IMG/VR virus record: IMGVR_UViG_3300025168_000285
Span: 1 to 35,256 of that record
Direction: 5' to 3' (one strand)
Length of the DNA: 35,256 bases
DNA from: a virus
Positions 1 through 35,256 of the stretch are shown here, in pieces; within the stretch, counting starts at the first letter, position 1, and the number at the start of each line of letters is the position of its first letter. The notes under the pieces were generated by a model that worked only from the letters and a program-made list of their open reading frames with translations, did not search any database and was not told the DNA's origin. A program made the translations under genes and the position numbers.

Positions 1-139
1 ACCACCACCAACACGTCCTCATCTATTATGATATTACTTCTTTGTATTTTGTATTGTTGTGCTGTTTCTAATACGTGCTGTTGTAATTCGTGTATTCCAG
101 TTTTATTGTACTTAATAATTTTAATAACTACCCAACCAC
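1..139. repeat. Left copy of terminal overlap (genome closure)
   Basis: Positions 1-139 repeat 35117-35256 at the right end. The only difference I found is one C present at 35131 and missing after position 14. The repeat lies inside the large terminase gene and restores one continuous reading frame when the ends are joined. This is what an assembler produces for a circular or circularly permuted genome. It could also be a true short terminal redundancy, but a 139-bp repeat inside a gene fits assembly overlap better. Confidence 0.93.
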
Positions 140-974
140 ACCACACACATATTACCGAACTGTCACTTCCATAACGTGCTACATCTACACTCATATACAT
201 TTCACCCGTTTCTGTAATGTAGTTATTAGTAAAACAACTTATGATATTATCGTATTTAAACAACTTGCCCTCTGTGTCGTCGTACTCCCAGTTCCCATAC
301 AACAATCTCTCCCGTGTTATGTTATCCATTTTCTTTAACGTCTCAATGTAGTGTTTAGAGATATTTGGGTTGTCTGTAACCAACGATTGTAAGAAACGTT
401 TATCTATATTAAGTTGGTTTTGTTTGTGTGGTATATACCATTCGCTATACAACCAATTCTTAGCGGGGTTACACGTTAACAATAATTTAGGAATTAAGTC
501 GTTTTGGTCTAACTTAAATCTTATTCTACTTAACACAATGTTTTTTGCTTTCTGTGATATTTGGTTTGCCTCGTCTATAAAAGCACCAGTCAATTCCAAA
601 GAACCTAAACTGTCAAAGTTGGGGTCACTTGGATAAGTAAACAAATCTTTAAGTATTATTTCACTTCCGTTATAGAATTTAATGATATTACTTTGTGCGT
701 TAAACGTGTAATGTATTTGTGATTTAATTTCCCAGTTTTCACAAACTTCAAAGAATGTATTTAACGTTGTTTTCTTTAATGCGTCTAACTTAGACCGTCC
801 CATAAGATAACGTGTCTTTGGATACTGTAAGCAATTAATGATTAACCACGAACACCCAGTGTAACTCTTACCACCACCAGCACCACCTCCAAACAATAAT
901 TCGTTAGTCGTATTGTCTGTCAAATACGTTAACGCTTTCTTCTGTGTGTTGGTGAAACTAGGAGTTATCTCCAT
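1..974 (-). CDS. terL: Terminase large subunit, N-terminal part (continues at right end)
   Basis: This is the ATPase that pumps DNA into the prohead and cuts it. Starting at ATG 974, which overlaps the end of terS by 17 nt, the reading frame encodes a Walker A loop rich in glycine ending in GKS (residues about 29-37), a Walker B segment AFIDEA (131-136) and the first nuclease aspartate in SVDVARYG (D264). It reaches DED at residues 318-320, where the base missing near position 14 breaks the frame. Joining the frame to 35131-34781 gives a full protein of about 436 residues, normal for TerL. The frame break is probably a contig-end error, because the right-hand copy is intact. Confidence 0.93.
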   Translation of the reverse strand, partial: MEITPSFTNTQKKALTYLTDNTTNELLFGGGAGGGKSYTGCSWLIINCLQYPKTRYLMGRSKLDALKKTTLNTFFEVCENWEIKSQIHYTFNAQSNIIKFYNGSEIILKDLFTYPSDPNFDSLGSLELTGAFIDEANQISQKAKNIVLSRIRFKLDQNDLIPKLLLTCNPAKNWLYSEWYIPHKQNQLNIDKRFLQSLVTDNPNISKHYIETLKKMDNITRERLLYGNWEYDDTEGKLFKYDNIISCFTNNYITETGEMYMSVDVARYGSDSSVICVWCGWVVIKIIKYNKTGIHELQQHVLETAQQYKIQRSNIIIDEDVLVV

Positions 975-1311
975 CTAAGTTTATGTTAATTTTAATTGGT
1001 TCGTTACCACTACTAATATCTAATTCTTGTTTCTCTACGTAACCCCTACTCTTGCCACGTGTTTTTAAGAAGAAGATAAGTTCTGGTGTGCTACCCTTTT
1101 TTATTTTTTTTAACAGTTCGTTTTCTCCTATGTCTAAGTAACGTTCCCGTATGTCTTCACACACTTCTTTTAACTCGCTATAACGGTCTAAGTAATTGTA
1201 AATGGTCTTACGTGTACAACCTAAACTCTCACTGGCTATTGACAAGAAACCACCCGCTTTTTCTAACGCTTGTTTAACTTGTTCCACCGTGTATTTATCT
1301 TTATTCGCCAT
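958..1311 (-). CDS. terS: Terminase small subunit-like HTH protein
   Basis: A 117-residue protein directly upstream of terL and overlapping it by 17 nt, the standard place for the small terminase subunit that recognises packaging DNA. Residues about 20-45 form a helix-turn-helix (GGFLSIASESLGCTRKTIYN), as in the HTH domain of small terminases. The middle part is charged and probably helical (oligomerisation). The C-terminal tail (DISSGNEPIKININLDGD) may contact TerL. The call rests on position, size and the HTH; sequence similarity in this family is usually low. Confidence 0.78.
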   Translation of the reverse strand: MANKDKYTVEQVKQALEKAGGFLSIASESLGCTRKTIYNYLDRYSELKEVCEDIRERYLDIGENELLKKIKKGSTPELIFFLKTRGKSRGYVEKQELDISSGNEPIKININLDGDNS

Positions 1312-1387
1312 CTTGTTTTTTGTTATGATTAATCATTGTTATGTAAAACAAATAACACAATAAGAAAAGTAAAAAGTTTGTAATCAT
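1301..1387 (-). CDS. 28-residue membrane micropeptide
   Basis: A short ORF that fits exactly between two genes. Its ATG overlaps the TGA of the preceding 63-residue gene (ATGA), and its TAA lies within the first codons of terS. The product has one hydrophobic stretch (residues 4-17, NFLLFLLCYLFYIT) followed by a polar tail ending KKQDGE, which suggests a single membrane-spanning peptide. Function unknown. Holin-like or antiholin-like roles are possible, but nothing in the sequence proves it. The overlap pattern matches the rest of this operon. Confidence 0.5.
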   Translation of the reverse strand: MITNFLLFLLCYLFYITMINHNKKQDGE

Positions 1388-1575
1388 TTCTTCTCCCTTT
1401 TTTTATGCGTATAATAATATGTAAAATTCCCGTCATTATAACTGGTATCATACTTTTTCATATTGTCTAATAAATCTTTATTCTGTGTTCTATTCTCTAT
1501 GTGGTTTTGTATCTGTCCAACTACATACATTCCAATTACTATTCCCACTCCTAAACCTATTATTAATTCTATCAT
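1384..1575 (-). CDS. Small membrane protein (63 aa)
   Basis: A 63-residue protein with an N-terminal transmembrane helix rich in Gly, Ile and Val (residues about 2-22, beginning MIELIIGLGVGIVIGMYVVG) and a charged cytoplasmic-type tail ending HKKREKK. The start codon follows the A-rich leader TTTTAAAAACAA. It sits in a row of tiny genes between the modification operon and the terminase. I do not recognise the family. Such one-helix proteins in phages are often lysis accessory or host-interaction factors, which is only an inference here. Confidence 0.62.
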   Translation of the reverse strand: MIELIIGLGVGIVIGMYVVGQIQNHIENRTQNKDLLDNMKKYDTSYNDGNFTYYYTHKKREKK

Positions 1576-1581
1576 TTGTTT

Positions 1582-1680
1582 TTAAAATTTGTAAGTTATT
1601 CCCATTTTGAAATGTTTGAAATTCCAACTTGGTTTAAACGTAAACACCAACGTTCCTTTTCCTATTCTTATCTTAAACAT
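1582..1680 (-). CDS. 32-residue hypothetical peptide
   Basis: A short ORF beginning at ATG 1680 inside the last codons of the upstream 60-residue gene (13-nt overlap) and ending 6 nt before the next start codon. It fills a gap that would otherwise be non-coding. The product is basic and rich in aromatic residues (TLVFTFKPSWNFKHFKMG), with alternating pattern suggestive of beta strands. No family recognised. The support is packing and composition only, so it could also be a non-translated spacer. Confidence 0.38.
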   Translation of the reverse strand: MFKIRIGKGTLVFTFKPSWNFKHFKMGITYKF

Positions 1681-1850
1681 TCGTCTGGTATATTTAACGC
1701 TTCTATTATAGCAAACTCTATTGTTTTACTTGGATTGTTAAACCCCGTAAGTTTATAGACCTTTGTTCTTAAATCTTTCCAACGTCTGTATGTTTCTTTT
1801 GTTACCTTAACTTTTATTTCGTAACTAAAATCATTGTCTGGGTTTGTCAT
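1668..1850 (-). CDS. Small RHH-like hypothetical protein (60 aa)
   Basis: A 60-residue protein whose ATG overlaps the methyltransferase stop by 4 nt, so it is probably translationally coupled to the modification operon. It has a short strand (SYEIKVKVTKET) followed by two predicted helices (YRRWKDLRTKVYKL, then SKTIEFAIIEALNI). That order resembles the ribbon-helix-helix fold of small DNA-binding proteins. This is a pattern judgement, not a family match. It may be a local repressor or an accessory protein of the modification enzymes. Confidence 0.6.
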   Translation of the reverse strand: MTNPDNDFSYEIKVKVTKETYRRWKDLRTKVYKLTGFNNPSKTIEFAIIEALNIPDECLR

Positions 1851-2434
1851 ATTATGTATGCTTGTAATTGTTCTAAATGTGAAATGCTATTGTCTAGTTG
1901 TAGTCTGTTTTTATAGAACTCGTTTGTACATCTGTATTCCCCTGAAAATATGTGTTTTGCTTTAACTGGTAACAATGCCTCTAACTGTTCTTTTGTACGA
2001 AAGTATTTAAACTCATTTTTACTGTTGTGATATTTAACGTGTAAGTCTTGGTTCGTAAACTGTATTACTAACACCTTTAAACAATTCATTTTGCTAAACA
2101 GTTCCATAACTTCATAATCGTTTAGATAGTGTAATACATACCTTAAAATGCCTAAGTCATAAAACCCCTCGTGTTCTAATATGTTTTGTAATACGTCTGG
2201 TTGTTTTTCTTTATCCTTGTCTATTGTTACTGCGTGTGGTATGTATTGTTTAATTAACCCGTTTCCACCACCATAATCTCCAACCGAACTTGGAACGTGT
2301 ATTTGGTCGAGTATTTGTCTAATACTGCGTCTGTAAAGATAATCACTTGTTTCATCTTCCCACATTCCAAAGTTAACCCCGTTGTCTACGTTAATAGTTT
2401 TTTTCTGCATACTTGCTAAATTTAACCCACTCAT
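1847..2434 (-). CDS. SAM-dependent methyltransferase next to dpdA
   Basis: A class I methyltransferase fold of up to 195 residues. Motif I is VGDYGGGNG (residues 51-59), an acidic residue pair follows the second strand (ID, 71-72), and a motif IV-like segment is FYDLGILRYVLHYL (92-105). There is no obvious DPPY/NPPY motif of adenine or N4-cytosine DNA methylases and no PCQ motif of C5 enzymes. The ATG at 2434 lies inside dpdA (44-nt overlap); a second ATG at 2410 (residue 9) would leave a 20-nt overlap. Coupling to dpdA suggests that it acts on the modified base or its precursor, for example methylating a carboxyl or amine. It may instead act on a host target. Confidence 0.8.
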   Translation of the reverse strand: MSGLNLASMQKKTINVDNGVNFGMWEDETSDYLYRRSIRQILDQIHVPSSVGDYGGGNGLIKQYIPHAVTIDKDKEKQPDVLQNILEHEGFYDLGILRYVLHYLNDYEVMELFSKMNCLKVLVIQFTNQDLHVKYHNSKNEFKYFRTKEQLEALLPVKAKHIFSGEYRCTNEFYKNRLQLDNSISHLEQLQAYII

Positions 2435-3131
2435 AAAAATTATGTTTTGCTACTTGGTTTGTTTTTACATTCTTCCCGTCTCGTTGGTGTTTGTTAAAAC
2501 GTTTTCCGTTCCATTCATAAACCATTCCAAAACGGTTACCACCAATCCAACTCGTGCTGTCCACACTGTCGAAAGGCATTTTATCTAACATTGTCATTTT
2601 AGTATATCCCAACCCGTGAACCTTAACCCCTTTGCTGTGTGCGTAATCAATTAGTTTTCTTAACTTCTCTGGGTTTTGTCTTGTCCATTTACTTGCGTAC
2701 ATACCACTAGCAGAAATTGCTATGTAATTGTACTCCTCACATATCTGTTTGTAATAATCTGTTCCTAAGAAATAATGGAACACCGGCATTGTTTGTTTAC
2801 CAGTTTCTTTTTCTATTCTTTGGTTTATTATGTCTGTGTCTACCTTTCCAATTAATTGGTAGATGTCTAATTCAAAAAACAATTTAACGTCCCAGTCGTT
2901 TATGAATTTAATATACTTAGAAACATATTCATTAAGGTCTGTTTTAGCACCACCGAAAAAACTAAATGCCCCACTGTCTAACATAAAGTTGTTGTACTTA
3001 TGTATAACTTCTGCCTCGTGTTTACTTATTGCCCAAAAGGTTTCCAATCTATTAAAGTCGTAAAAGTTATCACCACCTAATTTTTCAATCCATAACTTAT
3101 CCCAACCACTTCCCGCTAAATATATTTTCAC
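2391..3131 (-). CDS. dpdA: DpdA-type DNA guanine transglycosylase
   Basis: A homologue of tRNA-guanine transglycosylase that exchanges guanine in DNA for a 7-deazaguanine base. It has 246 residues, about two thirds the length of bacterial TGT, as is usual for phage DpdA. LDSGAF (51-56) corresponds to the DSGGF active-site loop of TGT, and PFDSVDSTSW (186-195) corresponds to the region with the nucleophilic aspartate. The TGT zinc site is absent. The start is GTG, overlapping the upstream TGA as GTGA. It follows queD, queE, folE and a ParB-fold gene in one overlapping operon, which is the main support for DNA rather than tRNA modification. The exact base inserted cannot be read from the sequence. 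Confidence 0.9.
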   Translation of the reverse strand: MKIYLAGSGWDKLWIEKLGGDNFYDFNRLETFWAISKHEAEVIHKYNNFMLDSGAFSFFGGAKTDLNEYVSKYIKFINDWDVKLFFELDIYQLIGKVDTDIINQRIEKETGKQTMPVFHYFLGTDYYKQICEEYNYIAISASGMYASKWTRQNPEKLRKLIDYAHSKGVKVHGLGYTKMTMLDKMPFDSVDSTSWIGGNRFGMVYEWNGKRFNKHQRDGKNVKTNQVAKHNFYEWVKFSKYAEKNY

Positions 3132-3682
3132 AGTCCCAAAAGTTTAAACACAATTTCTTCTTTAGTACCGTCAAGCTCTGCTAACTTGTCTAACACTAAC
3201 TGGTGTTCTTCGTCTGTGTATTCTAAAACAATTTTGTTTGTTTCTTCTTTTGGTTTGTAGTCGTCTACGTCTTCAAATAAATTATCTATGCTAACGTCTG
3301 TGTTTGTAAACTCGAACTCTTTAAAACCAATTTCTAATAATACTTCTTTATCAAAGTGTTCGGTTAACATATCTACATCAAATCTTCCACCCGACTTATT
3401 CATTCTAACGTTTAACTCTTTTTCTTTGTCTAATGTTAAGTCTAATTCTATACACGGAACAACACTCATATCTAACGTTGTACACGCTTTTAAACGTTGG
3501 TGTCCACTTATGATAATATCTTTTCGTTGTTTGTTTACGTTAACTAAAATTGGCTCTACCAGTCCGAAACGCTTTATGCTATCTTGTAGTTGTACCAACT
3601 CCTCCTCTGTTATAACTCTTGGGTTGTATTCAGCAGTTATTAAATCTGTTACTTTTCTTTCTTTAACTTTTACCTTTTTCAT
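3128..3682 (-). CDS. ParB/sulfiredoxin-fold protein, possible DpdB-like partner
   Basis: A 184-residue protein with an N-terminal ParB-type domain: a strand and loop with EYNPR (18-22), a helix LVQLQDSIKRFGLVEPILVN, and the nucleotide-binding motif ISGHQRLKA (58-66). The C-terminal half (after about residue 120) is acidic and unlike chromosomal ParB; I see no HTH for parS binding. It overlaps folE and dpdA by 4 nt on each side. In the bacterial dpd clusters a ParB-like protein, DpdB, is needed with DpdA for base insertion, so a similar role is the best guess. A nuclease or a segregation factor are alternatives. Confidence 0.78.
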   Translation of the reverse strand: MKKVKVKERKVTDLITAEYNPRVITEEELVQLQDSIKRFGLVEPILVNVNKQRKDIIISGHQRLKACTTLDMSVVPCIELDLTLDKEKELNVRMNKSGGRFDVDMLTEHFDKEVLLEIGFKEFEFTNTDVSIDNLFEDVDDYKPKEETNKIVLEYTDEEHQLVLDKLAELDGTKEEIVFKLLGL

Positions 3683-4539
3683 TTTATTAAGTTTAAAAAT
3701 TCTTGTCGTGCGTTTAAATCTGTTTTAAATACACCAGTCATTTTACTGGTTGTTGTAAACGTGTCGTGTTTCTTTACACCCCTCATTTCCATACATAAGT
3801 GCTGTGCCTTTAATACAACAGCAACCCCCAACGGTTTTAATTCCTTTTCTAAGTATTCTGCTACTTGCTGTGTTATTCTTTCTTGGTTTTGAAATTTTCT
3901 ACTAAATGTTTCTAGTGTTCTTGCTAACTTACTTAACCCCACAATTTTCTTATTTGGTATGTAAGCAATATGTCCCTTTCCAAAAAATGGTGCTATGTGG
4001 TGTTCACAAAGTGAGTGAAACGGTATATCTTGTTGAATAATCATTTCATCATAGCCCTCGCTTTTAAATGTTGTAAAGTTAAAATGTGGAGGGGTTAAAA
4101 ATTCTTTAAGAAACTTAACATAACGTTTTGGTGTTTCTTGTAACCCCTCACGGTTTACATCTTGTCCAAAGTATTCTAACAACCTTACCACGTTTTCCTC
4201 TACTTCTTTTTCACCAGTTTCTTCCCACGGAAATTGTATCCACGTATTCTTAAATTCTTTTCGTTTGTCAAATAGAAATACGAACTCTTTTTTTGGGTAC
4301 TTCTTTTTCCATTTCTTGTATGTTGTTCCACTGTCGTAAAGGTCATCAATAATAACATTTGCTAAGTCGGGATGGTCTACTGCTCTGCCCGTCATACCCG
4401 CTACAACTTGTCCACCTCTTGGAATACCATAAAATCTATCATCTGGTTTGTTAAACTTTTTAGTTTTCTCGTACATTGCTTTGTAAATTTCTTGCCAACT
4501 TAATTGGTGTACTTTTACTTCTGTTCTTGTTTCACTCAT
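3679..4539 (-). CDS. folE: Phosphoribosyltransferase-GTP cyclohydrolase I fusion
   Basis: A two-domain protein of 286 residues. Residues about 10-106 are a small type I phosphoribosyltransferase with GIPRGG (38-43) and the PRPP loop VIIDDLYDSGTT (62-73). Residues about 112-275 are GTP cyclohydrolase I, with the zinc ligands C178 and H181 in SLCEHH and C249 in QHLCMEMRG. FolE converts GTP to dihydroneopterin triphosphate, the first step towards 7-deazaguanines. The PRTase half could join guanine released by DpdA to PRPP to make GMP, feeding the GTP pool; that link is my inference. It lies between queE and the ParB-fold gene in a coupled operon. Confidence 0.92.
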   Translation of the reverse strand: MSETRTEVKVHQLSWQEIYKAMYEKTKKFNKPDDRFYGIPRGGQVVAGMTGRAVDHPDLANVIIDDLYDSGTTYKKWKKKYPKKEFVFLFDKRKEFKNTWIQFPWEETGEKEVEENVVRLLEYFGQDVNREGLQETPKRYVKFLKEFLTPPHFNFTTFKSEGYDEMIIQQDIPFHSLCEHHIAPFFGKGHIAYIPNKKIVGLSKLARTLETFSRKFQNQERITQQVAEYLEKELKPLGVAVVLKAQHLCMEMRGVKKHDTFTTTSKMTGVFKTDLNARQEFLNLIK

Positions 4540-4548
4540 AATGTTTTT

Positions 4549-5265
4549 TTAAACTCCAGTTACTTTGTTCCAAATATCTACTTGTAATCTACTTCCAAAG
4601 TAATAATTATTTTCCTTACACATTTCTGCAACCATTGGTGCTAAATCGTTTAACTGTTCTCTACAATCTCCCGCCGGCATTAACACCACCTTTTCTTCTT
4701 TTAAATCTAACAAATCTATTAAGTCTTGTATCTCTGCTAGGTCTTCTTCTTCACACACCACAAATTTAAAAATAGATGAACGGTAGTTATTTATCTGTCT
4801 TAACACATCTGCTTTAATTCTTCTTTCTTCTTTCATACCACTATTACACAACTTTGGCGAACAGTTAATTAAGTCAAACTCCTTTAGTAATTCATTTGTA
4901 AATTCTATTGTTCCGTTGGTTTCTATTTCTAAAAATGGTACGTATTCATATTTCCTATAATACACATCTACAAATTCTTGTATTGCCGCTTGTTGTAACA
5001 TTGGTTCTCCACCCGTAAAAACTAGGTGTGCCCCTTTTGTTAGGTACTTATGAAACCGTTGAAACACATCTTTGACTAAATCTCTAACCAACATTTTTTC
5101 ACCCTTTGTCCAAACTGGTATTGTATCACACACCCAGTCTTTGCTTTTACATAATAAGTTACACGCTTGTAATCTTATAAAGACACTTGGAACACCCATT
5201 GTTATTCCCTCGCCTTGTATAGAATAAAACATTTCGCTTACTCTAATTTCCTCTTTCTTTTTCAT
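4549..5265 (-). CDS. queE: 7-carboxy-7-deazaguanine synthase (radical SAM)
   Basis: QueE converts 6-carboxytetrahydropterin to 7-carboxy-7-deazaguanine. The 238-residue protein has FYSIQGEG (13-20), the radical-SAM cysteines C35, C39 and C46, the TGGEP motif (84-88), EIETNG (113-118) and CSPKLC (135-140), all typical of the family. The cysteine spacing is CX3CX6C rather than CX3CX2C; the segment ends CDTIPVW, as in a QueE subgroup with an insertion in the cluster loop. The start overlaps the end of queD by 23 nt. The purine-rich leader lacks a clear Shine-Dalgarno sequence. Confidence 0.94.
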   Translation of the reverse strand: MKKKEEIRVSEMFYSIQGEGITMGVPSVFIRLQACNLLCKSKDWVCDTIPVWTKGEKMLVRDLVKDVFQRFHKYLTKGAHLVFTGGEPMLQQAAIQEFVDVYYRKYEYVPFLEIETNGTIEFTNELLKEFDLINCSPKLCNSGMKEERRIKADVLRQINNYRSSIFKFVVCEEEDLAEIQDLIDLLDLKEEKVVLMPAGDCREQLNDLAPMVAEMCKENNYYFGSRLQVDIWNKVTGV

Positions 5266-5656
5266 TGTATATTACTTTTGATGTTTTGGTTTCTGCTAAA
5301 CTAATTTCTATTATTGGTAGTTCTCTTTTAATTTGTTGGAATATCCATATTGCCATATTCTCTGCACTGGTTTGAAAGGGCAATTCTATAAACGGTTCGT
5401 TGTCTAATTTTAATAAACTACATAACTCATCTTTTTCCCACAGCAAAAAGTAATGGTCGTATTGTTTTATTACTGGTTCTACAACCTTATCAATGTCACT
5501 GAATAACATTGTTACACCATTTTCGTTTATGTTATCAAAAGCAAAGGTACACACAACGTCGTACGTGTGTCCGTGTAATCTACCACACTTTTCTCCCGCT
5601 GATTTATTTCTGTGTCCAGCGTAGAAATGGTATTTTTTTTCTATGTATAAACCCAT
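5243..5656 (-). CDS. queD: 6-carboxytetrahydropterin synthase
   Basis: QueD makes 6-carboxytetrahydropterin from dihydroneopterin triphosphate. The 137-residue protein has the three zinc histidines H15 (FYAGHRN), H28 and H30 (CGRLHGH), the catalytic cysteine C24, the D67-H68 pair in YDHYFLLW, TSAEN (96-100), and the substrate glutamate E122 in AETKTS. Length and motifs are those of the small QueD/PTPS-III family. It is the first gene of the pathway set in the transcribed order and overlaps queE by 23 nt. Confidence 0.95.
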   Translation of the reverse strand: MGLYIEKKYHFYAGHRNKSAGEKCGRLHGHTYDVVCTFAFDNINENGVTMLFSDIDKVVEPVIKQYDHYFLLWEKDELCSLLKLDNEPFIELPFQTSAENMAIWIFQQIKRELPIIEISLAETKTSKVIYNEKERGN

Positions 5657-5657
5657 T

Positions 5658-5993
5658 TTAAAATTCGTTTATTAAAAAATAGTAACTCTCATCTAGTTGT
5701 AAAATTGTTTCCATATTTTTCATATAATCTAATAAATTACTTCTATCCTTTCCCTCCCATATTTCGTGACACCCTTTTCTTTCTCCTAAACTTAAACAAT
5801 GGTATGTTATATTTTCTTTATTTGTTTCTAAACTTTTATTGTAACTTCTTGGTATTAAGTGTGAATGTGATAACGGTACATCACTTCTTCCACACCCAGT
5901 ACAATAATGTGGTCTTTCGTTTGCTAATTCGGTATAAACTTTTTTTAATTCTTTGTTTACCTTACTTTGTTTCTTACTTACACGGTTTAACAT
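5658..5993 (-). CDS. HNH-like zinc-finger nuclease
   Basis: A 111-residue protein with CTGC (31-34), a histidine motif HSHLIPRS (43-50), a further cysteine C66 and C75-H76 (KGCHEIWEG). The order CxxC, HxHxIPRS, C, CH is that of an HNH/beta-beta-alpha-metal nuclease with a structural zinc, like phage recombination or packaging nucleases. The N-terminus is basic and probably contacts DNA. It overlaps the VRR-NUC gene by 7 nt and ends 1 nt before queD. It may process DNA ends for packaging or repair; homing activity is less likely because the gene is integrated into the operon. Confidence 0.75.
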   Translation of the reverse strand: MLNRVSKKQSKVNKELKKVYTELANERPHYCTGCGRSDVPLSHSHLIPRSYNKSLETNKENITYHCLSLGERKGCHEIWEGKDRSNLLDYMKNMETILQLDESYYFLINEF

Positions 5994-6349
5994 CTACAAT
6001 TATTTGTTTGCTTTAGTTTTAAGTATTTATCTATTTCCTCTATTGTTTGTTCTAAACCTTTAGTAACCAACGCTTTGTAACCCCTATCATTTAGATCTAA
6101 TATCCACTGCTTTTGTTCTTTGGTTGCGTACCGTTTTAATTGTTTTATTTCAATGAACAACCCGTAATAACCACCACGAGCTTCTGTAATTTGTAAGTCT
6201 GGAAATCCCTTAACGTAACCCGTTGCTTTTGCTTTCACTGCTTGTTTGAAACTGGTTCTTATTCCACCTAAACTAGCACAGTATCTTACTCTTGGATATT
6301 TCAATTGTAAGTATTTAACCACTGCCGTCTGTAAGTTTTGTTCACTCAT
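5987..6349 (-). CDS. VRR-NUC domain nuclease
   Basis: A 120-residue stand-alone VRR-NUC nuclease of the PD-(D/E)XK class. The core is E in MSEQNLQ, then KGFPDLQI, FIEIK, and a glutamine-rich helix KEQKQWILDLNDRGYKALV; these give the D-ExK-Q catalytic signature. I chose ATG 6349. The longer frame begins at a TTG, and the ATG starts directly at the conserved glutamate helix. Such enzymes in phages are thought to cut branched DNA during replication or recombination. It is the first gene after the terminator at 6368-6396 and may head the nuclease and modification transcript. Confidence 0.86.
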   Translation of the reverse strand: MSEQNLQTAVVKYLQLKYPRVRYCASLGGIRTSFKQAVKAKATGYVKGFPDLQITEARGGYYGLFIEIKQLKRYATKEQKQWILDLNDRGYKALVTKGLEQTIEEIDKYLKLKQTNNCRC

Positions 6350-6367
6350 TACAGTTTTCAAAGATAT

Positions 6368-6396
6368 AAAAAAAAAGGAAACGCTGATGGTTTCCT
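6368..6396 (-). terminator. Rho-independent terminator
   Basis: On the minus strand a 7-bp stem AGGAAAC / GTTTCCT with a 7-nt loop is followed directly by a run of eight or more T. It lies between the 67-residue gene at 6448 and the VRR-NUC gene, separating the replication/small-gene transcript from the nuclease/modification operon. A second small inverted repeat (CAACAA/TTGTTG) lies just upstream at about 6408-6423. Confidence 0.85.
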
Positions 6397-6447
6397 AAAT
6401 TTATTTCAACAACTAATTGTTGATAAACGTGTTATAACGTCTTTATG

Positions 6448-6651
6448 TTAGTTTGTGGGTGTTGTTATCTTATCTTGTTTTAAGTCCGTTAAAACGTTTA
6501 ATAACTGTATTGGTGTGTAGATTGGTATCGTGTTATCTACCGTGTGATATATACAAATAAAATTGTTATTGTCTTTGTCCCATTGCCATAACAAATTCTT
6601 ATTCTCCTCTATCTGTTTCCTTAGAATTTTCTTTATCCCTTTGTATTTCAT
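6448..6651 (-). CDS. Hypothetical protein (67 aa)
   Basis: A 67-residue protein with a basic N-terminus (KYKGIKKILRKQ) and a beta-rich middle (WDKDNNNFICIYHTVDNTIPIY). It starts at ATG 6651 within the last 53 nt of the upstream gene, a longer overlap than usual here; no later ATG is available. It is the last gene before the terminator at 6368-6396. No family recognised. The overlap leaves some doubt about the start, not about the frame. Confidence 0.6.
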   Translation of the reverse strand: MKYKGIKKILRKQIEENKNLLWQWDKDNNNFICIYHTVDNTIPIYTPIQLLNVLTDLKQDKITTPTN

Positions 6652-6829
6652 TTAATAACTGGTTTTCTTTTTCTTTTGTAAACGTTCCTCGTTGGTTACT
6701 GTTCCAAAACTTGTAACCCTTTAATCTTTGTTTCTCAAACATCTTACACACCTTTCTTCTGTTCTTATAGTCTTCATACGATTCACCCTCTAATCTGTGT
6801 GGTGTAAAATCTAGTTGCGTTTTTTCCAT
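6599..6829 (-). CDS. Hypothetical charged protein (76 aa)
   Basis: A 76-residue, highly charged protein. N-terminal PHRLEGESYEDYKNRRKVCKM resembles the short 'GESYEDYKxRR' segment seen in small phage proteins of unknown function. The C-terminal half is rich in E, K, N and Q and probably helical. It overlaps the upstream gene by 19 nt and the downstream gene by 53 nt, in the small-gene run after the replication genes. No enzymatic motif is visible. Confidence 0.66.
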   Translation of the reverse strand: MEKTQLDFTPHRLEGESYEDYKNRRKVCKMFEKQRLKGYKFWNSNQRGTFTKEKENQLLNEIQRDKENSKETDRGE

Positions 6830-7020
6830 CTTTGTACTTTTTGGTAGTATAATTTTTCCCTATCTTTCTTAAATTTCTTTTGCAATCTTACAACTTTTTT
6901 TTCTAAGTTGGGGTCTATACCATACAAAAAATCTAACATCTCGTTTAACGTTGTTTCCCCATTTCTATAATCATCTAACTTTTGTTTTAAGGGGCATAAA
7001 AAATTTATTGGTTCTAACAT
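6811..7020 (-). CDS. Hypothetical helical protein (69 aa)
   Basis: A 69-residue protein. Residues 10-35 look like a small helical domain (CPLKQKLDDYRNGETTLNEM), and residues 38-69 are a strongly basic helix (EKKVVRLQKKFKKDREKL). The charge pattern suggests nucleic-acid or partner binding. It overlaps the zinc-finger gene by 7 nt at its start and the next gene by 19 nt at its end. No family recognised. Confidence 0.64.
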   Translation of the reverse strand: MLEPINFLCPLKQKLDDYRNGETTLNEMLDFLYGIDPNLEKKVVRLQKKFKKDREKLYYQKVQRWKKRN

Positions 7021-7322
7021 ACCCTTTCATTTTCTTCTTCCCACACACTGCTACAATGGTCGTTACAACGGTAGCACATTTTCTGGTCAGTGTCCATCTT
7101 TGCCTCACAACAACTACTTACACCACTCCATTCGTCTTCACAGTTACAATCGTCGTTCTCACCACACATTACACAATCCTGGTGTTCTTCACAGTAATCG
7201 CTATTCATTTCTATTTCTTTATCACATAACTTACAACTAGGGTTTGTTCCATTCCATTCTGTTGGGTCGTTACCGTTACTGTTATGTGTTGCCGAAACCC
7301 AGTCTTTAAAATTTAATCCCAT
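7014..7322 (-). CDS. Cysteine-rich zinc-binding protein (102 aa)
   Basis: A 102-residue acidic protein with at least five cysteine pairs: CKLC (about 30-33), C..H in DYCEEHQDC, CVMC, CNC, CC (SSCCEAK), CYRC and a final C. At least two zinc knuckles or ribbons can be built from these. It has very few basic residues, so RNA or protein binding is more likely than DNA binding. It overlaps the GGCT-like gene by 17 nt. Function unknown; inhibition of a host factor is one possibility. Confidence 0.7.
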   Translation of the reverse strand: MGLNFKDWVSATHNSNGNDPTEWNGTNPSCKLCDKEIEMNSDYCEEHQDCVMCGENDDCNCEDEWSGVSSCCEAKMDTDQKMCYRCNDHCSSVWEEENERVC

Positions 7323-7689
7323 AATTATTTTCTTTGTATTCTCCTTTTGTTAATATAAAATTTTCTCTCATTGGGTGTTTGTAAAAGTAACACCACGCTC
7401 TAACCTTTTGTTTATCTTCTAACGTTACACTTATCATTTGTCTTTCGTACAAATCGGGGTGTCCCTCTAACATATCTAAATGTAACATTGTTTTGTAACT
7501 AACTTTGTAAACTTCTCCTTTTACTTGGTGTGTTGCTTTTTGTGTTAGGTAGGGTAAACCGTGTTCGTACAAAGTAAATAAATTGTTTGTTGTTGCTCTA
7601 CCAATAATTTGGCTATTTGCTAGAAACCCACTGTTAGAATATCCAAACTTTAAAGTTCCATAAACAAATACATATTCTTTATTCTCCAT
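7306..7689 (-). CDS. Gamma-glutamylcyclotransferase-like (AIG2/GGCT) protein
   Basis: A 127-residue protein of the GGCT fold: the substrate loop VYGTLKFG (9-16) at the N-terminus, a central catalytic glutamate in MLEGHPDLYER (E75), and a C-terminal W-C-Y-F-Y strand. These enzymes release 5-oxoproline from gamma-glutamyl amines or trim gamma-glutamyl adducts. Phage and bacterial genomes often combine them with amidoligases and class II glutamine amidotransferases, both present here at 13350 and 12041. The three may form one peptide- or metabolite-modifying pathway, or GGCT may act alone. Confidence 0.85.
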   Translation of the reverse strand: MENKEYVFVYGTLKFGYSNSGFLANSQIIGRATTNNLFTLYEHGLPYLTQKATHQVKGEVYKVSYKTMLHLDMLEGHPDLYERQMISVTLEDKQKVRAWCYFYKHPMRENFILTKGEYKENNYGIKF

Positions 7690-7937
7690 TATAAGTTTTT
7701 TAATTGTTTGTAATAATTTAATTTTTCATAAGCATTTTTACACCCGTGTTGTTTGTTGGTGTTAAATCTAGCAAAGTCTACAAAGTGTTTGTCTAAGTTT
7801 TGTAACTGGTCTGTTTTAACATCTAGGTCTGTTTCTAATGCGTTGTTTTCTTTATACATTATTCTAAACATTATTCCCGCACCTACAAACATTCCAAACA
7901 TTATTGTTACTGCTATTGTACTAATTGTTATTTCCAT
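7689..7937 (-). CDS. Membrane-anchored coiled-coil protein (82 aa)
   Basis: An 82-residue protein with one N-terminal transmembrane helix (residues about 5-27, TISTIAVTIMFGMFVGAGIMF) and a heptad-like segment (NNALETDLDVKTDQLQNLDKH) that should form a coiled coil. The shape recalls Rz/i-spanin or superinfection-exclusion proteins, but there is no lipoprotein partner and it lies far from the lysis genes. It overlaps the flanking genes by 1 and 17 nt. Function unknown. Confidence 0.66.
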   Translation of the reverse strand: MEITISTIAVTIMFGMFVGAGIMFRIMYKENNALETDLDVKTDQLQNLDKHFVDFARFNTNKQHGCKNAYEKLNYYKQLKNL

Positions 7938-8331
7938 TTTTTAATTGTTTTTGTAATTTATTAATTGTTGTTGTTAGTTTTTTAACTCCCGTTCCTTTTC
8001 TACTTCGGTATGCTAATCTCTTGTCTTTGTTTTCTTCTTTACCCTCATTGTTCCATATTACTTGTCTCCAACTTTTTATCCAACCGTAATATGTTTTAAC
8101 AGTTATATGAAATTTATCTGTGTTTCTAATTCCATTTCTAAACGCTTTTCTTATATCCTCAAAAGTTAAATTTGGAAAATCTTCTCTTAAATCATTTGCT
8201 AAAATTATAGAAATAGATACCACATCTTCTTCCTTTGGTCTTTGTCCTAATTCCATAAAAGTTTGTGCCATTAAATCACAGCATTTTTCTCTTAATGTTC
8301 TTAATTCTATGTCTTGTATTTTATCATTCAT
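7921..8331 (-). CDS. Putative replication accessory protein
   Basis: A 136-residue protein directly downstream of the HTH replication initiator and separated from it by a 93-nt repeat element. The core (VVSISIILANDLREDFPNLTFEDIRKAFRNG) is an all-helical domain that I have seen as a pattern in replication regions of Bacteroidota phages. The C-terminus is basic (RKGTGVKKLTTTINKLQKQL). The position matches that of helicase loaders or replisome organisers, but no AAA+ or loader motif is visible. The function remains a guess. Confidence 0.6.
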   Translation of the reverse strand: MNDKIQDIELRTLREKCCDLMAQTFMELGQRPKEEDVVSISIILANDLREDFPNLTFEDIRKAFRNGIRNTDKFHITVKTYYGWIKSWRQVIWNNEGKEENKDKRLAYRSRKGTGVKKLTTTINKLQKQLKNGNNN

Positions 8332-8423
8332 TTTAACCTAGTGTTTTAATTAACTATTTATTTATGCCCCAATACACCTTAACCCAGTGTAAGACCGTGT
8401 ACGACACTCTAAATGTCGTTTAC
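8331..8423 (-). promoter_or_regulatory. 93-nt repeated intergenic element, copy A
   Basis: The first of three ungapped 93-nt repeats. It begins 7 nt after the stop of the initiator gene and ends at the A of the next ATG. The first 50 nt match copy C at 39 of 50 positions. It contains the potential hairpin ACGACA / TGTCGT with loop TTTAGAG, then the shared block ACGGTCTT and TTAAGGTGT, a 28-nt A-rich spacer, and the end box ACTAGGTTAAAA. No T-run follows the hairpin, so it is not a standard terminator. A promoter/operator or a structured 5' leader is possible. Confidence 0.75.
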
Positions 8424-8430
8424 GTGTCGT

Positions 8431-9111
8431 TTATGTTTCTAAGTTGTCTAACATATTTCTTGCGTTTTTCCACACGTTTATATTGGTTTCAGTTCTACTT
8501 TTATATTGGTTTTCTATTCTGCCTTTTGCCTTTAAATAATTATGTTTTCCCTCTGTTGTTTTTTTGTTCCACATCTCATTATTCTTAACCCAACGTTTCA
8601 ATCTTAAATCAACATCAAACGTTTTACAAAGTTCAAATCTCATTTTATTTTTGCTTGGGTTTTTTTCACACCAGTAATCACAAAATTCTTTTTTTAATTC
8701 TAAATCATATTCTAATAAAGACACACTATTTAAAAACTTTTGTTCCCTTATAGTTATGTTATTAATACTTGTATTATTAACTCTTGTTATATTATCTTCA
8801 CCATTATTCGTGAGAGGGGTAACCCCATTTTCTGTAATACCTATCTTTCTTTTAATAATTTGTTTGTGTTGGTTACGTTCTAACTCAACTGTAATAAAAC
8901 CCATTTTTTCTAACTGGCTTACCCAACTGCTAACGGTGTTCTTAGTAACACCATACAATTCACTAAAATATCTATTGGTAGCAAAACAGTAACCAGTCTT
9001 ATTCTGTAAACACGTTATCTCACCATACAAAAGTTTGGCACTCGGTTTTAAATTAGAGTACCGTACTTTTGCTGGTATTACTGCCCAATAACTAGGAGTG
9101 TCCATTTTCAT
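8431..9111 (-). CDS. Replication initiator-like winged-helix protein
   Basis: A 226-residue protein. Residues about 5-95 form a winged helix-turn-helix typical of phage replication proteins: YWAVIPAKVRYSNLKPSAKL, then GYCFATNRYFSELYGVTKNT and VSSWVSQLEKMGFITVEL. A linker rich in N and T follows, and the C-terminal part (140-226) is helical and basic with WCEKNPSKNKMRFEL and WVKNNEMWNKK, like the O/DnaT-type partner region. It probably binds the phage origin and recruits host helicase. It overlaps the upstream HTH gene by 20 nt. Confidence 0.8.
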   Translation of the reverse strand: MKMDTPSYWAVIPAKVRYSNLKPSAKLLYGEITCLQNKTGYCFATNRYFSELYGVTKNTVSSWVSQLEKMGFITVELERNQHKQIIKRKIGITENGVTPLTNNGEDNITRVNNTSINNITIREQKFLNSVSLLEYDLELKKEFCDYWCEKNPSKNKMRFELCKTFDVDLRLKRWVKNNEMWNKKTTEGKHNYLKAKGRIENQYKSRTETNINVWKNARNMLDNLET

Positions 9112-9397
9112 TTCCTTTGTGGTCTAACCCCTCCTCTATACGTGTTATTTCATCTTGTGTACTTGTCAACATATACTTTACAAAATTACACGTGTTGCCA
9201 AAACGGTTTTTTCCTTTTACATCTAAGTTGTAAATGTTGTAACCTTTTTTGCGTAAGTTAAAAATTATAGCACCCAGTCGTTGTGAACCACATAATTCGT
9301 ATGCTTGTTCCTGGTCTATTTGTCTACCTTTTTTTAAGTGTGTTAACACAACTTCTTGTTGTGTATTACATTCCACACCCTCATACATTATACTCAT
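9092..9397 (-). CDS. Winged-helix DNA-binding protein (HTH_39-like)
   Basis: A 101-residue protein whose first 65 residues match the pattern of small winged-helix domains in phages: QQEVVLTHLKKGRQIDQEQA, then ELCGSQRLGAIIFNLRKKGY followed by a wing (NIYNLDVKGKNRFGNT). The C-terminus is acidic. It lies between the DnaA-like and initiator genes with short overlaps on both sides (4 and 20 nt), so it is probably a replication or transcription regulator made with them. Confidence 0.78.
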   Translation of the reverse strand: MSIMYEGVECNTQQEVVLTHLKKGRQIDQEQAYELCGSQRLGAIIFNLRKKGYNIYNLDVKGKNRFGNTCNFVKYMLTSTQDEITRIEEGLDHKGNENGHS

Positions 9398-9792
9398 ATT
9401 AATTTTTTTAATTTAGTTATTTGTTTTTTAATTATTTGTCGTTGTATATTAAGTTGCTGTATTTCTTTTTCCACACTAAGACAATTATCATTAACCACCA
9501 TTTCTTTAAATTGTAGGTATTTAATTTCTGTTTCTTTTTCTGTGTCTAAATACCATTCTAACTTTCTACAATGGTGTATTGCTGTAGCGTGGTTGCTTAA
9601 TGCTGGTATGTAACGAGGAATGTCAGTGTACTTAATTCCTAACTCGTTGTACAAAAAATAAGTTAAAAACCGTCTTGCCTCTACTACATTTTTTGCTCTT
9701 GTATAATTTGTTTCAAAAACATTAATGTTACATTCAAATACATCTGCTAAAATACACTTTGCTCTTAATACTGTTTGTTCCATTGGTTTCAT
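9394..9792 (-). CDS. DnaA domain IV-like origin-binding protein
   Basis: A 132-residue protein. Residues about 35-80 follow domain IV of DnaA: ARRFLTYFLYNELGIKYTDI (39-58), then SNHATAIHHCRKLE (66-79), the counterpart of the DnaA signature DHTTVxHAxxKI that reads DnaA boxes. There is no AAA+ ATPase domain. The C-terminal third is a coiled coil rich in Q, I and K. It probably marks the phage origin or competes with host DnaA. It sits 1 nt from the SSB-like gene and overlaps the winged-helix gene by 4 nt. Confidence 0.8.
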   Translation of the reverse strand: MKPMEQTVLRAKCILADVFECNINVFETNYTRAKNVVEARRFLTYFLYNELGIKYTDIPRYIPALSNHATAIHHCRKLEWYLDTEKETEIKYLQFKEMVVNDNCLSVEKEIQQLNIQRQIIKKQITKLKKLI

Positions 9793-9793
9793 A

Positions 9794-10399
9794 TTAAAAT
9801 GGTAGATTGTCCTTATCAGTGTCTGTGTGTTTTAACTCGTTCATTTTGTATGTCCAATCTTCTGTTCCCATAATCATATCTTTAATAAATTGTGGTTGTT
9901 GTTCTACCCAATCTTTATTAAAATTTTCTTTGTAGTCAAATATAAAATTAGGGTTAAATTGTTCTGGGCAATCTGTTCCTTTTGCTAACTTACCCAGTCC
10001 AACCAGTTTAGCATAATCGTTACCGTTCTTTGCTGTGTTTTGTATAACGTTAACCATACACGGTTGTCCTAATAAAGTTTCTAAATTAAAACCCCTTAAT
10101 TCTGTTGGGTTAAAACTTGCACCCCTCCAACTTTCTAGGTCTTTTCTTAAATTACTTTTTTCGTGTAAACTAACAGTGTATTCCTTAGAAATTACCATTG
10201 GTTTTTCTACACCGTCAAACGTTCGTGTTTCGTGTGGTAATTCAAACGTCAAACGTACTTTGTCTGTAAACTTGGTTTCCCCTAAGTAAACCCACTCTAC
10301 CGTTCCAACGTGTACCATTTGATAACAACGTGCTACGTGTGTTCCACTTGGAACTAACTCGGTAACTTTTCCGCTACCCTCTTTTAATATAATGCTCAT
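9794..10399 (-). CDS. SSB-like phage replication protein
   Basis: A 201-residue protein with a beta-rich N-terminal half (HVARCYQMVHVGTVEWVYLG onwards) that could form an OB fold, and a C-terminal acidic tail ending TDTDKDNLPF. That tail imitates the DDDIPF-type tip with which bacterial SSB recruits replication and repair proteins. It is the upstream neighbour of the DnaA-like gene. I infer that it binds single-stranded DNA; it is not a recognisable canonical SSB, and a recombination mediator is an alternative. Confidence 0.68.
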   Translation of the reverse strand: MSIILKEGSGKVTELVPSGTHVARCYQMVHVGTVEWVYLGETKFTDKVRLTFELPHETRTFDGVEKPMVISKEYTVSLHEKSNLRKDLESWRGASFNPTELRGFNLETLLGQPCMVNVIQNTAKNGNDYAKLVGLGKLAKGTDCPEQFNPNFIFDYKENFNKDWVEQQPQFIKDMIMGTEDWTYKMNELKHTDTDKDNLPF

Positions 10400-10448
10400 A
10401 ATAAAAATTTTTGTTGGCTACTCTATTCGGTTTTCGCCTTTCCCCGTT

Positions 10449-10646
10449 TTATTTTCTTTGGTTACTTATTTCTAACAATACTTCCATAATGTAGTCTTCA
10501 TCAATTCCAACCAGTTTTAACCGTGCTGGTATTACAACCGTACTATTACACACATCACAACACAACCCGTTATGTTTTATTGGGCTTGGGTTGTTACCGT
10601 ATTCGGTTTTTTTTCTGTTACAAATTACACACTTAAATACATTCAT
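10449..10646 (-). CDS. Small zinc-finger protein (65 aa)
   Basis: A 65-residue protein with two cysteine pairs, CVIC (6-9) and CCDVC (29-33), flanking YGNNPSPIKHNGL, then STVVIPARLKL. The 'YGNNPxPL...G.CCD.CN...VIPARL' layout is common in short phage proteins of unknown function and forms a zinc finger. It lies at the start of the replication region and is followed by a 49-nt spacer before the SSB-like gene. Confidence 0.8.
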   Translation of the reverse strand: MNVFKCVICNRKKTEYGNNPSPIKHNGLCCDVCNSTVVIPARLKLVGIDEDYIMEVLLEISNQRK

Positions 10647-10677
10647 AAATTTACGGTTTTTTTAAATTTTAAACAAA

Positions 10678-11085
10678 TTAACTAAAAAGAATTTCACTTC
10701 CGTCACCACGTTTTCTTCCTTGTAATATATCTTGTTCCTCACCGTCAATTACTTTTACACGGGTTTCCTTTGTATAAACCACACGTGTTTCTTTTTCAAA
10801 CTCGTTACCGTCCACACCAAAAATTGCTAACGGTATTACATCACAATAATCTATTATTGTTTGTGGGTTGTCGTAATCTATTTCATATCCTTGTAAACTT
10901 TTTTCTGCCCAAAAAAATAAGTTTTCTGCTAACACATACAGTGCCTTTTCTTTTTTAAACATATCCATTTGGTCGTTTACTGTTAATGGTTTTCTGTAAA
11001 AACCACGTGTAAAATCCTTTTCTAAAAATTGTTCTACTTCTTGCTTACAATCGTTTAATAATTCTTCTAGTGTTTTATCTTTCAT
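10678..11085 (-). CDS. Hypothetical protein (135 aa)
   Basis: A 135-residue, mostly helical, acidic protein (ELLNDCKQEVEQFLEKDFTR; later DMFKKEKALYVLAENLFFWA) with a beta-rich C-terminal part (TRVVYTKETRVKVIDGEEQD). I do not recognise the family. It is the first gene downstream of the structured spacer at 11101-11213, and its ATG follows an AT-rich leader (AAAATAATAAATT). A replication or nucleotide-pool role is possible from its position only. Confidence 0.7.
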   Translation of the reverse strand: MKDKTLEELLNDCKQEVEQFLEKDFTRGFYRKPLTVNDQMDMFKKEKALYVLAENLFFWAEKSLQGYEIDYDNPQTIIDYCDVIPLAIFGVDGNEFEKETRVVYTKETRVKVIDGEEQDILQGRKRGDGSEILFS

Positions 11086-11100
11086 AATTTATTATTTTAT

Positions 11101-11213
11101 GTGTGTTGTGTTGGGGTGCTAATTACGATACTTAAATCGTTGTGCGCCTTACGGTGTGGGTTACTTTGGGGTTTCCATTCTTCACCCAGTACACACACCC
11201 CAACCAATCACAC
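11101..11213 (-). other. Structured intergenic RNA candidate
   Basis: A 133-nt spacer (11086-11218) with no ORF holds a long imperfect inverted repeat: 11101-11118 pairs with 11196-11213 at 15 of 18 positions, including the 9-bp core TTGGGGTG(T/G). It encloses about 77 nt that include a small hairpin CGAT-TTAAGT-ATCG (11126-11139) and further GGGT/ACCC pairings. No T-run follows, so it is not a simple terminator. It could be a 5' leader structure or a small RNA. Confidence 0.5.
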
Positions 11214-11218
11214 AATTC

Positions 11219-11467
11219 TTACTTAGTTAAGTCCATTATCATTTTTGTAATGGTGTCCTCGTGGTTTTGTAACCGTGTTAAACCAGTCATTGTTTCCCTT
11301 AATTGTGTAATACATAAATCTAAGGTGTCTGCTGTTAACCCCGTTATCTGTGCCTCGGTGTCTTGTCCACCGTTAATTAACCCAACTTCTCTAACTCTTA
11401 GTTCTGCTAACTTTGTTTCCCACTCGGTTGCTAATGTGTTTAATAAACTTGCTGTTTTTTCGTCCAT
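11219..11467 (-). CDS. Helical hypothetical protein (82 aa)
   Basis: An 82-residue protein predicted to be almost entirely helical (TASLLNTLATEWETKLAELR and TLDLCITQLRETMTGLTRLQ), with heptad-like leucines that suggest a helical hairpin or dimer. It has no positive patch or enzymatic motif. It ends 6 nt before the structured spacer and follows the 88-residue gene by 4 nt. Function unknown. Confidence 0.66.
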   Translation of the reverse strand: MDEKTASLLNTLATEWETKLAELRVREVGLINGGQDTEAQITGLTADTLDLCITQLRETMTGLTRLQNHEDTITKMIMDLTK

Positions 11468-11471
11468 AATT

Positions 11472-11738
11472 CTATTTCGTTTTTTTAGTTAATAATAAAT
11501 TTTTTGCGTCTGTAAATGTTTTACAATTTCTATCGTACTCTTCCATTTTTCTTTTTGCTGTGCTATACAATTCAACGTGTGGTTTACCTTTAAGTAAATA
11601 ATTCTTTAACCTTTCGTTTGCTAACTGTATTGCCTCACCCTTATTTTTTGCTCTAACTATAAAGTCGTCACAGTCCCAATCTCCATAACTTGGAATCCAA
11701 CCGTAATAGTTAACTATGTATTTCCTCTTATTTGCCAT
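11472..11738 (-). CDS. Hypothetical protein (88 aa)
   Basis: I start this gene at ATG 11738 (MANKRKYIVNYYGWIPSYGD), which leaves an 11-nt overlap with the upstream gene and has the leader TTTAAAA-like sequence used elsewhere. A longer frame from ATG 11792 would add 18 basic residues and overlap by 65 nt. The protein has a beta-type N-terminus (YIVNYYGWIPSYGDWDCDDF) and a helical C-terminus (KGEAIQLANERLKNYLL), like small phage proteins that modify or monitor host functions. No family recognised. Confidence 0.66.
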   Translation of the reverse strand: MANKRKYIVNYYGWIPSYGDWDCDDFIVRAKNKGEAIQLANERLKNYLLKGKPHVELYSTAKRKMEEYDRNCKTFTDAKNLLLTKKTK

Positions 11739-12024
11739 TTTTAGTCGTTTTAAGGGTCTTTTGTGTCGTTTGTAATATCTTAACATACCCATAAGTTATT
11801 AAATCGTTTACAAACGTTCTATCTGTCTTTACGTTTATATCTATGTTATCCACGTTCTTAAACCACACGTAACTCCTTTCACGGTGTTCCTTGTTTGTGG
11901 TTGGTTGGTCGTAGGCATATTTTCTTAATTGTGTTACTAAATCTGTCGGGTTGGTTGCCTTAACCTTTACACCCTCCATTTTGTAAATGGTTTCCCATTT
12001 TGTAGTCATACTATAATTTGTCAT
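11728..12024 (-). CDS. Hypothetical protein (98 aa)
   Basis: I start this gene at ATG 12024 (MTNYSMTTKWETIYKMEGVK), 16 nt after the amidotransferase stop and preceded by TTTAAACAAC, a leader used across this genome. The longer frame begins at a TTG and overlaps the upstream gene. The middle is KATNPTDLVTQLRKYAYDQP and SYVWFKNVDNIDINVKTDRT, which looks like a small alpha/beta domain. It lies in the same transcript as the amidoligase and amidotransferase. Function unknown. Confidence 0.66.
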   Translation of the reverse strand: MTNYSMTTKWETIYKMEGVKVKATNPTDLVTQLRKYAYDQPTTNKEHRERSYVWFKNVDNIDINVKTDRTFVNDLITYGYVKILQTTQKTLKTTKNGK

Positions 12025-12040
12025 TGTCTTGTTGTTTAAA

Positions 12041-12964
12041 TTAGTTAATATCATTTCCAAATAACTTTAATTGGTGTTTATTAAACTCCTCGTCTGTCAT
12101 TTCCATTAAACGTTTTGTTTCCTTAACTTCTGTTAACTCATAGTCTGTAATGTCTATTTCGTTAATGTCGTCCCAACCACACGTTTCTATGTTGTTGTCA
12201 AAGTCGTCTGTTATACCACTGTAAACTCCTTTGCTACTCATTGGTAACGTTCTACTGTAATTTCCGTATTTGTTTTTCTGTGGTGTACTGTATTCCCACC
12301 AGTTACGGTTGTCTGTATTGTAACTTGCTATCGGGTCGTGTTCTATGTCTACTTTTTCAATAACAGTGTTACCACTCCACACGTATAATCTACCCTCTTT
12401 AAGTTGGTAAATGTTGTTTAATTTACAGTTAACCAATACATCTTTTAAACTACTAAAATAAACATCACCGTTTTTATCTCTACCACACCATAACGGGTTC
12501 GTTTTTCTGTAAGTGTAGTAATACTCACCTATTGTAAACAACGTTGCTAGTGCCCCACTAAATTTCCCCAGTGTTTTAAAATCGTGTTTTGTTTTGTCTA
12601 ATACTTTAAAAATCATTTGGCTGTCTACTTCTGTTTCACCACAACTAAATTCTTCTCCTACATCTAAGTAATTATACACAACCCCGTTGTGTGCCCCAAC
12701 TACATCACCGTATTTAAACGGGTGTTGGTTGGGTAACGTTCTTGCCCCGTGTGTACTAAAACGGGTGTGTCCAATAAACTGGTTAGTTTTTAACTGTCTT
12801 ACTCTTTGGTGTAGTCCTAAACTTTTTCCTAACACCTTTTCAAATTTATCACCATCATAATATCCCGTACTGTGTCCACCACGTTTATCGTTTGCTATCA
12901 ACAACTGGTTTATTATCGTTGGGTTTGCTTGTCGGTTTCCCGTAAATCCTATTAATCCACACAT
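12041..12964 (-). CDS. Class II glutamine amidotransferase (Ntn hydrolase)
   Basis: A 307-residue protein with the class II glutaminase hallmarks: catalytic Cys2 (MCGLIGF), HTRFSTHG (66-73) and AHNGVVYNY (91-99). These are seen in the N-terminal domains of GlmS, PurF and asparagine synthase, but the synthase or isomerase domain is absent. Residues 110-200 complete the Ntn fold (TEVDSQMIF; ALATLFT). The C-terminal 90 residues are acidic and unlike known relatives. It should release ammonia from glutamine for a partner ligase; the amidoligase two genes upstream is the obvious candidate. Confidence 0.9.
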   Translation of the reverse strand: MCGLIGFTGNRQANPTIINQLLIANDKRGGHSTGYYDGDKFEKVLGKSLGLHQRVRQLKTNQFIGHTRFSTHGARTLPNQHPFKYGDVVGAHNGVVYNYLDVGEEFSCGETEVDSQMIFKVLDKTKHDFKTLGKFSGALATLFTIGEYYYTYRKTNPLWCGRDKNGDVYFSSLKDVLVNCKLNNIYQLKEGRLYVWSGNTVIEKVDIEHDPIASYNTDNRNWWEYSTPQKNKYGNYSRTLPMSSKGVYSGITDDFDNNIETCGWDDINEIDITDYELTEVKETKRLMEMTDEEFNKHQLKLFGNDIN

Positions 12965-12990
12965 ATCTTTTTATTTTTTTAAGTTATTAA

Positions 12991-13254
12991 TTATTTTGTT
13001 ATCTTGTTTATCCAACCTTTATATTTGCTGTTCTTTTGTAGTTTTTCTAGTACCTTTAAACCTTTCGTAAACTCTTGTAATTCTTGGTCTTTTTTCTCTC
13101 TACGTTTAGTCATTAATTCTAAGTCTGCTTGTTGTTCTAGTTCTTGTTCTTGTTTAATGCTGTACGTTGCTCTAACACGGTTTGTAATGTTTGTGTCTAG
13201 TTGTCTTAAACGTGCTATTTCTTCTTGGTACTCTTTAAATCGTTTGTTGTCCAT
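12991..13254 (-). CDS. Coiled-coil protein (87 aa)
   Basis: An 87-residue, strongly charged helical protein (KRFKEYQEEIARLRQLDTNI; EQELEQQADLELMTKRREKK), likely a long coiled coil. It lies between the amidoligase and amidotransferase genes, so it may hold the two enzymes together. That idea comes from position alone. ATG 13254 follows an A-rich leader. The C-terminus is basic (KNSKYKGWINKITK). Confidence 0.62.
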   Translation of the reverse strand: MDNKRFKEYQEEIARLRQLDTNITNRVRATYSIKQEQELEQQADLELMTKRREKKDQELQEFTKGLKVLEKLQKNSKYKGWINKITK

Positions 13255-13303
13255 TTTTTTAAGTTTTAAATTATTGTAAACATTGTGTCTACTACCACCT
13301 CAA

Positions 13304-13328
13304 CCCCGTGCCTATTAAGGTCACGGGG
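13304..13328 (-). other. GC-rich hairpin between amidoligase and next gene
   Basis: A 7-bp perfect stem CCCCGTG / CACGGGG with the inner pairing CCT-TAAT-AGG lies 22 nt after the amidoligase stop and about 50 nt before the next ATG. It is unusually GC-rich for this genome. No T-run follows on the minus strand, so it is more likely an mRNA-stabilising or processing structure, or an attenuator, than a terminator. Confidence 0.5.
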
Positions 13329-13349
13329 TGTCTTAGGTGTACACACGGC

Positions 13350-14396
13350 TTATGAAACCGTAACTTCTACCTGTCCTATTGTACTAAACAATAACGTTCC
13401 TAGTTGTCTTGTTGTCTGGTTTGTATCCGTAACACCTAATAAGTGTAAAAGTGTCTTACGTCCACTCTTAACAGTGTTTCCGTCCTCTTTTACTTCTATA
13501 CCACCGTTGCTTAATTTGTTTACTGTAAACACTGTTGCTGTTAACTCACATACTGCCTCCCATCTCTTAACAACACTAATTGTTTTAACACTTCCAAAGT
13601 TAGTAAACCCAAAATGGTTTGCTCTACCTAACATAAAGTCTAATACAACTTTACTAGTGTGTCCAAAACATTGTTTAAATGCTACCGTTTGCTTAGTTCT
13701 AACAGTTGGTGTAATAACTGTTTCTAACTGGTTACACATTTCAACAGTTGTAATTAACCAGTGTGCCCAGTTTAAAATTTTCTCACTATCTAAACTTCCA
13801 CCGTGTTGTCTAAACTCTACCGTTCTTTGTCTGCTGTATGCTTGTAAATTTACTGTTTGGTATCTTGTACCGTTAAATGCACTAATAACTTCGCTAACAC
13901 TATTACAACCGTTTAACCTACTGTTAATCTGTGTTAAGTCACCGTAATTATTTGCTAATGTATTTGTCCATCTACTGTTTCTTCTGCTTGGTGCTAAAAT
14001 ACTTTGTATTATGTGTTGGTTTTTTGCGTAAAATAAAACAACGTTTTTAATTCCTTGTGTTGTTATATCACTTGCCCCAACGTGTACGTGTATTCCACAA
14101 TCTCTGTTTACTGTAACACCCTCTATATTTGCTAAACAATCTATAATACATTTTGCGTTTTCCATTCCTTTCTTACCACTTAGTATTGGAGAAACCAATT
14201 CTAATCCACACGTGCTGTCAGTTACAATTTTCCAATGGTTTTGTGTTGTGTGGTTGTACCCCTCACCAATACAATCTAATTTTCTAAACTTCTTGTTAAT
14301 GTATTGTGCTAATACGTCTTTACTCATAGAACTTCTGTTTACAAATTCTATCTCTAATCCAAATGTTCTGTCTGTTGTTAATTTTGCTAGTTTCAT
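13350..14396 (-). CDS. Amidoligase (COOH-NH2 ligase family)
   Basis: A 348-residue protein of the putative amidoligase family (glutamine synthetase-like/COOH-NH2 ligase fold). Motifs in order: FGLEIEF (12-18), W55, LELVSPILSG (65-74), CGIHVHVG (100-107), LFYAKNQ (121-127), SRR (137-139) and TVEFRQHGGSLD (192-203). These E, H and R residues bind Mg-ATP in the family. Such enzymes form amide bonds between a carboxyl and an amine, and occur with class II amidotransferases and GGCT proteins as here. The substrate is unknown: a peptide, a cell-wall group or a carboxylated base. It is the first gene after the control region. Confidence 0.88.
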   Translation of the reverse strand: MKLAKLTTDRTFGLEIEFVNRSSMSKDVLAQYINKKFRKLDCIGEGYNHTTQNHWKIVTDSTCGLELVSPILSGKKGMENAKCIIDCLANIEGVTVNRDCGIHVHVGASDITTQGIKNVVLFYAKNQHIIQSILAPSRRNSRWTNTLANNYGDLTQINSRLNGCNSVSEVISAFNGTRYQTVNLQAYSRQRTVEFRQHGGSLDSEKILNWAHWLITTVEMCNQLETVITPTVRTKQTVAFKQCFGHTSKVVLDFMLGRANHFGFTNFGSVKTISVVKRWEAVCELTATVFTVNKLSNGGIEVKEDGNTVKSGRKTLLHLLGVTDTNQTTRQLGTLLFSTIGQVEVTVS

Positions 14397-14435
14397 AATT
14401 TTGTGTGTTTTAAGTTTTTATTAATTTTGTTGGTG

Positions 14436-14467
14436 TAAAACTAAGAAGAAAAATGTTAATACCAAAA
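14436..14467 (-). promoter_or_regulatory. Putative Bacteroidota-type promoter
   Basis: On the minus strand TTTTG (14463-14467) is followed after 19 nt by TAGTTTTA (14436-14443), close to the Bacteroidota primary sigma consensus TTTG-N19-TAnnTTTG (the last base is A instead of G). A transcript would start near 14429, about 33 nt before the amidoligase ATG. It lies just after a strong terminator, as expected for the start of an early transcript. Confidence 0.5.
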
Positions 14468-14481
14468 CTTTTTCAACATAT

Positions 14482-14496
14482 TTTTAACCTAGTAAA
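14482..14496 (-). promoter_or_regulatory. Solitary ACTAGGT box in the control region
   Basis: The minus strand carries TTTACTAGGTTAAAAA, the same box that ends the three 93-nt elements. The preceding 78 nt do not match the rest of those elements. The region 14397-14695 has no gene; besides this box it holds a putative promoter, a GTCG...CGAC inverted repeat near 14530-14545 and the terminator at 14603-14637. A regulator-binding site or promoter element shared between transcripts is likely. Confidence 0.5.
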
Positions 14497-14602
14497 CGCA
14501 AATTCTTTTTGTAATTTTGTTTTTTGTGTCGTTAAATTTCGTCGACTTTTGGGTTTTGTGTGTGGTAAAGTGTTAAAACTAGGGTAAAATTACAGTAAAA
14601 AG

Positions 14603-14637
14603 AAAAACCCTTATACTATATAACTATAATATAAGGG
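14603..14637 (-). terminator. Rho-independent terminator after the lysis cassette
   Basis: On the minus strand CCCTTATA and TATAAGGG form the ends of a 30-nt inverted repeat, followed by TTTTTC and a further TTTTTA. It lies about 60 nt after the phosphatase stop and should end the late head/lysis transcript before the control region of the early genes. Confidence 0.9.
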
Positions 14638-14695
14638 TAGTTCCCAACTAAACAAACAATTTATTTACATAATTAAATGTAAAACAATATGTTTT

Positions 14696-15448
14696 CTATT
14701 TCCATTCGTACCGTGCTCCTAAGTCCATTGGAATAAATAACGCAGTTTTACCACCGTCTAAAACAATACCACATCCCAACGTTGGTTTCTTAGGAAAGTG
14801 TTTCCCATAACTAAACGCTATGTGGTCTACATCTATACCACACCCCACATTCATTCCAAAGATAATATCGTTCCTAGATGCCATATAGCTTACACCCCCG
14901 AAACTATGTGAATGCCCTATTACAGTAGATTGTCTATTTGCTATTGCTCTGTTTCTAGCACCACTTACACCACTACTTCCAGTCCCGTGTGTATATAATA
15001 CGTTATCTATTTCCCAGTCCATTCTCCATTCCCACCCTTTAGGTGCGTTCCATATTTCCTCATACGTCTTTAAAAAACGTTTTGGGATACCCGCTGTTGT
15101 TGCTTGGCGAAAAGGTAGTGCCGAATGATTTCCAACACACACTTTAACGTCAGGGAAAGTAGCATACCATTTCTCCATTGACCTTTGTGCCTTTTCTGCC
15201 TCGTTAATAGCATTTGGCATTTCTAGTTGGCTTTCGTGGTAAGACAATGCTGCGTTATCACACTCGTCCCCAATATGAACAATGTTAGTTACACCGAAAC
15301 GATTAAATGTTTCGTAGCAAAAATTTCTGTAATCTGGGTGACAAAATGGTTCGTGTGTATCTCCAATAATTCCCACGTTGTTTGAATTACGAAAATTTTG
15401 TAAGTAATCGTATTCAGTTTTCGTTAGTCGTGGTCTGTATTGTTTCAT
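14696..15448 (-). CDS. Calcineurin-like metallophosphoesterase
   Basis: A 250-residue protein with all the metallophosphoesterase motifs: GDTHEPFCH (29-37), GDECDN (60-65), GNHS (106-109), YTHG (152-155) and GHSHS (178-182). It hydrolyses phosphoesters with a two-metal centre; the substrate may be a nucleotide, nucleic acid or cell-envelope phosphate. It starts within the stop of the holin-like gene (TAATG) and is the last gene of the late transcript. Its position in the lysis cassette is unusual and suggests an envelope or end-of-infection role, which is inference. Confidence 0.9.
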   Translation of the reverse strand: MKQYRPRLTKTEYDYLQNFRNSNNVGIIGDTHEPFCHPDYRNFCYETFNRFGVTNIVHIGDECDNAALSYHESQLEMPNAINEAEKAQRSMEKWYATFPDVKVCVGNHSALPFRQATTAGIPKRFLKTYEEIWNAPKGWEWRMDWEIDNVLYTHGTGSSGVSGARNRAIANRQSTVIGHSHSFGGVSYMASRNDIIFGMNVGCGIDVDHIAFSYGKHFPKKPTLGCGIVLDGGKTALFIPMDLGARYEWK

Positions 15449-15627
15449 TACTTTTTAATGTCAGCAATTCCTTGTCCAATGATAAGTGTAATTGCCGCAT
15501 AAAAGATTTCTTGTGCTGTTGTTTCGCTTACTCCTAAGTAAGTAACGATTGCTGGAACGACAATACTTGCCACAGCATACCAAAATTTCTTTGATTTAAA
15601 CATCTGGTTGATTAGCCAATTTTTCAT
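15448..15627 (-). CDS. Holin-like membrane protein (59 aa)
   Basis: A 59-residue protein: a basic amphipathic N-terminus (MKNWLINQMFKSKKFW), a first hydrophobic segment (YAVASIVVPAIVTYLGV) and a second (AQEIFYAAITLIIGQGIA), ending DIKK. Two short membrane segments and placement between the endolysin and phosphatase genes fit a small holin. ATG 15627 follows AAAAACAAATAAA, and the TAA shares its last base with the next ATG. The function is inferred from topology and place. Confidence 0.72.
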   Translation of the reverse strand: MKNWLINQMFKSKKFWYAVASIVVPAIVTYLGVSETTAQEIFYAAITLIIGQGIADIKK

Positions 15628-15642
15628 TTTATTTGTTTTTAA

Positions 15643-16083
15643 TTAATAATATGTCCAACACACTTTGTGTGAACTAGTTTTAATGTCGCAATGTATGAAA
15701 TTTTTTCCAATTCCTATTCTTGTTATCCCCATCTCTAGTAAACTTTGTAAAACTTTCAATCTAATTGAACTGGTTGAAGTTTGTATATCTGCTGCTAATC
15801 CCAAAAGATGTGCGGAGGTTGGTGAAGTTTTGTAACCCCTTTTTGTTAAGTCGTTGTGGTAAGATTGTGTTCTGTAACCACTCGTAATTTTAAATGGAAC
15901 ACCCGCTTTTTCACGTGCCTCGTCTAAAATTGCTAAAAACTTTTTACTCATTTTTTGTCCACTTCCAACTTCGTCTGGCGAGTCAAATTCTGCTGTTGTA
16001 AAATGTTTTAACGGTCTTAAATCTGGTGTCCTTTCTGCCATATTTCTATCGAATTCATAATAATACTTTGAGTGTTTTGTCAT
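15643..16083 (-). CDS. Endolysin, M15-type peptidase
   Basis: A 146-residue D-Ala-D-Ala carboxypeptidase/L,D-peptidase fold that cuts cell-wall peptides. It has ITSGYRTQSYHN, the zinc motif SAHLLGLAADI (SxHxxGxAxD) and FIHCDI with the third zinc histidine and catalytic acid. I chose ATG 16083. The longer frame starts with TTG at 16140 and its first 19 codons lie in the 93-nt repeat element (copy B), so they are probably not part of the enzyme. It lies between two membrane proteins, as in a lysis cassette. Confidence 0.88.
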   Translation of the reverse strand: MTKHSKYYYEFDRNMAERTPDLRPLKHFTTAEFDSPDEVGSGQKMSKKFLAILDEAREKAGVPFKITSGYRTQSYHNDLTKRGYKTSPTSAHLLGLAADIQTSTSSIRLKVLQSLLEMGITRIGIGKNFIHCDIKTSSHKVCWTYY

Positions 16084-16089
16084 TGTATC

Positions 16090-16182
16090 TTTATACCTAG
16101 TAAAACGTCCTTTGTTCTTTTTTAGTCCTAACATACCCAAAAGGGATAAAAGACCGTTACAGACACTTAAAATGTCTTTTAC
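16090..16182 (-). promoter_or_regulatory. 93-nt repeated intergenic element, copy B
   Basis: This copy begins 7 nt after the stop of the 67-residue membrane protein and ends 6 nt before the endolysin ATG. Its first 50 nt match copy C at 36 of 50 positions, and its last 15 nt (TTTACTAGGTATAAA) are identical to copy C. The hairpin is AGACA / TGTCT with loop TTTTAAG; its outer pair is A-T where copy A has C-G, a covarying change. It may give independent expression of the endolysin. Confidence 0.75.
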
Positions 16183-16189
16183 ACGTCTT

Positions 16190-16393
16190 TTAATCTTTGT
16201 TAGATTTGTTACGATTATGTAAATTAATTTCTGTTCTTATTTTTAAAATTGTCCAAATAATAGCGACTGCATAACTGATGATTTTTAGTCCTTGTTCCAC
16301 CTCTGTCATTCCTATTCCTATTGCTCCAACGTTTAACATTATTGTTGTTGGGCAAACTCTACCAACTATATCATCTATCATTTTAATTTTCAT
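16190..16393 (-). CDS. Small membrane protein, possible second holin
   Basis: A 67-residue protein with two hydrophobic segments (TIMLNVGAIGIGMT and IISYAVAIIWTILKI) and a basic tail ending NRNKSNKD. It is upstream of the endolysin and, with the 59-residue membrane protein downstream, encloses it. It may be a holin, antiholin or pinholin-like protein. Which of the two acts as the holin cannot be decided from sequence. It ends 7 nt before repeat element B. Confidence 0.65.
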   Translation of the reverse strand: MKIKMIDDIVGRVCPTTIMLNVGAIGIGMTEVEQGLKIISYAVAIIWTILKIRTEINLHNRNKSNKD

Positions 16394-16400
16394 TTTTTAT

Positions 16401-17654
16401 TTAAGGAACAGCAATTTCTATCGTGGATTGATAATGTAAATTGTTAGCACCATTCTGTCCGTCCCATATTGGAATAATACAATCCCCAACGGCTACTGGA
16501 GTTAAAAAACCAGAAGCTGTTTGTAAACAAGCGAAAGCGTTTTGTGCCAATGCTGGAACAGTTAATGTTGTTAATTTGCTAATTGCGTATGCTGGTTGTA
16601 CACCATCACACACTAATCTTCCAGAATACAAATGTAAAAAACCGCCCGTGCTTGCTTGTGTTGCTTGTATTTTTACAGTCCATAATTTATTTGTAGTTCC
16701 ATTTCTTGTAATTTGAAACTTAGTTGCCGATATTATAGTGTTTGCTGTTACTGGTATTGTACTTCCCACATTTCCAACTGCCAATACGTGATTGTTTGGA
16801 TATCTTGTTTCACAAATTCTATCAAAACTGTATGCTGTTGCTGCTCTACCCTCCTCAGTTAAATTTATACAACCCGTCCAAGAATGTGCGTGTGTGTCTG
16901 TATTTGTCGGTGCGTTAATTGTTACGTTTCCCGTTCCGCCACTTGGAGAAATTGTCACATTATTTCCCGCTATAATTTGTGAAACACCACCAGCACCCGC
17001 TACAAAATCTAATGTGTTATCGCTATCGTTGTAAGTAACCGTAACATTTGTTTCGGTGTTACCACTAACCATTGCACCAACCGTGTCTGCTATTTTTTCT
17101 TCTAATGGTATAAATTTTAATTCTTTAGAAGAACCCTCTGCCACCAATACTTTATCTATTGAATACGGTGTTGTTGTGGTTGCATATAGATAACCCGTTG
17201 TAACATCTTCTATTACTGGTGAGTTAGTTTGTACAATTGTAAAAGAAGTCGTGTTATTTACTAAACTATCAAACAACACATAATTTTCTGTTAGTCCGTT
17301 TAAAACTGCTATTGTTTTCGTTATTATATTTGCAACGCTATCACCGTTTACTAATCTTACTTCTAGTATTCCATCATATCCACTTGGTAGGGTTAGCGTT
17401 CCATTACTGTTACAATTATACCACAACGCATATTTTTGACTTCCGTGCTTAGAATACAAACAAAAGTATTTGTTATTCGTACTTCCACCAACGTCTGCTA
17501 CTGGTGTAATCACTGTTGAGTAAGTATTATAGCAACCCACGTAACCAACCGTGTTATCTTTAGTTTTTAATAATAAACTTTCAATCTCTGCCTCTGCGTG
17601 TTTTTTGGGATTGTGTAGTTGTGTTCCCGTTTGTTTAGAATGTAAGTTACTCAT
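16401..17654 (-). CDS. Tail fibre or receptor-binding virion protein
   Basis: A 417-residue, beta-rich protein low in charged residues. The middle holds fibre-shaft sequences of the type VTVTYNDSDNTLDFVAGAGG and IIAGNNVTISPSGGTGNVTI, common in phage tail fibres. The C-terminal 150 residues (from WTGCINL) look like a globular beta-sandwich tip, possibly the receptor-binding domain. It follows the head and neck genes and precedes the lysis genes. A head fibre or decoration is an alternative. Confidence 0.68.
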   Translation of the reverse strand: MSNLHSKQTGTQLHNPKKHAEAEIESLLLKTKDNTVGYVGCYNTYSTVITPVADVGGSTNNKYFCLYSKHGSQKYALWYNCNSNGTLTLPSGYDGILEVRLVNGDSVANIITKTIAVLNGLTENYVLFDSLVNNTTSFTIVQTNSPVIEDVTTGYLYATTTTPYSIDKVLVAEGSSKELKFIPLEEKIADTVGAMVSGNTETNVTVTYNDSDNTLDFVAGAGGVSQIIAGNNVTISPSGGTGNVTINAPTNTDTHAHSWTGCINLTEEGRAATAYSFDRICETRYPNNHVLAVGNVGSTIPVTANTIISATKFQITRNGTTNKLWTVKIQATQASTGGFLHLYSGRLVCDGVQPAYAISKLTTLTVPALAQNAFACLQTASGFLTPVAVGDCIIPIWDGQNGANNLHYQSTIEIAVP

Positions 17655-17660
17655 AATAGT

Positions 17661-18194
17661 TTAGTAAAAAATTATTCCGCCTTTTGTGTTTGTTGAACCG
17701 TCGTTTATTGTGTCAGTATCGTGTCTACCGTTTCTGTAAGTTGGATAAAGAGAAATGTTGTTTTCATCTGACAAATAATCTAACATATCTTGTAAAAATA
17801 ATTGTGCTTTTCTGTGTACGTCTTGTTTCATTAAGTTAAATTCTGCTGGAGATACTTTTGTACTGTAATCATCTATGTTAGTCATAACACCACTAGATGA
17901 AACTTGGTTTTGTATTTCATTCATTGCCTCTAACTTAACGTACCAACACAAACAACGTTTTAAATAATCATCATATAAAACTTGGTTTGGTGCTGTCATA
18001 ACTCCACTATGTTGAATAACTAGTTCTTCGTAATACGGTCTTCCCAATGGTTTTTCAATGTGTGCTATTTCAGCAATTTTAATAATAGATGTTGGTATAA
18101 TTTCCAAATCTACCGTGCTATTAATAAACGCTGTTTGAATAACGTCTGTCTTAGTAACTAATGTTGCAAGATTATTTACGTTATTGTATGCCAT
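17661..18194 (-). CDS. Head-tail connector-like neck protein
   Basis: A 177-residue helical protein (DVIQTAFINSTVDLEIIPTS; YYEELVIQHSG; LYDDYLKRCLCWYVKLEAMN) of the size and make-up of the neck/connector proteins of Bacteroidota phages, located two genes after the portal block. It overlaps the upstream gene by 1 nt. Such proteins cap the portal and form the docking ring for the tail. The call is by pattern and position; I see no diagnostic motif. Confidence 0.6.
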   Translation of the reverse strand: MAYNNVNNLATLVTKTDVIQTAFINSTVDLEIIPTSIIKIAEIAHIEKPLGRPYYEELVIQHSGVMTAPNQVLYDDYLKRCLCWYVKLEAMNEIQNQVSSSGVMTNIDDYSTKVSPAEFNLMKQDVHRKAQLFLQDMLDYLSDENNISLYPTYRNGRHDTDTINDGSTNTKGGIIFY

Positions 18195-18637
18195 TATGCA
18201 CTAACAATAATTAGTTCAACGTCTACTAATGCTGTATTTGCTTTACCCGTTAAACTAGTTAGGTCTGCTAATGTTCCAATTGTTGCACTTGCGTTTGCGT
18301 CCATTTGATTATTCATACAAACATAACTCTCTCCCGCACCTACTTTTACCGAATAACTTTTAGACGCTTGTTTAAAACACAACTGAACATAATTTGTGTC
18401 GTCTAAATTAGTAAACCTCATGTAACTAACCGCATCTCCAACTACTGTTCCACTTCCGTCTGCCGAACCGAAACTTAAAATTGGTGTTTCTGTTGTTGCT
18501 ACACTAAATGTTCTACTGTAAACTTCTCCTTGTGATGCTACGGTGTGTGTAACTGCATTTCCATACGTGTTACCGTTTAATGTAATTGTTTCTGTAATTG
18601 TACTTGTCAATGTTGTTGCTGATACTGTACTTGCCAT
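18194..18637 (-). CDS. Beta-rich virion protein (147 aa)
   Basis: A 147-residue protein almost devoid of charged residues, rich in T, S, V and A (TVSATTLTSTITETITLNGN; AVSYMRFTNLDDTNYVQLCF). It looks like a beta-sandwich head or tail decoration protein. It lies between neck genes and shares one base with the next start. A major tail tube or a cement protein are both possible. Confidence 0.6.
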   Translation of the reverse strand: MASTVSATTLTSTITETITLNGNTYGNAVTHTVASQGEVYSRTFSVATTETPILSFGSADGSGTVVGDAVSYMRFTNLDDTNYVQLCFKQASKSYSVKVGAGESYVCMNNQMDANASATIGTLADLTSLTGKANTALVDVELIIVSA

Positions 18638-18648
18638 TTCTTTTTATT

Positions 18649-19029
18649 TTATTTGTTATCAATACTTTTTAATTTTCTTTGTGCCCAACTTATTCCACTA
18701 GCACCACCCCAACCCAACCACGCTACATATCCTTTATCTTTCCACGGTGTTGACTTATTTTCTTCTGCTACCTTAGAATTATTTTCGTGCCTAGCAAAAC
18801 TTGCCATCCTAGCAATCGTTGAACGGGATATTTTTTCTTTCTTAGCGAGTTGGTTTGCTCGTGTCCACCCCACTCTTGTCATTCCCTTAACCTCGTCACC
18901 ATACTTATCCCTCCATTTTAAGACCTTTTTAGCGTTGTTTACAGCACTTTGTGGATAATCGTTGTATGTTTCCATTGAAACTTTTAAAACGTTGTTTACA
19001 GCGTCTAATAATGTCTTGTTTAAATTCAT
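18649..19029 (-). CDS. Conserved phage head-associated domain protein
   Basis: A 126-residue protein with a recognisable conserved pattern: NAKKVLKWRDKYGDEVKGMT, RVGWTRANQLAKKEKISRST, MASFARHENN and KDKGYVAWLGWGGASGISWA. This module is found in phage head regions, alone or fused to portal or protease proteins. Its role is not known to me. It is 1 nt from the end of the portal gene, which supports a head-assembly role. Confidence 0.75.
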   Translation of the reverse strand: MNLNKTLLDAVNNVLKVSMETYNDYPQSAVNNAKKVLKWRDKYGDEVKGMTRVGWTRANQLAKKEKISRSTIARMASFARHENNSKVAEENKSTPWKDKGYVAWLGWGGASGISWAQRKLKSIDNK

Positions 19030-19030
19030 T

Positions 19031-20305
19031 TTATTCTTCTTCTTTTAACTGTACTTCTGTTTCGTCCTCTACTTCTTTTTGGTTAACCAGTTTATCGTAA
19101 CCCTCTTTATGTTCGTAACCCAATGCCTCTCTTAATTCGTTTATTTCTAAAACGTCCACAATTTTAATATCACTCATAAACGAGATTGGAGGTTCGTATT
19201 TAATATCTAAATCTGTTACGTCAAAACCGTTATCATTTAACACCGACTTAATTGGCTCGAATAATAAGTGCATTGTCCCTTTAATTACTGTTGCCATTAC
19301 CATTTCGTAAGCAACACGTATTTCGTTTCCTTGTGAACTCATTTTACCAGCACTAACAACACCGCTTAAACTTGGTTGCCAACGGTGTGCTGTTATTATG
19401 TTTTGGTTTGTTATGTTTTGTAAGTCTAAAAAACTTCCGTCGTGGTTGTCGTCTATCGTTGTTACTGTTGCTGGTGCTGTATCACCATTCTTAACTAAGA
19501 ATAATATCTTACCGTTGTTACCCTCACCAGTAAATTTAGACCGTGCCTCTGCTACAAAGTTCTCTGCCTCCTCATCTGACATATCCCCGTTAATCTCTAC
19601 AATGCTACTCGGTTGAAAATGTTGTTTAAACTTAGTATTGTTCCATCTACCAATTTCATAATTAACCGAAATGTCTTCTAACGCTGCTACATAATCTGGC
19701 AAACCGTAATAATCAAATTCTGGCTCGTAATCTTTTATGTGTATTACACTTCTTTTGTTCCCACCCTCTTTTATAAAACTTGGATAAAATGGTATTACTA
19801 CCGCCTCGTCTTCACGTTGTCTATATTCGTTCCAATCTGGGTGTATAATAACATTTTCTTTATCTTTAGATATTCTTACTTTTGTAGCGTCTATGTGGTA
19901 TATGTTAACCCCACCGTCATAAGTAACAATTTCATAATAAGCATTTCCAAAAGTGTAATAATCGTCTATAACACGTCGCCACACAGACATAAAATTATCC
20001 CCGTTAGCGTTGCTATTTGTTAAATACTGGAGTAAGGGTTCGTTTTCTGTAATAAACCCGTTACCGACCGTGTAAATAACTTTCTGAGATAGTATTGCTC
20101 TGTGTGTAGCACTCTTCCTTTTTAGTTCTGCTAAATGTTGTGGAAAATCGTTTTCTTCATTTTCTCCAAAAGGTATGTAATCAAACTGTAATTTGTCTAA
20201 GTTTTTTTCCTCTGCAACATTTCTTTGTGTAGTTAAGTTTAAGACATCAAAAGCAACAATTCCATTAGGACGGTTACTTTTTTTATTTGTCTTTTTTGCT
20301 TTCAC
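19031..20305 (-). CDS. Portal protein
   Basis: A 424-residue portal: the dodecameric ring at the capsid vertex through which DNA passes. Features of the PBSX/HK97-type family are visible: NDFPQHLAELKRKSATHRAI (entry helix), WRRVIDDYYTFGNAYYEIV, IPFYPSFIKEGG, YGLPDYVAALEDISVNYEIG (the clip/stem helices) and HRWQPSLSGV. The C-terminus is acidic. The frame begins at a GTG (20305) 23 nt inside the upstream gene, and no nearby ATG exists, so the start is the least certain part. Confidence 0.88.
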   Translation of the reverse strand: MKAKKTNKKSNRPNGIVAFDVLNLTTQRNVAEEKNLDKLQFDYIPFGENEENDFPQHLAELKRKSATHRAILSQKVIYTVGNGFITENEPLLQYLTNSNANGDNFMSVWRRVIDDYYTFGNAYYEIVTYDGGVNIYHIDATKVRISKDKENVIIHPDWNEYRQREDEAVVIPFYPSFIKEGGNKRSVIHIKDYEPEFDYYGLPDYVAALEDISVNYEIGRWNNTKFKQHFQPSSIVEINGDMSDEEAENFVAEARSKFTGEGNNGKILFLVKNGDTAPATVTTIDDNHDGSFLDLQNITNQNIITAHRWQPSLSGVVSAGKMSSQGNEIRVAYEMVMATVIKGTMHLLFEPIKSVLNDNGFDVTDLDIKYEPPISFMSDIKIVDVLEINELREALGYEHKEGYDKLVNQKEVEDETEVQLKEEE

Positions 20306-20549
20306 TCTTATCTACTTTTTCAACTTGTGGGTGTCCACTGTCGTATAATAACTTTAAGATTTCTTGTGTTGCTGTTTTAACTAAAATTTTATCACCTCTA
20401 AAATTTAGTCTAGCGTCTTCGCTACAACCGTCAACAGCTTTGTAAGTGTGCTTTGCCATATTATTTTTATTTGATTTAATTAACTTATTATTAAGGTCTT
20501 CTAATACCTCTCTTTTTTGTCTGTTAGTTTCTGTACATCCACAACCCAT
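20283..20549 (-). CDS. Hypothetical small protein upstream of portal (88 aa)
   Basis: An 88-residue protein starting MGCGCTETNRQKREVLEDLN. A second good start, ATG 20459 (MAKHTYKAVDGCSEDARLNF), follows the leader ATAAAAATAAT and would give 58 residues; both could be used. The C-terminus overlaps the portal start by 23 nt. The Cys-rich amino end may bind metal. It is the first gene after the terminator at 20575-20618. Function unknown. Confidence 0.6.
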   Translation of the reverse strand: MGCGCTETNRQKREVLEDLNNKLIKSNKNNMAKHTYKAVDGCSEDARLNFRGDKILVKTATQEILKLLYDSGHPQVEKVDKSESKKDK

Positions 20550-20574
20550 ATTTGCAATGATACGAAAAATTATT

Positions 20575-20618
20575 AAAAAAGGGTTGAGTTAGCCAATTAA
20601 CTTCCCCAACCCCTTTTC
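20575..20618 (-). terminator. Rho-independent terminator after the 204-aa virion gene
   Basis: On the minus strand AAAAGGGGTTG ... CAACCC is followed directly by TTTTTT, with a long internal loop of about 20 nt that holds GTTAATTGGCTAAC. It separates the capsid and 204-aa virion genes from the portal genes and may lower the expression of the latter, giving the high capsid-to-portal ratio needed for assembly. Confidence 0.7.
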
Positions 20619-20635
20619 AAAAACTTAAAATTATT

Positions 20636-21250
20636 CTACGTTACTGTGTATCCTAATGCTGCTGCTACACCAGCATTTGAATCAATTACAATACCCGCAC
20701 CACTTGGTAAATACTCACGTGGATATTCTGCCATAAACCCTTTCAGTTTTACAACTGTTTCATTTGGGTCTTGTAGTCCCGTTCCAGTGTTTTGTTCTCC
20801 ACTATCAAACTCCATAAATGCGTCTGGTGAAAATACCTCATCATATCCTAATACAAAGTGATAAGTTACTGGTGTCGCTGCTCCGTCATCTGCAAACGTT
20901 TCTACTATTGCAAATAAACCACACGTTTCTTTTAACTCCTCTAGTCTTGCGTTACCTTCTTCCGTAATCTTAGGGATAGAAAATCCTAACTCAATTTCAA
21001 CAACTGTTGAACCGTTTTCTCTGGTTGCATTTGCTGAATAATAAGCGCTTTCTCTATCGAACTGAAATTTCCAAACATTTTTAGTTGTTCCACCCGTTCC
21101 CGTTAGACCCGCAATAGAAGTGTATTTGTGTGGAGTTGCTGCTGTCGTTCCCGACACGTTAGCAACCTCTCCTAGATATATTGTTTTAATACCACCTCTA
21201 CGATTTCTGTCCTCGCATAATATAGTATGTCCCGCTGTTAATACTCCCAT
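20636..21250 (-). CDS. Virion protein, possible major tail tube or decoration protein
   Basis: A 204-residue, beta-rich protein (GIKTIYLGEVANVSGTTAAT; STVVEIELGFSIPKITEEGN; HFVLGYDEVFSPDAFMEFDS) directly downstream of the major capsid gene. It shares the same high-expression position before a terminator, so an abundant virion component is likely: tail tube or capsid cement. Sequence alone does not decide between them. Confidence 0.58.
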   Translation of the reverse strand: MGVLTAGHTILCEDRNRRGGIKTIYLGEVANVSGTTAATPHKYTSIAGLTGTGGTTKNVWKFQFDRESAYYSANATRENGSTVVEIELGFSIPKITEEGNARLEELKETCGLFAIVETFADDGAATPVTYHFVLGYDEVFSPDAFMEFDSGEQNTGTGLQDPNETVVKLKGFMAEYPREYLPSGAGIVIDSNAGVAAALGYTVT

Positions 21251-21277
21251 TTTATTTTTATTTTTTTATTGTTAATA

Positions 21278-22294
21278 CTATACTCTACTATCTGCTGTAA
21301 CTGTTAACTCATCATTTTTGTAGTTTACTCCAACAACGTACTCAAATCTAAATCTATTAACTTTTTGGTCTTTGTTGTACCACATATCAGCACCGTTAAC
21401 TGAATCGTAATCAGTTGCTACACAAATGTTGTTCTTAACTGTTAATACGCAAAGATGTCCGTCTAATTTCTTAGTATTATTGTGTAAAGATGGTGCTGTC
21501 AAAGGTGTTGCCACGTTACTATCTGCTGCTATAACTGTATCCCACAATCCTTGCTCTACAATTGGAATTCCTTGGTAAGATAAATTCGTTGTACCGTCAG
21601 TCATACTAATGTATGCTAATTCTTGTCCACCTGACGCTAATGTTGTTCTGTAATTATCACACAATGAACGTGATGCAAAAAATACTAAATCAGCTCTGTT
21701 CTCTAACCCCTCGTTAGGCATTGCGTCTAACTGTGCTTGGAAAGTTGCTTTCGCTGCGTTTGCTGCTAAAGCACCCGAAGTAATTTGTAATTTTTGTGCT
21801 GCTGGAAGTCCTTGTAATTTTAATAAGATACCATCATAAAGATTGTAATCAACGTATGCTGCTGCTGCATTAGAATCGTCACCGAACCATAATTGTCTTT
21901 CTAAATCTCTCTTAACCCCTCTTACCATAATGTCTGACACTATGCCTTGTAACTTAGTTCCACTGATGTCGTCTTTACCGTTTCCAGTTCTTAGTAACTC
22001 TCCTTTAATTGAGTTCCAAAATGCTCCACCCGCTTGTTCTACTTCTGCCTCTACTCTTGCTACTGCAATACTTCTTTGTGTGTAAGTAACACCCGTTGCA
22101 CCAGAAAAACCAGTTGCTTCCGCTTTTGTGATTTTTTGTAGTGTAGAGAATTTGTCTAATTTTTGACTAGACTTTACTCCCGTAAGTATTTCAAAGTAAT
22201 CTAACGCAGAATTTCCTACAAACAAAGGTTGTAAAAAGTATTTCTGTGCATCTTCTTTAGAATAAGTAAGCGAGTGTGTAATTAAATTTGCCAT
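21278..22294 (-). CDS. Major capsid protein (HK97-like fold)
   Basis: A 338-residue protein after the ClpP-type protease/scaffold, the expected place and size for an HK97-fold capsid protein. An N-terminal helix (SKEDAQKYFLQPLFVGNSAL) precedes KLDKFSTLQKITKAEATGFS; a long helix with GGAFWNSIKGELL and RGVKRDLERQLWFGDD fits the spine helix; and the C-terminal part has the P-domain style QKVNRFRFEYVVGVNYKNDE. It has no separate long delta domain; the scaffold is encoded upstream. Confidence 0.85.
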   Translation of the reverse strand: MANLITHSLTYSKEDAQKYFLQPLFVGNSALDYFEILTGVKSSQKLDKFSTLQKITKAEATGFSGATGVTYTQRSIAVARVEAEVEQAGGAFWNSIKGELLRTGNGKDDISGTKLQGIVSDIMVRGVKRDLERQLWFGDDSNAAAAYVDYNLYDGILLKLQGLPAAQKLQITSGALAANAAKATFQAQLDAMPNEGLENRADLVFFASRSLCDNYRTTLASGGQELAYISMTDGTTNLSYQGIPIVEQGLWDTVIAADSNVATPLTAPSLHNNTKKLDGHLCVLTVKNNICVATDYDSVNGADMWYNKDQKVNRFRFEYVVGVNYKNDELTVTADSRV

Positions 22295-22326
22295 TTCTTT
22301 TTTCTTTTTTTATTAATTAATTATTA

Positions 22327-23613
22327 TTATTTTTTCATCATTTCACTAACAGCATCCCAACCGTTAGTTTCTTTGTTAGAACCTCTTAAATCTAAACTAG
22401 GGTCTTTGTCTGCTACTACTTTGTCGCTTGTTGGTGTAGCATTAAGTTTATTAATCTCTAGTTGTTTTTCTTCAATACTTTTTTCTAACATATCAATTGT
22501 TGCCTCGTGTGTTGCTACAACTTGTAACGTGTCAACTAGCTCGTCATTAATTGCTACTGTCTCGTGTAACTTTTCACTAATAGATACAATCTGGTTTTTA
22601 ATATGAATTTCATCTAGTATGTTAACTCCCTCCTTTTGTTTTTCCTCTGTGAAACCCGTTATTTTATTTTTTAGGTTTGTTAGCATATCTACAATGTCAC
22701 TCATTATATTTGGGTTTTGTTTTTTTGTAAAGTCTCTAACCCAACTTGGTGCGTTACTAAAAATTGTTTCGTTTACTGCTGAAACTTTAATACTTTGACC
22801 AACGTTTGTTACTAAACCAACTTCTAATGCCTCGTTAGCAGTTAACCACGTTTCACTGTCCATCATTTGTACAACTTGCTCACTGTCCATACCAGTTCGT
22901 GAAGAATAGATACCAACCATTTGCTCTTTAATTTTATCTAACAATTCTGCTTTCTTTGTTAGGTCTTTGCTTTCTCCTTGTATTCCTACACTTGGATTGT
23001 GTATCATTATAAGAGAATTTTCACTTGCTGTAATAGTATCACCCGCTAACATTATAACACTTGCCATACTCGCCGCTAACCCCTCTACCTCTACGTTAAT
23101 TGTTCCGTTATGTTTTTTAAGAGAATTATATATTGCTATCCCCTCAAACACATCACCACCAGCAGAATTAATTCTTAGATTAATTGGTGTACTGTTACCC
23201 GCCTTAGATAATTCGTTTACAATTTGTTTAGCAGTTATTCCACCACCACCAATCATATCATAAATAAATACATCTTTTGCATCTACCATTTCTTCTTCTT
23301 CTTCTTCTTCTTCTTTTGGTTGGTTGTTTTCCCAACTTATTGTACACGCCTCGTTATCGTATTCGTCAGTAACACATCTTTCCATAAAGTCTTCTTTACT
23401 TTCATCTTCTTTAGGTACTGACACTTCGCTTGTTATTTCTTCTGTATTCTCTGCCTCCTCTACTTCTTCTTGTGGGTTTGATTCATTCCACTGTAAAGTG
23501 CAGTATTCTGTTCTTTCATTTTCATCTCCGTATTCTGTAACTGTTCCCTCGTCACCCATACATCTTTCCATGAACTCAACTTTAGTTTCTTCCTCGTTTG
23601 GATTTACTGGCAT
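22327..23613 (-). CDS. ClpP-type prohead protease fused to a scaffold
   Basis: A 428-residue polyprotein. Residues 10-42 and 71-95 are two copies of a 'FMERC...C..(Q/S)W' motif common on phage head proteases, joined by acidic linkers that end in eight glutamates (101-108). Residues about 113-290 are a ClpP/S49 protease: NSAGGDVFEG, catalytic S182 in GLAASMAS, H205 in MIHNP and a likely D226. Residues about 300-428 are a helical scaffold (DMLEKSIEEKQLEINKL). It matures the prohead before DNA packaging. An internal ATG at 22704 (M304) could yield scaffold alone. Confidence 0.88.
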   Translation of the reverse strand: MPVNPNEEETKVEFMERCMGDEGTVTEYGDENERTEYCTLQWNESNPQEEVEEAENTEEITSEVSVPKEDESKEDFMERCVTDEYDNEACTISWENNQPKEEEEEEEEMVDAKDVFIYDMIGGGGITAKQIVNELSKAGNSTPINLRINSAGGDVFEGIAIYNSLKKHNGTINVEVEGLAASMASVIMLAGDTITASENSLIMIHNPSVGIQGESKDLTKKAELLDKIKEQMVGIYSSRTGMDSEQVVQMMDSETWLTANEALEVGLVTNVGQSIKVSAVNETIFSNAPSWVRDFTKKQNPNIMSDIVDMLTNLKNKITGFTEEKQKEGVNILDEIHIKNQIVSISEKLHETVAINDELVDTLQVVATHEATIDMLEKSIEEKQLEINKLNATPTSDKVVADKDPSLDLRGSNKETNGWDAVSEMMKK

Positions 23614-23673
23614 AATTTTTTGGTTTTTGTTTTTGCAATAATAATTATAGTTTAAAACAGTCTTACGAACAAA

Positions 23674-23994
23674 CTACCGAAAAACATTATTTTTAATTTG
23701 AAACTTTTTTTGATACTCATAAATAATTGTTTGTATTTGCCTTTCACTTAAATCATATTTAATACTCATATCCATAAATGTATGTGTCATATGACTTTCG
23801 TTAACTTTTAACTGTTTGTAAAAATCTGTTACAATTAAATAATTTCTAATAACAATTGGTTTAATTAAACCGTGTTGTGATAAGTGTAATAACAAATCTT
23901 TTAACGTTGGGTCTATACCGAAACGCATAACAACTTCCTCACTAATTAAATCACAAAATCTAATTACTTCTTTTAAATTATTTTTCTTTCCCAT
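23674..23994 (-). CDS. Mor-like HTH regulator candidate
   Basis: A 106-residue protein that ends in a helix-turn-helix: FMDMSIKYDLSERQIQTIIYEYQKKF, the style of Mor/C-type middle and late gene activators. The N-terminal half is helical (LKEVIRFCDLISEEVVMRFG). It lies between the tape-measure and head modules, 22 nt inside the end of its upstream neighbour, and could activate late transcription of the head operon. This function is inferred from the HTH and place. Confidence 0.62.
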   Translation of the reverse strand: MGKKNNLKEVIRFCDLISEEVVMRFGIDPTLKDLLLHLSQHGLIKPIVIRNYLIVTDFYKQLKVNESHMTHTFMDMSIKYDLSERQIQTIIYEYQKKFQIKNNVFR

Positions 23995-24239
23995 ATTTCA
24001 TAAATTATTGTTGTCCATAATTTTATTATCGTTGTTTGACAATCTACACACTCAATATCTTTTTCATTAAATGGTTCTGTAACGTTTGGAAAATGTGTGT
24101 TGAAATAATCAAATAAATTTTTAATGTATTGTGAATGGTGTTTGTTATTACGTGAAAAATAATTTGCGTTATCTTCAAACACAATTTGTATTTTAGACCG
24201 TTCGTTTTCTGTAACGTTATTTGCTAATTCTTCTACCAT
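23973..24239 (-). CDS. Hypothetical protein (88 aa)
   Basis: I start this gene at ATG 24239 (MVEELANNVTENERSKIQIV), which is preceded by TTTAAACAA and overlaps the upstream gene by 7 nt. A longer frame from a GTG at 24293 would overlap it by 61 nt. The product is mostly helical and acidic, with a CVDC pair near the middle (KDIECVDCQTT) and a hydrophobic C-terminus (KLWTTIIYEIWERK). It overlaps the HTH gene by 22 nt. No family recognised. Confidence 0.6.
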   Translation of the reverse strand: MVEELANNVTENERSKIQIVFEDNANYFSRNNKHHSQYIKNLFDYFNTHFPNVTEPFNEKDIECVDCQTTIIKLWTTIIYEIWERKII

Positions 24240-24427
24240 TTGTTTAAAGGACAACGAGTAATTTTTATTGCTGTTTTTTTCTTTAACGAACACTTACATA
24301 CGGCACAACTGTCTTCATTAAACAGTACCAACCACTTGTCTCTTTTATGCTCACAATGTGAACAAATGTTAAGACGTTTTTTTTGTAAGTTTTTGTCGCT
24401 AAAATGGTCTAAAATTCTATCTATCAT
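24233..24427 (-). CDS. Small zinc-finger protein (64 aa)
   Basis: A 64-residue protein with CSHC (22-25), CAVCKC (41-46) and a final cysteine in RCPLNKW, forming one or two zinc knuckles. It is the first gene after repeat element C and is followed by overlapping small genes. The pattern C-x2-C ... C-x2-C-x-C is common in small phage regulators and in a domain that follows 'NICSHCE'. Function unknown; a transcription or translation regulator is plausible. Confidence 0.68.
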   Translation of the reverse strand: MIDRILDHFSDKNLQKKRLNICSHCEHKRDKWLVLFNEDSCAVCKCSLKKKTAIKITRCPLNKW

Positions 24428-24447
24428 AATTTTTTTTTACTGTTCTT

Positions 24448-24540
24448 TTTATACCTAGTAAATCCTCTAACTTTTCTTTTTAATACAACCACACCTTAAA
24501 CTAGTAAAAGACCGTTAAACACGTTCTAAATGTCCTTTAC
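24448..24540 (-). promoter_or_regulatory. 93-nt repeated intergenic element, copy C
   Basis: The third copy, 15 nt after the tape-measure stop and 20 nt before the zinc-finger gene. It has the start block GTAAAGGACATTTAGA, ACGGTCTTTTAC, TTAAGGTGT, a 28-nt A-rich spacer and the end box TTTACTAGGTATAAA. The counterpart of the hairpin can form only with wobble pairs (GGACA / UGUUU). It also holds a possible 22-codon ORF starting with GTG at 24492 and ending in the next gene's ATGA. Confidence 0.75.
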
Positions 24541-24555
24541 GACTATTCTACATAA

Positions 24556-27500
24556 TTAGAAACTAGCCCTTGCTTCTAGGACGTTTATCGTGTTTTGTGT
24601 CCCCGTAATATCCGCCTCTGTTACCGTCACTCGTTGGTGTGATAATGCACCAGCAATTCCAACTAAATCTTGTTCCGTTAATAAACTTCTTGTCTGTGCT
24701 TTTTCTAACGCACCTAACACCAATCCACCGTCTGCAAAACGTTTACCACCACCCGCTACATTCATAGCACTTAACTGGTCTCTAAACATTGATGTACTTC
24801 GTTTATTTATTACTGCCTCACCACCCTCTAATTCTGCTACTGTTCCACCAACGTTAAATTTAACACCACCGTTTGCGTGTGAGTTACCACGTACCATTCC
24901 ACCGTTTTTAAATTGTGGTATTAACCCACCCTTTTCTCCTTTGAACTCTTGTGTGTTGATTGCTTTAATTTGTTTGTTGGTATTTCCCAACTGTGTTAAA
25001 ATTAACCCACCTTTTATTATTGCATCAATAATTGGGTTACCAGTTATTTTCCCACCCCATATATTCATAATTGCTTGTGCACCCGCCATTCGTGCCTCTG
25101 CTACGTTTAACTTTTTAACCCTTTCAAATTCTTCTTTCTTTAATGCTGTAATTACTCCGTCGTGTTTATTTGCTATTTTTTCTCTTGCTTTTGTTTTTTG
25201 TTCTTCGGTCATTTTACTTGCCCGTGCACTTTTATCAAAGTTAGACAACTCGGTATTTTTAGCAGTTTCCAAATGAAACATTTCATTATCAAATTCTGTT
25301 TTTGCCATTGCAGCACGTCCTTGCATACTGTTTGTTAACATCCCCATACTAGCATCTAAACCAGCAAATGCACTTTGTACACCCTCACCGTAAAATGCCT
25401 CCTGGAAAGGCGACATACCAGTTTCCTCGTTTTTTAAAGAACTGTTTAATGTTGCTAATTGTTTTTTAATGTTCTCAATGTTTTGTAACTGAACATCTCC
25501 TAACTCTCCAGTTGCTTGTGCTTGTAACATTATTAATTCCAACTCTTGTTTTAATAACTTAATTTTTTCATTAGTAAATTCTTTTTGTACAATAAAATTC
25601 CCTTCTAATAATTTTACGTTTTTTGTGGTTGCTGTTATTTCTTGTTCTAATAACTGTATGTTGCTTTTTTGTGTTTCTGCTTTTTTGGGTGATAACTTTT
25701 CAAACTCCTCATCTATCTTTGCTAAATCTTCTTTTGCGTCTTTTAAATCTTGTGTTGCTTTTGTAGTATCACCACCAGCAATAATTTCTGCTTTAAGTGC
25801 TTTTGTTGCGTCGGTAACAGCGTTTCTTAGTTTCTCGTATGCTGTTGCTTGTTTCTTTTTATTTTTGGTAACCTTACCAATCTTAATATCTAAGTCATCT
25901 ATTTTCTTTTGTGCCTCTGCCATTATTTCGTTACTGTCGGCATTTCTTTTATTTGCTAAGTTGTCAACGTGGGCACTTGCTTTTTTCATACCAGCCAAAC
26001 GTTTTTCTGCGTGTGCTAGTTGGTCTTTTGTGCTAGTTAACTTCCTAGTCACTTTTGCCTCCTCCTTTTTATCTTCTATTCCTTTTGCAATTTGTTGTTC
26101 TAACGCAATTTTTTGTTTTAATAAACCGTTTATCTTTTCTTGTTCTTTTGCTGCTGTTTTATCTAAACTATTTACGTCCTCTTTATGTTGTAATTCTTTC
26201 TTAACAATTTCTAAGATTTCTGCCTCTGCCTCTTGCATTATGTATTTTGCTTTAATACTTTCAACAGCATTTTTGTACGCATCATCTAGGTCTTTCATTA
26301 ACCGTGTTTCGTTGTCTATGTTGGTGATGTTTGTCCCAGCAACTTGGTTAAGGTCTTGCACTGCTTTTAATCTATCTTCTTTACTTTTTGTTTCGTCTTT
26401 AATGTTATTTATTAATAACTTAACTTTTGTTATTTCACTTGCTTGACTTTCCTCTCTTTGTTTCTGTGCTTGTTGTAATGCCTTTTCTTTTTCAGCCGCC
26501 TCTTGTTGTGCCTTATTAAGTTTGTTTTGACTGTCTGTTGCCTTATCTGTTTCTTTAGACATACTAGAATATGATGCTGCTAAACCAGCACCCAACGATA
26601 TTAATAGCAAAATAGGGTTTGCTTTCATAGCAGTGTTTAATGCCCTTTGTGCCATAACTTGTAACCACGTTGCTGCTGTTTGTATTCCCGTTTTGGCTAT
26701 CTGTACTATTGCTGCAAAATTGTATGCTACAAAAGCAACTGTTACACCTTTTACAATTGCCCACACTGTATCTAAGTTTTTAATTAAAAAACTTAACGCA
26801 TCATTCATTGCTATGAATATCGGTTTACTTTCTTCTCCTAATAAGATTTTTTGTGTTGTCCATTCCCCGTTTAAACGTGCTTGTGATTGTTGTAACGTGT
26901 CTTGTTGTTTTTCTACTGCATTTGCTAACGAACTGTTCTCTCCATAATCTCCGTTTACCTCTCTAAGTATTTCGTCGTATTGTTCTAACTGTTCTCCCCC
27001 TAACGCAGAAACACCAGTTAACGCTCTAATGTTAGGTATTAACTCACTTAACACATCTGCATTTTCTTCTCCCGCCGCAGAAATTTGTGTTAAGATTTTC
27101 ATTAACCCCTCACTTTTTAACGCTGTTGTTCCGTAACTAATTCCTAACTTAGTAAATTGTTTCTTTGCGTTCTCACTTGGGTTTTCTAACGCAGTAATTG
27201 TACTTTTTAATGCTGTGGCAGATAAGTCTGTTTTAATTCCTTGTGTTGTTAAAACGGACATTGCTGAAATTAATTCTTGGTAACTTACACCAGCTCTTTT
27301 TGCGTGTGGTATAACACCACCAATAGAATTAGATAATTCCTCCACCGTTGTTTTTCCAAACTTTTGCCCAGTAAAAAAAGCACTTGCTATTTGGTTTGCA
27401 TCACTAGCACTTAACCCGTAAGCATTCATAACTGAAGTCATACCGTCTACCGCTGTTGATAAATCGGTTACACCACCCAATGCTAACTCACTTGCTGCGT

Positions 27501-28233
27501 TCATAAATTCCACACTGTTACCAGCATCTACACCCGCCGAAACACTGTCGAACATTGCTTTACTTACATCATCAATAGCAAAACCGTATTGACTTATTAT
27601 GTTTAACATACCGTCTTTCATTTCTCCTTGGAACTGTTCTATTGTTCCACTGTCCATAAGTGTTAATACGTTTGTTAAACCTTTTTCAAAAGCACCAAAA
27701 TCAACTGTTAATACACCGACTGCTCTACTTAATGCTTGGAAAGCAACCATTGCACCACCTATTGCTAAACCAACTGACGCTAAACCAGTTTTAAGTTTAC
27801 CCATTGCCGAAGAATAGTTACCAACGTTTCTTTGATTGTTTCCAATACTACTGTCAAACTTTTTTAGTTCCTCGTTGTTTTTAAGGTATTCGGCTTTCAT
27901 CTTTTTAATCTCTTGACTATTACCTTTCATTCCACCTTTTGACGCTTTTAAACTGGTTAACAACGCTTTATTTCTTGCAACTAAACTGTTATAAGAACCA
28001 TCTAATTTCTTGGTTGCTGTGTTAACTGCTAATACCGTTTTTTGTTCTTGGTTTCTTTCACTCCTTAACCCTTTTAACGCTACACGTTTTTCAGCAATAG
28101 TCTTAGCATTTTTTTTATCTGCTTTGTCTAACCCTTTTAACGCACTTTCGGTTTTCTGTATTTCCTTTTCTAAGTTAACTAACTTTTCAGTCCCTAGAAT
28201 TTTTAAATCTAATATCGTGGTTATCTTACTCAT
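24556..28233 (-). CDS. Tail tape measure protein
   Basis: The largest gene (1225 residues). It sets tail length and is ejected into the cell with DNA. The N-terminal 120 residues are a coiled coil (LVNLEKEIQKTESALKGLDK). Hydrophobic segments follow at GLASVGLAIGGAMVAF and near AVGVLTVDF, and further at NPILLLISLGAGLAAS. Long charged helices fill residues about 560-950, and the C-terminus carries glycine-rich GGLIPQFKNGGMVRG repeats typical of tape-measure tails. At about 1.5 angstrom per residue it predicts a tail near 180 nm. It ends just before repeat element C. Confidence 0.93.
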   Translation of the reverse strand: MSKITTILDLKILGTEKLVNLEKEIQKTESALKGLDKADKKNAKTIAEKRVALKGLRSERNQEQKTVLAVNTATKKLDGSYNSLVARNKALLTSLKASKGGMKGNSQEIKKMKAEYLKNNEELKKFDSSIGNNQRNVGNYSSAMGKLKTGLASVGLAIGGAMVAFQALSRAVGVLTVDFGAFEKGLTNVLTLMDSGTIEQFQGEMKDGMLNIISQYGFAIDDVSKAMFDSVSAGVDAGNSVEFMNAASELALGGVTDLSTAVDGMTSVMNAYGLSASDANQIASAFFTGQKFGKTTVEELSNSIGGVIPHAKRAGVSYQELISAMSVLTTQGIKTDLSATALKSTITALENPSENAKKQFTKLGISYGTTALKSEGLMKILTQISAAGEENADVLSELIPNIRALTGVSALGGEQLEQYDEILREVNGDYGENSSLANAVEKQQDTLQQSQARLNGEWTTQKILLGEESKPIFIAMNDALSFLIKNLDTVWAIVKGVTVAFVAYNFAAIVQIAKTGIQTAATWLQVMAQRALNTAMKANPILLLISLGAGLAASYSSMSKETDKATDSQNKLNKAQQEAAEKEKALQQAQKQREESQASEITKVKLLINNIKDETKSKEDRLKAVQDLNQVAGTNITNIDNETRLMKDLDDAYKNAVESIKAKYIMQEAEAEILEIVKKELQHKEDVNSLDKTAAKEQEKINGLLKQKIALEQQIAKGIEDKKEEAKVTRKLTSTKDQLAHAEKRLAGMKKASAHVDNLANKRNADSNEIMAEAQKKIDDLDIKIGKVTKNKKKQATAYEKLRNAVTDATKALKAEIIAGGDTTKATQDLKDAKEDLAKIDEEFEKLSPKKAETQKSNIQLLEQEITATTKNVKLLEGNFIVQKEFTNEKIKLLKQELELIMLQAQATGELGDVQLQNIENIKKQLATLNSSLKNEETGMSPFQEAFYGEGVQSAFAGLDASMGMLTNSMQGRAAMAKTEFDNEMFHLETAKNTELSNFDKSARASKMTEEQKTKAREKIANKHDGVITALKKEEFERVKKLNVAEARMAGAQAIMNIWGGKITGNPIIDAIIKGGLILTQLGNTNKQIKAINTQEFKGEKGGLIPQFKNGGMVRGNSHANGGVKFNVGGTVAELEGGEAVINKRSTSMFRDQLSAMNVAGGGKRFADGGLVLGALEKAQTRSLLTEQDLVGIAGALSHQRVTVTEADITGTQNTINVLEARASF

Positions 28234-28234
28234 T

Positions 28235-31200
28235 TTACTTTACTTTGTTAATTGTGGTTTTTATTTCTTGTTTTGTACCGTATCCCGTTATTATTTCTTC
28301 TTCTGTGTATAAATCCACATAATCGCCGCTAACGTCAGTTGTTACAAGATTGTCACTATCACTCCCCATAACAATAGAACCGTCTTTAAACACCGTTAAA
28401 ACGTTTCTACGGTCGGTATTACTCGTTCCTCCTCCAATAATAAGTTGTGCTCCTTGTGTTTGTACATTATATTGTCCCAACACAATTTGATTTGTGTCGT
28501 TTGCTATTAACCCGTGTCCCAATGCTATGTTTCCGTTGTTACGTGGGGACTGGTTTCCTTTCATTATTAAACTTTGTCCACTTTTACGTATTTCTTTATC
28601 TGTACTAATATCATATCCAATAGGGTCATAAGCAACACCCGTGTTAGTGTTACCGTTTGTAAACGGGTTTCCTATTTCACCAGTGTGAAAATCATCTATC
28701 GGGTCTGCTGGGTCGTGTCCGTGTCCGTTATTACTTCCGTTGTTATTGGTTAGTAGTATTCCTTTACTGTCTTTAATTTGGTATTGTAACAACTCAACCT
28801 TAGTCAACCCGTCTTTGTGTGGTTGGTAGTCTATTACTTTGTGAATTTTCCAATATGTCCCGTTAGAACCACCGTCCTCTGCTATATAAACTAACCGTCT
28901 TAAATCTAAATTGGCTATGTCACTTGGTGTTAAATGAAATAATGCTATTTTCATTCTTGGCAATTCTATTAAGTCCCTGAACATTGTGTTGTAATACGTA
29001 TTAAACAATCCTAATGCTAATGTGTCTGGGTTGTCGTGATACGGTAGTTGTGCGTGAGTTTGTCCACTTACTGGCACACCGTTTTCTACAAAACTTATTG
29101 CTCTAGGATAGACATCACTTTCCCCACCCGTTCCACTGTTTGTCCAACTTTGTTCTACTTTTTGGTCTCCCGTACTTTGTAACCCCTCATAACTTAAAAT
29201 TCTTAAATTATACCCACTTGCTCTTTCTGGTTTTGTACTTGTACCAACGTCAACCGCCCACTCTTGAACAATTAAAGGTATCCACGGGGGAGTTGGTGTT
29301 ATTAATGGAACTAACTGGTTGTCACCAATCATTACTGTTGCACCAAACAAATCTGTTCCATACACGTTTGTTCTGTTTATAAACTGGTCTCCTAAGTCTA
29401 CTAATTGTGCGTGATAAGGAACTGGTAAGTTTAAATTCAATGTTGCTTGATACCCGTCTTTTGTTGGGTCTAAGTATTTGTACAACGCATAACGACTTAG
29501 TATGTCCGTTAAAAATTTTGTTGTGTGTTTTGTATTGTAGTCTATTTTCCTACTCCAATCAACACTCTCTTGTCTTGTCTGGTAAAATGTGTCGTAAGGT
29601 TCTACATACACTTTTTTTGATGCCTCATCTGTCCACCAATGTAAATTAAATAAACCAGTTAAACCGCTAATGAATTGTTTCTGTGATATATCACAAGGAA
29701 GATATTCGTGCCACGTTACTGTATCACCTATTGAAATTCCCGTACCCGTTTTTATTCTAAACTTAGTTTCACGTGCTGTTGTTCCAGTCATGTGGTCTGT
29801 GTTTGTTCCACAATCATATTGCGTGTAATCTCTGTCCATTAACATTGCTCGTCCCGTAAATGGTTTTGTTGCACTAGGGTCACGAGAATTGTTTATAATA
29901 GAAGTTATCACATAAACTTGTGCCCCCGCTGGTATAACACCCGTCCACACTATGTCCACTTCTCTGTATGTCCAATGTAATTCTTTATTGTTAGAACTAT
30001 TTGTAACTATTGCGTCAGCTAATACTGTTTGTGTTCCTGGTGTAGTACCTAAACTATGAATAACAGTGTTGTCCGTAAAGTTGTCACCACCCAAACCAGT
30101 GTGCATAATCAATTGAACCTTTACTTTTGCTCTACCACGATTTAAGGCTGACTGCATTTTCATTAAGCCCATTGATTGATAGACTTCTACCGTATAAGTT
30201 CCAGTTGTTACACACGTCCAATTATGATACTGTATCGGGTGTTTATTAAAAAAGTTAACACCACCACCAGTTGAATTACAACTCCCAGCGTGTCCCCATA
30301 TTAAAGAAAGATTGGTGTGCATACTTTGGTTTGCCCAATTAGTATTTCTACAATCTTGGTGTTCGTGAATAATTTGTGTATTTGTCCCGTCAACAATTTC
30401 TTCGTTAAACGGTGTTATTCTTTCACCCATCCAAAAAGAACCAGTTGGGTTTCCTTGCATTGGAGAAAACACTGTTCCCAGTCCAACACAATGATTAGAA
30501 GTTTGTATTGGAAAACTGTTGTCATAGTCGGGCATAAGAGTTGTTTCATCACAATCACACCACTTCCAATTTAATACGTAATTCATACCCGTCCACGTGT
30601 TGTTAAAATGTAATGCTGTTGCGTTACCTCTACCCGTGTCGTTATAAAAGTTTGCCTCAACTAATACTATTTCATCATTAGCGCCAATACCACCACCCAA
30701 CGTTCCATAATTTGCGTGATTAAATCTTAACGGGTCTGTTGGTATAACTAATTTCTTAAAAAACTTGGTGTCCATAAACTTACTCACCAACTCATATCCC
30801 GCCTCTGTAAAATAAGCACGTACTAAATTCTTAACAAAAAATGCCGGTGTTTGTTCTTCTAACACACTTTGAAATGTAGGTATTCCCGCAACTGAATGTG
30901 GTACTGCATATTCTCCCCAACAAATATGAGGAATACAAACATCATAAGTTGGCATACCGCCTGGATATGTAGCGTCGTCTACATTTCTGTTTAAATTATA
31001 CCAATTCCACAACCCGTTTGTCCATTCGTGTTCTTGGTTTAACTGTTCGTCTAATGTTTCACACATCATCTTCCCGTCCATAATAGTTGTCCAATTATTA
31101 TTGTCTCCTAAAATGGAAATTGTGTAACCTCTATCTTTGTAGTCTTTTAAATAACTTTTAATTGTAAAAGCACCAGTTAAAACAATTCTTCCGTTAACAG

Positions 31201-31468
31201 TAACCCGACACTTAATGCTTTCGTCTACAAACTCTACTATGTCGTCTTTTTGGTCTCTTATACAGTGTTTAAGCAACTTGTTGTTGTGTTTGGTTGCTGG
31301 TATGTCAAACGTCTTTGTATAAGCTCCTTGGCTCTCCCCTAAATTTGTAATGTTTTTAATTCCGTATTGTATTGACAAAGGTAAATTTTCACTTTCGTAA
31401 ATATCTAAGAAACCGTTTGTCTGGTTACGGTCGGGATAAAGTATCTGTAATTTAACTTCTACTGCCAT
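28235..31468 (-). CDS. Large tail-tip/baseplate protein (1077 aa)
   Basis: A large beta-rich protein. The N-terminal domain (LQILYPDRNQTNGFLDIYES; KTFDIPATKHNNKLLKHCIR; GYTISILGDNNNWTTIMDGK) is a pattern seen in tail proteins of Bacteroidota phages. The middle is a large beta region with the Trp- and Cys-rich segment CDCDE. The C-terminal 100 residues contain a YadA-head-like repeat (IALGHGLIANDTNQIVLGQYN in part) and may form a trimeric tip. It precedes the tape-measure gene by one base, so it is probably a baseplate hub or host-contact protein. Confidence 0.75.
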   Translation of the reverse strand: MAVEVKLQILYPDRNQTNGFLDIYESENLPLSIQYGIKNITNLGESQGAYTKTFDIPATKHNNKLLKHCIRDQKDDIVEFVDESIKCRVTVNGRIVLTGAFTIKSYLKDYKDRGYTISILGDNNNWTTIMDGKMMCETLDEQLNQEHEWTNGLWNWYNLNRNVDDATYPGGMPTYDVCIPHICWGEYAVPHSVAGIPTFQSVLEEQTPAFFVKNLVRAYFTEAGYELVSKFMDTKFFKKLVIPTDPLRFNHANYGTLGGGIGANDEIVLVEANFYNDTGRGNATALHFNNTWTGMNYVLNWKWCDCDETTLMPDYDNSFPIQTSNHCVGLGTVFSPMQGNPTGSFWMGERITPFNEEIVDGTNTQIIHEHQDCRNTNWANQSMHTNLSLIWGHAGSCNSTGGGVNFFNKHPIQYHNWTCVTTGTYTVEVYQSMGLMKMQSALNRGRAKVKVQLIMHTGLGGDNFTDNTVIHSLGTTPGTQTVLADAIVTNSSNNKELHWTYREVDIVWTGVIPAGAQVYVITSIINNSRDPSATKPFTGRAMLMDRDYTQYDCGTNTDHMTGTTARETKFRIKTGTGISIGDTVTWHEYLPCDISQKQFISGLTGLFNLHWWTDEASKKVYVEPYDTFYQTRQESVDWSRKIDYNTKHTTKFLTDILSRYALYKYLDPTKDGYQATLNLNLPVPYHAQLVDLGDQFINRTNVYGTDLFGATVMIGDNQLVPLITPTPPWIPLIVQEWAVDVGTSTKPERASGYNLRILSYEGLQSTGDQKVEQSWTNSGTGGESDVYPRAISFVENGVPVSGQTHAQLPYHDNPDTLALGLFNTYYNTMFRDLIELPRMKIALFHLTPSDIANLDLRRLVYIAEDGGSNGTYWKIHKVIDYQPHKDGLTKVELLQYQIKDSKGILLTNNNGSNNGHGHDPADPIDDFHTGEIGNPFTNGNTNTGVAYDPIGYDISTDKEIRKSGQSLIMKGNQSPRNNGNIALGHGLIANDTNQIVLGQYNVQTQGAQLIIGGGTSNTDRRNVLTVFKDGSIVMGSDSDNLVTTDVSGDYVDLYTEEEIITGYGTKQEIKTTINKVK

Positions 31469-31470
31469 TA

Positions 31471-32787
31471 TTAAATTCTATTTGTTGTTGTTGGGTTTGC
31501 GTACTCTAAATTTAATTTAATTTTACCTAGCGAACTGTTTAATGGTTTTGTTTGTATTTCACCGTTTGTTACAATTACTGGTGTTAACTTAAATGTATTC
31601 ATTGTGCTTACACTTCTGTCTTCTATGTAAACATTTGTTGATGTTAAAATTTGTGAAAGCCACTCTAAATGCTCTTTGTTTACCCACTGACTAAACGCTG
31701 TTATTTTTTTATTTGCTCTTATGTTTACTTTACCTATTCCACTGCTTTGTTGGTTGTATGTATTTTCTTTTATGTAGTCAGCAGACGTTGTTGTTTCATC
31801 ACCACTTCTTCTCATACCTAATGGTTTTTGAAACCTCTCGTAACCCGAAACAATCTTTTGTGAGAACGTACCCTCTAATGTAAAACAATCCATACCGTTA
31901 CGACTACTTCTCCACCATACTCTAATATGTTCGTTGGAACAACCACATTTCTTTAAATTAAACGTGTAATCAGCAGACATTTTATTTCCGTTTAAACACC
32001 ATCTCCACACCAACTTAACCCAGTCATTTGCGTTACTCCAGTATGTGTTAATGTTAGCATTTGTAATAAGATAGTATTGTAGTTGCGGTACACCTATTCC
32101 AAACTGAGTAACTCCAGGAGCTGTAAGTCCATTATTCATATCCACGTTTAAATGTGTTGTACCGTCTTCTCTGTAAATATCAACTTCTAAGTTTGTACCC
32201 TTTATGCTTGTAGCCCAACTCATAAGGTGATTATCTTCATAACAGTGTTCCGTAACAAAAGGCATATCGCTTAACATTCTACACGTTTGTTGTCCACTCC
32301 AATTTGTATTGTTTAAATAATAGTTATTTGTAAACTGGCTTTCCGTTTTTCTATACGTTTCTTCGTGTGTTGTAGAATTGTCTATTGTCCACCACGTTGC
32401 ACACATATACCAGTTGCTTTCGTTCTGGTCATAAGACACCTCACTGGTCGCTACGTCTATTGTTTGTTCGGTTGCGTACATTCTCCACCGTGTTACGTGG
32501 TACGGCATAAATTCTACGTTGTTAGTTGCTATGTCTTGTGCTGGTGAAAAGTGTACATAATCAGTACAAATTTGTGATGGGTCAACTAAGTATAAATCTG
32601 CGTACCCCCATTCCAAAGGTTGTTTTAAATGTTCCGTAACGTCGTCCCACGCATTTGTGTATTCGTTACGTCTTTGTAGTTTGTACACAATACCAATTGC
32701 GTTCGCTGTTGTTGACTTAAATTTAAACGTAAACGGTCTGCTACTATCATACCAACTGTTTGGATTGTTCTGTCCTATTACTGCCAT
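31471..32787 (-). CDS. Tail structural protein (438 aa)
   Basis: A 438-residue, Trp- and Cys-rich beta protein (CTDYVHFSPAQDIATNNVEF; WVKLVWRWCLNGNKMSADYT). It ends with a beta-sandwich (FKLTPVIVTNGEIQTKPLNS) and shares its style with the 1077-residue neighbour, 3 nt away. It probably forms part of the distal tail or baseplate. No specific family can be named. Confidence 0.62.
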   Translation of the reverse strand: MAVIGQNNPNSWYDSSRPFTFKFKSTTANAIGIVYKLQRRNEYTNAWDDVTEHLKQPLEWGYADLYLVDPSQICTDYVHFSPAQDIATNNVEFMPYHVTRWRMYATEQTIDVATSEVSYDQNESNWYMCATWWTIDNSTTHEETYRKTESQFTNNYYLNNTNWSGQQTCRMLSDMPFVTEHCYEDNHLMSWATSIKGTNLEVDIYREDGTTHLNVDMNNGLTAPGVTQFGIGVPQLQYYLITNANINTYWSNANDWVKLVWRWCLNGNKMSADYTFNLKKCGCSNEHIRVWWRSSRNGMDCFTLEGTFSQKIVSGYERFQKPLGMRRSGDETTTSADYIKENTYNQQSSGIGKVNIRANKKITAFSQWVNKEHLEWLSQILTSTNVYIEDRSVSTMNTFKLTPVIVTNGEIQTKPLNSSLGKIKLNLEYANPTTTNRI

Positions 32788-32788
32788 T

Positions 32789-33277
32789 TTATCTATGTAA
32801 TTTTTGTAACATTAAACTAAATTCTTTTCCAAAAGTAGTGTCAACCACTTTTTGTATTCTGTTGTGGTTTTTATGTATTGCTTTATCAACGAAATTCATT
32901 CTACTAAAATCACGTCTTCCACGTCTTTGTGGCATACCAACTCTTGCGTGAACTGTTGCTATTGCAAATGCTATTCCCCTTATTTGTGCGTCACCACTTC
33001 CTATTCCTTTTCTTTTTAACCAGTCTATTAAACCCTCTATTCTTGGTCTTGCGTACGGTTTCTTAATATGCCCAGCACTTACACCGTAATTAATAAACCT
33101 CCAATAATGGTTTCCCTCTATTCTTATTGTTGGTGAAAACCCTAACATATTTCTTTGTCTTAAACTGGTTAACAAACTCCCACTTCGTTTCTGTTGTCCT
33201 TGTCTTAACAGTTCGTGTCCCAGTGCTATTCTGTACTGTAAACCAATTGCCTCTAGTCCTTGTATACTTACTCCCAT
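32789..33277 (-). CDS. HK97 gp10-like tail/neck completion protein
   Basis: A 162-residue basic protein with the pattern of the gp10-like neck family: an N-terminal helix (AIGLQYRIALGHELLRQGQQ), a beta core with IRIEGNHYWRFINYGVSAGH, HIKKPYARPRIEGLIDWLKR and a C-terminal helix VDKAIHKNHNRIQKVV. Such proteins complete the head-tail joint or tail end. It lies 3 nt from the tail-completion gene upstream and just before the tail structural genes. Confidence 0.72.
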   Translation of the reverse strand: MGVSIQGLEAIGLQYRIALGHELLRQGQQKRSGSLLTSLRQRNMLGFSPTIRIEGNHYWRFINYGVSAGHIKKPYARPRIEGLIDWLKRKGIGSGDAQIRGIAFAIATVHARVGMPQRRGRRDFSRMNFVDKAIHKNHNRIQKVVDTTFGKEFSLMLQKLHR

Positions 33278-33280
33278 AAT

Positions 33281-33784
33281 TTACGGTGTTGGGCTACCCG
33301 CTGCTACAACGTTGTCTTCATCATACTGTAAACACATTGCGTAACGTTCTATTGTAACTGTTATAATTATACCAACTAACCCGTCATTAAACTCCTCGTT
33401 AACACGTTCCATTGTCCATTGTTGAACCATTGTGTATTTCGGTTCGTTTCCTAAAAAAACATTTTGCATTGTACCAATAAAACGTTGAAATAAATCGTCG
33501 TGTGTTTTTTCTAACTGGTACTCTTGTGCATTAACACCTTTTGTAGTATCACCCGTGTCTTTTAAGATTGGTCTGTAACAATGAAAGATACACGTTAGTT
33601 GTTCTGCGTTTTTGTACGGGTCTATTATCACACTTGTTGGTGGCAATAAATGTAAGATTGGATAAAGATTATTGTGGTTAGCATTTATCATTCCTAAGTT
33701 ACCATATTCAAATTGATTAAAGTAACCAGTCTTAGCAACTTCTATGTCTAATGATAAATTAGTTAAGTTTGTTATTATAGCCAT
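33281..33784 (-). CDS. Tail terminator/completion-like protein (167 aa)
   Basis: A 167-residue alpha/beta protein. YGNLGMINANHNNLYPILHL, VIIDPYKNAEQLTCIFHCYR and GLVGIIITVTIERYAMCLQY give a strand-helix pattern like tail terminator proteins of siphophages. It follows the tail chaperone and precedes the gp10-like gene. The call rests on place and predicted fold. Confidence 0.58.
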   Translation of the reverse strand: MAIITNLTNLSLDIEVAKTGYFNQFEYGNLGMINANHNNLYPILHLLPPTSVIIDPYKNAEQLTCIFHCYRPILKDTGDTTKGVNAQEYQLEKTHDDLFQRFIGTMQNVFLGNEPKYTMVQQWTMERVNEEFNDGLVGIIITVTIERYAMCLQYDEDNVVAAGSPTP

Positions 33785-33787
33785 AAT

Positions 33788-33865
33788 TTATTTCTTTTTT
33801 TTCTTCTTGTGCCAACTACCTTTTGTCTTGGTTTTTGCCTTTGTTTTAGTACCTTTCTTTTTCAT
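33788..33865 (-). CDS. 25-residue lysine-rich peptide
   Basis: A short ORF (MKKKGTKTKAKTKTKGSWHK then six-residue lysine tail) that begins one base after the stop of the frameshifted chaperone frame and ends 3 nt before the next ATG. More than half its residues are lysine, so it could bind DNA or the negatively charged tail or scaffold surface. It may also be a by-product of an A-rich leader. The tight packing on both sides supports translation. Confidence 0.45.
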   Translation of the reverse strand: MKKKGTKTKAKTKTKGSWHKKKKKK

Positions 33866-33866
33866 A

Positions 33867-34166
33867 TTAATTTCCTTTGTTTTTCATCTTACGTTGGTAT
33901 TCCTTTTGATACTCCATTGTGTATTCGGCATCAGCACTTTCCCAACTTAAATATGTTAACACTTCTCTTAAATCTGTTTCCTCTACACTCTCTATTGCGT
34001 TGTGTACTGTTCCTTTATTAAACACCCCTACTTTTGCTAATCTATAAATTGTATTCAACCACCCGTAACCCTCTACCATATACGCTAATTTTCTTGCTGT
34101 ACTGTCTTTGTCTCCTTTGAATATATTTGGGTAAGATGTTGCAATGTTTCTATCCGTTTGTGCAAA
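33867..34166 (-). CDS. Tail chaperone extension read by -1 frameshift (gpGT-like)
   Basis: The -1 frame downstream of the slippery run at 34164-34172 is open for 99 codons to the TAA at 33867, and reads FAQTDRNIATSYPNIFKGDK, then ARKLAYMVEGYGWLNTIYRL, and LTYLSWESADAEYTMEYQK. Fused to the first 189 residues of the upstream gene it makes a 288-residue protein like the G-T fusion of lambda-type tails. A stand-alone start at ATG 34079 (70 residues) is possible but would waste the open 29 codons before it. Confidence 0.75.
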   Translation of the reverse strand, partial: FAQTDRNIATSYPNIFKGDKDSTARKLAYMVEGYGWLNTIYRLAKVGVFNKGTVHNAIESVEETDLREVLTYLSWESADAEYTMEYQKEYQRKMKNKGN

Positions 34167-34732
34167 AAAAAAGTTAGTCGCATAACAACGTCCATTGTAA
34201 TATCTTTAAACAATTTAGCCCGTTCTCCTAAATCATAACTTTCTTTTTCTTCATCTTTCTTTCTACAACACAATGCTATTTGTTCTGGTATAAAATCAAA
34301 ACGTTTATCATTGTCTTTGCTTAACACTTGTTCATACTGTTTTAATGTAGCGTATTCTCCAAACGTCATTGTCTTAAAATCTGGTTGTGGAAAGTAGTAC
34401 GTTTCCCCATTGTGTGTAAACTCGTGACTGCCCCATTCACTTTCAAACTTATCGCCGTCTAACATATTGTTAAACACGTCCACCACTTGTTGACATTGTG
34501 TGTAATCTAACTTGTCTACATCTTTGGGACTTAACCCTATTAACTTAGCACATAATTCTTTGGTTAAGTTTATTTCGTCTAGTACCCTATTATCTAACTC
34601 GTCGTCTGTGTCTGGGTTAGTTAAATTGTACTTACATAAAATCTTCCACAACTGTTGAAAGTTCTCTAACGTTAATTCGTTATAACTCTGTGGTATTTTT
34701 ACTTCCTTATTGTTTAAACTTAGTACTAACAT
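34085..34732 (-). CDS. Tail assembly chaperone (gpG-like)
   Basis: A 215-residue protein that should bind the tape measure during tail assembly. It starts at ATG 34732 (MLVLSLNNKEVKIPQSYNEL); the frame itself extends to a TTG at 34741. It is mostly helical with a beta insert (WGSHEFTHNGETYYFPQPD), as in Bacteroidota phage chaperones. Near its end the zero-frame codons ACT TTT TTT TTG form a -1 slippery site, and the rest of the gene after it (HKRIETLQHLTQIYSKETKT) is the unshifted tail. It follows terL by 39 nt. Confidence 0.72.
   Translation of the reverse strand: MLVLSLNNKEVKIPQSYNELTLENFQQLWKILCKYNLTNPDTDDELDNRVLDEINLTKELCAKLIGLSPKDVDKLDYTQCQQVVDVFNNMLDGDKFESEWGSHEFTHNGETYYFPQPDFKTMTFGEYATLKQYEQVLSKDNDKRFDFIPEQIALCCRKKDEEKESYDLGERAKLFKDITMDVVMRLTFFLHKRIETLQHLTQIYSKETKTVQQEN
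34164..34172 (-). other. -1 programmed frameshift slippery site
   Basis: A run of nine T on the minus strand. In the zero frame it is read ACT TTT TTT TTG, which contains the heptamer T TTT TTT allowing both tRNAs to re-pair after a -1 slip. The next codons in the -1 frame are TTT GCA CAA, and the frame stays open for about 300 nt. Its place near the end of a tail-chaperone gene is the classic one. Confidence 0.75.
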
Positions 34733-34780
34733 ATTCTGCAAATTTAATTTATATTATTATTTTACTCACGAACTTTTTAC

Positions 34781-35256
34781 TTAACCGAAATAAGTAATTT
34801 TGGTTTTGTTTAATTCAAAATACATACGCATCATTAACGCATCACTTATGTCTGGTGAACGTCCAATGTTTTCTTTAATTTTATCCTTACCAATTATTCT
34901 TAATTTATTGTCTTTGTCTACGTCTTTCATTTGTACCACTTCTAACTCTTGTATTATTTCTTGTTTAAACTGGTTGTCCTTAATATACAATCCACCGTTG
35001 TTTACTAAATCTGCTAATTTGTAATAACACTGTGATTTTAAGTTTTGATAGTTCTCTTTGCCCAATGCCTTAGAATTATTAATAAATCCCTTAGAACCTC
35101 TTAAAACGTCCTTTAAACCACCACCAACACCGTCCTCATCTATTATGATATTACTTCTTTGTATTTTGTATTGTTGTGCTGTTTCTAATACGTGCTGTTG
35201 TAATTCGTGTATTCCAGTTTTATTGTACTTAATAATTTTAATAACTACCCAACCAC
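34781..35256 (-). CDS. terL: Terminase large subunit, C-terminal nuclease part
   Basis: The reading frame enters from the right edge and ends at 34781. It is the continuation of the terminase frame that begins at 974 on the left. It encodes the RNase H-like nuclease end: IIIDEDGVGGG (second acidic group), KLADLVNNGGLYIKDNQF and SPDISDALMMRMYFEL (third acidic group), the typical TerL C-terminus. In this copy the base missing at the left end is present, so the frame is intact. Confidence 0.93.
   Translation of the reverse strand, partial: GWVVIKIIKYNKTGIHELQQHVLETAQQYKIQRSNIIIDEDGVGGGLKDVLRGSKGFINNSKALGKENYQNLKSQCYYKLADLVNNGGLYIKDNQFKQEIIQELEVVQMKDVDKDNKLRIIGKDKIKENIGRSPDISDALMMRMYFELNKTKITYFG
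35117..35256. repeat. Right copy of terminal overlap
   Basis: A 140-bp repeat of positions 1-139 with one extra C at 35131. The reading frame of terL is intact in this copy, so it is the more trustworthy version of the junction. Confidence 0.93.

Follow-up and report, generated by a model that had tools for sequence, protein, structure and literature searches.

The 7-deazaguanine bases known from phage DNA are made mostly through QueC, which turns 7-carboxy-7-deazaguanine (CDG) into ADG and preQ0. The phage genome analysed here (IMG/VR record IMGVR_UViG_3300025168_000285; the whole stretch of 35,256 nucleotides is called the window below) carries queD, queE, folE and dpdA, and a preliminary description had found no QueC in it. 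Which base, then, does such an operon place in phage DNA, and what stands where QueC would be expected?

All genes of the operon lie on the minus strand and are transcribed in the order queD, queE, folE, parB-like gene, dpdA and methyltransferase-like gene (Table 1). queD shares 23 bases with queE, and a gap of 9 bases separates queE from folE; folE and the parB-like gene share ATGA, the parB-like gene and dpdA share GTGA, and the last 20 bases of dpdA are also the first of the methyltransferase-like gene. The proposed single operon of queD, queE, folE and dpdA is confirmed by family matches, with the 9-base gap between queE and folE. The earlier gene list for positions 1847-5656 was right about these four genes but overlooked the ParB-like gene, the methyltransferase-like gene and the fusion of FolE to a phosphoribosyltransferase-like domain. 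This fusion is also present in about 40 relatives, and the ParB-like gene adjoins dpdA in nearly all of them. FolE, QueD, QueE and DpdA are thus clustered as is characteristic of phage 7-deazaguanine operons, and neither the PF06508 QueC nor the Gat-QueC that marks a preQ0-type pathway is found in the genome.

Table 1. Features of the window discussed in the text
Feature	Position	Strand	Evidence
Left copy of terminal overlap	1..139		direct repeat of 35117-35256, one indel; L001 alignment
Class I SAM-methyltransferase-like protein, 187 aa	1847..2410	-	PF13489; predicted fold; ATG within dpdA 3' end
dpdA, small DNA-guanine transglycosylase, 246 aa	2391..3131	-	phrog_887 'queuine tRNA-ribosyltransferase' 1e-43; GTG start overlaps parB stop
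ParB-like protein coupled to dpdA	3128..3682	-	ParB_N PF02195 1e-9
Phosphoribosyltransferase-like domain (aa 1-107) fused to FolE, GTP cyclohydrolase I (aa 108-286)	3679..4539	-	GTP_cyclohydroI PF01227 1e-64; phrog_8995 7e-7 over aa 62-107
queE, radical-SAM CDG synthase	4549..5265	-	phrog_2076 3e-56, TIGR03963 1e-22; Cys spacing Cx3Cx6C
queD, 6-carboxytetrahydropterin synthase	5243..5656	-	PTPS PF01242 7e-26, phrog_2389, TIGR03367 2.7e-20; CxxxHGH motif kept
Right copy of terminal overlap	35117..35256		L001 alignment

The TerL gene of the window is truncated at the left end, so that the record looked like a fragment. Contig L001 leads out of the left end of the window straight back into its right end across an overlap of about 140 bases (99.99 and 100% identity). 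The record therefore closes on itself and represents, at about 35.1 kb, an essentially complete genome. A fragment artefact is thereby ruled out as the cause of the missing QueC, and because the genome is closed, the absence is real: a search for QueC (PF06508) gave no match in the whole record and revealed no overlooked homologue among its proteins, and the same search was positive in 12 of 14 control genomes. The preliminary description was correct on this point. No near-identical sequenced phages were found in our search, and a Bacteroidota-type promoter, sought as a clue to the host, occurred in no excess over chance. An amidoligase encoded together with a class II glutamine amidotransferase at 12-14.4 kb was considered as a QueC substitute and rejected; the amidoligase is present in 0 of 30 related records, some of them fragments, and so shows no sign of belonging to the module.

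The gene that follows dpdA is predicted to encode a protein of class I SAM-methyltransferase fold that binds SAM. By itself, the window protein matches PF13489 weakly (0.003), and all five of the first aligned family members match it (best 2.9e-6). The family conserves an invariant SAM motif, DxGGxNG, together with an invariant polar stretch, NEFKYFR, and the structure model (pLDDT 87.5, pTM 0.86) combines a Rossmann-like methyltransferase fold with a SAM loop of DxGxGxG type, as expected of class I enzymes. The model aligns with many methyltransferases of many kinds at Z 12-13, with N-terminal protein methyltransferases at the top by Z. BioC, a carboxyl O-methyltransferase, is the top Foldseek match (E 2.4e-5, 11% identity, no sequence-family match), and TamK, a decarboxylase of methyltransferase fold, is also among the matches. 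Neither the methyltransferase nor the DpdA family matches its solved relatives at the level of sequence. Homologues of the methyltransferase were found neither in 50,697 sequenced phages at E <= 0.1 nor in GTDB representative genomes, and our literature search returned no paper describing the family, which has so far been found in uncultured phages only. The fold match leaves the methyl acceptor unfixed, and methylation of a ring nitrogen or of an exocyclic amine fits the genetics equally.

Scans anchored on the FolE fusion, on DpdA and on the methyltransferase yielded about 95 related loci, all open frames of which were searched by iterated HMMs; from the DpdA-anchored scan, 80 of about 375 DpdA relatives were taken in. 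Their common layout is ParB-DpdA-X-QueD-QueE-FolE, or a rotated order as in the window. Among 84 loci with this DpdA and queD/queE, 70 contain only a QueC-type gene (PF06508), 12 only the methyltransferase, two neither and none both. The DpdA-anchored scan alone, which is blind to the slot, gave 67 QueC-type against five methyltransferase loci and none with both (Fisher 7e-8, calculated on loci that are related to each other). In most loci the methyltransferase occupies the exact position of QueC after dpdA, and PF06508 matched 0 of 16 contigs (up to 37 kb) that carry either the methyltransferase or neither of the two, while it did match the control contig L013. This same L013 holds the DpdA nearest to that of the window (75% identity) and has a mini PP-loop protein in the slot. 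In a tree of DpdA, the state of the slot changes at least five times, on well supported branches; independent contrasts on the tree comprise five pairs, three to four of them opposite and none in the same direction, too few for significance (sign test p 0.125). A different phage found later (L103) has the order of the window, queD-queE-folE-parB-dpdA-methyltransferase, and obeys the exclusion. The methyltransferase thus replaces QueC in the window and in at least 12 related loci.

This pattern bears on the possibility that the host supplies QueC, the phage having simply lost its queC, so that CDG made by the phage would become preQ0 and its DNA would carry dPreQ0. Many bacteria do encode QueC, as did 12 of the 14 control genomes, and four relatives (L002, L003, L033 and L057) use salvage, with DpdA and a queuosine-precursor transporter only. 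Loss alone, however, does not account for the return of one and the same enzyme in the slot, and the base-pocket loop of DpdA in the clade of the window (described below) is unlike the TGT-like form, IGG[IL]V, that most DpdAs linked to QueC or to salvage have. Since the swap recurs across phages, we consider preQ0 made through a host QueC, which the preliminary description had allowed for, less likely than it appeared there, and on present evidence very improbable.

The methyltransferase does not always follow dpdA. In L095 it comes after folE, at the end of the operon. L089, an unrelated and larger phage that encodes ribonucleotide reductase and dUTPase, lacks this DpdA; its methyltransferase gene lies in one cluster with a queuosine-type transporter and divergent forms of queD, queE and folE. 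Every locus returned by scans anchored on the methyltransferase only has queD, queE and folE. As this includes L089, the gene tracks CDG synthesis, and its tie to CDG synthesis itself is well supported; there is a strong case that CDG is its substrate. The same loci weigh against plain dCDG as the final base, with the methyltransferase-like protein acting on some other target or serving as a structural partner of DpdA. FolE, QueD, QueE and DpdA would in principle suffice for dCDG, and CDG has been suggested for the QueC-less phage Bipper (PMC6884629). Yet another target would not require that QueC be replaced repeatedly without the two ever coexisting, nor would it explain the company of queD, queE and folE in L089. 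We regard this reading as unlikely. The earlier expectation of CDG, or of a derivative that local enzymes would make, is supported in its first part, a CDG operon without QueC; the local enzyme itself, the methyltransferase, had been missed, and because it occupies the slot of QueC, plain dCDG is no longer the leading expectation.

The DpdA of the window was modelled with pLDDT 86; over 235 residues the model matches tRNA-guanine transglycosylases (TGTs) and Cap10, a CBASS protein, with Z about 14. It belongs to the TGT superfamily by its fold and by the ordered motifs DSGxF, ExD, IGG-loop and SxDS, with the loop altered to ISASG. The catalytic motifs stand in the same order as in E. coli Tgt; a profile alignment of the two proteins reached DSGGF only, the other motifs corresponding by order and fold. 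The loop equivalent to GGLAVGE of Tgt, which in established TGT structures contacts the 7-substituent of the base, has the sequence I[SG]ASG in the clade of the window; in most DpdAs linked to QueC or to salvage it is IGG[IL]V. The altered loop is common to methyltransferase-linked, mini PP-loop-linked and some QueC-linked DpdAs. Because it is shared across slot types, we hypothesize that in this clade DpdA may insert CDG first and that the slot enzyme may act later, on DNA. Residue 140 of DpdA is serine in 12 of 12 methyltransferase-linked proteins and in 6 of 70 others; it was rejected as a methyltransferase-specific marker, as ancestry confounds the comparison and some QueC-linked DpdAs have serine too, and is a hint only.

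Taken as a pathway, FolE, QueD and QueE would convert GTP into CDG, the ParB-coupled DpdA would put the deazaguanine base into phage DNA in exchange for guanines, and the SAM-dependent methyltransferase would act, instead of QueC, on CDG, whether free or already inserted as dCDG. The likeliest product would be the methyl ester of the 7-carboxylate, 7-methoxycarbonyl-7-deazaguanine, in which the negative charge is removed and the base capped, and phage DNA would presumably be shielded from restriction. The gene identities, the lack of QueC, its exchange for the methyltransferase, the linkage and the folds come from the computations described above; by analogy with known families we infer formation of the ester, its presence in DNA and the protection. 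The ester is favoured because QueC, were it present, would consume precisely the carboxylate and because a precedent exists in CmoM, which methylates a base carboxylate in tRNA in a SAM-dependent manner (PMC12783734). That the operon makes CDG, that the methyltransferase acts on it or, after insertion into DNA, on dCDG, and that esterification of the carboxylate is the likeliest reaction, is accordingly the reading we prefer, tentatively and at somewhat less than even confidence.

Should the enzyme instead methylate CDG or dCDG at another atom (the exocyclic amine N2, N1 or elsewhere), a methylated carboxy-deazaguanine without an ester would result. The genetic evidence is the same for both outcomes and the fold is silent on the acceptor atom; on the other hand, the free carboxylate is the one obvious chemical difference of CDG from the product of QueC, and BioC, which ranks first among the Foldseek matches, is an enzyme that esterifies a carboxylate. 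Methylation elsewhere therefore appears rather unlikely to us. It is quite improbable, too, that the protein is a DpdL-like decarboxylase producing unsubstituted 7-deazaguanine (dDG). Both dDG and DpdL, a predicted decarboxylase, are reportedly known from the work of Cui et al. 2023, and decarboxylases of methyltransferase fold exist, TamK among the fold matches being one; but the SAM-binding motif is invariant, and the lack of homologues in the 50,697 sequenced phages makes identity with DpdL, defined from isolated phages, unlikely.

The esterification reading has to be set beside what is known of similar systems. From Cui et al. 2023, dCDG is said to be known, DpdL, DpdM and DpdN are said to be 7-deazaguanine tailoring enzymes, and DpdM, reportedly of a non-classical fold, is said to have dPreQ1 as its substrate. 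Like these enzymes, the methyltransferase would represent phage-specific tailoring of 7-deazaguanines, CDG included; unlike them, it has no homologue in isolated phages. Known 7-deazaguanine phage operons likewise combine FolE, QueD and QueE homologues with a DpdA of TGT fold in one operon (Hutinet 2019, PMC6884629). The operon of the window differs from them in having the methyltransferase-like protein in place of QueC or Gat-QueC, in its small, ParB-coupled DpdA and in the fused FolE. Phages without QueC, for example Mycobacterium phage Bipper, have already been noted (PMC6884629). Bipper resembles the window in layout (DNA-binding protein, DpdA, unknown gene, QueD, QueE, FolE, and no QueC annotated), and its slot gene (141 aa) gives no match to the profiles built here for the methyltransferase and for QueC-type proteins. 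Further modification of a base carboxylate is shared with CmoM, CmoX and CmoY, of which the last two act in phage DNA and CmoY ligates an amide to the carboxylate (PMC12783734); as these enzymes work on C5 substituents of pyrimidines and not on 7-deazaguanine, they are analogues of the present system and not members of it.

The type of pathway was thus already known, and the new element is the methyltransferase in the slot of QueC, with a chemistry that we propose. We suggest, with reserve, that the slot after dpdA is exchangeable, accommodating QueC, zinc-less QueC, mini PP-loop protein, methyltransferase or glycosyltransferase and so diversifying the base, and that replacement of QueC by the methyltransferase leads to a hitherto undescribed base, for which the methyl ester of CDG is the most probable candidate. 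The recurrent and mutually exclusive swap of the two genes leads to the prediction of one more DNA base, with the methyltransferase as the enzyme to be tested, and to a simple rule by which the 7-deazaguanine made by a phage can be predicted from the gene after dpdA. Bases of this kind protect DNA from restriction and could extend the toolkit of DNA modifications.

The position following dpdA is most commonly occupied in related loci by a full-length QueC protein (PF06508) without any of the four zinc-binding cysteines, as seen in locus L016 and about 40 others. These proteins carry the motif TDYNG...NNPATELRVKG where the zinc-site version reads TCYNG...GCGxCPAC, and they form an apparently undescribed group. 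In about ten loci the same slot holds mini PP-loop proteins, likewise devoid of a zinc site, which are either stand-alone (about 145 amino acids) or preceded by an N-terminal hydrophobic domain. The 37-kb contig L011 lacks QueC and carries a glycosyltransferase gene within its deazaguanine operon, making a glycosylated deazaguanine a possible candidate base.

Features of the window and of related loci (L-numbers)
Feature	Location	Remarks
ParB-like gene	window 3128-3682	adjoins dpdA
Phosphoribosyltransferase-like domain fused to FolE (aa 1-107)	window 4219-4539	GVPRGG ... DDLxDSG[ST]T
QueE	window 4549-5265	Cx3Cx6C
Gamma-glutamyl cyclotransferase	window 7306-7689	
Class II glutamine amidotransferase	window 12041-12964	
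Amidoligase	window 13350-14396	
Zinc-less full-length QueC	L016:9087-9755	PF06508, all four zinc-binding cysteines missing
Mini PP-loop slot proteins	L013:6558-7334; L022:4585-5016; L030:9876-10634	SGGADS/SGGMDS
GT-B glycosyltransferase	L011:5595-6617	between dpdA and queD

Cysteine spacing of QueE is mostly non-canonical among the relatives: Cx5Cx6C occurs in 49 loci and Cx3Cx18C in 16, the spacing of the window is shared with L013, and canonical CxxxCxxC is confined to six loci. The fusion of FolE to a phosphoribosyltransferase-like domain recurs in about 40 relatives; this domain could have a recycling role, converting guanine released by DpdA to GMP and further to GTP for FolE.

Of the remaining window genes, the amidoligase had no match in the 30 related records searched, some of which are fragments. 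At the contig end, one base is missing within positions 1-20 relative to both the near-identical contig L001 and the window's own right-end repeat. This deletion, probably an assembly or sequencing error, truncates TerL.

A ParB-like gene neighbours dpdA in nearly all loci that carry this small type of DpdA, and its product might act as a loader or targeting factor of DpdA on DNA. In L002, L003, L033, L057, L070, L071 and L088, ParB and DpdA are accompanied by a queuosine-precursor-type transporter and synthesis genes are absent; such loci apparently represent a salvage version of the system.

Follow-up and report, generated by a model that had tools for sequence, protein, structure and literature searches.

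A predicted class I methyltransferase takes the place of QueC beside dpdA in a phage 7-deazaguanine cluster and may act on the 7-carboxylate of CDG

The DNA analysed here, which we call the window, is the whole 35,256-nucleotide IMG/VR virus record IMGVR_UViG_3300025168_000285. On its minus strand, the gene for a putative methyltransferase (MT) lies next to dpdA, together with a ParB-like gene and genes for FolE, QueE and QueD (Table 1). The dpdA product was assigned to phrog_887, queuine tRNA-ribosyltransferase (E 1.4e-43), and a profile built from eight DpdA sequences matched a DNA-guanine transglycosylase in the PDB (7ui4, E 0.0061). The phosphoribosyltransferase-like N-terminus of FolE is shared with the homologue in locus L007 (65%) and others. 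A 140-nt repeat, differing by one indel, occurs at both ends of the window (positions 1-139 and 35117-35256), and a second record, L001, spans the junction. The genome of ~35 kb is therefore probably complete and looks circularly closed, despite which the record is among those that IMG/VR classes by their ends. No QueC (PF06508) was found anywhere in the window. It also encodes an amidoligase, a class II glutamine amidotransferase and a GGACT protein; the amidoligase was considered as a further carboxylate-tailoring enzyme and set aside, as it is not linked to MT and was present in one of 20 records searched, the window itself.

Table 1. Coordinates of the genes discussed in the window.
Feature	Coordinates	Strand	Evidence and remarks
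MT, putative class I SAM-dependent methyltransferase	1847..2410	-	conserved start ATG 2410; longer ORF from 2434
dpdA, DNA-guanine transglycosylase relative	2391..3131	-	GTG start; 246 aa; 20-nt overlap with MT
ParB-like gene	3128..3682	-	ParB_N E 1e-9; stands before dpdA in most of the related loci
FolE (GTP cyclohydrolase I) with N-terminal phosphoribosyltransferase-like domain	3679..4539	-	GTP_cyclohydroI E 1.1e-64; phrog_8995 E 6.5e-7
QueE, 7-carboxy-7-deazaguanine synthase	4549..5265	-	phrog_2076 E 2.9e-56; QueE models, best E 1.1e-22
QueD, 6-carboxytetrahydropterin synthase	5243..5656	-	PTPS E 7.3e-26; TIGR03367 E 2.7e-20
GGACT	7306..7689	-	
Class II glutamine amidotransferase	12041..12964		
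Amidoligase_2	13350..14396		E 3.8e-31

The original prediction placed the MT open reading frame at 1847-2434, starting 44 or 20 nt inside dpdA, and the coordinates of both genes as well as both overlaps proved correct. The full frame encodes 195 amino acids and its first ATG gives the 44-nt overlap, while an ATG at residue 9 gives the 20-nt overlap that relatives share, so that MT measures 187-195 amino acids depending on the start. Because this second position is conserved as ATG among the MT rows of the alignment (11 of the 12 scored, as against 24 ATG and 29 ACG in QueC rows), we take position 2410 to be the true start; the one MT row with ACG was read as L096, where MT sits away from dpdA. 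A 20-nt overlap was present in all 11 loci checked and likewise in L095, the start codon falling in the +1 frame of the conserved C-terminal Lys-Tyr-Ala of DpdA. In 11 of 71 loci a QueC-family gene has this 20-nt overlap with dpdA too, because an ATG is available in the +1 frame where DpdA has its conserved end, and we therefore rejected the idea that translation from within dpdA reflects a special coupling of the two genes.

The earlier call of a class I methyltransferase was borne out by family matches, by structure models and by structure comparisons. Pfam Methyltransf_23 matched all 12 members of the MT alignment at E ≤ 0.1 (best 3e-6), the window protein itself reaching E 0.0033 and 17.6 bits, under the Pfam cut-off of 27. 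D53, G55, G56 and N58, in the Gly-rich motif I loop after strand 1, and the acidic residues D72 and D74 after strand 2 were invariant in the same 12 sequences; R98, H102, K134 and R146 are conserved as well. AlphaFold models built from 5 and 12 sequences had pLDDT values of 80.6 and 83.3. In a Foldseek search the MT model had 97 matches in the PDB at E ≤ 0.001, and each of the 50 among the matches listed was a methyltransferase, as judged by title or known function. MT is thus predicted to be a class I (Rossmann) methyltransferase and a putative SAM-dependent enzyme. According to these models the fold does not tell its substrate, the best matches being mixed: the top Foldseek match was AbBioC (E 3.6e-5; identity 9-12%), BioC being the malonyl-ACP carboxyl O-methyltransferase, with which MT has only the fold in common, whereas the top VIA matches were the protein N-terminal methyltransferases NTMT1/2 (Z 13.0-13.3 over 159-164 residues, rmsd 3.2-3.5). 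PDB sequence searches with MT found nothing convincing (best E 0.26 and 0.78), and PHROGs gave no consistent family. The original observation that MT lacks target-base motifs also holds across the family, as none of 13 MT proteins carries the [DNS]PP[YFW] motif of DNA adenine-N6/cytosine-N4 methylases or the PC and ENV motifs of DNA cytosine-C5 methylases.

A single-protein scan of viral contigs with the window MT found only L001, which is identical to it. When a dpdA profile scan was followed by tblastn, MTs of 51-55% identity were found directly after dpdA in L008, L015, L019 and L065, and scans of viral contigs with the MT alignment found 14 loci and then one new contig, L101. In all, relatives with 50-100% identity lie on 15 IMG/VR contigs beyond the window, most of them fragments, and make up 13 distinct proteins including the window's own (L001 duplicates the window, L091 duplicates L090 and L093 duplicates L092), with the proviso that pattern scans detect only relatives retaining conserved peptides. 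The uncharacterized protein A0A6J5MXR3 of an uncultured Caudovirales phage (BFVD) is a further member, 56% identical. At the sensitivity used, no relative was found among cultured-phage records by tblastn with two MTs, nor in a prokaryote genome collection with either the single protein or the alignment.

The original prediction had called for profile searches of MT and its association with dpdA, and had named homologues lying mostly away from dpdA as an outcome that would speak against it. The searches found the association: dpdA is immediately upstream, with exactly 20 nt of overlap, for 11 of the 13 distinct MTs, the remaining two are found close to DpdAs of other kinds, and QueD, QueE and FolE are present in all 16 MT records, the window included. 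The L095 contig starts inside dpdA, and L101, found last, has dpdA followed by MT with the 20-nt overlap and no QueC. L096 has the order ParB-dpdA-QueD-QueE-FolE-MT; its MT is 53% identical to the window's and its DpdA only 26%. In L094, a fragment of 22 kb that also has polymerase and RecA-like genes, QueD, QueE and FolE are close to MT, and a TGT-like gene (Pfam TGT E 8.1e-4, below cut-off), which our DpdA profile did not pick up, is situated ~8 kb away. The MTs of L015 and L090 are 79% identical and their DpdAs 48%. Judging from such comparisons, MT moves between dpdA lineages.

The usual gene order in related loci is dpdA-[MT or QueC]-QueD-QueE-FolE, so that MT and QueC share one slot; in the window, L001, L014 and L101, QueD-QueE-FolE come first and MT or QueC again stands directly after dpdA. 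We compared 94 related dpdA loci, drawn from the best 80 of 375 dpdA matches and from other searches, with an excess of near relatives and with some records repeated. Of these, 13 had MT without QueC, 71 had QueC without MT, 7 had salvage genes (DUF6884 or VUT), 3 had none of these, and no locus had both MT and QueC. The 13 MT loci include the three duplicates named above, and the 94 leave aside L003 (a piece of the window, dropped), L094 and L095 (in which no dpdA had then been detected) and L101 (found later). When only loci with QueD, QueE and FolE all present were counted, 13 had MT, 65 QueC and 3 neither (Fisher p 1.5e-12, with kinship and repeats not taken into account), and a tree-aware sign test of MT against QueC gave 3-4 opposite and 0 same among 5 pairs, too few for significance. 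PF06508 matched all 71 slot QueC proteins at E ≤ 0.001 in a per-protein scan; L031 was counted as QueC on this ground, yet gave no match in the whole-record search. That search found QueC in none of the 16 MT records, the 19 non-MT records in it having been chosen after their QueC status was known and so not forming an independent sample.

The dpdA nearest to that of the window belongs to L014 (76%), which has a QueC-family gene in the slot. In a dpdA tree of 79 rows, with both L092 and L093 among them, the window's sisters are L014 and L026, both with a QueC-family protein, and the MT label needs at least five changes, five being forced by well-supported branches in this quick search. Since L010, L012 and L087 have clusters with neither gene, loss of QueC does not require MT. 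Taken together, these gene-content comparisons indicate that MT replaces QueC in the slot after dpdA and that the two are mutually exclusive; a host QueC may act in these phages.

The slot itself is diverse. Of 71 aligned slot QueC-family proteins, 54 lack the CxxCxxC zinc motif, 48 of these 54 being at least 180 amino acids long, and because so many lack it the usual product of the slot is uncertain; judged by this motif, the phage enzymes concerned may have a product other than preQ0. In L014 (6576-7337), L018 (6740-7507) and L031 (6891-7631), an N-terminal domain, which in L014 has weak Zn_dep_PLPC similarity, is fused to a truncated QueC-like PP-loop. Short QueC-like proteins of 141-152 amino acids fill the slot in L023 (4591-5019), L025 (1970-2395), L027 (4370-4795), L028 (1207-1632), L029 (2037-2495) and L040 (412-852), and 395-aa QueC-family proteins resembling Gat-QueC do so in L075 (823-2010) and L085 (6750-7937); two members of the slot QueC alignment match glutamine amidotransferase domains. 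In L012, which has neither QueC nor MT, a group 1 glycosyltransferase gene (5619-6620, Pfam E 3.1e-8) lies between dpdA and QueD, possibly for a glycosylated deazaguanine. Finally, L002 (2017-3031) and L006 (4640-5663) have DUF6884 and a VUT/queuosine-precursor transporter after dpdA and no de novo genes that we could find, which is likely a salvage version of the arrangement.

One position of DpdA varied with the slot. At residue 140, within an AI[S/G]ASG stretch, all 11 MT rows have Ser (two of these rows are identical), compared with 5 of 59 QueC rows and 0 of 6 salvage rows; the column was selected post hoc among all columns. QueC loci mostly have Gly, and the DpdA of L101, examined later, has Ser. 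A tree-aware sign test gave 1-3 same and 0 opposite among 5 pairs, again too few for significance. From TGT structures we take this region to line the base pocket, and the alignment gives a weak hint that the pocket may be adapted to a different base, with methylation before insertion. As proof of such adaptation Ser140 was dropped, the column being post hoc and shared by some QueC rows.

How might these enzymes act together? FolE, QueD and QueE would make 7-carboxy-7-deazaguanine (CDG), the 7-carboxylate of which would be converted by QueC-family enzymes to an amide or nitrile in related phages. Since QueC is absent from the window phage, its own pathway would end at CDG, with MT filling QueC's place, and since MT repeatedly takes the place of a carboxylate-converting enzyme, the simplest reading is that it acts on the carboxylate. 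MT would move the methyl group of SAM onto it to yield a methyl ester, 7-methoxycarbonyl-7-deazaguanine; its substrate would be either the free base, methylated ahead of insertion by DpdA, or dCDG that DpdA has already placed in the DNA. Being neutral, this ester would resemble the amide and nitrile, which are presumably the groups that related DpdAs accept. We are confident that MT belongs to a CDG-based modification pathway, to judge by its genomic company, and think it probable that it acts on CDG or dCDG. This much of the original prediction stood, on the grounds that MT replaces QueC and is found only with QueD, QueE and FolE, whereas its argument from the gene overlap did not, since QueC-like genes overlap in the same way. 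That MT is a tailoring enzyme making the methyl ester at the 7-carboxylate, a target atom and product that we infer, is the reading we favour by a modest degree.

The alternative that fares best, although we consider it doubtful, is that the methyl group goes to a different atom of CDG or dCDG, namely O6, N2 or a ring nitrogen; methylation elsewhere than at the 7-carboxylate has been proposed for HuiC. The evidence of pathway membership serves this reading as well as it does the ester, and the huimycin report states that deletion of huiC abolished huimycin, whose base is 2-amino-6-methoxy-7-cyano-7-deazapurine (PMC7439116). However, the huimycin cluster retains a QueC homologue according to the same report, and methylation elsewhere on the base leaves unexplained why none of the 16 MT records has one. 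Alternatively, the slot may have been vacated, with plain dCDG or host-made preQ0 being used and MT having nothing to do with the base. Although the three clusters with neither QueC nor MT lend this some substance, we find it unlikely, as the slot is taken repeatedly by a single family (five changes on the dpdA tree), MT persists outside the slot with QueD, QueE and FolE in L094 and L096, and the one close pair of MTs compared (L097/L098, dN 0.019, dS 0.097) points to purifying selection. It would be more surprising still if MT methylated a protein of the pathway, such as DpdA or the ParB-like protein: the highest VIA Z scores do belong to NTMT1/2, but the substrate can hardly be read from a class I fold and unrelated small-molecule methyltransferases came within ~1.5 Z, while MT is kept together with the very divergent DpdA of L096 and occurs in none of the QueC loci of the synteny comparison. 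Orphan methyltransferases are frequent in phages, but the absence of base-methyltransferase motifs, the presence of QueD, QueE and FolE in every MT record and the failure to find cell-genome relatives make it highly improbable that MT merely travels with the cluster as an orphan methyltransferase of DNA bases or as a metabolic one.

Returning to the methyl ester, a fuller scenario can be sketched, which we offer tentatively and hold to be somewhat less likely than not. In this scenario the window phage and its relatives would carry 7-methoxycarbonyl-7-deazaguanine in their DNA, made from free CDG before a Ser140-adapted DpdA inserts it, and the slot would be exchangeable, holding QueC, a truncated or fused QueC-like protein, Gat-QueC, MT or perhaps a glycosyltransferase, so that DNA chemistry is swapped while the rest of the pathway is kept. 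7-Deazaguanine modifications shield phage DNA from restriction, and if the scenario is true, exchange of a single gene slot would alter how the DNA is decorated. If MT esterifies CDG, a carboxylic ester would be a new base chemistry in DNA: our literature searches found none, and no paper on a CDG methyl ester in DNA, the 2023 paper on DpdL, DpdM and DpdN lying outside their coverage. The ester predicts an exact mass and is open to a simple chemical test: dCDG is followed at m/z 311.1 to 177.1 (PMC8306585), and its methyl derivative would be expected at m/z 325.1 with a base ion at 209.1, with the caution that a methyl ester could hydrolyse during digestion of the DNA and be misreported as dCDG.

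Several known systems resemble parts of this proposal. DpdL, DpdM and DpdN were reportedly named by Cui et al. in 2023, and DpdM is said to act on dPreQ1 and to have a fold new for nucleic acid methylases. DpdM is like MT a phage methyltransferase of a 7-deazaguanine DNA pathway, and the same description sets it apart from MT, which is predicted to have an ordinary class I fold and belongs to a pathway without QueC; dPreQ1 is for this last reason not expected to be the substrate of MT. A 2019 survey considered that a phage lacking only QueC could carry a CDG modification (PMC6884629). QueC itself, in a published account, acts on the 7-carboxylate of CDG and converts CDG via the amide to preQ0 (PMC13329287); it shares with MT the slot after dpdA and often the 20-nt overlap, and differs in being an unrelated protein, which carries out ATP-dependent PP-loop amidation and not SAM-dependent methylation. 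HuiC is described as being encoded, like MT, among FolE, QueD and QueE homologues and as a SAM methyltransferase proposed to act on a 7-deazaguanine, but in that case with a QueC homologue kept, 6-O-methylation of preQ0 as the proposed reaction and no insertion into DNA (PMC7439116). For the ester chemistry proposed here, a functional analogy is CmoM, which esterifies the carboxylate of a modified tRNA base, cmo5U, its substrate being a tRNA uridine (PMC12783734).

Follow-up and report, generated by a model that had tools for sequence, protein, structure and literature searches.

A xanthine-guanine phosphoribosyltransferase-like domain lacking the flexible loop is fused to GTP cyclohydrolase I in a phage 7-deazaguanine gene cluster

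Introduction

Why does a phage encode a phosphoribosyltransferase (PRTase) and GTP cyclohydrolase I (FolE) as one protein, next to a DNA guanine transglycosylase (DpdA)? The gene that raises this question lies on a virus contig of 35,256 bases, possibly a fragment, which we analysed over its full length (the window). A sequence-only reading had proposed that a single protein joins both activities and that the operon holds a closed guanine cycle, in which guanine released by DpdA is returned to GMP and ultimately feeds FolE. Here, we examine the two halves of this protein, its gene neighbourhood and its relatives, and weigh what the PRTase domain may do.

Results

The fusion gene lies in a 7-deazaguanine operon

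The minus strand of the window carries the gene order queD-queE-PRTase/folE-parB-dpdA:

5243..5656, minus strand: QueD (6-carboxytetrahydropterin synthase; PF01242 at 7.3e-26; PHROG 2389)
4549..5265, minus strand: queE (PHROG 2076, E=2.9e-56)
3679..4539, minus strand: PRTase-FolE fusion open reading frame, 286 aa, ATG start
4210..4539, minus strand: N-terminal loop-less PRTase domain resembling xanthine-guanine PRTase (XGPRT), residues 1-110
3679..4200, minus strand: C-terminal GTP cyclohydrolase I (FolE) domain, residues 114-286, stop included
3128..3682, minus strand: ParB_N-domain protein (PF02195 at 1e-9; PHROG 620 at 8.5e-32)
2391..3131, minus strand: DpdA-like DNA guanine transglycosylase, 246 aa (PHROG 887, queuine tRNA-ribosyltransferase, 1.4e-43)

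The stop codon of the fusion gene overlaps the ATG of the downstream parB gene (ATGA), parB has stop/start overlaps with both the PRTase-FolE gene and dpdA, and only 9 nt separate the queE stop from the fusion gene. Since the gene ends overlap or nearly touch, queD to dpdA read as one operon. DpdA, FolE, QueD and QueE are thereby all present in the cluster according to Pfam and PHROG, and the window also encodes portal, head-protease and tape-measure proteins. We found no QueC, Gat-QueC or separate QueF in the 35,256 bp of this possibly fragmentary record, and the pathway may therefore end at 7-carboxy-7-deazaguanine (CDG). Further genes on the minus strand encode a gamma-glutamyl cyclotransferase (7306-7689), a class-II glutamine amidotransferase that lacks a QueC half (12041-12964) and an amidoligase (13350-14396), which possibly form a separate set that modifies peptides or metabolites.

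The C-terminal half is a typical FolE by sequence (Pfam PF01227, E=1.1e-64, residues 114-285; PHROG 2197, E=2.1e-61) and by fold (T. thermophilus 1wm9, Foldseek 2.4e-22). The entire domain resembles GTP cyclohydrolase I of T. thermophilus (1wm9) and human (7alb), with 42% identity and the C/E/H/H/C residues in common; while those enzymes have a short N-terminus, the fusion bears the PRTase domain there instead. C178, E179, H180, H181 and C249, which we take to be the zinc and active-site ligands of FolE, are identical in all 78 fused viral proteins that made up our conservation set (51 of them at <90% identity).

The N-terminal half belongs to the XGPRT-like PRTases

The N-terminal half stayed under the Pfam threshold (PF00156, 15.9 bits versus a cut-off of 26.3, residues 62-76). 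It matched PHROG 8995, 'phosphoribosyl transferase', at 6.5e-7 and, among PDB sequences, a xanthine PRTase at 2.5e-4. AlphaFold2 models reached a pLDDT of 92.8 for the whole protein (54 homologues) and 93.1 for the N-domain alone (51 homologues). The closest PDB entry to the N-domain model was E. coli XGPRT (Foldseek 3.3e-5), to which 101 residues aligned across XGPRT 3-143 (VIA Z 12.3, rmsd 2.3). The nearest solved structures were E. coli and Y. pestis XGPRT, guanine and GMP complexes among them, and other fold families gave weaker matches. That one protein joins a PRTase-family domain to FolE was thus borne out by the 286-aa frame, the FolE Pfam match and the PHROG, PDB and fold matches of the N-domain.

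The residues expected to hold the substrates are conserved throughout the 78 proteins. In the PPi loop (R41-G42-G43), which follows the (S/P)RGG pattern, R41 and G43 are invariant and G42 occurs in 74. In the PRPP loop IIDDLYDSGTT (63-73), D65, D66, D69, S70 and T73 are found in 78/78 and G71 in 77/78. Likewise, the base pocket retains K92, W100 and P104 in every protein, E106 in 77 and W105 in 71, the remainder having F. D65, D66, D69, K92, W100, P104, W105 and E106 align by phmmer with XGPRT D88, D89, D92, K115, W134, P138, W139 and D140, numbered as in the aligned Y. pestis (5xtk) and E. coli (1a95-type) chains. We take K115, W134 and D140 of XGPRT to be the lysine, the stacking aromatic and the acid of the purine pocket, and D69 (XGPRT D92) presumably sits beside purine N7. 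In HGPRT, the available text of PMC2228302 describes GMP binding by the equivalent lysine and aromatic residue.

Taken together, sequence, predicted fold and pocket residues support a PRTase domain of the guanine/xanthine type. Since the purine pocket and both loops are all kept, binding of PRPP together with a 6-oxopurine, or of a mimic of both, has most likely been preserved. Such a mimic is (p)ppGpp, seen in HPRT to stand in for PRPP and purine together, as far as the available text of PMC6783271 reports.

The catalytic flexible loop is deleted

The phage domain shares with XGPRT (Gpt; E. coli 1a95/4jls, Y. pestis 5xtk/6kp5) the fold (Z 11-12), both loops and the K/W/P/acid pocket. However, XGPRT comprises ~150 aa, whereas the phage domain comprises ~105 aa, is fused to FolE and lacks the hairpin of the flexible loop as well as part of the hood strand. 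Relative to XGPRT, ~29 residues are gone from the stretch that links the PPi and PRPP loops, and ~11 ahead of the W100 hood. For 73 of the 78 fused domains the PPi-to-PRPP spacing was measured and came to 18-27 residues, after correction by eye in two cases; the other five domains were judged short by eye. Among the matches listed, 75 of the 80 measured genomic homologues have 46-72 residues there, the five short ones being L099-L103. Two fusions that had appeared to bear the loop (L070 and L071, spacing 46) turned out to be an artefact of the regular expression. The loop is also missing from the secondary structure of the AlphaFold2 model. That is, the catalytic flexible loop (loop II) is deleted in 78/78 fused domains.

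In type I PRTases this loop covers the active site, and its loss speaks against the catalysis that the sequence-only reading had ascribed to the N-domain. The description of this half as a PRTase consequently holds for family and PRPP loop, but not for a complete enzyme, given the ~29 and ~11 residues missing.

The fusion recurs in phages, mostly close to dpdA

Matches to the whole protein occurred in 381 of 50,697 named phage records, mostly through the FolE half, and matches to the N-domain in 33. The fusion is thus not unique to this contig. Carriers include Nipunavirus, VpKK5, PaMx25 and MMDA13; in Nipunavirus, VpKK5 and MMDA13 it is annotated only as FolE, and many database records label the PRTase-FolE protein plain 'GTP cyclohydrolase'. 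PaMx25 seemed to have separate PRTase and folE genes, but a single long open frame (L011 8862-9792) has been split in its record, and the gp38 annotation refers to another, overlapping frame rather than to the PRTase frame.

We scanned IMG/VR with N-domain patterns alone and analysed the best 80 of 324 relatives. Among them, L019 has the same sequence as the window and one contig is present twice (L003, again as L059). FolE adjoined the N-domain in all of these best 80 of 324 loci, fused in 78 and as a neighbouring frame of its own in L068 and L083. With 33 named phage records out of 50,697 and 78 of the best 80 IMG/VR loci carrying it, the fusion is no chance event. Among the best 80 of 324, QueE was present at 78 loci, QueD at 72, ParB at 62 and QueC at 26. 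DpdA was detected at 65/80, rising to 69/80 after profile iteration, and the 11 loci without a DpdA match were each at most 10,040 bases long. This agrees with the co-occurrence of PRTase-FolE architecture and dpdA anticipated from the sequence. Within the named fusion records, 20 of 33 were among the 60 DpdA matches listed, and five more have a neighbouring DpdA/TGT gene. As a separate observation, 33 of the best 80 of 324 loci combine DpdA and ParB with no QueC.

Compared with the dG+/dPreQ0 clusters of 9g, CAjan and VpKK5, the window has DpdA, FolE, QueD and QueE in common. Clusters of that type combine DpdA with QueC, whereas no QueC was found in the window and a ParB-domain gene adjoins dpdA. 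VpKK5, PaMx25 and MMDA13 have the same fusion, while 9g gave no PRTase match in the N-domain search of named phages.

Two loci depart from the fused arrangement. In L068 (7974-9054) and L083 (4141-5179), the PRTase is a gene of its own with a short FolE-like remnant, beside a FolE of different sequence, and judged by these sequences the FolE partner has been swapped. As the PRTase was kept when FolE was replaced, its job seems not to be tied to one particular FolE. In 51 sequences, the identities of N-domain and FolE co-vary (r=0.55, Mantel P=0.0005), which a joint history would predict, and no more.

Stand-alone relatives accompany QueE and FolE

PRTases of the same family (PHROG 8995) exist as separate genes in Cellulophaga phage phiST and Immutovirus (gp211). 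The 131-aa Immutovirus protein is loop-less like the window domain, but is encoded separately, one gene upstream of folE, in the order queD-queE-PRT-folE-dpdA, the last gene being annotated as DpdA. The phiST PRTase, unlike the window domain, keeps its loop. A scan with the Immutovirus PRTase returned 133 loci; among the best 80 of these, none was fused, FolE was present at 72, QueE at 67, QueD at 57 and an Immutovirus-type transglycosylase at 51. Among those of the best 80 of 133 spanning at least 12 kb, FolE was found at 45/46, QueE at 44/46 and the transglycosylase at 38/46. The PPi-to-PRPP spacings of these best 80 of 133 were 24-38 residues, with one at 45.

Further phage PRTases were found by tblastn. 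The gene adjoins QueE in MIJ3 and in Synechococcus phage BUCT-ZZ01, the latter with QueD, FolE and a 416-aa protein nearby; it adjoins FolE, a dNMP kinase and ribonucleotide reductase (RNR) in MaInes and a dNMP kinase, with RNR nearby, in phiST, and has a radical-SAM gene nearby in CP220 and F379. The spacing is long in phiST (48), BUCT-ZZ01 (44) and MaInes (54). The CP220 and MIJ3 PRTases are divergent, with intermediate spacing (MIJ3 36; CP220 about 36 by eye), and the former shares ~24% identity with that of phiST. QueE and FolE were present in all eight records tested, a selection from the named PRTase phages (CP220, F379, MaInes, MIJ3, BUCT-ZZ01, phiST, Immutovirus and VpKK5). The Pfam TGT profile PF01702 matched none of eight phage records searched, not even VpKK5 with its known DpdA, and is thus uninformative on DpdA absence; PHROG 887 likewise misses other DpdA types. 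The 416-aa protein of BUCT-ZZ01 (L295 9161-10411), recorded as 'hypothetical' and belonging to PHROG 10773, has a DSGG motif that we take to be TGT-like, and is perhaps an unannotated transglycosylase.

The fusion is rare in cells

Among the 80 cellular genome loci listed, at least two, L099 and L102, have the PRTase fused to FolE. L102 (7857-8828) lies on a Ca. Peribacteria chromosome contig beside genes for dihydrofolate reductase (folA) and thymidylate synthase (thyA), both named from their sequences alone, and its PPi loop reads PKSG, not PRGG. On a symbiotic plasmid of Sinorhizobium chiapasense, a fusion with N at the D69 position (L210 9899-10792) is part of a queD-fusion-queE-queC cluster near nodD2. 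DpdA was not found in the 20.8-kb stretch of this plasmid; a PHROG 887 search of the entire plasmid was empty, as were its controls.

In the phylum to which L102 belongs, one genome out of 379 contained the fusion, namely the probe itself. In the class of L170, none of 385 genomes did so at E≤1e-90, with a profile that recovered two known fusions at 2.9e-119 and 4.0e-133. These counts rule out that the fusion is widespread in cells, so that the sequence-only reading is not refuted by a broad occurrence in genomes without dpdA. Its tie to dpdA, put forward from the sequence, therefore stands as a tendency (69 of the best 80 of 324 loci) but not as a strict coupling, since the Peribacteria and Sinorhizobium fusions have no DpdA nearby. 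As a separate observation, L101 (7995-8381) and L103 encode a loop-less PRTase of 128 aa that stands alone; across the family to which a Prochlorococcus genome belongs, 52 of 151 genomes have such a protein.

Discussion

From the domains, the fold, the conserved residues, the loop deletion and the gene linkage, all directly observed, we infer a substrate, an activity and a direction for the N-domain. Our favoured reading, held tentatively and with somewhat less than even confidence, is that it works as a guanine sink, in the form of a minimal guanine PRTase. The fusion would be a bifunctional protein serving the 7-deazaguanine DNA-modification operon of the phage. Its C-domain would be a normal FolE that provides pathway entry from GTP. 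The N-domain would be a loop-less descendant of XGPRT that still holds PRPP and a 6-oxopurine; both are likely bound, because PPi loop, PRPP loop and base pocket are kept together. Base exchange by DpdA would free guanine, which the N-domain would capture and give back as GMP, probably with slow turnover without the loop. Guanine removal may thereby pull the exchange forward and prevent a pile-up of the insoluble base, and host GMP and GDP kinases would rebuild GTP.

Guanine is soluble to only tens of µM. For CAjan, the available text of PMC6884629 gives 70,628 dPreQ0 per million nt. By our arithmetic, this amounts to ~8,500 guanines per 60-kb genome and, if 100 progeny and a volume of 1 fL are assumed, to ~1.4 mM. 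We favour the guanine sink because DpdA exchange would free guanine at this load. DpdA near 69 of 80 fused loci (best 80 of 324) fits the same reading, as do loop-bearing PRTases in similar places in phiST (dNMP kinase), BUCT-ZZ01 (QueE) and MaInes (FolE).

Several observations count against a sink. The flexible loop is missing in 78/78 fused domains, and hosts usually possess a guanine PRTase of their own. The domain is absent from other dpdA phages (9g-type, Dp-1, L004-L006 and L008), and it is therefore dispensable there. Conversely, the Peribacteria and Sinorhizobium fusions have no DpdA nearby, and CP220 carries a family member within a phage group that lacks DpdA according to the available text of PMC6884629. 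Of the guanine cycle proposed at the outset, the guanine-type pocket and the usual co-occurrence with DpdA hold up, while the missing loop, the DpdA-free relatives and the fact that GMP is not a FolE substrate weaken it. A closed cycle inside one protein is not supported: the PRTase product would be GMP, FolE needs GTP, and as two outside kinase steps lie between them, the fusion cannot channel.

A loop-less PRTase domain could alternatively be no enzyme any more, but a control domain that binds PRPP, GMP or (p)ppGpp as a signal and thereby adjusts how much GTP is used by FolE. The deletion of the catalytic loop in 78/78 domains would follow naturally, and so would the constancy of FolE as partner, at 80/80 fused loci (best 80 of 324) and 45/46 stand-alone loci of at least 12 kb (among the best 80 of 133), even in the folate setting of Peribacteria and the queuosine-type setting of Sinorhizobium, where D69 is replaced by N. 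However, a sensor of GMP only or PRPP only would not require invariance in both loops and in the purine pocket at once. Moreover, the PRTase was kept on the FolE swaps in L068 and L083, lies distant from FolE in CP220, phiST and MIJ3, and has loop-bearing relatives in the same kind of phage. We regard a control domain as possible, though rather unlikely. Doubtful, and a step less probable again, is the combined proposal that a purine PRTase is an unnamed recurring part of phage 7-deazaguanine systems with or without DpdA, whose loop-less form is a PRPP- or (p)ppGpp-responsive gate on GTP use, welded to FolE.

The PRTase might also make a nucleotide from the finished 7-deazaguanine base (CDG, preQ0 or ADG), for incorporation at the dNTP level or a later step. 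QueE and FolE accompany the PRTase in 8/8 named phages tested, CP220 and F379 included, and in phiST and MaInes it sits with a dNMP kinase and RNR. In CP220, 100% of dG is replaced by dADG in the available account of PMC8306585, and for the Campylobacter phages of its group, which lack DpdA, the available text of PMC6884629 proposes a modified dGTP route. Yet the CP220 PRTase is very divergent (~24% identity to that of phiST), and DpdA, which takes the free base, is present in the window and at most fused loci. In addition, the invariant D69 (XGPRT D92) would face the C7 substituent. The deazaguanine-nucleotide alternative, also raised from the sequence, thus draws on a divergent PRTase in a DpdA-less phage with fully substituted DNA, but is disfavoured for the window because DpdA is present and D69 invariant; we consider it quite unlikely here, though possible for the wider PRTase family in view of CP220. 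Least probable, and very unlikely in our estimate, is general salvage of guanine from degraded host nucleic acid to feed GTP to FolE with no special tie to DpdA, which would suit the FolE links in the DpdA-free settings of Peribacteria and Sinorhizobium and the dNMP kinase and RNR links of phiST and MaInes, but not the strong tie to clusters bearing QueE and QueD.

In the literature searched, which was covered in part, we found no description of a PRTase-FolE fusion or of a PRTase as a part of the pathway. The word 'phosphoribosyl' is absent from the main text of PMC6884629 and PMC7472734, and the available text of the former names no step for the fate of the guanine released by DpdA. The parts are known; what appears to be unreported, as far as we looked, is how they are combined, that the loop is deleted and that the linkage extends across the pathway.

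The domain would be an unusually small natural PRTase without its catalytic loop, and would offer a way to probe what this loop is for. For the phages, each base modified through DpdA exchange must free one guanine, which adds up to thousands per genome. Linked to FolE and QueE in either of two architectures and across many phage lineages, the PRTase is a candidate for the missing guanine step or, alternatively, for the nucleotide-level route of phages that lack DpdA.
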